Origin: an uncultured Candidatus Berkelbacteria bacterium
GTDB taxonomy: Bacteria > Patescibacteriota > UBA1384 > CAJBMM01
Direction: 5' to 3'
DNA length: 46,792 nt
Assembly (NCBI GenBank): GCA_903954185.1
Contig: CAJBMM010000028.1
Span: 1 to 46,792 of the forward strand
The notes under the pieces were generated by a model, which ran no database searches, was not told where the DNA came from, and saw nothing but the letters and a program-made list of their open reading frames with translations. Made by a program: the position numbers and the translations under genes. Shown here one piece after another: positions 1 through 46,792 of this stretch. Every line of letters starts with the position of its first letter. The first letter of the stretch is position 1.

Positions 1-1
1 A

Positions 2-814
2 GAATGGGACTATGACGAACTCACAAAACTGGTCTCACAAAGTTTTAATTTTAACTACATCATGGACAAAGAAAAAGTGGATACGTCAAAAATGACAAAA
101 GAAATATTACCAAGTATTACTACATTAAAATATGGTGAAAGTAATTGGCGTGATTTAATAGACGAAGTGGATAATTTGGAAATAACTAGGATTGCTCTGT
201 TCTTAACGGGGCTGGATCGCGAAGATCGCTCAGAATGTTATGAGCGTTTGTTCAATCTTGTTATTAAGCGCGGTTTAACAATTCCATTTGTACATGCGCG
301 GCATGATATGCCAGCTGATGAATATGAAATGCTTATGGAGAATTTTGGCACAGAATCATTTAATTTGCATCCAGAAAGTCAGATTAAAATTGAATTTCCA
401 CTACATGACGAGCTGCGTGCGCACATTTACATCGAAAATTGTCGCGATTTAGTATCAGATGATTTAAAGGGCTTTGCCGGAGTATGCTTAGATCTATCTC
501 ATTTAGAAGATAGCCGCATGTTTTGGTCTGAGGACGATTTTTTAGATATCATAAAAATTCTCAATCATAACCCTATTGGCTGCAACCATATTAGCGCCAT
601 TAGTGAAACTCCAAAATTAGATACCTATTTTAATTCAAATTACTGTTCAAGACATACTTTAAACTCGTTAGACGAACTAAATTATCTGAAAGACTATCCA
701 AAAGATTATTTTGGTAAATACATTGCCATCGAGTTGACTAATAAAATAAGTAGGCAGCTTGAGGTTATTGAATATATTAAAGATTTGATCAATTTTGACG
801 AAATAGCTAGATAG
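2..814 (+). CDS. TIM-barrel (xylose isomerase-like) protein, 5' truncated
   Basis: The reading frame is open to the window edge, and the codons before the first ATG (62) read as ordinary protein. That ATG has no Shine-Dalgarno sequence, so the true start probably lies upstream of the window. The protein alternates short hydrophobic strands with helices and shows acid and histidine residues at strand ends (FVHARHD, IYIENC, CLDLSHLED, GCNHISA, IAIELTN). This spacing resembles the metal-binding E/D-H/H/E set of xylose isomerase-like or AP endonuclease 2-like TIM barrels. The substrate is unknown. It is convergent with the next gene, with 5 bases between the stop codons. The fold assignment is inference from the pattern; a different TIM barrel family is possible. 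Confidence 0.55.
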   Translation, partial: EWDYDELTKLVSQSFNFNYIMDKEKVDTSKMTKEILPSITTLKYGESNWRDLIDEVDNLEITRIALFLTGLDREDRSECYERLFNLVIKRGLTIPFVHARHDMPADEYEMLMENFGTESFNLHPESQIKIEFPLHDELRAHIYIENCRDLVSDDLKGFAGVCLDLSHLEDSRMFWSEDDFLDIIKILNHNPIGCNHISAISETPKLDTYFNSNYCSRHTLNSLDELNYLKDYPKDYFGKYIAIELTNKISRQLEVIEYIKDLINFDEIAR

Positions 815-819
815 ATTGG

Positions 820-3800
820 TTATTTTCTAATAAATTTGGTTCTAATTGCAAGCATGATTACTAGAATTAATCCCAGAATGATTAATGGCCAAGTGTAGTT
901 AATCTTGTCATTGGTTTCTTGGGTAGATTTAGGTTCTTCTGTGGCTATTGCGGTTGTGACAGCAGGTGTAATCATGCTCTCATTTAAAGTTGTGTTTACA
1001 CCTTGATTATCTGCAGAAGACGTTGATGAAGTAGGGGTGACAGCGGTGGTTCTTAATAACGATTTTACTATGATGGATTGAGTTAAGGATGTTGAAGATG
1101 TGCTAGCAGGTGTAGTTGATGTTTGGCCATACAATCCGAATACAGAGAAAGCCGTGGTTGTGCAGGAAACGGAATTAGCAGGAGCGTCAACGGTGCAGTT
1201 AGAAAGCTGTTGCCACTGACTCCCATCAAAGCGGTAAATACGCAAGCTGGATTCATTAAGTCCACTTATGCTGGTGGTGGAATAAGCAATTGTAATAGTG
1301 ATCGCACTATTAAATGAAGTGACGCTAGATGTTGTGCTAGATAATGCTTTTATGTCGTATATAAATGTATCAACAATTGAGTATCCAGATGGTGAAGAGA
1401 TGGCATTACTCACTGAGGTGGGGTCTAATTTTTTAATTTGGAAGTATGCATCGGATGCTGAAAAACCTGATGGTACAGTAAGCGAGACACCGAGAGAATT
1501 TGCAAGCAACGATAACGATCCGCCAGTGCTTATGGTGATGTTGGCTCCACTTTGCGAGGATATAGATGAAGATCCAGAGCATCCTGTAGTTAAGAAAGTG
1601 TTGTCGCTATCGGCTGTTTCGTTTCCTGCAGCATCTTTAGATTTAACCCTGTAATGATACAAGGAACATGGAACTAAACTATCCAACGATACTGAGTGGC
1701 TAATAACTTTAGTCGAAACATCCGTTTCTGATGTGCTATTACTATAGGTGGATGATAATCCGTAATCCAACATAGATGAGGATAACTCATCGGATACCCA
1801 TGTTATGGCAACACTGTTGCTGGTTGTGGTTGCTGTGATTTGGCTGATTGCAGGAGAAACTGTATCAACAATTATGGATTTACTTGAAGACAAATTAGCG
1901 GCTGGTACTAAATTAGTCATGGTATTGGCGCTTAGATCTACTATTGTACCAGCAATGCTACTAACTAATAAACTAGATGATGAGTCACCTGAATTTACTG
2001 TGTAATTGCACGAAGCAGATGTAGTACTTACTACTGTAAAAGTGCAGGTATGCGATGGGGTTGTATTTAAAGTTACTAAAACGCTACCAGTAGCTGTAAT
2101 CGCTTCGGAAAAGTTAACAATAATGTCTATAACGGCTCCTGTTCCGTATGAGCCATTAGCAGTTGCAGACGTAATACTCGTAATTGTTGGCGCCGTGGTA
2201 TCGATTACTATCGCTTTACTCGCTGTTAAATTTGATGTCGGGGTAAAGTTGGATACGGCATTACCCGCGGTGTCTGTAATAGTACCAGCAATTAAAGTTG
2301 TATTAAGTGCTGATGCTGTATCGGTTGCCGCAACGATATAATCGCAATTTCCGCTGCTGGCTGTGGTAACTGTGAATGTACAAGATCTAGCGGTAGGAGT
2401 GGTATTTAATGTTACCGCTACGGTTCCAGATGAGGATACGGATTCAGAAAACCCCACAGTAAGATCTATAGTGTTTCCAGCGGTGTAAGCCCCGCTAGAT
2501 TTAGATGTGGTAACAGAATTAATAGTAGGAGCTGTAGTATCGATAATGATAGTTTTGCTGGCCGTTAAATTGGAAACTGGCGCAAAGTTAGACATCGCAT
2601 TTCCAACAAAGTCGGCGATTGTACCCGATATACTACTAGTTGATAAGCCAGCGCTCGTATCAGTTGGTTGAATGGTGTAACTACAAGATGCACTAGTGCT
2701 GTTAGCAACTGTAAAAGTACATGTTCTTGGCGTTGGAGTTGTGTTTAAAGTAACGGTGACGGGGCCAGTTGAGGTAACGGCTTCAGAAAAATTAATTGTT
2801 ACATTAGCTGCCGTACCCGCTTTATAACTACCGCTAGCAGTTGTCGAGGTGACACTAGTAATAGTTGGGGCAGATGCATCGGCTAGAGTATCGGATAAAG
2901 CTTGGGCTATTAAGGTGTGTCCAGATTGGAAGTAATGAACTTGATCTGGTGTTAGTGCGGTTTTAATATCCCAAAGGTTACCCGCATCTCCGCCAGCCCT
3001 AAAAAGTCCTACCAAAGAGCTTGCATCAACTACGACGGTATTTGGATATGTTGCAGCTAAGGTTGCTAATGATGAATTCCAATCATCTCTGGTTTGTAAT
3101 TGTGTATTAGTTCCTGCGCCCCATGGAAGTATTTTAAGAATCATAACTTGAATATTATTTGCTTGGGCAGCATTAAGCATGCTTGTCCAATTGGCAATAA
3201 ATGTAGCTTTTGTGACACTTTGTGCTAAATCGTTTACACCGCCTTCTATTACAACTACTCTTGGTTTTAGATTAACAACATCTGCGGTAAACCTAGCCGA
3301 TATCTGAGTAGTATTTTGGCCTCCAATTCCCATGTTTTGGTAGGTGTATCCTGTTGTTAAGCTAAACTGTTTTTCGATTGTTGAGGTGATATTGGTTGTA
3401 GCTGCTGAATTTTCTAAGAAACTATAATGCAGACCATGGCCAGCGATAATTGAATCACCAATAAATACAAATTGAGGCGCTTGCATAAACAATTGAATTG
3501 GGGTAGTTGTTCCCGCAAGTGCGGTTAGCGCCGTCCAATTATAATTATTTCCTGGAGATGCATTATCTACCATGTATGAAGTTACATTAGATTGCCCAGT
3601 CCTAGCAAAAAACATTTGCCCCGCACTAACAGCAGATTTTTCTACACGATATCCGTAGTAATCACCTTCTTGAACACCAGTTATTGGAGTAGCAAGAGTA
3701 ATTGTGTTCATTGTATTTGTGGCGACACTGCTTATTAAGTTCTCGGTTGTTCCTACAACGTCATAGCGACTATTACCGTTAAGTCTCCAGATTTTGATAT

Positions 3801-4125
3801 ATAATCCAGTGGCATTACTAATATCTGAAGTATATAGTTTAACTTGAGTTAAGGTGCCATTTTGTCTAATTCTGTATGACTGGCCAACTGTGATAAGCTC
3901 TCGAGTTCCAACTCCGTTGTTGTAGCCAAGGTTACCTGCACCGGCGGCAGCGACGTCGTACGGTCCAACGGTCACATTATCTGAGTTTGGAGTATAAGTT
4001 GGAAACGCGAGAACTTTGTTTGAATCTATCAAGGCAAGGGAAAAAGCAAGAACTAATAATGCTAGTACCAAAAAAGTACGGACATTTTTTTGACTTCGTC
4101 CCCAAGTTTTGACCGACAGGTTCAA
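820..4125 (-). CDS. Secreted multidomain SGNH/GDSL hydrolase with Ig-like repeats
   Basis: Starts at TTG 4125, behind a strong GAGGAGG ribosome site. Residues 1-40 form a signal peptide. After a beta-rich stretch (45-215) comes an SGNH hydrolase domain: block I FIGDSIIAG with nucleophile S225, block II G267-G269, block III GGVND with N298, and block V DQVH with D394 and H397. The catalytic set looks complete. Three tandem Ig-like repeats follow (about 418-530, 531-645, 646-755), each with two cysteines that could pair. Then come a fibronectin type III-like domain (757-848), a beta-rich domain, a Ser/Thr-rich linker and one C-terminal transmembrane helix followed by RTKFIRK. It is probably a membrane-tethered surface esterase or deacetylase acting on glycans or lipids. 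The substrate is not identifiable. At 1101 residues it is far longer than a plain SGNH enzyme. Confidence 0.85.
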   Translation of the reverse strand: MNLSVKTWGRSQKNVRTFLVLALLVLAFSLALIDSNKVLAFPTYTPNSDNVTVGPYDVAAAGAGNLGYNNGVGTRELITVGQSYRIRQNGTLTQVKLYTSDISNATGLYIKIWRLNGNSRYDVVGTTENLISSVATNTMNTITLATPITGVQEGDYYGYRVEKSAVSAGQMFFARTGQSNVTSYMVDNASPGNNYNWTALTALAGTTTPIQLFMQAPQFVFIGDSIIAGHGLHYSFLENSAATTNITSTIEKQFSLTTGYTYQNMGIGGQNTTQISARFTADVVNLKPRVVVIEGGVNDLAQSVTKATFIANWTSMLNAAQANNIQVMILKILPWGAGTNTQLQTRDDWNSSLATLAATYPNTVVVDASSLVGLFRAGGDAGNLWDIKTALTPDQVHYFQSGHTLIAQALSDTLADASAPTITSVTSTTASGSYKAGTAANVTINFSEAVTSTGPVTVTLNTTPTPRTCTFTVANSTSASCSYTIQPTDTSAGLSTSSISGTIADFVGNAMSNFAPVSNLTASKTIIIDTTAPTINSVTTSKSSGAYTAGNTIDLTVGFSESVSSSGTVAVTLNTTPTARSCTFTVTTASSGNCDYIVAATDTASALNTTLIAGTITDTAGNAVSNFTPTSNLTASKAIVIDTTAPTITSITSATANGSYGTGAVIDIIVNFSEAITATGSVLVTLNTTPSHTCTFTVVSTTSASCNYTVNSGDSSSSLLVSSIAGTIVDLSANTMTNLVPAANLSSSKSIIVDTVSPAISQITATTTSNSVAITWVSDELSSSMLDYGLSSTYSNSTSETDVSTKVISHSVSLDSLVPCSLYHYRVKSKDAAGNETADSDNTFLTTGCSGSSSISSQSGANITISTGGSLSLLANSLGVSLTVPSGFSASDAYFQIKKLDPTSVSNAISSPSGYSIVDTFIYDIKALSSTTSSVTSFNSAITITIAYSTTSISGLNESSLRIYRFDGSQWQQLSNCTVDAPANSVSCTTTAFSVFGLYGQTSTTPASTSSTSLTQSIIVKSLLRTTAVTPTSSTSSADNQGVNTTLNESMITPAVTTAIATEEPKSTQETNDKINYTWPLIILGLILVIMLAIRTKFIRK
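1861..2874 (-). repeat. Three in-gene tandem repeats coding Ig-like domains
   Basis: Within the SGNH protein gene, about 340 bp units repeat three times. Each encodes a block with VNFSEAV-like, VTLNTTP, CTFTV...C.Y, I.GTI.D..GN and TAPTI motifs. The copies have diverged in sequence but keep all landmarks, so the array is old, not a recent duplication. Confidence 0.8.
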
Positions 4126-4147
4126 ATTTCCTCCTCTGATAAAATTT

Positions 4148-4153
4148 ATTATA
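4148..4153 (-). promoter_or_regulatory. Possible -10 box of the SGNH hydrolase gene
   Basis: A perfect TATAAT on the minus strand lies 22 bases upstream of the TTG start, just before the GAGGAGG ribosome site. I see no convincing -35 box, so the call is tentative. Confidence 0.35.
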
Positions 4154-4241
4154 ACTTAATTTTAATAAAATTTATGAAAATTACAACGCTTGTTAGCTAA
4201 TAGATAATTGTACAATATTTATTTAATAATCAATAATTTCA

Positions 4242-4268
4242 AAATAAAAAAAGACCAAGCATGGTCTT
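4242..4268 (-). terminator. Intrinsic terminator after tRNA-Gln
   Basis: On the minus strand a 7 bp perfect stem (AAGACCA / TGGTCTT, loop TGCT) runs directly into seven T residues. It lies downstream of tRNA-Gln and would end transcripts from the ECF sigma gene and tRNA before the SGNH hydrolase gene. Confidence 0.8.
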
Positions 4269-4378
4269 AATACATATTATTATTTGGCATTTTATAAATG
4301 GACTATGTTGTAAATATGATTATTGAGTTGCATGTCTTTAACTGTGGCGGACACTATAAGTAGTATGAATGAATCTTT

Positions 4379-4453
4379 TGGCTGGGAAGGAAGGATTCGA
4401 ACCTTCGATCTTCTGCTCCAGAGGCAGACGCCGTACCGCTTGGCCACTTCCCA
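4379..4453 (-). tRNA. tRNA-Gln (anticodon CTG)
   Basis: The minus strand folds as a cloverleaf: acceptor TGGGAAG/CTTCCCA, a 5 bp anticodon stem TCTGC/GCAGA with loop CTCTGGA (anticodon CTG, reading CAG), T-loop GTTCGAATCC, discriminator G and an encoded CCA end. The U1-A72 pair is typical of tRNA-Gln. It lies 45 bases downstream of the ECF sigma gene on the same strand and may be co-transcribed with it. Confidence 0.93.
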
Positions 4454-4477
4454 ATATAAATGTTGACTGAATAATTG

Positions 4478-4502
4478 CTAGACAGAGTGGCGCCCTGTCT
4501 AG
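4478..4502 (-). other. Palindrome across the sigma gene stop codon
   Basis: An 8 bp perfect inverted repeat (CTAGACAG, 9-base GC-rich loop, CTGTCTAG) spans the stop codon of the ECF sigma gene. There is no clear T-run after it. It may be a weak terminator, an RNA-processing hairpin before the tRNA, or a scar from insertion. Confidence 0.5.
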
Positions 4503-5041
4503 ACGCCACCCCCAGGGGCACTCGATAACTCAGTAGCCCGCAATCTCTTTCTGGCCGAGAATAGGCGAGAGCGTGCTGTACCCACCTCGAGTCCCAGTTT
4601 TTTCGCGATTTCCGCTGGACTCATGCCTCTAGCTGATAGCTGCAATACTTGTCGCGATATCGTTGGCAGCGTTTCGATGTTGTTCAGGATTTCGTCTGCC
4701 GCAATCTCGCTCAGTAAATTGGCAATGTGATCATCGGTTGCTGGAACGATTTCGGCCAGAATAACACCACTGCGACAACTCGGGGTATCGAGTGAAAGAA
4801 TGGGTGATATCTTACCCAGCCTTTTACTTTCGATATGCAGATTACTCATCACCTTATACATCCATCTTCGGAAATCACGCTTCTGGTCGAAACGTTCGAA
4901 GAACCTCCAACCGCGCGCGAGCGCATCTTGGACCAAATCCTGTGCATCATCGGCGTTATGAGTAAGACCGCATGCCATTCTCATAAGTGATGCCCTGTGT
5001 AATTTGGCAAGGCCGTCGAAAACCTTTTGTGCTTCTGCCAT
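4499..5041 (-). CDS. ECF-type RNA polymerase sigma factor (sigma-70 family)
   Basis: At 180 residues it has the two-domain layout of extracytoplasmic-function sigma factors. Region 2 is about residues 20-75 (DAQDLVQDALARGW, then FRRWMYKVMSN, which matches the -10 recognition helix). Region 4 is about 120-172, with a helix-turn-helix (SPAEIAKKLGLEVGTARSRL). There is no sigma 1.1 or region 3. The ATG 5041 start has a GGAGAA ribosome site. No anti-sigma factor gene is adjacent: downstream is tRNA-Gln and upstream is the divergent gnd. Base composition is unlike the neighbours: bases 4501-4560 hold 36 G or C of 60 by hand count. This suggests horizontal acquisition. The function class is clear; its regulon and inducing signal are unknown. 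Confidence 0.88.
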   Translation of the reverse strand: MAEAQKVFDGLAKLHRASLMRMACGLTHNADDAQDLVQDALARGWRFFERFDQKRDFRRWMYKVMSNLHIESKRLGKISPILSLDTPSCRSGVILAEIVPATDDHIANLLSEIAADEILNNIETLPTISRQVLQLSARGMSPAEIAKKLGLEVGTARSRLFSARKRLRATELSSAPGGGV

Positions 5042-5072
5042 CGTATTCTCCTACGAGCGTAGATTACGCTTA

Positions 5073-5078
5073 TTATAC
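5073..5078 (-). promoter_or_regulatory. Possible -10 box of the ECF sigma gene
   Basis: A perfect TATAAT lies on the minus strand about 32 bases upstream of the sigma factor ATG. The -35 region is AT-rich and unconvincing. Confidence 0.3.
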
Positions 5079-5259
5079 AATATAATAACTAAAAAGAAAA
5101 CGATTTTTAATTGAATAAAATAAATTGCCTTTTATTACAGACATTAGTTTAGTTATAAATTTACTAAAGTACGGACTTAAAGGATTGTTAGTGTAGCACG
5201 ATAGATAATAAACAAACTCAAATATGACTTATAAGGTTTATTAGCTTACGTTATTCTCG

Positions 5260-5265
5260 TATAAT
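5260..5265 (+). promoter_or_regulatory. Possible -10 box upstream of gnd
   Basis: A TATAAT lies 55 bases before the gnd start in the 279-base gap between the divergent sigma gene and gnd. A second TATAAT at about 5298 is an alternative. No strong -35 box is visible. The rest of the gap is AT-rich without other structure that I can see. Confidence 0.3.
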
Positions 5266-5320
5266 TTATACAACCTATAAAAAGTATGTAATTATGTATA
5301 ATTATCAAAAAGGAGTTTAT

Positions 5321-6220
5321 ATGGAACTTGGATATATTGGCCTAGGTAAAATGGGTAAAAACATGGTGTTGCGATTGTTAGAAAACGGAGTGAGAGTTGT
5401 CGCATGGAACCGTTCGTCAGAGCCACTCGAAGAAGTAAAAGCATCTGGGGCTATTATTGCAAGTGATGTAGCGGATGTGGTTAAAAAACTTAAAAGCCCC
5501 CGTTTGATATGGTTAATGCTACCTCAGGGTGACGTAGTTGAACAGTTTGTGGAAGAACTTTCTGTACTGCTAGAAAAAGACGATGTAGTGATTGACGGTG
5601 GCAATTCCTTTTTTAAAGACACTTTAAGACATTCTAAAACATTAGAAAGTAAAGGAATCAGCTTGATGGACGTTGGCACTTCTGGCGGACCTTCTGGGGC
5701 AAAAGAGGGGGCATGCTTAATGATAGGCGGTCCAGCAAGATTGTATGAAAAAAATCAGAGTTTATTTAACATTATTGCTGCACCTAACGCATATAAATAT
5801 CTTGGGCAGACTGGCGCTGGGCATTTTGCCAAAATGGTACATAATGGCATTGAATATGGCATGATGCAAGCTATCGCCGAAGGTGCAGCGATATTAGAAA
5901 AGAGTAATTTCAATTACAATTTATCCGATGTTTTTAGCATTTATAATAATCGCTCTGTAATAGAATCGCGTTTGATAGATTGGACTAAGCGGGCTTTTGA
6001 TATAGATCCAAAATTGACCAACATATCATCTACTATTAATCATACTGGCGAAGGCGAGTGGACAATTAATACTGCAGAAGAATTAGGTATAGAAGTCCCT
6101 GTAATTAAGAGTTCTTATGAAGTAAGAGTGCATTCGGCAAAGGAACCAGAGAATTTTCGCAATAAGGTAGTTTCGGCCATGCGTGGGCAATTTGGGGGTC
6201 ATGCGGTAAAAAAAGATTAG
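5321..6220 (+). CDS. gnd: 6-phosphogluconate dehydrogenase, decarboxylating (short, YqeC/GndA-like)
   Basis: Oxidises and decarboxylates 6-phosphogluconate to ribulose 5-phosphate, the second dehydrogenase of the oxidative pentose phosphate path. The protein opens with the nucleotide-binding loop GYIGLGKMG. It then shows IDGGNSFFKDT, the signature GTSGGPSGAKEG (119-130), and KMVHNGIEYG, giving catalytic K171 and E178. At 299 residues it belongs to the short class that lacks the long C-terminal helical repeat of the 470-residue enzymes. I chose ATG 5321 because AAGGAG lies 5 bases before it and the Rossmann loop begins at once. An in-frame ATG at 5294 has no ribosome site. Its stop codon overlaps the stop of zwf, transcribed towards it, so the pathway pair is convergent. 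Confidence 0.93.
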   Translation: MELGYIGLGKMGKNMVLRLLENGVRVVAWNRSSEPLEEVKASGAIIASDVADVVKKLKSPRLIWLMLPQGDVVEQFVEELSVLLEKDDVVIDGGNSFFKDTLRHSKTLESKGISLMDVGTSGGPSGAKEGACLMIGGPARLYEKNQSLFNIIAAPNAYKYLGQTGAGHFAKMVHNGIEYGMMQAIAEGAAILEKSNFNYNLSDVFSIYNNRSVIESRLIDWTKRAFDIDPKLTNISSTINHTGEGEWTINTAEELGIEVPVIKSSYEVRVHSAKEPENFRNKVVSAMRGQFGGHAVKKD

Positions 6221-7662
6221 CGAATATTACAAAACGCCATAGATGGCTCTAACCACTCACGCCCGTCTGCTTTAATTAATTTATCTGCTTCTTTTGGCCC
6301 CCATGAACCAGGCTTATAGGGCATTGCGGTGTGATTTCCTGTACTTAAGCGATCAATAAATGACCATTCCGATTCTATCTCTTCTGCATCGTTGAAGAAG
6401 GTTTGGTCGCCGCTTACTGCATCGTAAAATAAACGAAGATATGGGTCAAAAATGTCAGATGATAAATGTTTATAGCAGAATTGCATATATGATGGCTCAA
6501 GGGCTGTGTTTAGTCCAGGCATTTTTGAAAGCACTTTAAGTACAATCGCTTCGTTTGGTTGAATACGATAAATTAGTACATTTGGTTCTTCGCCACTTGG
6601 CAAGTTAAGGTGTAGCCGATTTGGTCTATTCTTAAAAACGATAGAAATTTCGGTGGCAGTTTGTTTCATCTTTTTACCCCCGCGCACATAAATAGGCACT
6701 CCGCGAAATCTATCATTACTAATTTCGGTGCGAAAGGCAAAAAAAGTATTCGTTTGCGAGTTACTTTTTACATGCAATTCAGACCGATAACCATCATATT
6801 GGCCCAAAACGAGCTTTTTGGGGTCTGCTTTAAGGGCATTTAATATATCGATACGTTTTTGCGTTATGGCCACGTTTGAAAATTCATTTGGATTTTCCAT
6901 GGTAGAAAATGCGAGCATTTGTAATAAGTGGTTTTGTCCTACATCCTTAAGATGTCCTGTTTCGTCATAATATCCACCCCGACTTCCAATACCAAAATCT
7001 TCTGCAGCAGTAACTTGAATGTGATCGACAAATTCTTTATTAATGAGAGGTTCAAAAATACAATTTCCAAAGCGAAACGTGAGAATATTCTGTAAAGTTT
7101 CTTTGCCTAAGTAATGATCTAATCGATATATTTGATCTTCGTTGAAATACTGATTAAGTAGTTTATCTAATTCTTTAGCCGATGCTAAATCGTGTCCTAT
7201 TGGCTTTTCAATCATTAATCTAGACCAGCCCTCATCTTGATTATTAAGTTTTGTGGCTCTTAGATTGGAAAAAATTGTTTGATAAAGGTTAGGGTAGGTG
7301 GCTAAATAAAATATACGATTTCGGCACGAGGGGCAAGAATTTTGTTTTTGATCAAGCTCGGTTTTTAATTTGCTGTAAAATTTAGGGTCAGTTAAATCGC
7401 CATGCATATATGATATTCTTGACAACAGCTTTTTAGCTACTTCTGGGTTGATGGGGTGTTGATGGTGACGATTTTCTTGATGTAAGGCATTATCAAATAA
7501 CTTTGCAAAATCTTCACGCGAAATTGCATCTCTGGCTGTACCAATAATTGTTACTTCCTCTGGTAACAATCCGTGCTCTTCTAAATCGTATAATGCAGGC
7601 AATAATTTAATTGCCGAAAGGTTGCCAGTAATGCCAAAAATTATTAATGCGAATGGGTCCAT
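6217..7662 (-). CDS. zwf: Glucose-6-phosphate 1-dehydrogenase
   Basis: Oxidises glucose 6-phosphate to 6-phosphogluconolactone with NAD(P), feeding gnd next door. The 481-residue length is normal. The N-terminal Rossmann loop reads FGITGNLSAIKLLPAL, a small departure from the usual GASGDLAxRKL. The strongest signature is YRLDHYLGKETLQN, which contains the active-site Lys and His region. MIEKPIGHDLASA matches the conserved EKPFG block. The start ATG has AAGGAT 6 bases upstream. No lactonase (pgl) is visible nearby. The gene is convergent with gnd and shares 4 bases with it, so the two are not one operon in spite of their shared pathway. Confidence 0.93.
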   Translation of the reverse strand: MDPFALIIFGITGNLSAIKLLPALYDLEEHGLLPEEVTIIGTARDAISREDFAKLFDNALHQENRHHQHPINPEVAKKLLSRISYMHGDLTDPKFYSKLKTELDQKQNSCPSCRNRIFYLATYPNLYQTIFSNLRATKLNNQDEGWSRLMIEKPIGHDLASAKELDKLLNQYFNEDQIYRLDHYLGKETLQNILTFRFGNCIFEPLINKEFVDHIQVTAAEDFGIGSRGGYYDETGHLKDVGQNHLLQMLAFSTMENPNEFSNVAITQKRIDILNALKADPKKLVLGQYDGYRSELHVKSNSQTNTFFAFRTEISNDRFRGVPIYVRGGKKMKQTATEISIVFKNRPNRLHLNLPSGEEPNVLIYRIQPNEAIVLKVLSKMPGLNTALEPSYMQFCYKHLSSDIFDPYLRLFYDAVSGDQTFFNDAEEIESEWSFIDRLSTGNHTAMPYKPGSWGPKEADKLIKADGREWLEPSMAFCNIR

Positions 7663-7698
7663 TAGAATCCTTGATAAGTTAAAAGTGACGGCTTAACC

Positions 7699-7818
7699 GT
7701 CATCCTCGACGCGAGTATGACGAGCAATTATTCGAGGATCCACAAAATTATTATATAGATTCCTACTTTCGCAGAAATGGCAATAATTTACCATACTACT
7801 TCTACCACCTACCACCTT
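7699..7818 (-). repeat. Palindromic repeat, left copy flanking the YdjM-like gene
   Basis: About 120 bases here are, by eye, a near-identical inverted copy of 8420-8537, with a few substitutions and short indels. The core has GTCAT...ATGAC-type ends and an inner hairpin (TTTCTGCGAAAGYAGGAA). The outer part is a run of GGTGGTAG-like words. Together the two copies bracket a single gene. Confidence 0.85.
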
Positions 7819-7826
7819 CCGTATGC

Positions 7827-7832
7827 TACAAT
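7827..7832 (+). promoter_or_regulatory. -10 box placed for a leaderless transcript
   Basis: TACAAT ends 6 bases before ATG 7839 and there is no ribosome-binding sequence between them. A transcript starting about 7 bases after the box would begin at or next to the start codon. Confidence 0.45.
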
Positions 7833-7838
7833 GTGCCC

Positions 7839-8408
7839 ATGACAGGAAAAACACATCGCATGATTGGTATGACAAGCGGTTTGGGATATCTGCTATTATC
7901 TCAAGATGCTTTTTATCAACCGGCCACTTTTGCATCGGTAATAGTAATTTCTTATCTCGGTTCCCTCTTGCCAGATATAGATACCTCGACGGGCGATATA
8001 TGGCATTCTTTGCCCTTTGGACACTCCGTTGGTAAAGTGGCAAGCAATTTTTTAGAGCACAGAAATTTAACTCACTCACTTTTGGGGTTTGGCTTAATCT
8101 CTTGGGGAGTATTAGCCTTATTGCATGCTATGCCCACATATTGGGGGCTAGATGCTAATACTCTTTGGATTATTTTTATTATATCTTACGGAAGTCATTT
8201 ATTAGCAGATATGATTACAGTAGAAGGTGTCCCGTTACTTTTCCCATACGGAAGAATGATTGGAATTCCGCCTAAACCCTTTCATGGCATACGAATAGTT
8301 ACTGGCAAATGGTTTGAAAACTTGGTAATATTCCCAATCGTTAACCTTGCACTTATTGGCCTAATTGTGTCAAAGTGGGCAGAGATAAAGATGATGATAA
8401 TTAAGTGA
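7839..8408 (+). CDS. YdjM-like (DUF457) membrane-bound metal-dependent hydrolase
   Basis: A 189-residue membrane protein with the conserved His/Asp pattern of the YdjM/DUF457 family: GKTHRMIG near the N-terminus, GSLLPDIDT, FLEHRNLTHSLLG, and SHLLADMITVEG. These residues would coordinate metal at the membrane face. Four or five hydrophobic segments separate them. The true substrate of the family is not firmly known. I prefer ATG 7839 to GTG 7833 because the family start is compact and a -10 box sits 6 bases upstream. The gene stands alone between inverted copies of a long repeat (7699-7818 and 8420-8537), so it may have moved or duplicated with them. Composition matches its neighbours. Confidence 0.82.
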   Translation: MTGKTHRMIGMTSGLGYLLLSQDAFYQPATFASVIVISYLGSLLPDIDTSTGDIWHSLPFGHSVGKVASNFLEHRNLTHSLLGFGLISWGVLALLHAMPTYWGLDANTLWIIFIISYGSHLLADMITVEGVPLLFPYGRMIGIPPKPFHGIRIVTGKWFENLVIFPIVNLALIGLIVSKWAEIKMMIIK

Positions 8409-8419
8409 GGTTACAGGTT

Positions 8420-8537
8420 GTAGGTGGTAGCTGGTAGAGGTAGTAAGGTAAATTATTGTCATTTCTGCGAAAGCAGGAATCTATATAATCTTGTGGATCC
8501 TCGAATAATTGTTCGTCATACTCGCGTCGAGGATGAC
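8420..8537 (+). repeat. Palindromic repeat, right copy flanking the YdjM-like gene
   Basis: Inverted partner of 7699-7818. It holds a complete GTCATTTCTGCG...GAGGATGAC unit (8459-8537) plus the GGTGGTAG-rich outer part. It ends 49 bases before the galE start. An open frame running from here into galE (8509) is repeat sequence, not part of the protein. Confidence 0.85.
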
Positions 8538-8586
8538 AGAAAAAATGTCATTTTGCATTTTGAGATTTGAATTACGAAGGAGTAAT

Positions 8587-9576
8587 ATGAAACCAATTTT
8601 AGTTACAGGCGGAGCTGGTTATATAGGCAGCCATGCAGTTAAAGAATTAATTAAATCTGGCCGAAAGGTAGTTGTTGTCGATAATTTATCGGCTGGACAC
8701 AAAGGGGCAGTACCAGAAGGAGTAGATTTTGAGCAAGCCGATACTCGTGATTACGATAAGATGCGGGATATTTTAGAAAAATATCAGCCAAGTGCGGTAA
8801 TGCATTTCGCGGCCTTCCTTGCAGTGGGGGAATCGGTAGAGAAACCAATCGAATATTACGATAACAATCTGGTGGGCGTACTGCGATTGCTAACCGCTAT
8901 GCGTGATACAGGCGTCAAACAATTTATATTTTCATCAACCGCTGCTGTTTATGGCCAACCAGAGAATATACCTGTTACCGAAAAAGAGTCACTTAAACCA
9001 GAAAGCCCATATGGCCAATCAAAGTTAGCAGTAGAACAAATGTTGCCATGGGTTGAGCGTGCATATGGCATTAATTATACGGTTTTACGCTATTTTAATG
9101 CTGCTGGAGCAGATAAAGATGGAGAAATTGGGCTCGATAACGAAAATGCCACCAATTTAATTCCCAAAGCCATTTACTCGCTATTGCACAATGGATCAAT
9201 CGAGATTTTTGGTACCGATTATGATACGCCAGATGGCACTGGGGTGCGTGACTATATTCATGTGTCCGATTTAGCTACGGCGCACATCAAAGCACTTGAA
9301 AGGCTAGAAAATGGCGGAAAAAGCGACATATTTAATCTTGGCACTGGTAAAGGAACTAGCGTAAAAGAGATAATCAGTGCAGTAGAAAAAGCCTCGGGTA
9401 AAAAATTAGATGTTAAAATTTCTTCACGCCGCGCTGGAGACCCTGCTAAAGTTTGGGCCGATAGCTCCAAAGCCCAGAGCGAGCTTGGTTGGAGCCCAAA
9501 ATATACTAATATCGAAGAAATAGTTGCCACTTCTTGGAACTGGCATTCAACCCATCCAGATGGATATAAAAGTTAA
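8587..9576 (+). CDS. galE: UDP-glucose 4-epimerase
   Basis: A short-chain dehydrogenase-type epimerase of 329 residues that interconverts UDP-glucose and UDP-galactose (or the N-acetyl forms), supplying sugars for surface glycans. It opens with the NAD loop TGGAGYIGSHAV. It has the catalytic Ser/Thr and YxxxK set (FSSTAAVYG, then SPYGQSKLAVE) and the GalE block YFNAAGAD. DGTGVRDYIHVSDLA and FNLGTGKGTSVKE follow as in the family. I chose ATG 8587 because GAAGGAG lies 5 bases upstream; the longer frame from 8509 would translate a repeat. It is a single gene, facing the metallo-hydrolase at 9655. Substrate range cannot be read from the sequence. Confidence 0.92.
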   Translation: MKPILVTGGAGYIGSHAVKELIKSGRKVVVVDNLSAGHKGAVPEGVDFEQADTRDYDKMRDILEKYQPSAVMHFAAFLAVGESVEKPIEYYDNNLVGVLRLLTAMRDTGVKQFIFSSTAAVYGQPENIPVTEKESLKPESPYGQSKLAVEQMLPWVERAYGINYTVLRYFNAAGADKDGEIGLDNENATNLIPKAIYSLLHNGSIEIFGTDYDTPDGTGVRDYIHVSDLATAHIKALERLENGGKSDIFNLGTGKGTSVKEIISAVEKASGKKLDVKISSRRAGDPAKVWADSSKAQSELGWSPKYTNIEEIVATSWNWHSTHPDGYKS

Positions 9577-9654
9577 CTCAAATCTCAAAATGTAAATAGG
9601 TTCGACATACCCACTACATTTGCAAAATTTTGGAACTTGGTTCTTTAAAATAGC

Positions 9655-10320
9655 TTAGATCTCAATGCTTTTGCCCCAGTCGAGCACTTTTACCTCTATG
9701 GCGATATCTTTCATCGCTTCTACAAAATCATTTACACTAACTGGGTAATCGGGGTTATTATAGTGAATTGGAATTGCAATTTTTGGTTTTGCTATTATTA
9801 ATTGTTCTTTTGCTGTCCTAATATCCATTACTACTTGGCCACAAATTGGGGTTGCTATAATATCTGCCGCTACATTAGTATTTAAGTTTATGCTATCTCC
9901 TGGTGAATAGAAGCTTGTTTCGCCGTCATCTATAACAACGCCACTAACAATTGGCGGGGTCTTACCATTCGGTAAAGGACCATGAACTGAGGGAAAGCCT
10001 TCAATCTCTATTCCGCCAACAACTTTGTGTTTAAAACCAGAGCTTATATTTGTTGCTCTACTTGGATATTTTTCATTAATTATTTGACAGGCTGTAGAAG
10101 AGCCAATCACATTACAATTGCTCATCTCCATAATTATTTGAATGTTGCCCCAGTCAAAATGGTCGCGGTGCTCATGGGTAATTATTATTAAATCAGTTTC
10201 TTTGAAGGCTATTGGATTCACTTTTTCTTCATTAAAAACATAAGTACCTGGGTCGAGTAATAAATTCGAGTACGTTGTTTCAATATAAAAACAAGATTGT
10301 GCATGCTTAGTAATTTTCAT
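9655..10320 (-). CDS. Metallo-beta-lactamase-fold hydrolase (UPF0173/UlaG-like)
   Basis: A 221-residue protein of the MBL fold. The metal motif is THEHRDHFDWG (HxHxDH), followed by further ligands in FPSVHGPLP, FYSPGDS and PIHYNNPDYP. The opening MKITKHAQSCFYIET matches UPF0173-type proteins (I-x-HxxxSxFxI). These are broad-acting or unassigned metal hydrolases, probably cytoplasmic here because no signal peptide is visible. ATG 10320 has AAGGAAG 5 bases upstream; an in-frame ATG at 10356 adds 12 residues without a ribosome site. The small gene 10377-10661 lies 56 bases upstream on the same strand. Confidence 0.85.
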   Translation of the reverse strand: MKITKHAQSCFYIETTYSNLLLDPGTYVFNEEKVNPIAFKETDLIIITHEHRDHFDWGNIQIIMEMSNCNVIGSSTACQIINEKYPSRATNISSGFKHKVVGGIEIEGFPSVHGPLPNGKTPPIVSGVVIDDGETSFYSPGDSINLNTNVAADIIATPICGQVVMDIRTAKEQLIIAKPKIAIPIHYNNPDYPVSVNDFVEAMKDIAIEVKVLDWGKSIEI

Positions 10321-10376
10321 ATTCTTCCTTAAAAAAGGTTTGTGTTTTATATGCATAAATAAGAGTATTTAAACTA

Positions 10377-10661
10377 TTATTTTATAGGATTAACGAAAGT
10401 GGCAATGTCTTCATTGTTGTGCAAATAACTACCGTCTTCATTGGGTAGGTCTATGCCAAGTAAATAAGTTATGCCGTGCCAAATAGTAGCTTCGTCCGTC
10501 TTAGGATTGTAGATAAGTTCACCCAAATCCTCGGCTTGTTGTAGCTTTTTTGCCCAATTAGATGCTTCTTCGCGCGTTAATTTACCGTCTAAGACTTCTT
10601 GAAATACATTTTTGACTTTGTTGAGTGAAATTGATTTAGAAAATTGAGGTAGATTATTCAT
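10377..10661 (-). CDS. Small hypothetical protein
   Basis: 94 residues, soluble, with no recognised domain. The N-terminal half is helical and charged (KVKNVFQEVLDGKLTREEASNWAKKLQ). The C-terminal half contains ATIWHGITYLLGIDL and ends in NPIK. I chose ATG 10661 because GGAGG sits 6 bases upstream. The longer open frame to 10772 runs back through tRNA-Glu and cannot be coding. The tRNA ends 20 bases upstream on the same strand, so the gene may be read through from it. I cannot give a function. Confidence 0.65.
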   Translation of the reverse strand: MNNLPQFSKSISLNKVKNVFQEVLDGKLTREEASNWAKKLQQAEDLGELIYNPKTDEATIWHGITYLLGIDLPNEDGSYLHNNEDIATFVNPIK

Positions 10662-10681
10662 AAAATCCTCCATTGAATTAT

Positions 10682-10756
10682 TGGTAGCCTTACGGGGAGT
10701 CGAACCCCGCTTTTCAGGATGAGAACCTGATGTCCTAACCGATAGACGATAAGGCC
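10682..10756 (-). tRNA. tRNA-Glu (anticodon CTC)
   Basis: The minus strand gives acceptor GGCCTTA/TAAGGCT (closing G-U pair), anticodon stem TCAGG/CCTGA with loop TTCTCAT (anticodon CTC, codon GAG), T-arm CGGGG/CCCCG with loop TTCGACT, discriminator A and encoded CCA. Fragments of its 5' end recur upstream at 10794-10806 and 10842-10854. Confidence 0.92.
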
Positions 10757-10854
10757 GAATATGCGCCAGCATATGAGGGCTTACGACACGTGTCGATAAG
10801 GCCGAGCGAATGTAAATGAGCGAGTCATTACGGCTTTGAGACGATAAGGCCGAG
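10747..10854 (-). repeat. Repeated fragments of the tRNA-Glu 5' end
   Basis: The word CGATAAGGCCGA occurs inside the tRNA (10747-10758), and CGATAAGGCCGAG at 10794-10806 and 10842-10854, at a regular spacing of 47 and 48 bases. The sequence between copies is only weakly alike. This looks like a decayed tandem duplication of the tRNA start and its leader. Confidence 0.6.
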
Positions 10855-10997
10855 TGAGCTTAGGTTATAAAGGATGGGTTAGATCCTTCGCTTGGCTCAG
10901 GATGACAATTACTTTGAACTTACAACGAACTTATTTTAACATATTATGGCCGATGTTGGTAGCCCGTTATTAGCAAAAGTCTCGAACAACCAACAAT

Positions 10998-11064
10998 GCC
11001 ATTCCTGCGAAGGCAGGAGTCTATTATCAGTTATAGACTGGATCCCTGCCTACGCAGGGATGAC
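10998..11064. repeat. Palindromic intergenic repeat (GTCAT/ATGAC type)
   Basis: Starts with CCATTCCTGCGAAGGCAGGA, has a central TCTAT...ATAGA stem, and ends with CCCTGCCTACGCAGGGATGAC. It would fold into a long hairpin with two side arms. Same family as 8459-8537 and 14072-14143. Confidence 0.8.
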
Positions 11065-11124
11065 GTGTGTTTGTAGTTATTAGGCTTTAGCCATTCGGAT
11101 TTAGTCATTTAAATTCTTGTGTTA

Positions 11125-11187
11125 TGGTGCTTAGCTTTTGCGTAGCACCAAGCACACCATATGCAGAAGCAAATGGTGTGCTATAAT
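11125..11187 (+). promoter_or_regulatory. Extended -10 promoter with two inverted repeats (possible operator)
   Basis: TATAAT at 11182-11187 is preceded by TGC, an extended -10. Two inverted repeats lie at its upstream edge: TGGTGCT-N12-AGCACCA (11125-11150) and AGCACACCAT-N12-ATGGTGTGCT (11151-11182). Both have 12-base spacers and a shared half-site; the second touches the -10 box. A repressor bound here would block the Clp unit. It does not match the CIRCE sequence. Confidence 0.5.
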
Positions 11188-11243
11188 AAAGAAGTAAAAG
11201 TGAGGGGAGTATTGATCTAGTCATTGGACAGAATGGTTTTTTA

Positions 11244-11525
11244 ATGTGGTGGGCTTGGAATTTACCTAAGCGCTTGGTTTTAGCTGGTAAAAATTTTCTT
11301 AGTATAGTTGCCGATACATTCGCCATAAAATCTATGGCAACTCACATTAATGAAGCAATTTTTCAAGACCCTACATGGCAAGGGCGTTTAATTGGAATAT
11401 TTATTCGTATTTTTCGCATCTTTTTAGGTTTAATAGTTTTGGCAATTTTATTAGTGATTGTTGCAACAGCTGTGGCAACATGGTATGCATTGCCATTTTT
11501 TGCAATTTGGATGATAGCAAGATGA
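11244..11525 (+). CDS. Small membrane protein preceding the Clp-like ATPase
   Basis: 93 residues. An amphipathic N-terminal half is followed by one or two hydrophobic segments (about 50-88: IRIFRIFLGLIVLAILLVIVA, then WYALPFFAIWMIA). It belongs to no family I recognise. Its stop overlaps the start of the Clp-like gene as ATGA (11522-11525), so the two are translationally coupled and probably work together at the membrane. ATG 11244 has no ribosome site. A GAGGGGAG sequence at 11202-11209 lies just before an in-frame ATT (11211), which would add 11 residues, so the start is uncertain. Confidence 0.7.
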   Translation: MWWAWNLPKRLVLAGKNFLSIVADTFAIKSMATHINEAIFQDPTWQGRLIGIFIRIFRIFLGLIVLAILLVIVATAVATWYALPFFAIWMIAR

Positions 11526-14026
11526 ATGAAACACCAAAAATTGAATTTAAACAAAATGCCGCCCAATTCTTAAAGAAGTGGAAGAATGATCAAAGTTTCA
11601 GGGTATTAGGTAAAGTAGTTTCTTGGGGAATTATTGCGCTATTATTGGTGGTATTTGTACTCGCAACCATGCAAGGGGTATCAGAAAATCATCTACCCAT
11701 AGCCTCGTTGTTTTATCTCAACCCAATGGTGCGTATATTTTGGTTAAATGTGCTTGGTGGCATTGTATCGCTATATATTTTAGATGAAATTAAGCGTCGT
11801 GAAGCATATACCTCGAGCGACGATGTATTCAGTTTTGCCGATGCTTATTCTAAAAACTTTATAGCTCAAGTACTGGAAATTAGTAAAAAAAATAAACAGC
11901 AACTAAACGCGCGATTAATGTTGCGCATGATGCTTTTGAGCTCGTATATGCAGATGATTTTTAATCGAATGGAAGTGTCTGCTGCATCGGTTGAGAAAAC
12001 AATCGATAGCGCATTATTGCCAATAAATGAGCCATTAACTGGGCATGAAGTAGAAATTGATGCAAATTTGCAAGAATTTATTCTAATTAGTGCTAACAGA
12101 GCACGCGATAGAGGTGATGATTCGTTTGGATTAGCCGATGTATTGCTTACACTTTTAGAAAAAGACGTAGAAATTGCCAAGTTTTTTGACCCACTAGATA
12201 TCAATCCAGAAAGACTTACGGTTGTTTTGGGTTGGGTATCAACTAAAAATCAGTTGCTACATAATTATCAAGCACTTAAAACGCGTAGAATGCATACTGG
12301 GCCAGTTAATCAAGCATGGACATCTTCTCCTACACCTATTCTCAACCACTATGGACGAGATTTAACGGTTATGGCCTCTTACGGAAATGTGCCGTTAGTT
12401 AACGTGCGTAAGCCCGAAGTACAAACCGCGATAGAAATACTTAGTCGAACTACAAAAAACAGTTTACTTTTAGCTGGCGACCCAGGTTCTGGTCGTGGCG
12501 CAATTGTGGCACAGATTGCTTTGAAAATGCTTAGCCAAGATGTTCCTAAAGAGTTGCAAGATAAAAGATTGGTACAATTAGATGTTGCTTCGTTACATGG
12601 GGCAGCCGAGGGCTTTGAGGTAACATTTGGGCAACTATTAGATGAAACAGAACGTTCTGGGAATGTTATTTTGTTTATACCAAATTTGCAAGATTTAGCT
12701 ACTGATAAAACCTCTGGTGTGGCCTCGGCCGAACTACTTTTGCCAATATTACAACGTAGTCGCATGCAGGTTATTGGTGCTACTACTATGCAAGAATATC
12801 GCGAACAAATTGAGCCAAATCAAACATTTGCTAACTCTTTTGGAATTATAGAAGTAAAAGAGATGAGCCAAAAAGATGCTTTAACTGTATTAGAGGAAAC
12901 TTCGGTAGATTTAGAGGGCAGGCATGGCGTTAAAATATCGGTTAAGGCAATGGAAGATGCCGTTGCACTATCTTCTGAATATATTCACGATAAAGTACTG
13001 CCAGAAAAAGCAATTGATATTTTAGATGAGGCCGCAGTAAAAGCCTCCAACGCCAAGCGTAAAGAGGTAACTGATGCCGATGTGCGCGAAGTTGTGAGCC
13101 GAGTGGCTAACGTACCTGTTGCCGCAGTGGCACAAAATGAACAAAAGGTGTTATTAGATTTAGAAAAGTTAATAAAAGAGCGCGTGGTGGGTCAAAATGA
13201 GGCTGTTGTAGCAGTAGCTCAAGCATTAAGACGCGCTAGGGCTGGCTTAACCGATAAAAAACGCCCAATTGGCACATTTTTATTTGTTGGGCCTACTGGC
13301 GTGGGTAAAACCGAATTAGCAAAAGCGTTATCTTCTAGTTATTTTTCTGGTGAGTCTAATATGGTGCGCTTGGATATGTCTGAATTTCAGGGTGGCGGGT
13401 CTATACAAAGGTTAATTGGAGAAGGCAGCACTGAAGGTTTATTGACTGGTCCTGTCAGAAATAAACCATTTGCCCTACTTCTGTTAGACGAATTTGAAAA
13501 ATCGAGTGATGAAATTCGTAATTTATTTCTATCAATATTTGATGATGGGCGCATTACCGATGGAGCAGGGCATGTGGTAGATTTTACAAATACAATTATG
13601 ATTGCCACATCAAATGCCGGCTCACTAGAAATTCAAGACGCCATTAAAGGTGGGCAAACCTATGAACAAATTCAAACGTTTTTAACTAGCGATTTATTAC
13701 CAAAGATTTTTAGACCAGAACTGTTAAACCGTTTTGATGGCGTAATTGCCTTTAAGCCGCTAACCCAAGACGAAGTATTGCAAATTGCACGACTGCAAAT
13801 TACGGGTGTTATAAAACAAACCGAGGAAAGCACTGGTATTCATTTAACCGTTACAGAGGCTGCGATAGAAAAATTAGCACAGCTAGGATTTGACCCAACT
13901 TTGGGTGGTAGACCGCTGCGTCGCGCCATTCAAGACCATTTAGAAGCACCTTTGGCGAATAAGATATTGGCCGGTGGGTTGAAGAGGGGTGATACGTTGG
14001 CATTGGATGTTGGGGATTTGATTTAA
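11522..14026 (+). CDS. Membrane-anchored Clp/AAA+ ATPase with degenerate first ATPase domain
   Basis: 834 residues. Two hydrophobic segments (about 31-50 and 62-88) anchor the protein, followed by a Clp N-like helical domain (about 100-250) and two AAA+ domains. D2 (about 545-834) has an intact Walker A GPTGVGKT (590-597), Walker B LLLLDE, sensor IATSNAG and the C-terminal GGRPLRR arginine. D1 (about 290-505) is ruined: Walker A reads GDPGSGRG, with Arg for the key Lys, and Walker B reads ILFIPN with no Asp-Glu. There is no middle coiled coil like ClpB. I also miss the ClpP-docking [IVL]GF loop and the aromatic GYVG pore loop of D2 (here RLIGEGSTEGLLT). Start ATG 11522 overlaps the previous stop. 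It is clearly of ClpA/ClpC descent, but a standard unfoldase role is doubtful. Confidence 0.88.
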   Translation: MNETPKIEFKQNAAQFLKKWKNDQSFRVLGKVVSWGIIALLLVVFVLATMQGVSENHLPIASLFYLNPMVRIFWLNVLGGIVSLYILDEIKRREAYTSSDDVFSFADAYSKNFIAQVLEISKKNKQQLNARLMLRMMLLSSYMQMIFNRMEVSAASVEKTIDSALLPINEPLTGHEVEIDANLQEFILISANRARDRGDDSFGLADVLLTLLEKDVEIAKFFDPLDINPERLTVVLGWVSTKNQLLHNYQALKTRRMHTGPVNQAWTSSPTPILNHYGRDLTVMASYGNVPLVNVRKPEVQTAIEILSRTTKNSLLLAGDPGSGRGAIVAQIALKMLSQDVPKELQDKRLVQLDVASLHGAAEGFEVTFGQLLDETERSGNVILFIPNLQDLATDKTSGVASAELLLPILQRSRMQVIGATTMQEYREQIEPNQTFANSFGIIEVKEMSQKDALTVLEETSVDLEGRHGVKISVKAMEDAVALSSEYIHDKVLPEKAIDILDEAAVKASNAKRKEVTDADVREVVSRVANVPVAAVAQNEQKVLLDLEKLIKERVVGQNEAVVAVAQALRRARAGLTDKKRPIGTFLFVGPTGVGKTELAKALSSSYFSGESNMVRLDMSEFQGGGSIQRLIGEGSTEGLLTGPVRNKPFALLLLDEFEKSSDEIRNLFLSIFDDGRITDGAGHVVDFTNTIMIATSNAGSLEIQDAIKGGQTYEQIQTFLTSDLLPKIFRPELLNRFDGVIAFKPLTQDEVLQIARLQITGVIKQTEESTGIHLTVTEAAIEKLAQLGFDPTLGGRPLRRAIQDHLEAPLANKILAGGLKRGDTLALDVGDLI

Positions 14027-14071
14027 TGCAAAGTCTAATGACCAAAATTTAGAGTTTTGGAATATTCCTTT

Positions 14072-14143
14072 GTCATTCCTGCGGAGGCAGGAATCCATCG
14101 TTTCTTCTTTTTTGGATCCTCGAATAGTCGGGTCGAGGATGAC
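14072..14143. repeat. Palindromic intergenic repeat (GTCAT/ATGAC type)
   Basis: Begins GTCATTCCTGCGGAGGCAGG and ends GGGTCGAGGATGAC, with two inner hairpins. It lies just after the Clp-like gene. Confidence 0.8.
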
Positions 14144-14212
14144 AAGGAAAAATGTTCTTAAGTTTGTAAATTGTTGCATTGTTAAAAAGTTTGAGTGCGA
14201 TTGAGCATGGAG

Positions 14213-14300
14213 TATGAAGTATGGAGCTTGAAGCTTGAAACACAAAAATAAGGAAAAATCCTTATAATATGCTACAAGCTACATGTTTTATGCTTCAAGT
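14213..14300. repeat. Second repeat family (GCATGAAGCTTGAA words)
   Basis: A left arm of words such as GAGCATGGAG, TATGAAGTATGGAG and CTTGAAGCTTGAAAC faces a right arm with CTACAAGCTACATG and TATGCTTCAAG, with a small AAGGA...TCCTT hairpin in the centre. A related copy lies at 30595-30700. The remainder of 14027-14304 holds no gene. Confidence 0.55.
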
Positions 14301-14304
14301 CTGT

Positions 14305-14682
14305 CTATTTTGCTTGCAGGAGATAGCGGTCTATAACATCGGCGAGCATGGCGGGCTCGTACTCGGCTTTGACTAGATAGTTCACAGCCCCTAAAGATTT
14401 GGCTTTTTCGCCACTGGTATGTTCTGGTAAATTAGTAGTCATAAAAACAGGAATCGCTTTAGTTTCCGCTGTTTCTTTGAGGGTTTTAAGTACATCGAAA
14501 CCGTTAACTTTGGGCATAATAATATCTAATAGAATAATACTGGGCTTTTCTTTTTTGGCAATTTCAATACCTTCTGGCCCACCTAAAGCAGTGAATACTT
14601 TATAGCCGCGTTGTTCTAACTTTATCTTGTACATATCGCAAATTGCGGGTTCATCGTCGATGATTAGTAAAGATTTAACCAT
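14305..14682 (-). CDS. Single-domain response regulator (CheY-like receiver)
   Basis: 125 residues forming only a receiver domain: acidic pair D9/D10, phospho-acceptor D53 (IILLDIIMPKVNG), T82/T83 and K105 (YLVKAE). There is no DNA-binding or enzymatic output domain, so it must act on a protein partner or in a phosphorelay. The start has GGAGG 6 bases upstream. It follows the histidine kinase 14763-16052 on the same strand after an 80-base gap, so that kinase is the likely donor. It resembles the two receivers at 20884 and 21285. Confidence 0.93.
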   Translation of the reverse strand: MVKSLLIIDDEPAICDMYKIKLEQRGYKVFTALGGPEGIEIAKKEKPSIILLDIIMPKVNGFDVLKTLKETAETKAIPVFMTTNLPEHTSGEKAKSLGAVNYLVKAEYEPAMLADVIDRYLLQAK

Positions 14683-14762
14683 TTTTCCTCCAAGCTATTA
14701 GAATAATAGACTTTAGTAGTCTATTAGGCATATTTCTCTACAGCTAACTGTAACATAATTGT

Positions 14763-16052
14763 CTATCGCGGCAAAGCTATATAGAAAGTAGAACCTTTAT
14801 TTTCGGTGCTTTCTGCCCAAATTTTACCCTGATGTCTTTCTACTATTACTTTTGCGATATATAACCCAAGACCTGTGCCTTTACTATCTAGCGAAAGAGT
14901 ATTGGAGCTGCGGAAAAATCGTTGAAATAGTTTTGGCAGATCGTCTTTAGGTATGCCAATACCATTATCGGAAACGCTGATGACCAAATTGTCTGTTTCG
15001 ACGGTTATATCTATTTGAACGGTGCCTTTTTTGGGCGTGTACTTTATTGCATTATCAATTATGTTTTGCATAACTTGGCTTATTTTCTCACCATCAATCA
15101 CAACCAATGGAATTGATTTTCGGGAAATTTTAGAAATTAAATGAATTGAATTACGCGCAGCGAGTGGTTCAAGCTCGCTAATTGTTGAATCTATTACATC
15201 GACAATGTTGGTTGGCGCAAAATTTAAAGTAATCTTTCTTTCCTCTAACCGCGAAATTGAAAGCAGCTCACTTACAAGACTAACCATTTTTTTTGTAGCA
15301 TGCATTGACTGATCGAGGAAATTTTTTTGCTTTTCAGTAATTTTCCCGAGTGAACCCTCAATCATTAATGCTATGTGGCCACGTATTATGGAAAGTGGAG
15401 TGAATAGCTGGTGCGATGTCATGGATACAAAATCGTGCTCCATTACTTCTGCTGCATGTATTTTTGAAAGGTCGCGAATTAGTATCAAACTATCTCCGCG
15501 ATGCCCAGAAAAATGCTTTGCCTTAGTGCATCTAACGCCTATGTCTATTGGGCGTCCGTCTTTTGTAATTGCAGTGATTTCTTCGTAGTGGGTGGGGTTA
15601 GCTATAGAAAGATAGGCTAGTCCAAAGGCTAAGCCCATTTCCTTGTACTTTTCGCAGCGAAATACTTTAGAGCATTGGTGACCAACTGCCTCGTTGTAAC
15701 TATAGCCAGTAATATCTGTTATTGCGTCGTTTATGCGTAAAATTTGATTATTTTTGTCTAGAACAATTATTCCATCGTGAGTTAATTCGAAAAAAGCTAT
15801 ATGTCTGTCACGTTGGAACTTTATTTCCGCATTACCTTTTTCTAATTGAAGAAGTCTTAAGTCTGCCTCTCGTTGAGCGCGAATTGATCGCAGCGTCCAA
15901 TAGCCTGCAAGCCACAGTGCGGCAAGAGATGTCCAGCGTATCATCCATGATTCGGCATTGAATACTCCAACCGACAAAACGGTTATAGCAACTGCAAGCC
16001 AGACAAAGATGTCGATTACATAATGTATAATTTTAATTATTTTTTGTTTCAT
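14763..16052 (-). CDS. PAS-domain sensor histidine kinase
   Basis: 429 residues. Two N-terminal transmembrane helices (about 8-30 and 38-55) have almost no external loop. A short coiled linker leads to a PAS domain (about 80-195: DGIIVLDKNNQILRIND, GYSYNEAVG). The kinase core follows: H-box MTSHQLFTPLS with H214, N-box NIIDNAIKYTPK, G1 DNGIGIP, F-box FQRFFRS and G2 GTGLGLYIAK. All catalytic motifs are intact. With so little outside the membrane it probably senses an internal or membrane signal through PAS. A TAAAAT box ends 7 bases before ATG 16052 and no ribosome site is present, which suggests a leaderless transcript. The receiver 14305-14682 is its downstream partner. Confidence 0.93.
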   Translation of the reverse strand: MKQKIIKIIHYVIDIFVWLAVAITVLSVGVFNAESWMIRWTSLAALWLAGYWTLRSIRAQREADLRLLQLEKGNAEIKFQRDRHIAFFELTHDGIIVLDKNNQILRINDAITDITGYSYNEAVGHQCSKVFRCEKYKEMGLAFGLAYLSIANPTHYEEITAITKDGRPIDIGVRCTKAKHFSGHRGDSLILIRDLSKIHAAEVMEHDFVSMTSHQLFTPLSIIRGHIALMIEGSLGKITEKQKNFLDQSMHATKKMVSLVSELLSISRLEERKITLNFAPTNIVDVIDSTISELEPLAARNSIHLISKISRKSIPLVVIDGEKISQVMQNIIDNAIKYTPKKGTVQIDITVETDNLVISVSDNGIGIPKDDLPKLFQRFFRSSNTLSLDSKGTGLGLYIAKVIVERHQGKIWAESTENKGSTFYIALPR

Positions 16053-16059
16053 GAACTTT

Positions 16060-16065
16060 ATTTTA
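16060..16065 (-). promoter_or_regulatory. -10 box placed for a leaderless transcript
   Basis: TAAAAT on the minus strand, separated from ATG 16052 by exactly 7 bases (AAAGTTC) with no Shine-Dalgarno sequence. Confidence 0.45.
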
Positions 16066-16150
16066 ACACGAATAATTGTAAATATAATATAGTTATAGTT
16101 GGTGAATGGCGGATATCTGTTAATATTAAATAGAGGGAAATAAAATATTT

Positions 16151-16876
16151 ATGAACACTATGCTTTGGGAATTTTATGCACTTGGTTACGATGCTTTATG
16201 CGCATCTTTGCCCCATAAAAAGATTAGGGAATCCGTAATTCGTATTATAGGTGAAAAAAAATATGATACCATTTTAGATCTTGGTTGCGGAACGGGAACT
16301 ATGTTATTTTCACTCTCCCGCAACAACGAAGTGTCAAAAATGGTAGGAATAGATTTTACATGGACTATGATTGCCATTTGTCAGTTAAAACAATTATTAT
16401 GGCAAAGGGCTAATTTACATTTTATGCGAAAGAGCATAAATAATTTAGATTTCATTAGTGAAAGTTCCATAGACATTGTTTATTCTATAAACACACTTTT
16501 TGCCTTGCCTCATCCGGCAACAACTTTAACAAAAGTGAGTAAAATTATTAAAGACGACGGCGTGGTTGTTTTGGCATTACCTACAGAAAAATTTTCATTC
16601 ACTAAAATGGCAAAAGAACATATTTCTTTGTTAACAAAGCTGACATTAATTAATCAAATATTAAACTTTGGCGCCAATTTATTGCTGTTACCGTTGTGGT
16701 TGATTGTGGGTATTGCAAATTTATTTATTTCACTCAAAGAGAAGAGAGGTAGTTATACCACCTATGATAAAAAGAAGGTTATAGCTGTCATTGACGAGAG
16801 TGAGTTATATTTAAAGGAGATGATAGAGATATTATCTGGCCAGATGATGATCATTAAATTGGGGAAGAATAAATGA
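16151..16876 (+). CDS. Class I SAM-dependent methyltransferase
   Basis: 241 residues. Motif I is ILDLGCGTGTML (about 41-52), the acidic end of strand 2 is MVGIDFTWTMI, and motif IV-like IDIVYSINTLFALPHP follows, so SAM binding is well supported. The C-terminal part (about 170-200) is hydrophobic (ILNFGANLLLLPLWLIVGIANLF) and may bind the membrane or a lipid substrate. The substrate is unknown. It is first of six tightly packed genes running to 21662; its stop overlaps the start of the next gene by 4 bases. A weak AGAGGG lies upstream of ATG 16151. Confidence 0.85.
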   Translation: MNTMLWEFYALGYDALCASLPHKKIRESVIRIIGEKKYDTILDLGCGTGTMLFSLSRNNEVSKMVGIDFTWTMIAICQLKQLLWQRANLHFMRKSINNLDFISESSIDIVYSINTLFALPHPATTLTKVSKIIKDDGVVVLALPTEKFSFTKMAKEHISLLTKLTLINQILNFGANLLLLPLWLIVGIANLFISLKEKRGSYTTYDKKKVIAVIDESELYLKEMIEILSGQMMIIKLGKNK

Positions 16877-17211
16877 TTGCTGATTTTATAACACCACTAT
16901 ATTCTACCGCTGAGAACTTTTCGATAAATCCAAATATTTTTGTGGCGCTATATCTTATTACATTTTTGCCGTGCTGGTGGTTAGTGGTATTGATGGTTCG
17001 CTCTGTAATAAAGCGTCAATTTAAACATTTGATGATTTATGCAATCTTAGAGACCTTTTTCTTGCTATTGCCGTACTTATATTTAATTTCGGTTGCTAGA
17101 GGCGTGAGCGTGATTTATTATGTAATTATTGGAATTGTAATACTCTTCACTATGATATCATCGTATGTTTCAATCAATAAAAAAATTAATAATAAAATTC
17201 GAGGAGCATAA
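16873..17211 (+). CDS. Small integral membrane protein
   Basis: 112 residues with three hydrophobic helices (about 25-45, 56-75 and 83-100) and a basic C-terminus (NKKINNKIRGA). I do not recognise a family. It starts inside the methyltransferase stop (ATGA) and stops one base before the PaaK-like gene, so it is fixed in this operon. It could be the membrane partner of either enzyme. Confidence 0.75.
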   Translation: MIADFITPLYSTAENFSINPNIFVALYLITFLPCWWLVVLMVRSVIKRQFKHLMIYAILETFFLLLPYLYLISVARGVSVIYYVIIGIVILFTMISSYVSINKKINNKIRGA

Positions 17212-18741
17212 ATGTCACTGCAGTCTTTAATACTCGATAAGCCAAAGAGTGCCCTAAAGATGTTATCTATTATGCCGAGTAGCTATTGGCAAAAAGCAGG
17301 TAAAAAATTAGCTAAAAGTGTAGCCAACGGTGCGATAGATAAAGTTCCCGCATATCGCGACTTCTTAAAGAATAACCATTATGGAGGAAAAGAAATTGCA
17401 ACTATGGAAGATTTTTCGCAGTTGCCCATCATGGATAAAGAGAATTATATCAATTGCTACGATTTAGAACAGAAATTGGGTGAACCCAATTTAAATCATC
17501 ATTATACTGTTGAGCGTAGCTCGGGTCATGGTGGCAATCCATTATTTTGGCCAAGAAATTATGCTATCGATAAGTTTTTTTCGCAATATATTGAAATCGC
17601 ATTTCTGCAGGCGTATAGAATTGACGTAAAAAGTACGTTAGTTATTCTAACATTTGCATTGGGCACTTGGACTAGCGGAGAGAAAACAGCTGATGCATTA
17701 CGACGAGTTGCATCGAGTGGTCGTTATGATATGACGGTCATTACTCCTGGGACAAGCGTTGAGGAAATTATTGAAATTCTCTCAGATCTTTCGCCCCGCT
17801 ATAAACAAACAATTATTATCGGTTACCCACCATTTATTAAGACCGTCATCGATAGCGCCATAGAGCAGAAAATTAACATTAAGGATTTGAAGATAAAAAT
17901 TGGATTAGGTGGCGAGGGTCATTCTATAGAGTGGAGAAATCATATTTTGGAAAAGATAGGGGCTTCTAAAAATGATTTAGCGGCAATTTCGAGTGCTTAC
18001 GGTGCAGCAGATATTGGTATTGCAATTGGGAGAGAGTATCCAATAACGATTTTAATTCGTAATTTAGCTAATAAGGATAAAGATTTTGCTAAAGAATTGT
18101 TTGGTGAAAACTCGATTATTCCTTCTCTATACCAATATAATAGTTCCGCCTATATAGAGGCTGTTGATGGAGAGTTGGTTTTTACCGCGAATAATGGCAT
18201 CCCAATTGTCAGATATAATATACATGATGCTGGTGGAGTAATAGATTATCAGTCTATGATAAATATCACAGCCGCTTATGGATATGACACAACCAAAATA
18301 TTGAAAAATATGGGATATCGATCTGACGATATTTGGAGATTGCCATTTTTCTATACGTATGGAAGAAGCGATGGAACAATATCGGTAATTGGTGCGAATA
18401 TTTATCCTGAAAATTTTCAATCTGCCTTACTAAGCGAGGAGACAGTGGCAATTCATGCCTTTAAATTAGGGATTCGCGAAGACTTAACTTCTGTTACACG
18501 CCCAGAATTACATATCGAGTTGAATTCTGACATTTCAGATTTAACTGAAGCGGAACAATCAGACTTAGTATTAAAATATCATGACTTATTTATTAACCAC
18601 TTAAAAAAAGTAAACCGTGATTTTAAAGATGCATTCAGATCAGATCCAAAATCGTGTGATATTAAAGTACAGATTCACTATTTTGGCAAAGGACCTTTTG
18701 GGCACGAGAGTGCTAAAATTAAAAGAAGATATATAATATAA
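17212..18741 (+). CDS. PaaK/CapK-like adenylate-forming enzyme
   Basis: 509 residues related to phenylacetate-CoA ligases and CapK proteins, which activate a carboxylate as an acyl-adenylate. Visible motifs are the Ser/Gly-rich ATP loop SSGHGGNPLFWPRN (about 101-114), SSAYGAADIGIAIG (like the YGxTE motif), and YGRSDGTISVIGANIYPENF, the GRSD hinge and the start of the C-terminal lid. A terminal KIKRRYII gives possible catalytic lysines. Whether the acyl acceptor is CoA, a carrier or a glycan cannot be read. GAGGAG lies 5 bases before ATG 17212. Position between a methyltransferase and a histidine kinase suggests that it makes or modifies a small molecule, perhaps the signal that the kinase senses; this is inference. 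Confidence 0.82.
   Translation: MSLQSLILDKPKSALKMLSIMPSSYWQKAGKKLAKSVANGAIDKVPAYRDFLKNNHYGGKEIATMEDFSQLPIMDKENYINCYDLEQKLGEPNLNHHYTVERSSGHGGNPLFWPRNYAIDKFFSQYIEIAFLQAYRIDVKSTLVILTFALGTWTSGEKTADALRRVASSGRYDMTVITPGTSVEEIIEILSDLSPRYKQTIIIGYPPFIKTVIDSAIEQKINIKDLKIKIGLGGEGHSIEWRNHILEKIGASKNDLAAISSAYGAADIGIAIGREYPITILIRNLANKDKDFAKELFGENSIIPSLYQYNSSAYIEAVDGELVFTANNGIPIVRYNIHDAGGVIDYQSMINITAAYGYDTTKILKNMGYRSDDIWRLPFFYTYGRSDGTISVIGANIYPENFQSALLSEETVAIHAFKLGIREDLTSVTRPELHIELNSDISDLTEAEQSDLVLKYHDLFINHLKKVNRDFKDAFRSDPKSCDIKVQIHYFGKGPFGHESAKIKRRYII
18732..18737 (+). promoter_or_regulatory. Possible internal -10 box for a leaderless kinase transcript
   Basis: TATAAT in the last codons of the PaaK-like gene ends 6 bases before ATG 18744. 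No ribosome site precedes that start, so the kinase may have its own leaderless transcript as well as read-through. Confidence 0.35.
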
Positions 18742-18743
18742 TT

Positions 18744-20870
18744 ATGATGACCAAAATCGATTTAACCCAAATTGTATTGCTTATAATTGTCTCGCTTATA
18801 AATGCGATCATTGCTTATGTGGTATTAAAAAAAAACCCGCGTAATCCTTCGAATATATTTTTCTCGTTGTTGGTATTAATTTTAATTTTTTGGTCAGTAG
18901 CAAACTACCTTTGCGATAATCCAATTAATGCAATGTGGGCTCTTAGCTGGAATCGTCTAACATTTTCATTAGCTAGTTTAATGATCTTGTTTTTTTACTT
19001 ATTTTCCATCAGCTTTCCAAAATACTTAGTTGGCAATTTTAGTCCATATGTGGTTGTTCCTGTAATTTATACATTGTTCTTATCTGCCGCATCTTTATTT
19101 TCTGGAAAAATTATTGCAAGGGTTGAATATTATCAATGGGGGACGAATGCAATTCCTGGCCCAGGCTATCTATTGTTTGTGGCTGAGCTCGCAGTATTAA
19201 TATCCGCTGGTCTTATTGTGCAAATTGTTCGGTTTAGCCGAGCAAGGGGTAATGAAAGAGTTCAACTTTCTTTTCTTATTGCTGGGTTAATTCTGTCAGC
19301 TGCAGGGCTAACACTAAGCGGCGTTGTATTGCCGATAATAACTGGCCTGACCATGTATGGTAAGTATGGAGTTTATTCTCTACTATTTTTTACTTTTTTG
19401 ACATCGTATGTGATAATAACGCACCGTTTATTTGATATTAAGTTTATTATCAAAAGAACTTTAGTTTACTCGGTTTTGTTAGCTTCGATATTAGCGCTCT
19501 ATTCTTTAGTGATATCTTTATCCTCCCAACTTTTAGGGGGTGAGATTAAATTTGGTGCATCGTCACTTTTGCCTAATGTAGTAGCCGCAATACTGGTGGC
19601 TATTGGCTTCGATCCATTAAAGCGTTGGCTATCAAATATTACCGATACCTACCTATTTAAAGGTGAATATGATACACAAGTTGTAACGAATAGTTTGGCA
19701 AAAGTTTTGAGCGGCGTAGTTAATTTAGACGAAGCACTAGAATCTATGATGCAGATTGTGACTAAAGAGATGCGGATTAGTAAAGTCGCAACATTAATTG
19801 TGCGTACTGTCGAAGATGGGAAACAGGTAAAATGGATTAAATCTTTAGGGTATAGCAATGTTATTAAACTTGAGGATAGACCCGCAGATAATTTATTAAG
19901 TTATTTAAACAATAAACCACACATGGTAGTTTTTGAAGAAATTCGTGATATGGTACTGCGCAGTAAAGATAACTCAAATTTAATTGATGTAACTTTTGAG
20001 GTGGCGGGTTTTCAAGCGGCTATTGCTCTTCCATTATTAGTGGATAAAGAACTGATTGGAATATTATTTGTTGGCGAAAAGCTCTCGGGCGATAGCTTTT
20101 TGACGGATGATTTACAAACCCTTGAATTGATTGCGAACCAGACAACGCTTTCTATCGAAAAAGCGAAATTTTATGAGGAGGATAAATTAAAGTCAGAGTT
20201 TATTTCTATTGCCTCACACGAATTGCTAACTCCAACCGCGGCTATTGAAGGTTATCTATCAATGCTACTAGATAAAGATATTAAGCCTAACGGAAAGCAA
20301 CGGAGAGACTATCTACAGCGGGCATTTGACAGTAGTCGAAGGCTTGCTGATTTAGTTAAAGATTTATTATCGGTTTCGCGGATAGAAAGTGGCCGAATAA
20401 AGATTGTCTCAAGTAGCATTGATTTATTAAGCTTAGTAAAACAAGCTGTTGATGAGTTAAAGCACAATGCGGAAGAGAAAAAATTAAAATTATCTATTAT
20501 GGAGCCCAAAAAGACTCTGCCCCAAGTAAACGCAGACCCTGATCGAATTATGCAGGTTTGTGTAAATTTAATTAATAATGCAATAAAATATACACCAAAG
20601 GGCGAAATTACTGTAAATATTGAGCTCAAAAATGATAACGTTTTAGTATCTGTTGCAGACTCTGGCATTGGTATTTCAAAGGCTGATCAACGGCATTTAT
20701 TCGAAAAGTTTCATCGTATTGATAATCCACTTACGGCCGGGATAATGGGAACGGGTTTGGGTTTATATATTGTTAAGAATATAATTAATCTTTCAGGCGG
20801 AGAGGTAATTGTGCAAAGTGATCCTGGAAAAGGAAGTGTTTTTTCTTTTTCGTTGCCTGTAGCTAAGTGA
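18744..20870 (+). CDS. 7TM-type sensor histidine kinase with GAF domain
   Basis: 708 residues. The N-terminal 265 residues form about eight hydrophobic helices in the style of 7TM-region histidine kinases, ending with the typical ITHRLFDIKFIIKRTLVY. A GAF domain covers about 315-475. The kinase core has H-box FISIASHELLTPTAAIEG (H492), N-box NLINNAIKYTPKG, G1 DSGIGIS, F-box FEKFHRI and G2 GTGLGLYIVKNII. All catalytic parts are present. The large membrane domain with little outside loop suggests a lipid-soluble or membrane signal. The gene is fifth from the end of the pilus-facing operon and is followed by two receivers 13 and 14 bases apart, which are its likely targets. Confidence 0.93.
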   Translation: MMTKIDLTQIVLLIIVSLINAIIAYVVLKKNPRNPSNIFFSLLVLILIFWSVANYLCDNPINAMWALSWNRLTFSLASLMILFFYLFSISFPKYLVGNFSPYVVVPVIYTLFLSAASLFSGKIIARVEYYQWGTNAIPGPGYLLFVAELAVLISAGLIVQIVRFSRARGNERVQLSFLIAGLILSAAGLTLSGVVLPIITGLTMYGKYGVYSLLFFTFLTSYVIITHRLFDIKFIIKRTLVYSVLLASILALYSLVISLSSQLLGGEIKFGASSLLPNVVAAILVAIGFDPLKRWLSNITDTYLFKGEYDTQVVTNSLAKVLSGVVNLDEALESMMQIVTKEMRISKVATLIVRTVEDGKQVKWIKSLGYSNVIKLEDRPADNLLSYLNNKPHMVVFEEIRDMVLRSKDNSNLIDVTFEVAGFQAAIALPLLVDKELIGILFVGEKLSGDSFLTDDLQTLELIANQTTLSIEKAKFYEEDKLKSEFISIASHELLTPTAAIEGYLSMLLDKDIKPNGKQRRDYLQRAFDSSRRLADLVKDLLSVSRIESGRIKIVSSSIDLLSLVKQAVDELKHNAEEKKLKLSIMEPKKTLPQVNADPDRIMQVCVNLINNAIKYTPKGEITVNIELKNDNVLVSVADSGIGISKADQRHLFEKFHRIDNPLTAGIMGTGLGLYIVKNIINLSGGEVIVQSDPGKGSVFSFSLPVAK

Positions 20871-20883
20871 TATTGGAGGAAAT

Positions 20884-21270
20884 ATGAATAATAAAAAAGT
20901 AATTTTAGTTGTTGATGACGATATAGAATTGCGTCAGATGTATAAAATTCGTTTAGAATCTGGCGGTTATAAGGTGGTTGAGGCTGGAAATGGTGAAGAA
21001 GCCATGGCTAGGGCTGTAGAGCAGAAACCAGACTGTATATTACTTGATGTTATGATGCCAAGGGTTAATGGATTTGATGTTCTAGATATTTTAAAAACTA
21101 CAAAATCTACCAAAGCTATTCCAGTAATTATTCTGACAGCACTGATGCAAGACGACACAAAAAAACGTGTGAAAAATTCAGGAGCTGCCGGATTCTTGGT
21201 AAAAGCTGAGGTGGTACCATCACAAGTAGTGGATGTGATAGATCAAGTTCTAAATACTAAGACATTATAA
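20884..21270 (+). CDS. Single-domain response regulator (CheY-like receiver)
   Basis: 128 residues, receiver domain only: D11-D13 acidic cluster, phospho-acceptor D55 (CILLDVMMPRVNG), T85 and K107 (FLVKAE). No output domain. TTGGAGGAAAT precedes the ATG. It follows the 7TM-GAF kinase by 13 bases. It is closer in sequence to the receiver at 14305 than to the next gene: both share the NGFDVL and LVKAE blocks. Confidence 0.93.
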   Translation: MNNKKVILVVDDDIELRQMYKIRLESGGYKVVEAGNGEEAMARAVEQKPDCILLDVMMPRVNGFDVLDILKTTKSTKAIPVIILTALMQDDTKKRVKNSGAAGFLVKAEVVPSQVVDVIDQVLNTKTL

Positions 21271-21284
21271 CAAGGGACCATACC

Positions 21285-21662
21285 ATGGCTACAATACTTT
21301 TAGCGGACGATGATCAGGTTTTGCGCGATATGTATCGCATGAGGTTGGTCAGCGCTGGATATATAGTACAAGAAGCTACAGATGGTGTTATGGTGCTTGA
21401 AGAAGCGAAAAAAGTTTTGCCTGGCCTCATTTTGTTAGATATTATGATGCCAAAAATGAACGGCCTAGACGTCCTTAAAGTGCTAAAGAGTGATAAAGAG
21501 ACACAAAATATCCCTGTCATCATTATGACGGCTTTGGCGCAAGATCTGAGCCAATTAGATGCTATTACAAAGAAGGCTGTGGCTGTTATATCTAAATCGG
21601 AAACGATGCCAGATCGGCTTGTATTGACCGTGAATAATATATTAAAGGTTGCTGGCAACTAG
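21285..21662 (+). CDS. Single-domain response regulator, divergent receiver
   Basis: 125 residues, receiver only: D8-D10 cluster, phospho-acceptor D52 (LILLDIMMPKMNG), T82 and a lysine at K104 in a changed context (AVISKSETMPD in place of the usual YLVKP). Helix 4 and the 4-5-5 face differ from the two sister receivers, so the partner may differ. AAGGGA lies 9 bases before the ATG. It is last of the six-gene run; its stop overlaps by 4 bases the stop of the PilP-like gene on the other strand. Confidence 0.9.
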   Translation: MATILLADDDQVLRDMYRMRLVSAGYIVQEATDGVMVLEEAKKVLPGLILLDIMMPKMNGLDVLKVLKSDKETQNIPVIIMTALAQDLSQLDAITKKAVAVISKSETMPDRLVLTVNNILKVAGN

Positions 21663-21925
21663 ATATTAGTAAATGGATTTACTCTGCCACTTGATTTGGG
21701 CGATAAGCCATCGCTTACATCAATTGATTTTCGGTTTGATAGTTTATCAAGAACGGTTGAGTTCAATTCAATGGGTTGAGATGTTTTTATCGAAGTATTT
21801 TTTGTGTAATCAGAGGTAAGCTTTGAAATTCTGCCGGTGTAGAATATACCAAAATTGACTAATATTAATACGATTATTACTAGTGTGAAAATGACTATTT
21901 TAGATTGATTTTTAGCTTCTTCCAT
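21659..21925 (-). CDS. Short PilP-like membrane protein of the pilus operon
   Basis: 88 residues. A cytoplasmic N-terminus (MEEAKNQSK) is followed by one transmembrane helix (about 10-28) and a short polar external tail that ends SSGRVNPFTNI. The GRxNPF ending recalls the GRxxPF motif common in PilP-type pilus proteins, here without the usual beta domain. It is last in the pilus operon, 8 bases after pilO. The PilP link rests on that short motif and the position, so it is tentative. Confidence 0.65.
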   Translation of the reverse strand: MEEAKNQSKIVIFTLVIIVLILVNFGIFYTGRISKLTSDYTKNTSIKTSQPIELNSTVLDKLSNRKSIDVSDGLSPKSSGRVNPFTNI

Positions 21926-21933
21926 ATATTCCT

Positions 21934-22518
21934 TTATGGATTTTCTGTTATGCCGTAAGCGGTGTATGTAATTTCTGCTTTGATGGTATTTGTTGTACTA
22001 CCCGAATTGGTAATTGTTAAAGATTTTATCGTAACTAATCTTTCCAAATTTTCTAAACTCGTAAGCCAAATTTTGATTTTATCAAAGGTTGCCTCGCCGC
22101 TTATTGTGCCGCTGACGGTCTTGTAATTATTTGTATTGGTTGGAGCTTGATTGGAAGGCGATGATTTTGCTGGGGCGGTGGCTACGGTAGATGCAGAACC
22201 AACTTCTAATGCTGACAAAGTTACATTGTCGTCACTGGTAACTTTTTCCAACATCAATGTAAGTTTATCTTTTTCTAGTGTGTCTGGCAGAGCATTTAAG
22301 GCAAGTATTTTTGCACTGTCAAATTGATCTTTGCTTTTAGACATTTCGGTCAACGTGTTGTATTTAGCGATTGTATCTTGTAATGTAGCATTCTTTTCTT
22401 TCAAGTTTTCTACTCGTGTATTAATATTATTCATTTCCGGAATTATGCCAAAATAGATTCCCAAACCAATTAGGATTGAAAAAACGACTGTCAAAATTAT
22501 GGTACGCGTATTAATCAT
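21934..22518 (-). CDS. pilO: Type IV pilus inner-membrane protein PilO
   Basis: 194 residues: a short cytoplasmic end, one transmembrane helix (about 6-26), a coiled coil (NNINTRVENLKEKNATLQDTIAKY) and a C-terminal alpha/beta domain with VSGTISGEATFDKIKIWLTSLENLERLVTIKSL, which is the typical PilO ferredoxin-like fold. It would pair with PilN and link PilM to the pilus base. It overlaps the end of pilN by 4 bases (ATGA). Confidence 0.85.
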   Translation of the reverse strand: MINTRTIILTVVFSILIGLGIYFGIIPEMNNINTRVENLKEKNATLQDTIAKYNTLTEMSKSKDQFDSAKILALNALPDTLEKDKLTLMLEKVTSDDNVTLSALEVGSASTVATAPAKSSPSNQAPTNTNNYKTVSGTISGEATFDKIKIWLTSLENLERLVTIKSLTITNSGSTTNTIKAEITYTAYGITENP

Positions 22519-23120
22519 TTTGTTATTGTGCTCGCAATGGTTGTTGAATAATTTGCATTAAGCGTAAAGGATATTGTATTTGTTGTATCGGAAGTTGTTC
22601 GGTTGGTAGATAGTGAATAAGTAATAGACGTAAATTTTGGATCGGATTCAAGAGCTCGCTTGAACTCAATCGCTGCAGATCTATCACCCGCAACTCCTGT
22701 CATCGCTATTAATAATGATTCTGGGGTGCTTGAAGTTTTTGCCTTTGGATCGGTTATTGATTGATTTATTTGCAGAGTAGACAAAATTACTGTTGAGCCG
22801 ACCTTACTAGAGATGCTTTCAATAATGTTATTAGGCATCATTTGGCTACCAATAATCTTATCTATGCTACTTAGCCGCGAGTTTACTTCTTTGGTATCTT
22901 TTTCTAGCGTTGCAAACTTTTCTATTTGTTTATTTTTAGCATCGATATTATTTTGAATAGCACTTATTTTTTCTCCAGTAGTAAAACTGATAGTTTTTAG
23001 TGTTATATAAAACCCAAGCATAACTATAAGGACGGTTATAAAACTTAGCGTAAGATAAGTAGTCAAACCTAACGAAAGGCGCTTCTGCTTTTGGGATGGG
23101 GGTAGTAAGTTAATAAACAT
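22515..23120 (-). CDS. pilN: Type IV pilus assembly protein PilN
   Basis: 201 residues. The N-terminus FINLLPPSQK matches the conserved INLLP motif by which PilN binds PilM. A transmembrane helix (about 22-44), a coiled coil (KISAIQNNIDAKNKQIEKF) and a C-terminal alpha/beta domain follow. It starts 7 bases after pilM and overlaps pilO. Confidence 0.9.
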   Translation of the reverse strand: MFINLLPPSQKQKRLSLGLTTYLTLSFITVLIVMLGFYITLKTISFTTGEKISAIQNNIDAKNKQIEKFATLEKDTKEVNSRLSSIDKIIGSQMMPNNIIESISSKVGSTVILSTLQINQSITDPKAKTSSTPESLLIAMTGVAGDRSAAIEFKRALESDPKFTSITYSLSTNRTTSDTTNTISFTLNANYSTTIASTITK

Positions 23121-23127
23121 TCTTTTC

Positions 23128-24141
23128 CTATATTGGGCGCATTGATAGTCCGAGTGCTACCGCATACTTTAAATTGACGTCAGAATTGCTTGTAACTAGC
23201 GGTTTGCCAGCTTCGCAATTTAATCGTAAAGATTTAATAATAGTTGGAATTAGTTCGGGAATGGTGGTGCCTTGACCAGCAAGAATAACCCGCGTGATTT
23301 TTGCAGCGTGATAATCTCGGTTTTCGTGATATCTAGCCGCTGAAATTATTTCGTTTGTAATTGGTTTTACTACATCAATTAGGATATCTGGATTAAATTG
23401 TTTGGAATTTTGTTCTAAATATTTTCTAAGCTGCTCTGGTGGTTGATGCAACTTTGTCGCAATATCTTTTGTAAGTTGAATTTCGCCGACATTTAGTGAC
23501 GTGGTGAGCCAAACATTGCCATGATCTGCAACGGTCATTCTAGTTGTTTCTGAACCTATTTCAACTATCATTACCGCTGAATCGACTCCTAAGGGTAGAA
23601 ATGCTCGGGTAATTGCAGTCGGCTTTGTTTCTAGAGCGAAAAGTTCTAAACCACTTTTATGCACTGCCTCAATTAAACCATCTACTAAAGTTTTTGGAGC
23701 GGCAAAAATTGCTAAATCTGTTTGTCCAGTATCTTCTCGTACACCTAGAGTGGTGTAATCATAGTAAACTTCTTCTATTGGCACGGGTAAAAACTGGCTT
23801 GCTTCAAAAGGAATTGCTTTTTTGAACTCAGCTGGGGGTAAATTAGGGAGTTGAATGACTCGAGTATATATAAAAGCTTCGGGGAGCGCAGCGACGACCG
23901 ATTTGGCTTTTATGGGGTTTGGCTTTGCATTTGCAACAGCCGTTCGAATTACCGCAACAAAAGAATCTATGTCGGTGATTTGATTTTTATCAATAAGTTT
24001 TTTGGGAATTTCTGCCTCGCCAACACTTTTGATAGATGCATGTTGTTGTGACTTTGTAAGTTCTGCAACACGAATAGAATGTTGACCAATATCAAGGCCC
24101 ATTGTCGATGTCGAAAGCCCAAAAAGTGATGATAAACTCAA
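23128..24141 (-). CDS. pilM: Type IV pilus assembly ATPase-like protein PilM
   Basis: Actin/FtsA-like cytoplasmic protein of about 337 residues that binds PilN. It shows MGLDIGQHSIRVAEL (phosphate 1 motif), YDYTTLG, IVEIGSETTRMTV (phosphate 2) and VILAGQGTTIPEL (adenosine motif). I chose TTG 24141 instead of ATG 24156. GGAGGGG lies 5 bases before the TTG, and a promoter (TTGCAA-N17-TAAAAT at 24158-24186) predicts a transcript start near 24151, which leaves the ATG outside the message. It leads pilM-pilN-pilO and the small PilP-like gene, all within 8 bases of each other. Confidence 0.92.
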   Translation of the reverse strand: MSLSSLFGLSTSTMGLDIGQHSIRVAELTKSQQHASIKSVGEAEIPKKLIDKNQITDIDSFVAVIRTAVANAKPNPIKAKSVVAALPEAFIYTRVIQLPNLPPAEFKKAIPFEASQFLPVPIEEVYYDYTTLGVREDTGQTDLAIFAAPKTLVDGLIEAVHKSGLELFALETKPTAITRAFLPLGVDSAVMIVEIGSETTRMTVADHGNVWLTTSLNVGEIQLTKDIATKLHQPPEQLRKYLEQNSKQFNPDILIDVVKPITNEIISAARYHENRDYHAAKITRVILAGQGTTIPELIPTIIKSLRLNCEAGKPLVTSNSDVNLKYAVALGLSMRPI

Positions 24142-24157
24142 ATACCCCTCCGACATT

Positions 24158-24186
24158 ATTTTAACTATAAACTACAGAAGTTGCAA
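24158..24186 (-). promoter_or_regulatory. Promoter of pilMNO
   Basis: On the minus strand TTGCAA (24181-24186), an exact 17-base spacer and TAAAAT (24158-24163). The predicted start is near 24151, which puts the GGAGGGG ribosome site almost at the 5' end of the message. It lies in the only gap of more than 100 bases inside the pilus cluster. Confidence 0.6.
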
Positions 24187-24289
24187 CTTATAGGATAATT
24201 CAAAATACAAAAATAAAAATGCAAAATTTCAGATTAACTTATTATAAATAAAATTTCTGCTTTTTTGTATTATGAAGTTTGCATTAATA

Positions 24290-25696
24290 CTATGGAGTAA
24301 TTTCTTCTCTCCAAGACAAAAGTGCATATTTTCCTGTAGTCGGAAAGTATGGTGGTGGACCGTAATATAGGTGTTCGTCAAATGTTTGAATAGTATTTAG
24401 ATATCCAGATTTTATTGTTCCACTGATGCCTGCCACCCATGACCAGTTCCAGTATCCAAAAGCGCCAATTGATCCATAAACTGTAATGGAATTTTTTATC
24501 GGATATGTGTCGCTTTGTGAATTTCCATTTGCTTTCCAGCACGGATCGGCATCTTTCCAGCGACAAGGACGATATACCCGGCCGTTTTGAGCTAACATGG
24601 CAGCATTAATTTCAAAAATATCAGGAGTCTTTGGTCCAACTTTAACATCTCTTTGTGCAACTAGTCCCAATGTGTCAGAGCCGTCTTTTGTAGTGTAAAT
24701 TAAGTTGTTGGTTATAGTGATATCGCGATTAGTAGATGCTACACTGGGCAGTTTTGCTGCAACTATTGTATATTTACCCTTTACCGTACCCTCAACCCAT
24801 ATATTATCTTCAGAATAGATAACACCATTGCTTGGTATTGGTTGACTGGTAAGACTTCCGTAAGTTAGGTTGGCAAATGAATAAGATGTAACTTCCGCTA
24901 ACTTATAGGTTCCGTCTGATTGAAATTGGATGAAGTAGCCGAGAAAACTTGACTTAGGTAGTACTTTACCGTCAGCTGTAGCTTTGGTTTTAATATCCTG
25001 CAAATCTGTGGAAATGCTTTGGAAATCTACTGCAGGAACAGGGAATAGCCACTGTTCAATTGGTCCGCCTACTCCCCAAACCCCGTTTTGCTTAGTATGA
25101 TTATTGCCTCCAAATTGTGTAGTTGGGACGTAGGTGGCGTTTGCTGATGTTACAACGCCATTATTCACACCGTCCATGTGAATGCCAACATTTGAATGCA
25201 CTGGACCATTGGTAGATTCGTTTTCGCCAAACCACATTTCAGATCCGCTGATCATAGAGTACTGACCAAAAGATGGAATTCCAAGTACTGCTTTAACTTT
25301 ACGCTTAGCTGTGTCGCCAGTTAAGCGTCCTTCGGATTCAACCGTGACAACTGTGCTGCCGTTTGGAGGGGGGGTTATGGTTAATGAATAAGTACCAATT
25401 AATTCTCCAGTATCGTTGTAATAATCGTGAATATACGGACCATATGGTGCAGTGGCAGGAGCAACGTTACCGTCACTATAATCTGTATTATTATGTGCAA
25501 GGTGCCAAAGATAATAACTTACACCAGCCTCGGCAACTCCAAGAGCCGATATCTTTTTTTGATTAATTGATGACACTTTGCGTTGCATAATTGCTAATTC
25601 GACTAACGTAATACTTAAGGCAGAGAATGCTACCGCTAAGACCAAAATTATCGGTAAATATATGGTTTTACGTTTTTTAAACACATAATAAGTCAT
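24290..25696 (-). CDS. PilX-like pilus assembly protein
   Basis: 468 residues. A basic start (KKRK) and one long hydrophobic helix (about 13-35) are followed by ISALGVAEAGVSYYLWHLAH, the ALxxAEAG block found after the helix in PilX N-terminal domains. The large exported part is beta-rich with repeated GxxxxxxV blocks and a small Cys pair (PCRWKDADPCW). No class III prepilin peptidase site is visible. It is probably a minor pilus tip component. It lies 9 bases after the PilW-like prepilin and is the last gene before the pilM promoter. Confidence 0.75.
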   Translation of the reverse strand: MTYYVFKKRKTIYLPIILVLAVAFSALSITLVELAIMQRKVSSINQKKISALGVAEAGVSYYLWHLAHNNTDYSDGNVAPATAPYGPYIHDYYNDTGELIGTYSLTITPPPNGSTVVTVESEGRLTGDTAKRKVKAVLGIPSFGQYSMISGSEMWFGENESTNGPVHSNVGIHMDGVNNGVVTSANATYVPTTQFGGNNHTKQNGVWGVGGPIEQWLFPVPAVDFQSISTDLQDIKTKATADGKVLPKSSFLGYFIQFQSDGTYKLAEVTSYSFANLTYGSLTSQPIPSNGVIYSEDNIWVEGTVKGKYTIVAAKLPSVASTNRDITITNNLIYTTKDGSDTLGLVAQRDVKVGPKTPDIFEINAAMLAQNGRVYRPCRWKDADPCWKANGNSQSDTYPIKNSITVYGSIGAFGYWNWSWVAGISGTIKSGYLNTIQTFDEHLYYGPPPYFPTTGKYALLSWREEITP

Positions 25697-25705
25697 TTTT
25701 GCCTT

Positions 25706-26290
25706 TTATAAATTAGTTTTAAGATTGCGAAGGTTTACCTTGGTGCTAGATTGATAAATATAATTTGAGTTAGACTGGCTAAAAATCGTTAAATTCACCT
25801 CGATTAAATTTATGGCGTTAATATTTATTGGTGAATTTAAGGTAGCAACTTCTGACTGATAGCCAAATAATGGGACTGGTGGGTTAGCAACAAAATTGCT
25901 TGAAATAGTTTTAATTTGCGCTGTTGCAGGGTTATATGAATATGTCTGGCCTGACGCAACGCCTTTTATAGTTGTTAAAACGATAGTGGAATTTACCTTT
26001 TCAAAGGTTACTTGGGTTGGCGTGATATCTGAGGGTACATAATAACTGTACACAACTATTTTGGTTGGAGTAGCTTCTAGCACCTTAAAAGTGCCGCGCA
26101 GGGCATTAGAAATTCTTGTTGTGAGCATATCACTTTCGCCTTTGGCTAAGCTAGCTGCTTGTCCTTTGTGATAAATGGTATAGCCATTGCGAACAAAATA
26201 AATAAGTAATAAACCGATAATCACAAATAAAAACATAGATACCATTAGCTCAATGAGGGTAAATGATCTGGCGTGATTGTACTTTTTCAT
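25706..26290 (-). CDS. Minor prepilin, PilW-like
   Basis: 194 residues with a type IV prepilin N-terminus: basic leader MKKYNHARS, then FTLIELMVSMFLFVIIGLL with the conserved Glu at +5. The residue before the cleavage site is Ser in place of the usual Gly. The C-terminal part is a small beta-rich domain (IVVYSYYVPSD, FEKVNSTIVLTTIKG). It starts inside the stop of the preceding prepilin (ATGA). Confidence 0.85.
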   Translation of the reverse strand: MKKYNHARSFTLIELMVSMFLFVIIGLLLIYFVRNGYTIYHKGQAASLAKGESDMLTTRISNALRGTFKVLEATPTKIVVYSYYVPSDITPTQVTFEKVNSTIVLTTIKGVASGQTYSYNPATAQIKTISSNFVANPPVPLFGYQSEVATLNSPININAINLIEVNLTIFSQSNSNYIYQSSTKVNLRNLKTNL

Positions 26291-27621
26291 TTTATTGTAA
26301 TCGCTTTCGTCTGTCTTGCCTCACGTCCTACTGTATCTTGATACACTAAATCGTATTCACCTATATCTAAGGCACTAAAATCTAACGTTCCTGTTACGGA
26401 ATCTCCTTCAGGGGTAGTTACAAGATTGTTGTAGATAATATCGGGAGAAGACTCTTTTTGAAGGTAAAATGAATTATTAAATAAATTTACTCCTGTCAAC
26501 TCAAATTCCACATTATTTTCGGCTGGTGAGTTTTGCGGTGAAATCGAAACAATTCTAGGCGATAGTGGATCGTTGGTGAAATAGCAATTTATCACATTTT
26601 CCGTATCGGGGTTGATTCCAATGGGTAACATTGGGTAACAACTTTTTATGTACCATGATATCGCAGGCGTAATATTATAGCTATCAAATTCAAGATTATT
26701 TATTTCTACTTCATTGCTACTTAGATTTTTATTAATAATGGTTTTGTAAACCAATGGTGAGTTATTAATAACCTTAGTTCCTGTAATATCAGCTGCCAAT
26801 ATGTTTTCAGACAAATTGTGTGCTTGAATATGGAGCGAAGACACCCTGTCGATAACAAGCGTTACGGGGCTTACTTGTTGCAAAAGGACAGTTGGATCTG
26901 GTTTAGTGGGGTTGGGGTTTGTGATAGTAATTGGGGATGTGAAATCTGAAGAGTAGCCATCCTTCGTGGCTATTGCGTGATATGCTGTAGTTGGAGGCAG
27001 GTTAGGAATAAATATTGATCCATTCAAGTCAGTTTCTACAGTCATATTTACATTTGGATTTGTGGTGGTGTTTGTTATCTGAACGTGTGTATTGGCTACA
27101 CTGAGGCCATTTGCATCTAATACAGTGACTTTTAATACACCCGTATCCGAGGCTGTTTCGGCCGCCCTTGAAGCAATGTCGGTTGATAATGTGGCCAATT
27201 TTTCACCAGTTGAAGGTTCTAAGATAGTAACCGTTATTTTTTTGTAATCAGCTGGGTTAAGATCTGGCTGTGCATCGCTTGCATTTCCATCATATGAATC
27301 ATCAACATATCTAATATCAGTGTGTACTTTTAAATTTTTTTTATCCTTAACCAATGTTTGCTCGTCGATAATGTTTCCTGGGGGATAAATTGCACCATTT
27401 TGTGTAGCCAAATCGTTATAAGAGTAATTTCGCAGAGTCTCAATTTGTTCGTTAGCTAACTGGGCCGCTGTAGAAACCACTGAGGAATGTGTAACTGCTC
27501 TTAAACTGGCGAGTAATGACATGATAACTACCGTCGCTAAAGAAGCCAAAATTGCGGCGTCAAGAATGACTTCGATAAGTGTTATACATTTAAGTTTGTG
27601 TTTATTAAGCGAAGGTTTCAT
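26287..27621 (-). CDS. Large minor prepilin with adhesin-like domains (PilV position)
   Basis: 444 residues. Leader MKPSLNKHKLKC is followed by ITLIEVILDAAILASLATVV, with Glu at +5 but Cys in place of Gly at -1. After the pilin helix comes a carboxypeptidase-regulatory-like beta domain (about 165-240: LKVTVLDANGLSVANTHVQI, PNLPPTTAYHAIATKDGY). The C-terminus (about 350-444) resembles an IPT/TIG domain (SPRIVSISPQNSPAENNVEF). It is probably a tip-located binding subunit. It overlaps pilC by one base (TAATG) and the next prepilin by four. Confidence 0.8.
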   Translation of the reverse strand: MKPSLNKHKLKCITLIEVILDAAILASLATVVIMSLLASLRAVTHSSVVSTAAQLANEQIETLRNYSYNDLATQNGAIYPPGNIIDEQTLVKDKKNLKVHTDIRYVDDSYDGNASDAQPDLNPADYKKITVTILEPSTGEKLATLSTDIASRAAETASDTGVLKVTVLDANGLSVANTHVQITNTTTNPNVNMTVETDLNGSIFIPNLPPTTAYHAIATKDGYSSDFTSPITITNPNPTKPDPTVLLQQVSPVTLVIDRVSSLHIQAHNLSENILAADITGTKVINNSPLVYKTIINKNLSSNEVEINNLEFDSYNITPAISWYIKSCYPMLPIGINPDTENVINCYFTNDPLSPRIVSISPQNSPAENNVEFELTGVNLFNNSFYLQKESSPDIIYNNLVTTPEGDSVTGTLDFSALDIGEYDLVYQDTVGREARQTKAITIK

Positions 27622-28841
27622 TATATTGACGAACTCATCGAATAGATTGGTAGTAAAACGGCTATCACTATAGATCCTATAACCGCGCCCATAATTAACA
27701 TTAACGCGGGCTCGAGTAGGGTGGTTAGATTGCGAGTTATGTTTTCTACTTCTTTTTCCATAAAATTGGCCAAATTTTCGTAAATAACATCTATATTGCC
27801 GCTTTTTTCGCCAACAGCGGTTAACTGAATCATCATTTTCGGTATATGTGGTTGTTTTTTAAGTGCCAATGAAATTTCGAGACCATTCTCAATATCTTTT
27901 CCGGCTTTATCTATCTCTCTGCGAAAAACCTCGTTACCCATTACCCCTTGGGCAGTGGAAAATATTTCAAGCATGGGCAGACCAGATGTGAGAAGGGTAG
28001 AGAATATCCTGGCAAATCTTGCGATACTCACTTTTCTATTTAATGCACCAAAAACTGGAATGTTTATTTTTAATAGATCTATCTGGTAATGGCCTTTTTC
28101 GGAGCGATAATACATTTTATACCCTACAAATAATGCTATCATCCCAATGATTATAAAAATAAATTGGTGTCTAATGAGCATAGATACCGCTATTACTGCC
28201 TTTGTCATTAATGGTAGCTGCAGGCTATTTTCATCAAACACGGCTTGAATTTGCGGTACGATAAAAATCATAATTAAAGTTACTATTACAGCCATGGCCA
28301 ACAAAACAAAAATTGGGTAGGCTAATGCCCCTTTTACCTTATTTTTTATGTCGTAGTCTTTTTCTTCTTGAGTTGCCAGGCGCATTAATACTTCGTCGAC
28401 TTTGCCACTTTTTTCGCCTGCTTTCAGAATACTAATGTAGACAGAGTTAAAAACTTCGGGGTGTTTGGCAAACGCCTGTGACATAGATGTGCCACCCTCA
28501 ACATCGGTGGCAATTTTATTTACTACTTTGACTAGATTCTTGTTTGTCGTTTCTTCAGCTAGAGAGTGTAAGGCCTGCGATATTGGCAGCCCAGATTTTG
28601 CCATGATTGAAAGTTGTTGAGTTAGAATAATCCTATCTTTACCAGATATATTTCCGATAAAAGGTATTTTAAATGATGTACCAATGCGAGAAGTTTTTGT
28701 TGATCCAAATTCGGAGAGGTCTGAAATTACTAATCCTAAATCGCGAAGTTTTTTAACCGCAGCGGTTTTACTATCGGCAACTATGTTTCCGGTTTCTTTA
28801 GTCCCTGTTGAATTATGGCCAATATATTTATATTCTGGCAC
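27621..28841 (-). CDS. pilC: Type IV pilus inner-membrane platform protein PilC
   Basis: 406 residues with the two repeated GspF domains (about 70-190 and 270-395) and three main transmembrane helices (about 170-195, 215-240, 375-400). Signatures include QLSIMAKSGLPISQALHSL, KAGEKSGKVDEVLMRLA and AVGEKSGNIDVIYENLA. It forms the membrane platform that couples the assembly ATPase to pilin. It begins at GTG 28841. Its ribosome site AAGGAG is the last coding bases of pilB, so the two are tightly linked. Confidence 0.95.
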   Translation of the reverse strand: MPEYKYIGHNSTGTKETGNIVADSKTAAVKKLRDLGLVISDLSEFGSTKTSRIGTSFKIPFIGNISGKDRIILTQQLSIMAKSGLPISQALHSLAEETTNKNLVKVVNKIATDVEGGTSMSQAFAKHPEVFNSVYISILKAGEKSGKVDEVLMRLATQEEKDYDIKNKVKGALAYPIFVLLAMAVIVTLIMIFIVPQIQAVFDENSLQLPLMTKAVIAVSMLIRHQFIFIIIGMIALFVGYKMYYRSEKGHYQIDLLKINIPVFGALNRKVSIARFARIFSTLLTSGLPMLEIFSTAQGVMGNEVFRREIDKAGKDIENGLEISLALKKQPHIPKMMIQLTAVGEKSGNIDVIYENLANFMEKEVENITRNLTTLLEPALMLIMGAVIGSIVIAVLLPIYSMSSSI

Positions 28842-28842
28842 C

Positions 28843-30531
28843 TTACTCCTTAGTTACACGCCAAACTTCTTCAAGGGTGGTTAAGCCTTGAGTGGCTTTC
28901 ATTATTCCATCTTGAATCATCGTAATCATGTTATCTTCTTGGGCTTGTTTTTGTATTGTGCTTCCGGCAACTTTCTCTAAAACTAGCTTCTTAATTCCTT
29001 CAGTTACGCGCAGTACCTCAAAAATTCCAATTCTTCCCTTATAACCAGTATTGTTACAATCACCACACCCTTTACCACGGAAAAAACTAATTGATTTATC
29101 CATTTCTTTTCTGGTTTTATCTGGCATATCGGCGATAATGCCATTTATGACCTGTTGCTCTGCCTCTGTAGGTGCAACTGCTTCTTTGCAGTTTTGACAT
29201 ACTTTTCTGCCTAATCTTTGCCCAATAATTGTATTGATCGATGAAGCTATTAGAAAAGGTTCGATTCCCATATCAATAAGGCGCGGCATTGCCCCGGCCG
29301 CATCGTTTGTGTGCAGGGTTGAAAGTACAATATGTCCTGTAAGCGAGGCTTGTATGCCCATTTCTGCAGTGTCTTTATCTCTAATTTCTCCTACCATAAT
29401 CACATTCGGATCTTGCCTAACAATTGCTCTTAGTCCCGAGGCGAAGGTATACCCAATATCGGCATTGATTTGGCTTTGGTTGACACCTGGCATGCGATAT
29501 TCAACAGGATCTTCTACTGTTAAAATATTAATTCCTGGATTGATAATTTGACCTAGCAAGGCATAAAGAGTTGTGGTTTTTCCTGATCCGGTTGGGCCAG
29601 TCACCAGCGTCATTCCGTGCGACTTTGTAACCCCTTCTTCTAAGACGACTCTTGAATCGCCTAGTAAACCAAGTTGATCTAGAGTTAGAATTCCAACACT
29701 TTTATCTAATATTCTAAGTACAATTTTTTCACCTGTAACCACAGGGATTGTTGACATACGAAAATCAATGTCTCGTCTATCGATAATTAATTGAATTCTA
29801 CCATCTTGGGGCAGGCGGGTTTCGTCGATTTTTAAATTTGCGAGAATTTTTAATCTAGAAATTACTGCGGATTGAATTTCTTTTGGCAGACTAACTTTTT
29901 TATGAAGAATGCCGTCTAGTCGAAAGCGAACCGCTACCTCTTTTTCATCTGGTTCAATATGAATATCAGAGGCTTTTTCGCGGACGGCGCGTTTAAGGAG
30001 TGAATATACTATACGCGCAGTAGGAGCATTTTCATTTTCTGGTTCTTCGTTAACTTGCTTGACTTCTTGTTTTTTTTCGACTCCTAAATCTGCGTCTTCT
30101 ATTGCTTCTTCCAACTCTGCCTGTAAGCCTGTATATTGATCTAACACATGATTAATATCGTCTTGGGTACTTAACTGTGCTTTTACTTCGTAACCGGTTT
30201 TGCGGCGTATTAGCTCAATAGTTTCGACATCTTGAGGATCTACCATGGCAATTGTAAGAGTATTTTCTGTTAGCGCTATGGGGACGACTAAGAACTTACG
30301 AGCAATATGCTCGGGGATTAAATTTAAAATTTCTTTGTTGACGGTTGCCTTAGAAAGATCTACATACTCAATATCTACAGACTTGGTGCTTAAATATTGC
30401 GCCGCTTCTTCATTGGTCGTTTCTTTTATAAGCTCTGCTGAAGTGATTACATTTGTATCGTTAGACTTAGCCGCATCCCTTATTTGCACAGGAACTGCCA
30501 CACTTTTAATGTCATCTTTTTCATCTGCCAT
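28843..30531 (-). CDS. pilB: Type IV pilus assembly ATPase PilB
   Basis: 562 residues. An N-terminal MshE/GspE-N-like domain (about 40-140) is followed by the secretion ATPase core: Walker A GPTGSGKTTTLYALL, Asp box TVEDPVEYR, Walker B IMVGEIRDKDTAE and His box LSTLHTNDAA. A zinc-binding tetracysteine (CQNCKEAV ... CGDCNNTGYKGRIGIFEV) follows. This is the extension motor, not PilT. No pilT, prepilin peptidase or major pilin gene is in the window. AGGGGC precedes ATG 30531. It opens the minus-strand pilus run. Confidence 0.95.
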   Translation of the reverse strand: MADEKDDIKSVAVPVQIRDAAKSNDTNVITSAELIKETTNEEAAQYLSTKSVDIEYVDLSKATVNKEILNLIPEHIARKFLVVPIALTENTLTIAMVDPQDVETIELIRRKTGYEVKAQLSTQDDINHVLDQYTGLQAELEEAIEDADLGVEKKQEVKQVNEEPENENAPTARIVYSLLKRAVREKASDIHIEPDEKEVAVRFRLDGILHKKVSLPKEIQSAVISRLKILANLKIDETRLPQDGRIQLIIDRRDIDFRMSTIPVVTGEKIVLRILDKSVGILTLDQLGLLGDSRVVLEEGVTKSHGMTLVTGPTGSGKTTTLYALLGQIINPGINILTVEDPVEYRMPGVNQSQINADIGYTFASGLRAIVRQDPNVIMVGEIRDKDTAEMGIQASLTGHIVLSTLHTNDAAGAMPRLIDMGIEPFLIASSINTIIGQRLGRKVCQNCKEAVAPTEAEQQVINGIIADMPDKTRKEMDKSISFFRGKGCGDCNNTGYKGRIGIFEVLRVTEGIKKLVLEKVAGSTIQKQAQEDNMITMIQDGIMKATQGLTTLEEVWRVTKE

Positions 30532-30594
30532 AATTAGCCCCTCTCTATAAATAGTATATAGCGAATAGTAAAAATTTTACAGAGGACAAATATA

Positions 30595-30700
30595 ATGGAG
30601 CATGAAACATGAAACTCGTAACATGGAGCATGGAGTTTGGGGCAAAGAGAATATGCCATTCCCTTGTGATCCAAGTTTCAAGCTTCATGTTCAATGCATA
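30595..30700. repeat. Second repeat family, copy between pilB and dnaX
   Basis: Left arm words GGAGCATGAAACATGAAAC and ACATGGAGCATGGAG; right arm CCAAGTTTCAAGCTTCATG and TTCAATGCAT. The arms are roughly complementary and resemble those at 14213-14300. It sits in the 219-base divergent gap between pilB and dnaX. Confidence 0.55.
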
Positions 30701-30750
30701 TTGATTTTAGATGTAATTGGGGGTAGTTTCAAAGGTGCTAGGAGAAAATA

Positions 30751-32265
30751 ATGACGGTTTCATGGTATCGCAAATGGCGTCCAAAAACATTTTCTGATGT
30801 GATTGGTCAAGATTATATAATTTCGAATCTCCGCCACTCAATCGAGAAGGGTAGAATTGGGCATGCATATTTATTTACTGGTCCGCGCGGTGTTGGTAAA
30901 ACTACCACAGCGCGCTTGCTAGCAAAAAGTGTTAATTGTCTCGATGGTAAAAAACAAAACAATTTCGATCCATGTGGTAAATGTGCATTATGCAAGTCGT
31001 TTGAGAGTGAAAGCATGGTTGATGTTATCGAGATTGATGCCGCCAGTAATCGCGGAATAGATGATGTGCGCGCATTGAGGGAAACTATCGCATTTTCACC
31101 AACAACTGGTAAATACAAAATTTATATTATTGATGAAGTCCACATGCTGACAAAAGAGGCATTCAATGCTTTATTAAAAACTTTAGAAGAACCTCCGAGC
31201 CATGTGATTTTAATTCTAGCGACAACTGAAGTACAGAAAGTTCCAGAAACAATCCTATCGCGCTGCCAAAGATTTGATTTTAGGCCGATAACGAAAGAAT
31301 TATTAAAGCAGCATATTCAGAAGATTTCAAAGGATGAAAAAATTGAGCTATCTGATGAGGGCGCAGGGTTGATTGCCGAGTATTCCTATGGTTCGGGCCG
31401 TGATGCAATTTCTTTGCTACAACAACTTAGCGTTGACGAGGGGATAATTGACGTTGAGAAAGTTAAAGTAATGCTTGGTATTTTAACTGAGAATGAAATT
31501 GATTCAATCTTGAATTATGCCATAGATGGTAAAGCTGATGAAGGATTGAAAGTAATTAGTGATTCTATAAGTAGTGGGATTGATGCTGAATTATTAGCTA
31601 AAATGGTTCTTCGTGTGTTGTCTAAATCAATTAAAGGAAATTATGACAGCGACTGGTCAAAGCAAACTCAAATTGATCATAAAATTTCAATTTCTGAAAG
31701 TTGGGCATGGGCCCTGCGGCAGATGAAAAGTCATCCTGAGCCATTTTTAGTACTTGCGGCGGCATTTTTAGAGACACAGACTGTAATTTCTAATAAGAAC
31801 GGTAAGGATAATGGCAAAATAATTGTTCAAACAGAGCAGGCGCATGTTTTAACTCCTGTGGTTTTGCAGGCGGAAGATACAATAAACGAAGACAAGAAAG
31901 ATGACTTACATACGTTGTCAGCCGTTTCGTGGAAACCAAACGATGGTGAGAAAGAGTTATGGCAAAAATTGATTGAAGCAGCTAAGCCATTTAATCATTC
32001 TTTATCGACATTGCTGCAAGATTCAAGCTTGCTCTCGTTCACGAGCGGAAATCCTGGAACTGTAAATATTGGTGTAAATTTTCCATTTCACAAAAACATT
32101 ATTATGGATATTAAAAATCGCAGAGTATTAGAGGATTTGTTAAAAAAGATAACAGGTGATACATTCATGCTAAAATGCTCGTTGATAGCTAGCAAAGACG
32201 AGTCAACCGATCAATCACATGATGACGATTTAGCAAAAGCCGCTGCAGAGGTATTTACGGAGTAA
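30751..32265 (+). CDS. dnaX: DNA polymerase III subunit gamma/tau
   Basis: 504 residues. Clamp-loader AAA+ ATPase: opening SWYRKWRPKTFSDVIGQ, Walker A GPRGVGKTTTARLLAKS, zinc module with Cys at CLDGKK...CGKCALCKSF, DAASNRGIDDVRALRE, Walker B IIDEVHML and the arginine finger in SRCQRFDF. The C-terminal half beyond about 370 is poorly conserved and holds a short tau-like domain (about 395-490). AGGAG lies 7 bases before the ATG. dnaB follows after one base. Confidence 0.95.
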   Translation: MTVSWYRKWRPKTFSDVIGQDYIISNLRHSIEKGRIGHAYLFTGPRGVGKTTTARLLAKSVNCLDGKKQNNFDPCGKCALCKSFESESMVDVIEIDAASNRGIDDVRALRETIAFSPTTGKYKIYIIDEVHMLTKEAFNALLKTLEEPPSHVILILATTEVQKVPETILSRCQRFDFRPITKELLKQHIQKISKDEKIELSDEGAGLIAEYSYGSGRDAISLLQQLSVDEGIIDVEKVKVMLGILTENEIDSILNYAIDGKADEGLKVISDSISSGIDAELLAKMVLRVLSKSIKGNYDSDWSKQTQIDHKISISESWAWALRQMKSHPEPFLVLAAAFLETQTVISNKNGKDNGKIIVQTEQAHVLTPVVLQAEDTINEDKKDDLHTLSAVSWKPNDGEKELWQKLIEAAKPFNHSLSTLLQDSSLLSFTSGNPGTVNIGVNFPFHKNIIMDIKNRRVLEDLLKKITGDTFMLKCSLIASKDESTDQSHDDDLAKAAAEVFTE

Positions 32266-32266
32266 T

Positions 32267-33655
32267 ATGGTAGCCAAATCAAAAAAATACAGTGAGAGCG
32301 AACATTCCGGTTTGTTAGTTGACCCAGATTTATTGCCGCCTCAAAATTTGGAAGCTGAGGAGTCAGTCCTTGGAGGTCTTTTGATGGAGAAGAATGCCAT
32401 TTTGAAGGTTGCCCCAGTTTTAACAGGAGATGATTTCTATCGAGATCATAATGGCTTAATTTATACGGCTATGGTCCAACTTTTTGAAAAGCAAATCCCA
32501 ATTGATATTATCACGCTGGCAGATCAGCTAGACCAAAATAAACAATTAGAACGCATCGGTGGTCCGGAAATATTAGCGAGCTTGGTATCTCGGGTTCCAT
32601 CTGCTGCACACATTGTTCATTATGCCAATATTGTTAAGGAAAAAGCGATATTGAGAAGGCTTATTTCTGCAGCAAACCGAATTTTACAGATCGGTTACGA
32701 TCAGTCATCCGAGGCTTCAACTGCAATAGATTTGTCAGAACAAGCTTTATTTAGCGTTTCTCAGAAATTCTTTGATAAAAATTTTATTCCAATATCTGAT
32801 TTATTGGCTGATAGCTTCGAACGCGTTGATACTTTGCATAAAAATAAAGGCATGGTAAGGGGGATTCCAACTGGATATCGAGACTTGGATAACATTTTAG
32901 CTGGTCTTCAGAATTCTGATTTGATAATTTTGGCTGCAAGACCAAGCGTAGGAAAAACAGCCTTAGCTTTGAATATGGCAGAAAATGCGGCAGTCCAAGG
33001 CAAGAAAACAGTTGCAATATTTTCACTTGAAATGAGTAAAGAGCAGCTTATCGATCGATTGCTTTGTAGCCAGGCCGGAATTGATTCTTGGAAGTTGCGC
33101 ACAGGCAATTTAGGTGAAGACGATTTTCGTAAGCTCAATCATGGTATGGGGGTGCTTTCTGAAGCAAAAATTTTTATTGACGATACTCCGTTGGCAAATG
33201 TAACAGAAATTAGGGCTAAATCACGTAGATTACAAATGGAGCATGGTTTAGACATGATCGTGATTGATTATTTACAACTTATGGAAGGGGGCAGGTCGGG
33301 GTCTGGCGAAGCGAATAGAGTGCAAGAAATATCTGAAATATCACGTGGATTGAAGGGATTGGCTAGGGAACTTAATGTGCCAGTCCTGGCACTTTCGCAG
33401 CTATCTCGTGCCGTAGAACAAAGGCACCCAAAGATACCGCAACTTTCAGATTTAAGGGAAAGTGGATCGATTGAACAAGACGCTGATGTAGTTATGTTTT
33501 TATATCGCGAAGATTATTATGATAAAGATACGGATAAGAAGAATATAACAGATGTGCTGATTAGAAAGCATAGAAATGGCCCAACTGGAGATATTTCTTT
33601 GTATTTCCAGCCAGAACAAACCAAGTATTTCAATTTAGATAAAACACAACATTAA
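32267..33655 (+). CDS. dnaB: Replicative DNA helicase DnaB
   Basis: 462 residues. The N-terminal helical domain opens PPQNLEAEESVLGGLLME. The RecA-like motor has Walker A AARPSVGKTALALN, Walker B DMIVIDYLQLM and the DnaB block LSQLSRAVEQR, then DLRESGSIEQDADVVMFLYR. Length and motifs are normal; no intein is seen. It starts one base after the dnaX stop, so the pair is one unit. The promoter of a candidate RNA lies 10 bases after its stop. Confidence 0.96.
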   Translation: MVAKSKKYSESEHSGLLVDPDLLPPQNLEAEESVLGGLLMEKNAILKVAPVLTGDDFYRDHNGLIYTAMVQLFEKQIPIDIITLADQLDQNKQLERIGGPEILASLVSRVPSAAHIVHYANIVKEKAILRRLISAANRILQIGYDQSSEASTAIDLSEQALFSVSQKFFDKNFIPISDLLADSFERVDTLHKNKGMVRGIPTGYRDLDNILAGLQNSDLIILAARPSVGKTALALNMAENAAVQGKKTVAIFSLEMSKEQLIDRLLCSQAGIDSWKLRTGNLGEDDFRKLNHGMGVLSEAKIFIDDTPLANVTEIRAKSRRLQMEHGLDMIVIDYLQLMEGGRSGSGEANRVQEISEISRGLKGLARELNVPVLALSQLSRAVEQRHPKIPQLSDLRESGSIEQDADVVMFLYREDYYDKDTDKKNITDVLIRKHRNGPTGDISLYFQPEQTKYFNLDKTQH

Positions 33656-33665
33656 TTATCTGCTA

Positions 33666-33694
33666 TTGACAAATTGGTTGGAATGTGCTATCAT
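33666..33694 (+). promoter_or_regulatory. Strong sigma-70-type promoter for candidate RNA 1
   Basis: A perfect TTGACA (33666-33671), an exact 17-base spacer and TATCAT (33689-33694) with an extended TG one base before it. It is the best promoter in the window and is not followed by a protein gene. Confidence 0.8.
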
Positions 33695-33700
33695 ATACTT

Positions 33701-33838
33701 AATCGATGGGGCAGCTCTTTCGCTCACGGTATTCGTGCTTGAAGGGGCAATTGACCTCAGATTGACCGAAAAACTGCGGTGGAATGCTAAATATTAAATT
33801 TATTATTAAGCAATCTCCAATTAATACCGCAGTTTTTT
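33701..33838 (+). ncRNA. Candidate small structured RNA 1 (about 140 nt)
   Basis: Bounded by the strong promoter at 33666-33694 and by a long terminator. The 5' half has GGGGCA twice, a CACG/CGTG hairpin (33725-33737) and ATTGACC twice. The 3' half is a two-part hairpin, AAAACTGCGGT/ACCGCAGTTTT outside and GGAATGCTAAATA/TATTAAGCAATCTCC inside, ending in six T. No coding frame fits. It matches no RNA family that I recognise: no SRP GGAAGGAAGCAGC-type loop and no tRNA-like ends. Confidence 0.6.
33769..33838 (+). terminator. Terminator of candidate RNA 1
   Basis: An 11 bp perfect outer stem (AAAACTGCGGT / ACCGCAGTTTT) encloses a second stem and is followed by TTTTTT ending at 33838. Confidence 0.75.
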
Positions 33839-33935
33839 GTGTCTAAAAATTTTAATAATATTTTTCAGCAGAGACAAAATATACAGCTAAAAGTATCAAT
33901 AATAACCCATACATCGAGGCTCAAGGTAGGGGGTC

Positions 33936-33964
33936 TTGACAAGGTTTAAAATGTATGCTAGTCT
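33936..33964 (+). promoter_or_regulatory. Promoter of candidate RNA 2
   Basis: Perfect TTGACA (33936-33941), a 17-base spacer, extended TG and a weaker TAGTCT -10 box (33959-33964). Confidence 0.6.
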
Positions 33965-33970
33965 GGAATA

Positions 33971-34418
33971 GTAGAGAGTAAAAGTACCTTAAAAATTGGG
34001 TCGCAAAGCAAGTCAGAAGTTTCGTAAGTAGTTAGTAGATCTCGTAAAATACACAGATTTTGGCAGGTATAGAAAAGTTACTCCGTAGTAAGTTAAAGGA
34101 GAAGTGAACAGTGCAAAAAGTACTGTCAGAAGGGCACAGAAGCAATAAATTGCAATTTAAAATTTTAAATTTAAAATTAAAAATTGATGTTTCTGCTCCC
34201 TTCTGACCAAAAGTTAGAGGGGCGCTGAAAGGTCAATAGTAGTTTTCTAAGGGAGGGGAGACAATGGACTAAACCATTGCCAAGGCTTATCTTTCTATTC
34301 TTTGTATAAAGAACTGAAGGAACTATGAGCTTGATAGTCAAAAAGTCGTTTTAGCAATAAAAAGGTATGGACTTAAAGTAAGTGCCTAATCCTTTAAAGC
34401 TTAACGGCTTTTTGTTTT
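33971..34418 (+). ncRNA. Candidate large structured RNA 2 (about 450 nt)
   Basis: Runs from the promoter at 33936 to a long hairpin whose arms AAAAAGTCGTT and AACGGCTTTTT end in a T-run near 34413. Inside are a hairpin with arms GTCAGAAGGG/CCCTTCTGAC (34128-34208) around a very AT-rich stem, a CAATGG/CCATTG hairpin (34262-34280) and many purine-rich single strands. All three frames are full of stops. It does not match tmRNA or RNase P RNA well enough to name. Exact ends are estimates. Confidence 0.5.
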
Positions 34419-34452
34419 GTTCAATTTGATGGACTGATAAGGTAAATTAAGC

Positions 34453-34458
34453 TAAAAT
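34453..34458 (+). promoter_or_regulatory. -10 box placed for a leaderless helicase transcript
   Basis: TAAAAT, exactly 7 bases before ATG 34466, with no ribosome site between. A loose TTGATG lies 20 bases further upstream. Confidence 0.45.
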
Positions 34459-34465
34459 ATGAAAC

Positions 34466-36358
34466 ATGTACGATATTTTAAGTGGTCTTAATCCAGCGCA
34501 AAAAGAGGCAGCCCAACACACCGAAGGGCCTGTTTTAATTTTGGCTGGGGCGGGTAGTGGCAAAACTAAAACATTAACGCATCGGCTAGCATATTTAATT
34601 GTGGAGAAGAAAATATCGCCCGAGCGAATTTTGGCTGTGACTTTTACTAATAAAGCCGCTACCGAGATGAAAGAAAGGATTACAAAATTACTTGATGGAA
34701 AGTACTATTTACCTTGGGTTGGCACGTTTCATTCAATATGTGTTCGATTACTGCGCAAAGAAGGTGAAGCAGTCGGACTTTTGAAGAACTTCATTATTTA
34801 TGATGATTACGATCAAAAACAAGTAATGAAAAGGGTAATTGCCGAGTTAAATTTGGATTCTAAACAATTTAATCCACAATCTTGTCTGGGGTTCATATCG
34901 GGTGCTAAAAACGAAATGATGGATCCTAATACTTATGAAAAGTACGCAAACAGCTTTTTTCAGGAACAAATAGTACAAATATATAAATTATACCAACGAA
35001 AACTGAGAGAAAATAATGCTGTAGATTTTGACGATATTCTTATGTTGACCGTCGAGGCACTGATGAAGGATTCAATCGTGTTAGAGCGTTATCAAAACCT
35101 ATTTATGTATATTTTAGTTGATGAATATCAAGATACAAATTCGGTCCAATACAAATTATGCAAATTACTAGCAGGAAAACGGGAGAATTTGTGCGTGGTG
35201 GGAGATGATTACCAGGCAATTTATTCATGGCGAGGCGCAAACTTTCGCAATATTTTGAATTTTGAAAAGGACTATCCGAATGCGTTCGTAGTCAAATTAG
35301 AGCAGAATTATCGTTCAACTAAAAACATTTTAGAAGGTGCAGATGCGATAATTAAAAAGAATATCAACCGCACCGAAAAAAACTTATGGACCGAAAATGA
35401 GGCTGGATCGCCAGTGATTATATATAAGGCAATTAACGAGATTGACGAGGCTGAGTTTATGGTTCAAGAGGCTAAATCTTTAGCGAGGTTATCGCGATAT
35501 GGTGGATATAAATCGATTGCCATTTTATATCGTACTAATGCCCAGTCTCGTATAGTTGAGGAGATGCTTTTAAATTGGAAAGTCCCGTATCGTATTTTTG
35601 GAGGAATTCGCTTTTACGAGAGAAAAGAAGTCAAAGACGCTCTTGCGTATTTACGTCTTGTTTCCAATTTAAAAGATACAGTTAGTTTGGAGCGCGTATT
35701 AAATGCGCCGACTCGCGGAATTGGAGACAAAAGTGTTGCGCTGATAGTGCGCGCCATGCCGAACGCGATAATAGAAAAAGATCATTGTATTGAAGGATTG
35801 ACGCCGAAGGCTCAAGCAAGTTTTAAAGAGTTTAAGGATGCCTTACTACTAAGCAGAGAGGAGTTTGAGCAGAGTCAAGATTTAGAAAAGCTACTTGATA
35901 ATTTAATGGAGAGAAGTGGCTATTTACGGTGGATTGATGACGGAACCCCTGAAGCACAAGCAAAGATCGAAAATATTCAAGAACTAAAATCGGTAATTGC
36001 TAAAGGGCAGTCGCTGGATGAATTTTTAGAAGGTGTAAGCCTAGTTTCGGATGTAGATAATTATGATAGCCAAACCGACGCCGTTACACTTATGACGCTG
36101 CATTCTTCAAAAGGACTAGAATTTCCTATTGTGTTTATATGTGGGATGGAAGAAGGAATCTTCCCGCATTCTCGGATTGGCTTTGACCCAAACGAGATAG
36201 AGGAAGAGCGACGTTTGTGCTACGTTGGGATTACTCGGGCAAAAGAACGTTTGTATTTATTGCATGCAGAGGAGCGTCGGTTATTTGGCTCACTCCAAAT
36301 CAACCCCCCGTCACGTTTTATTAACGATTTGCCTGAAGAAATTACGCAAACTCTGTGA
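34466..36358 (+). CDS. pcrA: UvrD/PcrA-type superfamily 1 DNA helicase
   Basis: 630 residues; unwinds DNA 3' to 5' in repair and replication restart. All helicase motifs are seen: Q/I LNPAQKEAAQ and AGAGSGKTKTLTHR, II VDEYQDTNSVQY, III GDDYQAIYSWRGA, IV QNYRSTKNIL, V TLHSSKGLEFPIVF, VI VGITRAKERLYL. It is shorter than the roughly 720 residues of many PcrA/UvrD proteins and ends soon after motif VI, so the C-terminal RNA polymerase-binding extension is absent. The start is ATG 34466, with a -10-like box 7 bases upstream and no ribosome site. Confidence 0.94.
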   Translation: MYDILSGLNPAQKEAAQHTEGPVLILAGAGSGKTKTLTHRLAYLIVEKKISPERILAVTFTNKAATEMKERITKLLDGKYYLPWVGTFHSICVRLLRKEGEAVGLLKNFIIYDDYDQKQVMKRVIAELNLDSKQFNPQSCLGFISGAKNEMMDPNTYEKYANSFFQEQIVQIYKLYQRKLRENNAVDFDDILMLTVEALMKDSIVLERYQNLFMYILVDEYQDTNSVQYKLCKLLAGKRENLCVVGDDYQAIYSWRGANFRNILNFEKDYPNAFVVKLEQNYRSTKNILEGADAIIKKNINRTEKNLWTENEAGSPVIIYKAINEIDEAEFMVQEAKSLARLSRYGGYKSIAILYRTNAQSRIVEEMLLNWKVPYRIFGGIRFYERKEVKDALAYLRLVSNLKDTVSLERVLNAPTRGIGDKSVALIVRAMPNAIIEKDHCIEGLTPKAQASFKEFKDALLLSREEFEQSQDLEKLLDNLMERSGYLRWIDDGTPEAQAKIENIQELKSVIAKGQSLDEFLEGVSLVSDVDNYDSQTDAVTLMTLHSSKGLEFPIVFICGMEEGIFPHSRIGFDPNEIEEERRLCYVGITRAKERLYLLHAEERRLFGSLQINPPSRFINDLPEEITQTL

Positions 36359-36402
36359 TAAAATAGGAAAGACGTCAATACATACAGATCGGGTACATTA
36401 AT

Positions 36403-36511
36403 GTCATTTCGAGTTCTGTGAGAAATCCCGTCATATCGGCAAAAGCGGGACCTCTCACCCCGCTCAGCGGGGTATTCGGGACGCTTAGCGTTTCACCGAG
36501 TTCGAGATGAC
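36403..36511. repeat. Palindromic intergenic repeat (GTCAT/ATGAC type)
   Basis: Begins GTCATTTCGAGTTCTGTGAG and ends CACCGAGTTCGAGATGAC, with a strong inner hairpin CCCCGCTCAGCGGGG. It fills the gap between the helicase gene and the next gene. Confidence 0.8.
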
Positions 36512-36537
36512 AAACAAAAATGTATCCATGTAGCTCT

Positions 36538-37530
36538 ATGGGAGGAAGTATAACGGTAAAAGTCAAAATTATTTTTGTTTTAGCTGCGGCATTTATATTA
36601 GTAGTACTGGTTGGTGTATTTATTTATACGCGACCTGATTATACATTTGTTGTAAAACCTGACTTGCGTTATTTGGTTATGGATGTGAGCCCAGATAGCG
36701 CACATTTTGTGACTGAAAGTGTAATCTTGTCTTATACGGATAATATCGGTGTCATCTTAAATTCCAATGGATTCACAATTTTTCCAGAAGATATTATTAA
36801 GAGCACTCCTGATAGAAACATGTTACTTGGTGGTCAAATTGAGATCACACGTGCTCCGCAAATTAATATTATAGATGGTAAAAGAACAAAGAAAGTTCAC
36901 AGTTGGGCAAAAACTGTCGCAGATCTTTTGACAGAAAAGGGGGTTCCGGAGATAGGTAAGGCTGATGAAATAGACAAGCAAATGGGCGATCCAATTGTTC
37001 ATGATATGACTATAATTATTGTGCGTGTGCAAGAAACTGATATTTCAGTAACAGAAGTCATTAATTATAAGACAATTACTAAAGATGATTCGTCGCGATA
37101 TCGAGGCGAGGCAGACGAGGTGCAACAAGTAGGAAAAAATGGCCAAAAAGTTTATACGTATCATGTTCGTCGCGAAGATGGAGAAGAGGTAAGTCGCAAA
37201 CTCACCAAAACCGATATAACGGTTGCGGTTGATAAAATTATTTTACATCCAACAAAATTAAAAATTGGACGAGTTCAGAATGGAAATGCCACTTGGTATA
37301 AATCTAAATATCAAGCAGCGTCGAACACGCTTAAAAGAGGCACAAATGTGCGCGTTAGCAACCCGTCGAACGGTAAAACAATTATCATTCAAATTCAAGA
37401 TTATATGGAAAACGACGGTAGCGATGGGAGAAGGGTAATAATTGATCTTCATCCAGATTATTTTGGGCAATTAGGGTATACTTTAGGTATGGGTGTGGTA
37501 CCGATAAAAGTAGAGGAAATTCTTAATTAG
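36538..37530 (+). CDS. Cell wall protein with YabE-like, G5 and RlpA-like domains
   Basis: About 330 residues. One N-terminal membrane helix (VKIIFVLAAAFILVVLVGVFIY) anchors an exported protein. Two YabE/DUF348-like segments (SVILSYTDNIGVILNSNGF; KKVHSWAKTVADLLTEKG), a G5 domain (about 165-235: DISVTEVINYKTITKDDS, GQKVYTYHVRREDGEE) and a C-terminal RlpA-like double-psi barrel follow. The last has GNATWY, TLKRGTNVRVSNPSNGKT and VIIDLHPDYFGQLG. This layout is that of peptidoglycan-active proteins (resuscitation factor-like or lytic). The start is unclear: ATG 36520 and 36538 lack ribosome sites, while GGAGG at 36541-36545 points to ATA 36550 or ACG 36553. Confidence 0.85.
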   Translation: MGGSITVKVKIIFVLAAAFILVVLVGVFIYTRPDYTFVVKPDLRYLVMDVSPDSAHFVTESVILSYTDNIGVILNSNGFTIFPEDIIKSTPDRNMLLGGQIEITRAPQINIIDGKRTKKVHSWAKTVADLLTEKGVPEIGKADEIDKQMGDPIVHDMTIIIVRVQETDISVTEVINYKTITKDDSSRYRGEADEVQQVGKNGQKVYTYHVRREDGEEVSRKLTKTDITVAVDKIILHPTKLKIGRVQNGNATWYKSKYQAASNTLKRGTNVRVSNPSNGKTIIIQIQDYMENDGSDGRRVIIDLHPDYFGQLGYTLGMGVVPIKVEEILN

Positions 37531-37532
37531 CA

Positions 37533-37596
37533 GTCGTTCTGGCTTGGCCAGAATCGTGCATTTTGGATTATAAGATCCTGATCGAGCCAGGATGAC
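37533..37596. repeat. Palindromic repeat between cell wall gene and rsmA
   Basis: Starts GTCGTTCTGGCTTGGCCAGAA (a hairpin TTCTGGC/GCCAGAA) and ends GATCGAGCCAGGATGAC. It may also serve as a terminator for the upstream gene. Confidence 0.65.
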
Positions 37597-37638
37597 AGTA
37601 AGAGCCGTAATGCCAATAATTAATACGTAAGGAGTGCA

Positions 37639-38439
37639 ATGTCTCGACAAAAATTAGGACAACATTTTTTACACGACGAGAGCGTACTAGATGCGATTAT
37701 TTCGGCATATTGCCCCACCCTAGGTGAGTTGATTGTAGAAGTTGGTCCTGGTAAAGGAGCTCTTACAGAGAAACTTTTATTATTGGATCAGAAAGTTATT
37801 GGGGTTGAGTGGGATGAGGAAATGCTAGCAGTACTGCGACAAAAGTATTCCAAAGACCAAAATTTAATATTAGAGCACGCAGATATTCGTCATTTTAATT
37901 TAATCAATTTTATTGACGGAATTGGGTATTCGGATTATTCGATTGTGGCTAATTTGCCATATTATTTGTCCGCATATTTTATGCGACAACTGTTTGAGTA
38001 TTCGCGGTTGCCACGTCAGGCGATATTACTGATTCAAAAAGAGGTTGCCGAAAGGGTTATAGCAAAACCCGGAACTAAAACACGCAGCACCCTGTCTGTT
38101 TTAGCGCAAGTTTACTCCAGTCCAAAAATAAATTTAATAGTACCACCCACTTCTTTTACACCTCCGCCACAAGTGGAAAGCGCTGTAGTCTCGTTCGAAA
38201 AAATTAAAAACCCATTTGTTAATAAAACCCAAGAAAAGAACTTTTTTCGCGTGGTCAAATCTGGTTTTTCATCAAAACGTAAAACTTTATTAAATTCACT
38301 ATCGGCTGGCTTGCACATGGAAAGGGACGAGATTGCCCAAATATTGCAAAATGTAGCAATTGATGCTAATTTGCGCGCAGAGAGTATTAGCGTAGACCAG
38401 TGGTTTAAACTAGAAGCGGAAATATATAAGGAGAAGTAA
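37639..38439 (+). CDS. rsmA: 16S rRNA (adenine1518-N6/adenine1519-N6) dimethyltransferase
   Basis: 266 residues. Dimethylates two adjacent adenines in helix 45 of 16S rRNA. It shows LGQHFLHDESVLDAI, SAM motif I VEVGPGKGALTEKLL, GVEWDEEM, and motif IV NLPYYLSAYFMRQL. AAGGAG lies 6 bases before the ATG. The last base of its stop is the first base of rsmI (TAATG), so the two rRNA methyltransferases are translationally coupled. Confidence 0.96.
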   Translation: MSRQKLGQHFLHDESVLDAIISAYCPTLGELIVEVGPGKGALTEKLLLLDQKVIGVEWDEEMLAVLRQKYSKDQNLILEHADIRHFNLINFIDGIGYSDYSIVANLPYYLSAYFMRQLFEYSRLPRQAILLIQKEVAERVIAKPGTKTRSTLSVLAQVYSSPKINLIVPPTSFTPPPQVESAVVSFEKIKNPFVNKTQEKNFFRVVKSGFSSKRKTLLNSLSAGLHMERDEIAQILQNVAIDANLRAESISVDQWFKLEAEIYKEK

Positions 38440-39098
38440 TGTTATATGTGGTAGCTACTCCAATCGGGAATTTGGGTGATATTTCGATGCGCGCAAAAGA
38501 AGTATTAATTGCATCTAAATATATTGCCTGTGAAGATACCCGCCATAGTAAAATATTATTAGAAAGTATTGGGGCAAAGGGCAGGGCAATATCGTTTCAT
38601 GCACATTCTGGGCAGCTAAAGTTTGAACAAATTCTAGATTTGTTGGTTGCTGGTGAAGACGTAGCATTAATCTCTGATGCTGGTACCCCGGCAATCTCGG
38701 ACCCGGGCGGAAAACTGATCGAACTCGCACATCAAAATGACATTATTATTAGCCCCATTCCTGGGCCTTCATCGGTAATAACTGCACTTTCGGTGGCCGG
38801 GTTTGAGGCGGATCAATTTATTTATTATGGTTACTTACCAAAGAAAAAAGGTAAGCAGACAATGCTCAAAGAGATATCTGAGCAAAAGATGACCTCGGTT
38901 ATTTTTGAAAGTCCACATAGAATTGAGCGCACATTTCAAGATTTAGCTACTTTGCTTGCCCCAGAACGTCGCATTTGCATTTGCCGAGAGTTAACCAAAA
39001 AATTTGAAGAAATTATCTGTGATAGCATTTCGAATATCGAATTTGATAAAATAAAACCATTAGGAGAGTTTGTTATTGTGATAGAAGGAATAAAATGA
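38439..39098 (+). CDS. rsmI: 16S rRNA (cytidine1402-2'-O)-methyltransferase
   Basis: 219 residues. Tetrapyrrole methylase fold: LYVVATPIGNLGDISMRA, ACEDTRHSKILLE, LISDAGTPAISDPGG, SPIPGPSSVITALSVAGF and YGYLPKKKG are all family blocks. It modifies C1402 in the decoding centre. The ending is short, without the extra C-terminal domain of longer homologues. It overlaps rsmA by one base and the Fic gene by four. Confidence 0.95.
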   Translation: MLYVVATPIGNLGDISMRAKEVLIASKYIACEDTRHSKILLESIGAKGRAISFHAHSGQLKFEQILDLLVAGEDVALISDAGTPAISDPGGKLIELAHQNDIIISPIPGPSSVITALSVAGFEADQFIYYGYLPKKKGKQTMLKEISEQKMTSVIFESPHRIERTFQDLATLLAPERRICICRELTKKFEEIICDSISNIEFDKIKPLGEFVIVIEGIK

Positions 39099-40150
39099 TC
39101 GAGGGATTTATTAGTGCCCCACAATATAAATTGAGCGCAAGTATTATACGATCTATTGCGCGAGCCGAACGTGCTCAAGGCATTATTGATGCTTCGCCAT
39201 TATTGCCAGTGCGCGAGCGTGAGTTGCGACATGAAGCCATGTTGGCAACTATTCATGCATCAACTCATATCGAAGGAAATATATTGGGTTTGGGTGCGGT
39301 TGAGCGTATTTTGGCGGGTGAAAATGTTACGGCTCGCCAGCGCGACGTGCAAGAAATCATTAATTATCGCCATGTTTTAGATTATGTCGAAAAGGTTTAT
39401 CGCGATACGCGGCATCCATTTAGTGATGTGATGATTCGTGAGTTTCACAAAGTATTAATGCGCGAATTGCTATCTGGCGACCAACTTGGAGAATTTAGGG
39501 CTGTGCAAAATTATATTGTAGATACTAGAACCGGCCGTACTATTTATACGCCACCGCCTGTTAAGGACGTACCACACTTGATGCTTAAAATGACTGATTG
39601 GATTAACAGCATCAAACCAGAAAGTTGCCATCCTATTATCAAGGCCGCATTAACCCACTATATGATGGAGGCGATTCATCCGTTTGTAGATGGTAATGGG
39701 CGTGTGGGTAGGGTGGTTTCGATGTTCTTATTGTATCGTGATGGCTACGATACGCGTCGTTTATTTTCTCTCGAAGAGTATTATGATCGAAACGCTAAAG
39801 TATATTATGAATCGCTGCAGTCCGTCCTCCGTTCACGCGGTGATTCCACACTATGGGTTGAATATTTCGCGCAAGGATTTGCTGAGCAAATAGAAGAAGT
39901 AGCTGAAAAAATAAAGCAGTATTTACAAGGTGAAAAAGATAGAGCAAAATTCTCGCGGCACGAACTTAATAAAAGGCAATATGAGGCTGTACGTTGGATG
40001 CAACATCGTGGTTCTATTACCGCCGCAGATTATGCCGAACAGTTTAAAGTATCTAAAAGAACAGCCAATTATGATCTATCAGATTTATTAGGCAAAGGTG
40101 TCGCCAAACAAGAGGGCGAATCCCGCGCCTCTAAGTTCAAATTAGTTTGA
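39095..40150 (+). CDS. Fic-domain protein with C-terminal winged helix
   Basis: 351 residues. A Fic-N helical domain is followed by the catalytic Fic motif HPFVDGNGRVGR (195-206), intact for AMP transfer to target proteins. The inhibitory helix motif STHIEGN (56-62, consensus [S/T]xxxE[G/N]) precedes the core, which places it in the self-inhibited class II. Residues about 285-351 form a winged-helix domain (SITAADYAEQFKVSKRTANYDLSDLL). There is no antitoxin gene. It is coupled to rsmI by an ATGA overlap, an unusual neighbour for Fic; a link to translation is possible but unproven. Protein target unknown. Confidence 0.92.
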   Translation: MIEGFISAPQYKLSASIIRSIARAERAQGIIDASPLLPVRERELRHEAMLATIHASTHIEGNILGLGAVERILAGENVTARQRDVQEIINYRHVLDYVEKVYRDTRHPFSDVMIREFHKVLMRELLSGDQLGEFRAVQNYIVDTRTGRTIYTPPPVKDVPHLMLKMTDWINSIKPESCHPIIKAALTHYMMEAIHPFVDGNGRVGRVVSMFLLYRDGYDTRRLFSLEEYYDRNAKVYYESLQSVLRSRGDSTLWVEYFAQGFAEQIEEVAEKIKQYLQGEKDRAKFSRHELNKRQYEAVRWMQHRGSITAADYAEQFKVSKRTANYDLSDLLGKGVAKQEGESRASKFKLV

Positions 40151-40170
40151 CAAAAAGTCCCTCCCAACAT

Positions 40171-40195
40171 GTCATCTCGAGCTCGGCGAGAGATC
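40171..40195 (+). repeat. Left half of a split palindromic repeat
   Basis: GTCATCTCGA (40171-40180) and GGCGAGAGATC (40185-40195) are exact inverse complements of TCGAGATGAC (41267-41276) and GATCTCTCGCC (41245-41255). The halves, about 1050 bases apart, enclose the GC-rich gene. Confidence 0.75.
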
Positions 40196-40258
40196 CCTGC
40201 AGGTTCAGTACCGAGCCTATTCACATTAAGCGAGCTAGACTAATGTACTATTTAAGTA

Positions 40259-40288
40259 TATAATAACTACGAAAGTGGCACCTTGCCA
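40259..40288 (+). promoter_or_regulatory. Promoter and leader hairpin of the GC-rich orphan gene
   Basis: TATAAT at 40259-40264 is followed by a small perfect hairpin GTGGCA/TGCCAC (40274-40288) and a roughly 90-base leader. The -35 region is unclear. Confidence 0.4.
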
Positions 40289-40375
40289 CAATCCCCACTA
40301 CAGTAAGGCCATTTAAGGTAAGATTGGACCAAAGGTTCAACGCCTTCTGAACTGGGTACGAAAGGAACATCTTGC

Positions 40376-41080
40376 ATGAGCGCAAGATCGACCAAGCCTG
40401 TCAGCGACGCAGCAACTCGGCATTTGGCTGAGGTGATCGCTGGCCCCACGATCGGAGCGTTAGGGCTGTCTGCAGTGCAAGCCGATGCTCTGAAGGGGAA
40501 CCCATACGCTATTGCAGCAGTACGGGAAGCAATAACCTTGGAGCTCGGGGAAGCTATCCGCCCGTTCATTCCTGTTCAGGTTCCGCGCGCGTCCGATGAT
40601 CTACGGTCAGAGCGTGTGACTCGGCACCTTTTACTGGGGCTGTTCCAAGAAGCTGGGGTACGCATTCTGTGCAATGACCTAAGGCATGCCAGCTTCGGAA
40701 CCGAGATTGACGAACCGGTCCGACTGGATTACATTCTGCTACCAGCTGAGGTCGATGCCATTTTCGCCAAGATGGACTCTGGCGAATTGCCATGGAATCG
40801 GTCTAAAGTGGATCAGCAAGTGCACTTCGGCGGCTCAATCATGGGTGCAGTGGGTGTCCTGATGTCCTTGTATACCTATGTAGAAGCGCGCAAGATACTG
40901 CCCCGACCCGATTGTCGCTGGGAAGTCCGTTGTTCGGAAGCATACCAAGATCACTACACGTACAAGGTTGCCTACAGCCAGAAGGACGGGCTTTGCGTGA
41001 CCTACTACTACCAAGAGCCATACGCGATCACTTGCGCATTTCCCGCAAGAGGTAGCGCTTCTCTGAGTGCTGGTGCCTAG
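40376..41080 (+). CDS. GC-rich orphan protein of unknown function
   Basis: 234 residues with no domain that I recognise. The N-terminal third is Ala-rich and helical (AATRHLAEVIAGPTIGALGL). The middle holds a possible helix pair (HLLLGLFQEAGVRILCNDLRH). A weakly hydrophobic stretch (SIMGAVGVLMSLYTYVEA) precedes a beta-rich, Tyr- and Cys-containing C-terminus (WEVRCSEAYQDHYTYKVAYS, LCVTYYYQEPYAITCAF). No signal peptide. Bases 40441-40500 hold 37 G or C of 60, against 21 of 60 in 39901-39960 of the Fic gene, so the gene is foreign. A ribosome site AAAGGA lies 10 bases before the ATG. It has its own promoter and terminator and lies between split repeat halves: a self-contained inserted unit. Confidence 0.75.
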   Translation: MSARSTKPVSDAATRHLAEVIAGPTIGALGLSAVQADALKGNPYAIAAVREAITLELGEAIRPFIPVQVPRASDDLRSERVTRHLLLGLFQEAGVRILCNDLRHASFGTEIDEPVRLDYILLPAEVDAIFAKMDSGELPWNRSKVDQQVHFGGSIMGAVGVLMSLYTYVEARKILPRPDCRWEVRCSEAYQDHYTYKVAYSQKDGLCVTYYYQEPYAITCAFPARGSASLSAGA

Positions 41081-41107
41081 TACGGCCATGTGCTAGTGCC
41101 ATTCGAT

Positions 41108-41144
41108 GGGCGCCTGCTATCCAGCAGGCGCCCGAATTGTTTTT
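41108..41144 (+). terminator. Terminator of the GC-rich orphan gene
   Basis: A perfect 11 bp stem GGGCGCCTGCT / AGCAGGCGCCC (41108-41133, loop ATCC) followed by GAATTGTTTTT. It is much more GC-rich than other terminators here, in keeping with the gene. Confidence 0.85.
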
Positions 41145-41244
41145 AGAGGGGGTGTTATTAGGCAGTTTGAGATTATTTGTGGTATAAATAGGGAGAATGA
41201 AATATAAAGTTCGCGTGTAATTATGCATTTGCCAACCTTGACGA

Positions 41245-41276
41245 GATCTCTCGCCGCCAAGCGGTGTCGAGATGAC
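41245..41276 (-). repeat. Right half of a split palindromic repeat
   Basis: Inverse partner of 40171-40195: GATCTCTCGCC then TCGAGATGAC at the outer end. Joined, the halves would form a typical GTCAT...ATGAC element such as 36403-36511. Confidence 0.75.
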
Positions 41277-41384
41277 AAAAGAAGGTTTTAAAGAGATTGC
41301 TTCTTCCTTCGACAAGCTCAGGATGTCGCAATGACAGCGTAAAGTCTCGGCAATCTTAGGTTATTGCAATGACAGGATAGAAAT

Positions 41385-42872
41385 ATGAAATATTTTATTA
41401 CTACACCAATTTATTATGTAAATGATGCGCCGCATATTGGGCATTTGTACACCACACTAGCGGGGGATATTTTGGTGCGTTATCACAAGCTAATAGGCGA
41501 CGACGTTTATCTTCTGACAGGTACAGATGAACATGGTGCAAAAATTGCCGAGGTTGCCGAAAAAAAGGGTATTGAGCCAAAAGAGTTTGCCGATCAAATT
41601 TCGGCACAGTTTAAATCACTTTGGGCAAAGTACGATGTTAAATTCGATCGCTTTATCCGCACTACCGATGCAGATCACGAAATTACGGTGGCAGAATTTT
41701 TAACTAAACTTAAAGAAAAAGATTTTATTTATAAGGGCGAATACAAAGGCTTGTATTGCCGTGGTTGCGAATCTTATAAAAAGCAATCCGAGCTGGTGGA
41801 TGGAAAGTGCCCCGATCATAATCGGGTTCCAGAAGAACTGTCGGAACCAGCCTACTTTTTTAAATTATCGCAATTCAAATCGCAATTAATCGAATTAATT
41901 AAATGTAATGCTTTACTAATACAGCCAGAAATTAGAAAAAATGAAGTCTTATCATTTTTACAAGGTCAAGAGCTAGAAGATGTGGCTATTTCGCGTCAGA
42001 ATGTAGCGTGGGGCATTCCTTTGCCTTGGGACAACAAGCACACCATTTATGTTTGGGTAGACGCGCTGATCAACTACTATACGGCTGCAAAAGAAAAAAA
42101 CTTATGGCCAGCAGATTTGCATTTAATGGCTAAAGATATTTTGCGATTTCACTGTGTAATTTGGCCTGCCATGCTAATAGCAATTGGCGAAAAACCGCCT
42201 AAATCGGTTTTCGTGCATGGTTATTTTACTATTGATGGTCAAAAAATGAGTAAAAGCCTTGGCAACGTGGTAGATCCAGATAAACTGCTAGAACAGTATC
42301 CACGTGATGTAATTAGAGTATTTCTATTTAAGGCATTTCCTTTTGGCAGCGATGGCGATTTTTCATTTGATTTGCTGAAAGAATTTTATAACGGTCAATT
42401 GGCAAATGAGTTGGGCAATTTGGTGCAGCGCGTGTTAACTATGGTCAAGAATTATCAAAACGGTGTAATCACAAAGCCTAAAGATATCGATCCTACTTTT
42501 GAAATTGATAAAGTTTCCGAAACCTGGTCATTGTGGAAGTCGAGTTTAGATAATTTACAATTCGAACTAGGTTTAAAAGCTATTTGGGCGCTTATTAAAT
42601 ATGCAAATCAGTACATTGATGATAATAAGCCTTGGGGGCTAGCAAAATCAGATAGTGAAAAGTTAGCAATTGTACTATATAATTTGACTGAGGTTATAAG
42701 ACATCTATCTATCTTGCTTTTACCATATATGCCAGATACGGCAAGCGAGATCTCTAACCGTTTAGGTATAAAGTTGCAAGAAGACTTGTTAGTAGATAAA
42801 CAAAATTGGGGCGTCCTTAAAGACGGAACAAAGATAGAGTTGAGTGAGGCGCTTTTTCCAAGGAGGGGTTAA
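41385..42872 (+). CDS. metG: Methionyl-tRNA synthetase
   Basis: 495 residues. Charges tRNA-Met. Class I motifs: TPIYYVNDAPHIGHLYTT (HIGH) and GQKMSKSLGN (KMSKS). The connective domain has the metal-type cysteines CRGCES...GKCPDH, of which one knuckle is visible. There is no C-terminal tRNA-binding (EMAP-like) extension. The upstream AGGATAGAAAT is a weak ribosome site. The next gene starts directly at its stop. Confidence 0.95.
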   Translation: MKYFITTPIYYVNDAPHIGHLYTTLAGDILVRYHKLIGDDVYLLTGTDEHGAKIAEVAEKKGIEPKEFADQISAQFKSLWAKYDVKFDRFIRTTDADHEITVAEFLTKLKEKDFIYKGEYKGLYCRGCESYKKQSELVDGKCPDHNRVPEELSEPAYFFKLSQFKSQLIELIKCNALLIQPEIRKNEVLSFLQGQELEDVAISRQNVAWGIPLPWDNKHTIYVWVDALINYYTAAKEKNLWPADLHLMAKDILRFHCVIWPAMLIAIGEKPPKSVFVHGYFTIDGQKMSKSLGNVVDPDKLLEQYPRDVIRVFLFKAFPFGSDGDFSFDLLKEFYNGQLANELGNLVQRVLTMVKNYQNGVITKPKDIDPTFEIDKVSETWSLWKSSLDNLQFELGLKAIWALIKYANQYIDDNKPWGLAKSDSEKLAIVLYNLTEVIRHLSILLLPYMPDTASEISNRLGIKLQEDLLVDKQNWGVLKDGTKIELSEALFPRRG

Positions 42873-43721
42873 TTGATTAGCGGTATAATTGCATCGTTTG
42901 GGTTCGCTGGTGCGGTTTTAGTAGATAAATATATTTTATCTAAAAGAAAAATTCCGCAGAGCGTGTATATTCCAACGCTTTTTATGATGCTTTGTTTGCT
43001 TACTGGCATCATAATGACGATATCCGGAATCCCAATTTTTTCCAGCTTAAATTTGAGCCCGATATATTTGGTGGCATTTATCGGCATGATTACACTTGCA
43101 GTTGCTTGGAATATTTATTATTACCAAGCTATTGCCAAAGAAACAGTGCAAGAATTTGACTTAATTATGGCGCTTAAGCCACTTTTTACCGTATTATTAG
43201 CTTGGATATTTTTTCAAACAGAACGCAGCGTGGTGGTATTTGGTCTTTCATTACTTGCAACAATTGCAGTTGCATACGCCCATTTTCGCCACAACCGGTT
43301 CTATTTTGATACATATGTGCAACATTTAATTTTAGCGGTTATTTTAATGGCTTTAGAAGCCTTAATCATCCGTGTATTATTAGAAGCCTTTACTCCATTT
43401 GGGATATATTTCTTGCGCACAATTTTTATTTTCGCCACAATGCATTTTATTTATAAACCAAATTACAACAAGCTTTCAAAAATCGATTACAATTACATAT
43501 TTATGGCAGCAGTCTTTGGCATTATGCTGATGGTGGCAAGCTATTATGGCTATCAAAGCCAGGGTGTGGTGGTGACTACTCTTGTTATGTTGCTTGGGCC
43601 TTTAATGGTTGAACTTTATAGTGTGATTGTTTTAAAAGAAAAAACAAATCTAAAAAAAGTAATATCATTTTCTACAGTAATGGCATGCGTAACTTTAGCA
43701 GAAATTATTGGTTTTAAATGA
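42873..43721 (+). CDS. EamA/DMT-family membrane transporter
   Basis: 282 residues with about ten transmembrane helices in two five-helix halves, the EamA drug/metabolite transporter layout. Typical family patches are FDLIMALKPLFTVLLAWIFFQTE in the first half and TTLVMLLGPLMVELYSVIVLKEK in the second. Substrate unknown. It begins at TTG 42873, directly after the metG stop; AAGGAGGGG lies 6 bases upstream and decides the start. The tatD start overlaps its end by 4 bases. Confidence 0.85.
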   Translation: MISGIIASFGFAGAVLVDKYILSKRKIPQSVYIPTLFMMLCLLTGIIMTISGIPIFSSLNLSPIYLVAFIGMITLAVAWNIYYYQAIAKETVQEFDLIMALKPLFTVLLAWIFFQTERSVVVFGLSLLATIAVAYAHFRHNRFYFDTYVQHLILAVILMALEALIIRVLLEAFTPFGIYFLRTIFIFATMHFIYKPNYNKLSKIDYNYIFMAAVFGIMLMVASYYGYQSQGVVVTTLVMLLGPLMVELYSVIVLKEKTNLKKVISFSTVMACVTLAEIIGFK

Positions 43722-44479
43722 TTGATACTCATGCGCATTTAAATTTTGAAGCTTTTAACACAGATCTTTCGCAGGTTATAGAGCAATCTTTTTCAGATGG
43801 CATTGAGGGAATTATTGTGCCAGGGTCTAATTTAAATAATAGTACTTTAGGGGCAGAAATAGCTAATAATCATCATGGGATATTTGCTGCGGCAGGTATT
43901 CATCCGAGCCATGTTGATGATTTAAAAGCTAATTGGCAAGCGATAATTTTGAATTTGGCATTACAGCAAAATGTTGTGGCTATAGGTGAAGTCGGCTTTG
44001 ATTTTATTAATCGGCCCGACTCGAATGGGAATGCTCAAACTATGTTGTTGCATAATTTTATAGATATAGCCAATACAGCAAAATTACCTATCATTCTTCA
44101 TTCTAGAGAGTCGGAAAATGAAATAATCAAAATTATAATGAATCATAAGCCGCAATATGGGTGCGTTCTGCATTGTTTTTGTGGTGATGCTAAGATGGCT
44201 AATTTGGCAATTTCTGCAGGAATGTTGCTATCGTTTACCGCTATGATAACCTATCCTAAAAATCAGTATATTCGTGATATTATTGCCTTGTTGCCGCATG
44301 ACATGATAATGATAGAAACGGATTCGCCATATTTGCCACCCCAATCTAAACGTGGACAAAGATGCGAGCCGAAAGATGTGGCGGAGGTTGCTTGGCAGAT
44401 TGGACAGATATGGAAAAAAGATGTAGAATATGTGGACAAAGTAACTTCCGATAACGCAAAAGCGTTTTTTCATATATAA
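43718..44479 (+). CDS. tatD: TatD-family metal-dependent deoxyribonuclease
   Basis: 253 residues, TIM-barrel amidohydrolase type. Metal ligands are DTHAHLNFEAF (HxH), GEVGFDF (Glu), ILHSRESENE (His), VLHCFCGD (His) and METDSPYLPPQ-like ETDSPYLPP (Asp). RCEPKDVAEVA matches the conserved end block. It acts as a 3'-5' exonuclease in DNA or RNA quality control. Coupled to the transporter by ATGA. Confidence 0.94.
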   Translation: MIDTHAHLNFEAFNTDLSQVIEQSFSDGIEGIIVPGSNLNNSTLGAEIANNHHGIFAAAGIHPSHVDDLKANWQAIILNLALQQNVVAIGEVGFDFINRPDSNGNAQTMLLHNFIDIANTAKLPIILHSRESENEIIKIIMNHKPQYGCVLHCFCGDAKMANLAISAGMLLSFTAMITYPKNQYIRDIIALLPHDMIMIETDSPYLPPQSKRGQRCEPKDVAEVAWQIGQIWKKDVEYVDKVTSDNAKAFFHI

Positions 44480-44496
44480 GCATAGAGGGTCTAGGT

Positions 44497-44742
44497 ATGT
44501 CTATCGAGCATAAAAATCAAGATTTGATTGCCTTAAATTTGGTAATTTACGAGTTAAACCAAATTTTAGCTGATCATGATGGCGGTGTAGAGCTAGCTTG
44601 TTTGACTGATAAAGGTGTAGCAAAGGTAAAATTGACCGGCCATTGTGTAGGTTGTCCTATGGCGGCACAGACTTTTAAATACGGGGTAGAAAAAACCATC
44701 CTTGATAATTGTTCATTTGTGAATTCGGTTGAGGAGGTTTAA
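44497..44742 (+). CDS. NifU-like C-terminal domain protein (Fe-S cluster scaffold)
   Basis: 81 residues forming one NifU C-terminal domain: DHDGGVELACLTDKGVAKVK, then GHCVGCPMAAQTF with the CxxC pair that binds an Fe-S cluster, and a closing helix. It probably carries clusters to acceptors. AGAGGG precedes ATG 44497. Its stop shares one base with the folD start (TAATGG). Confidence 0.9.
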   Translation: MSIEHKNQDLIALNLVIYELNQILADHDGGVELACLTDKGVAKVKLTGHCVGCPMAAQTFKYGVEKTILDNCSFVNSVEEV

Positions 44743-45569
44743 TGGCTGCCACTTTAATGCTTGGTAATGAGATTGCCACAAAAACGTACGAATACGTAAA
44801 AAACAAAGTTGAATCACTATCTACCAGGGGAGTTACCCCATATTTAGTGGCAATTTTAGTCGGTGACGATCCTGGGTCTATGGCATATTTAAAAATAAAA
44901 GCCAAAATGTGTATGGACTGTGGGATAAAGTTTAGCTTGCTCGAATTTCCGAGCAATATTGCCGAAAATGAACTAATTGATCAAATCAATTTATTAAATC
45001 AATCACTTGAGGTGACGGGCATAATTATTCAATTGCCTTTACCTATATCAATTAACCGTGATGCTGTTTTATTGGCTGTATCGGAACATAAAGATATAGA
45101 TGCCTTCAGTTACACTTTGCGAAAAACATCGGCTATTTCCGTACGCCCTCCAGCGCCTGCTGGGATGATCGAAATATTAAATCATTATAATGTCAGCATG
45201 GCTAATAAGCGTGTTGTTATTGTAGGAGAAGGTTTACTTGTTGGTCAGCCTTTAGAGAAAATGCTAATTGAGGCACATATTTATCCAACTGTAATTCATG
45301 ACCAGAGTGAAAAGTCATTGCAGGTATTAAAAGAGGCAGACGTAGTATTTTGTGGAGTTGGTAAAGCAAATATAATTACACCAGAAATGTTGCGTTTTAA
45401 GGTGGTTGTAATTGATGCAGGATATAACAAGGTTAATGGCGTGACCTATGGAGATTGTGATTTGCGATGCGCTCAGATTGCATCATTTATTACACCTTCT
45501 ATTGGTGGTATAGGTCCTCTTACTGTTTCTAATTTATTAAAGAATGTGGTTGATATCATTGAAAAATAA
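44742..45569 (+). CDS. folD: Methylenetetrahydrofolate dehydrogenase/cyclohydrolase
   Basis: 275 residues. Converts 5,10-methylene-THF to 10-formyl-THF. It has LVGDDPGSMAYLKIKAK (the YxxxK catalytic pair), IIIQLPLP, and TPSIGGIGPLT at the end. The cofactor loop reads VGEGLLVGQPLEKML where most FolD proteins have GRSxxVGxPxxxLL, so the NADP-binding arginine is missing; NAD may be preferred. The mid-loop NRDAVLLAVSEHKDIDAF also departs from the usual KDVDG block (DIDAF). GAGG lies before the ATG. Confidence 0.92.
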   Translation: MAATLMLGNEIATKTYEYVKNKVESLSTRGVTPYLVAILVGDDPGSMAYLKIKAKMCMDCGIKFSLLEFPSNIAENELIDQINLLNQSLEVTGIIIQLPLPISINRDAVLLAVSEHKDIDAFSYTLRKTSAISVRPPAPAGMIEILNHYNVSMANKRVVIVGEGLLVGQPLEKMLIEAHIYPTVIHDQSEKSLQVLKEADVVFCGVGKANIITPEMLRFKVVVIDAGYNKVNGVTYGDCDLRCAQIASFITPSIGGIGPLTVSNLLKNVVDIIEK

Positions 45570-45570
45570 A

Positions 45571-46647
45571 ATGAATAATAGAACTAAAGTGGTAGTAGCT
45601 ATGTCGGGCGGCGTTGACAGTTCTGTCGCGGCTGTATTGCTAGTTAATCAGGGTTATGATGTCAGTGGTGCGTTTATGAAAAATTGGTCTATTGACATGG
45701 AAGGAGTCGATTATAAACCTTGGGAGAACGAGGCTAATGACGCTAAGCTGGTATGCGAAACTTTGAATATTCCTTTCGAAATTTACGATTTTGAGAAAGA
45801 GTATCGTCAAAAAGTAGTCGATGAATTCATCGATCAATATGCTTTAGGTGTGACTCCTAATCCGGATGTTTTATGCAATAAAGAGATAAAATTTAATTTG
45901 TTTTTAAATAGGGCAATGTCATCAGGGGCAGAATATATAGCAACAGGGCACTATGCGCGATTAATGCGACATGGTGATAAATTTGCTTTAGCTGCAGGGA
46001 TTGACGCAAATAAAGATCAATCGTATTTTTTGTACACTCTTGACCAATTTCAAATGTCTCACACTCTTTTTCCGTTGGGTGATTTAACGAAATCAGAGGT
46101 TCGAATTATTGCCGAACGGGCTAACCTTTCCAATTGTAATAAAAAAGATAGCCAAGGAGTTTGTTTTATCGGTCCGGTGAGCATGCGAAAATTTTTACAA
46201 CAATTCTTAGATATTAAACCTGGCGATGTGGTCACTACAAATGGAGATATCGTCGGAAAACATGACGGCGTTATCTACTATACAGAAGGGCAAAGGCATG
46301 GTTTTGGATCTGGTGGTGCCCATGCTCCTCTTTATATCGCAGAAAAAAATGTGGTTACTAACCAATTAACGGTAGCAAATAGCGGTGATTCAATTTTACT
46401 TACTGACAGGATTGTTATTTCTGAATGTACTTGGAGCAACCAAAACCCCAAGTCTAGAAAAAAATACGGAGTAAGGGTTAGATATCGACAACCATTAGTG
46501 AATGCTAAACTAGCTGAATTAGAAAGTAAAAATTGGGGCGTGCAATTTGAAATTCCGATTTTGGGTGTTAGCATCGGGCAATCGGTCGTGGTCTACGATG
46601 GCAAGGAAGTCGTAGGCGGTGGCATAATTACAAGTCGAATTGCATAG
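45571..46647 (+). CDS. mnmA: tRNA 2-thiouridylase MnmA
   Basis: 358 residues. Puts sulphur on U34 of Lys, Glu and Gln tRNAs. PP-loop AMSGGVDSSVAAVLL at 10-24, catalytic Cys in PDVLCNKEIKF, second Cys in GVCFIGPVSM, and the C-terminal barrel ending VVGGGIITS. I prefer ATG 45571, one base after the folD stop, because the family begins shortly before the PP-loop; ATG 45544 would overlap folD. No clear ribosome site. Both tRNAs in the window (Gln, Glu) have C34 and are not its substrates. Confidence 0.94.
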   Translation: MNNRTKVVVAMSGGVDSSVAAVLLVNQGYDVSGAFMKNWSIDMEGVDYKPWENEANDAKLVCETLNIPFEIYDFEKEYRQKVVDEFIDQYALGVTPNPDVLCNKEIKFNLFLNRAMSSGAEYIATGHYARLMRHGDKFALAAGIDANKDQSYFLYTLDQFQMSHTLFPLGDLTKSEVRIIAERANLSNCNKKDSQGVCFIGPVSMRKFLQQFLDIKPGDVVTTNGDIVGKHDGVIYYTEGQRHGFGSGGAHAPLYIAEKNVVTNQLTVANSGDSILLTDRIVISECTWSNQNPKSRKKYGVRVRYRQPLVNAKLAELESKNWGVQFEIPILGVSIGQSVVVYDGKEVVGGGIITSRIA

Positions 46648-46667
46648 CTATATGAACAGGTTCAGAT

Positions 46668-46724
46668 AGATACCGTACACATTGACAACACTTTAAGAGG
46701 AGGTTGCAATGAGATACGGTATCT
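46668..46724 (+). promoter_or_regulatory. Inverted repeat enclosing a ribosome site and start codon
   Basis: AGATACCGTA (46668-46677) and its exact inverse TACGGTATCT (46715-46724) enclose TTGACA, the AGGAGG ribosome site and ATG 46709. The right arm is inside a 15-base palindrome GAGATACGGTATCTC. It could be an RNA switch that hides the start, or a DNA operator. Confidence 0.5.
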
Positions 46725-46792
46725 CCATGAAAATATATGGACATATCTTACCGGGGGCACAACGAATTAGTCGAATACCAGTCTTATCCAAA
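46709..46792 (+). CDS. Start of a protein gene cut by the window end
   Basis: An open frame of 28 codons from ATG 46709 to the end, with a perfect AGGAGG 5 bases upstream. It begins MRYGISMKIYGHILPGAQR. Too short to identify. The inverted repeat around its start suggests regulation. Confidence 0.5.
   Translation, partial: MRYGISMKIYGHILPGAQRISRIPVLSK

What the first reader, a model, noticed from the sequence alone, without database searches (positions are those of the whole stretch)
40171..41276. GC-rich orphan gene inserted inside a palindromic repeat
Two exact arm pairs (10 and 11 bases) at 40171-40195 and 41245-41276 are the two ends of one palindromic element, now about 1050 bases apart. 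Between them lies a complete unit with promoter, 234-residue gene and GC-rich terminator. Composition is clearly foreign (37 of 60 G+C against 21 of 60 in the neighbour). No transposase is visible, so this may be a cargo cassette moved in trans or by a route that targets these hairpins.
Basis: partly seen in the sequence, partly recalled or inferred. Interest (0 to 1): 0.75.

Follow-up and report, generated by a model that had tools for sequence, protein, structure and literature searches.

The report
Foreign orphan gene between hairpin repeats
A small-genome bacterium has gained one foreign-looking gene of unknown function in the gap between two conserved genes, and the short hairpin repeats on either side are common genome-wide repeats that bracket its ordinary genes about as often, so the arrangement is probably ordinary.

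Summary
Inverted arms lie at 40170-40197 and 41243-41277. Between them is a G+C-rich unit: promoter-like site, 234-codon ORF and strong terminator. The closest relative held has about 60 bp between fic and metG and no insert, so the gene is a lineage-specific gain.

The interpretation mostly fails. The arms are two copies of a dispersed repeat (24 scored halves in 712 kb). Intact palindromes of this family (74-121 bp) pair an 'A' half with a 'B' half in 7 of 8 cases. Both arms here are 'A', like all ten other solo copies, so they are probably two separate repeats rather than one split element. GTCAT-type palindromes bracket native genes (15 of 593) about as often as G+C-rich ones (3 of 36, p=0.08); a de novo repeat set gives 12% against 13% (p=0.77). 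About 35 other G+C-rich ORFs occur, mostly unbracketed. No Y1/RAYT or IS110/Piv transposase was found.

Most likely this is ordinary horizontal acquisition into a repeat-rich intergenic gap. One unexpected point: the leader (40287-40366) resembles the Rfam DUF1874 cis-regulatory RNA, below the curated cut-off (24.9 against 42 bits) but the best hit among 380 phylum genomes.

The parts
39095..40150 (+). fic (Fic/DOC family), left neighbour; conserved rsmI-fic-metG block
   Evidence: Pfam PF02661 E 2e-19; orthologue 59% identical in same order in relative G001
40170..40197 (+). left arm: solo A-type copy of the TGTCATCTCGAG..CGAGAGATCCCGTCAG hairpin repeat
   Evidence: nhmmer E 5.5e-9; A/B score 9/5; pattern hits elsewhere in the genome
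40236..40264 (+). promoter-like site TAGACT-17-TATAAT
   Evidence: consensus scan, 10 of 12
40287..40366 (+). candidate structured leader RNA, resembles Rfam RF02953 (DUF1874 RNA); ends on the AGGA ribosome-binding site 40363-40366
   Evidence: 24.9 bits, model 1-93 complete, E 0.0077 against 4227 families; single hit in own genome; best of 380 phylum genomes; below gathering score 42
40376..41080 (+). 234-codon orphan ORF, 55.5% G+C
   Evidence: no family in Pfam, PHROGs, NCBIfam or PADLOC over cut-off; no relative in the searches; codon-position signal
41107..41134 (+). G+C-rich intrinsic terminator
   Evidence: 12-pair stem, 4-base loop, AATTGTTTTT tail
41243..41277 (-). right arm: second A-type copy of the same repeat, inverted, with an extra small hairpin CCGCTTGGCGG
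   Evidence: nhmmer E 3e-3; A/B score 9/7
41309..41375 (-). two further GTCATTGC-type hairpin repeats
   Evidence: direct repeat family D1
41385..42872 (+). metG, right neighbour
   Evidence: Pfam PF09334 E 1.6e-101; synteny
36402..36512 (+). intact 111-bp palindrome of the same family, unsplit, with one A and one B half (reference copy in this window)
   Evidence: DNA fold z -3.9

Best explanation
A single foreign gene of unknown function, complete with promoter, leader and terminator, was gained by horizontal transfer in the short spacer between fic and metG of a roughly 1-Mb bacterium (probably Patescibacteria). That spacer has also collected several copies of the genome's dispersed intergenic hairpin repeats. 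Two solo A-type copies happen to lie in inverted orientation on either side of the gene. They are ordinary intergenic repeats, not the two halves of one element and not demonstrably the machinery that brought the gene in. Shown: the gain, the foreign composition, the dispersed repeat family and the A/A make-up of the arms. Inferred: entry by DNA uptake (or an undetected phage or plasmid) and illegitimate or repeat-assisted recombination; expression from its own promoter.
For: Same-family relative G001 has uvrD-G5-rsmA-rsmI-fic-(about 60 bp)-metG without the gene. No copy of the gene was found in 98 relatives, 54 other genomes of the class, 379 of the phylum, or in phages and plasmids. G+C z = 3.7. 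The repeat family is dispersed: 24 scored halves in 712 kb and 143 GTCAT-type halves of all kinds. Arms are A+A while intact elements are A+B. Both-side bracketing is about equally frequent for native genes. About 35 other G+C-rich ORFs occur in the same genome, several also orphans and some with known families (CheR, radical SAM, lyase, DUF1559), mostly without bracketing repeats.
Against: The two arms are close together and convergent, and one other pair of solo copies (C40 21421/21623) is convergent too. GTCAT-motif bracketing of G+C-rich genes is slightly raised (8% against 2.5%, p=0.08, index case included). The random-placement test, which ignores gene structure, gave a stronger excess (4 against 0.3 expected). 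No other genome of the same genus is held, so the immediate ancestor of the site was not seen.
Confidence: 0.7

Rival explanations
1. One reading: a single palindromic element was split by insertion of the cassette at its tip, and its halves are the two arms.
For: Intact palindromes of the family exist, one of them 3.7 kb upstream at 36402-36512; the arms are inverted and complementary.
Against: Both arms have the A-type inner end (scores 9/5 and 9/7), whereas 7 of 8 intact elements are A+B; solo A copies are as common as intact ones; the closest relative held has no palindrome at the site.
Confidence: 0.1
2. Composite mobile unit: two A-type repeats in inverted orientation act as terminal repeats for a transposase or recombinase supplied in trans, moving whatever lies between, as proposed for Neisseria dRS3 repeats and the Nf1 phage integrase (PMC3898611).
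For: Convergent A/A ends here and at C40 21421/21623; another gene (YdjM family) at 7839-8408 lies between 136-bp inverted repeats; precedent in Neisseria.
Against: No Y1 transposase and no IS110/Piv transposase in the assembly; no target-site duplication visible by eye; foreign genes are not preferentially bracketed. Only two transposase families were tested, and the assembly is 96.6% complete.
Confidence: 0.12
3. Metagenome assembly error: a foreign fragment was joined into the contig at short repeats.
For: The source is a draft of 43 contigs and is probably a metagenome-assembled genome (inference); short repeats are common misjoin points.
Against: The repeat arms (28-35 bp, diverged) are too short and too different to mislead most assemblers (general knowledge); the strip 41150-41243 inside the right arm has native composition; similar G+C-rich ORFs sit away from repeats on many contigs.
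Confidence: 0.07

Closest known systems
Neisserial intergenic mosaic elements (dRS3/RS arrays) and genes gained or lost between them, e.g. pilC1 (PMC3898611)
   Same: Short abundant intergenic inverted repeats, often in arrays; genes present or absent between repeat copies; other palindromes of this genome fit the dRS3 pattern ATTCCC(N8)GGGAAT
   Different: The two arms here have another sequence; no Piv/IS110-type recombinase was found; no filamentous prophage was identified
REP/BIME elements with RAYT (Y1) transposases
   Same: Single hairpin units and inverted pairs of them dispersed between genes
   Different: No Y1 transposase in the assembly; the RAYT-type foot tetranucleotide was not examined
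Miniature inverted-repeat elements (MITEs)
   Same: Intact copies are 74-121 bp palindromes with conserved TGTCAT..ATGACA ends
   Different: No target-site duplication seen by eye and no parent transposon identified
Rfam RF02953, DUF1874 RNA
   Same: Conserved loop CAUnnAAGGUAAG, helices P1-P3 in order, model end on the ribosome-binding site just before a start codon
   Different: Third hairpin missing, 24.9 bits against gathering 42, and the downstream protein is not DUF1874

Membership tests
   Both arms A-type; 7 of 8 intact copies are A+B
   Same-family relative has a 60-bp spacer without the repeat, but it is a different genus and no nearer genome is held
REP/RAYT system | Y1 (IS200-like) transposase in the genome | tested here: not met
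   PF01797 absent; control genomes ring
dRS3/Nf-type phage integration | Piv/IS110-family recombinase | tested here: not met
   PF01548 absent; control genomes ring
dRS3/Nf-type phage integration | Repeat fits ATTCCC(N8)GGGAAT at the arms | tested here: not met
   Arms read GTCATCTCGAG..CGAGAGATC; only other palindromes of the genome fit
MITE | Terminal inverted repeats in a short non-coding element | tested here: met
   Intact copies of 74-121 bp; holds for the family, not for the 1.1-kb unit
MITE | Target-site duplication | tested here: inconclusive
   None visible by eye at this site or at three intact copies; no systematic test
DUF1874 RNA (RF02953) | Score at or above the curated gathering cut-off | tested here: not met
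   24.9 against 42 bits
DUF1874 RNA (RF02953) | Located in the 5' leader of a gene with the conserved core and helices | tested here: met
   40287-40366, 9 nt before the start codon; P1-P3 also recovered by an independent minimum-energy fold, although its z-score is only -0.7
DUF1874 RNA (RF02953) | Downstream DUF1874-domain protein | tested here: not met
   No Pfam family over cut-off

The most novel reading that the evidence does not exclude
The leader is a genuine divergent DUF1874-type regulatory RNA controlling a new protein family, carried as a riboregulated single-gene cassette (perhaps of phage origin) into a small-genome bacterium, with A-type hairpin copies serving as its ends.
Probability: 0.12. 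Interest if true: 0.55.

Novelty: new member of a known kind. Interest (0 to 1): 0.27.

Why it matters
It shows how easily a striking layout (foreign gene between inverted hairpins) arises in a genome where both ingredients are common, and gives the control that separates coincidence from mechanism: comparing native and foreign genes for repeat bracketing. If the leader RNA is real, it would place a little-studied regulatory RNA on a gene unrelated to its usual partner inside an assembled bacterial genome.

Tried and rejected
Homologues of the protein: Pfam, PHROGs, NCBIfam, PADLOC, PDB, phages, plasmids, viral contigs, GTDB contigs and hundreds of genomes gave nothing convincing; the contig scans rely on exact 8-residue seeds, so distant relatives are not excluded. 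AlphaFold2 on the single sequence was useless (pLDDT 40), so no fold search was run. Searches for further DUF1874-RNA copies in viral contigs gave no real match: two patterns found nothing, and the eleven matches to a third failed Rfam; the next-best phylum hits (22.1 and 21.2 bits) look like G+C-rich noise. The idea that foreign cassettes recur between palindromes looked strong with random placement (4 against 0.3) but disappeared with gene-level controls. The empty-site test within the genus was impossible because no other genome of the genus is held.

Full report
What was checked. The inverted arms exist as described: 12 and 11 bases perfectly complementary at 40184-40195/41245-41256 and 40170-40180/41267-41277. 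They are not chance: the pattern GTCATCTCGA-N4..20-CGAGAGATC occurs six times in the 998-kb draft genome and its reversed control never. Between the arms lies a 234-codon ORF (40376-41080) with a promoter-like site at 40236-40264, an AGGA ribosome-binding site at 40363-40366 and a 12-pair terminator at 41107-41134. Its G+C of 55.5% is 3.7 standard deviations above the ORF mean, codon-position G+C is 0.63/0.46/0.57, and frame 0 has the best codon likelihood of the six frames. It is very probably a real gene.

Where it sits. The neighbours are fic and metG. In the only held relative of the same family, the order uvrD-G5-rsmA-rsmI-fic-metG is conserved with about 60 bp between fic and metG and without the gene or the arm sequence. 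In other genomes of the class rsmI and metG are usually close neighbours. The 1.2-kb stretch 40151-41384 is therefore a lineage-specific gain. The sampled phylum consists of 0.5-2 Mb genomes; I take it to be Patescibacteria, by inference only.

The repeats. The arms belong to a dispersed family. Intact members are palindromes of 74-121 bp with TGTCAT..ATGACA ends, for example 36402-36512 in this window and C8 41922-42033, C17 18231-18304 and C19 8813-8886. In 7 of 8 intact members one half continues GATCCCGTCAG (A) and the other GATCTCGCTTT (B) or a close variant. Some of these halves were scored by script and the rest read by eye. Ten solo copies elsewhere all score closer to A. Both arms of the finding are A (9 against 5, and 9 against 7). 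This argues against two halves of one element and for two separate solo copies. Other palindrome families are also abundant: 55 places for GTCATTYCTGCG..GCAGGAAT, 143 GTCAT-type halves in 712 kb, and a GTAGCACAAGCTTTAGCTTGG family on C23.

Is the bracketing special? Random placement of G+C-rich islands suggested that bracketing by palindromes was more frequent than chance (4 of 77 against 0.3 expected). That test ignores the fact that palindromes and gene ends share the same intergenic gaps. At gene level, palindromes within 400 bp on both sides occur for 15 of 593 native ORFs and 3 of 36 G+C-rich ORFs (p=0.08, index case included); the native ones appear to include housekeeping genes. With repeats defined de novo from intergenic self-comparison the fractions are 51/421 and 4/30 (p=0.77). 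Among genes with wide gaps, G+C-rich genes are bracketed less often, if anything. The de novo set misses the short arms of the index locus itself, so its sensitivity is limited, and contigs were chosen because they carry repeats. Still, there is no good evidence that foreign genes are delivered to or by these hairpins. The assembly has no Y1/RAYT transposase and no IS110/Piv transposase, the two families tied to REP and dRS3 repeats.

The cargo. About 35 other ORFs above 50% G+C are scattered over the 712 kb. Several have no Pfam family; others are a CheR methyltransferase, a radical SAM protein, a lyase, a DHDPS-like protein and a DUF1559/N-methylation protein. Single-gene foreign islands are thus a general feature of this genome. 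Published work describes natural competence and frequent horizontal transfer in Patescibacteria (PMC12455944), which is a sufficient route. The index protein had no relative in any search, and structure prediction without relatives failed.

The leader. Rfam's DUF1874 RNA (RF02953, cis-regulatory) matches 40287-40366 over its full length at 24.9 bits, E 0.0077 against all 4227 families, but its gathering score is 42. It is the only hit in the genome and the best among 380 genomes of the phylum. The conserved loop GGCCAU..AAGGUAAGA is preserved, the model's end falls on the ribosome-binding site, and an independent minimum-energy fold gives the same helices, although the fold is not unusually stable (z -0.7). 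I regard it as a plausible but unproven divergent member; the downstream protein is not DUF1874.

Verdict. The best reading is an ordinary horizontally gained orphan gene in a repeat-rich intergenic gap, with a leader RNA worth a second look.

Noticed in passing
window 7682-7817 and 8422-8554: 136-bp inverted repeats (87% identical), each a complete GTCAT..ATGAC double hairpin plus about 45 bp, flank a YdjM-family membrane protein gene (7839-8408). A closer fit to a bracketed unit than the given finding; could also be an invertible segment.
   Followed up: partly
G000 C23 (L221) 8116-8824 and 12540-13378: Two G+C-rich ORFs lie between copies of another palindrome family (GTAGCACAAGCTTTAGCTTGG..CCAGACTAAAGTCTGTTCTAC, at least 13 copies in 9 kb).
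   Followed up: partly
G000 C2 3489, C18 12846, C41 1432 and 1477: Palindromes GTCATTCCCGCG..GCGGGAAT fit the Neisseria dRS3 pattern ATTCCC(N8)GGGAAT in an unrelated small-genome bacterium.
   Followed up: no
G000 C37 38389-39174 (L230): G+C-rich ORF with N-terminal methylation motif plus DUF1559 (SBP_bac_10), a combination I recall as typical of Planctomycetota; suggests one donor group of the foreign genes.
   Followed up: no
G000 C8 42034-42560 and C7 7130-7630: Further single-gene G+C-rich units with terminators (C8 also with a TTGACT-16-TATAAT promoter-like site and GGAGGA), directly beside intact palindromes; both proteins lack Pfam families.
   Followed up: partly
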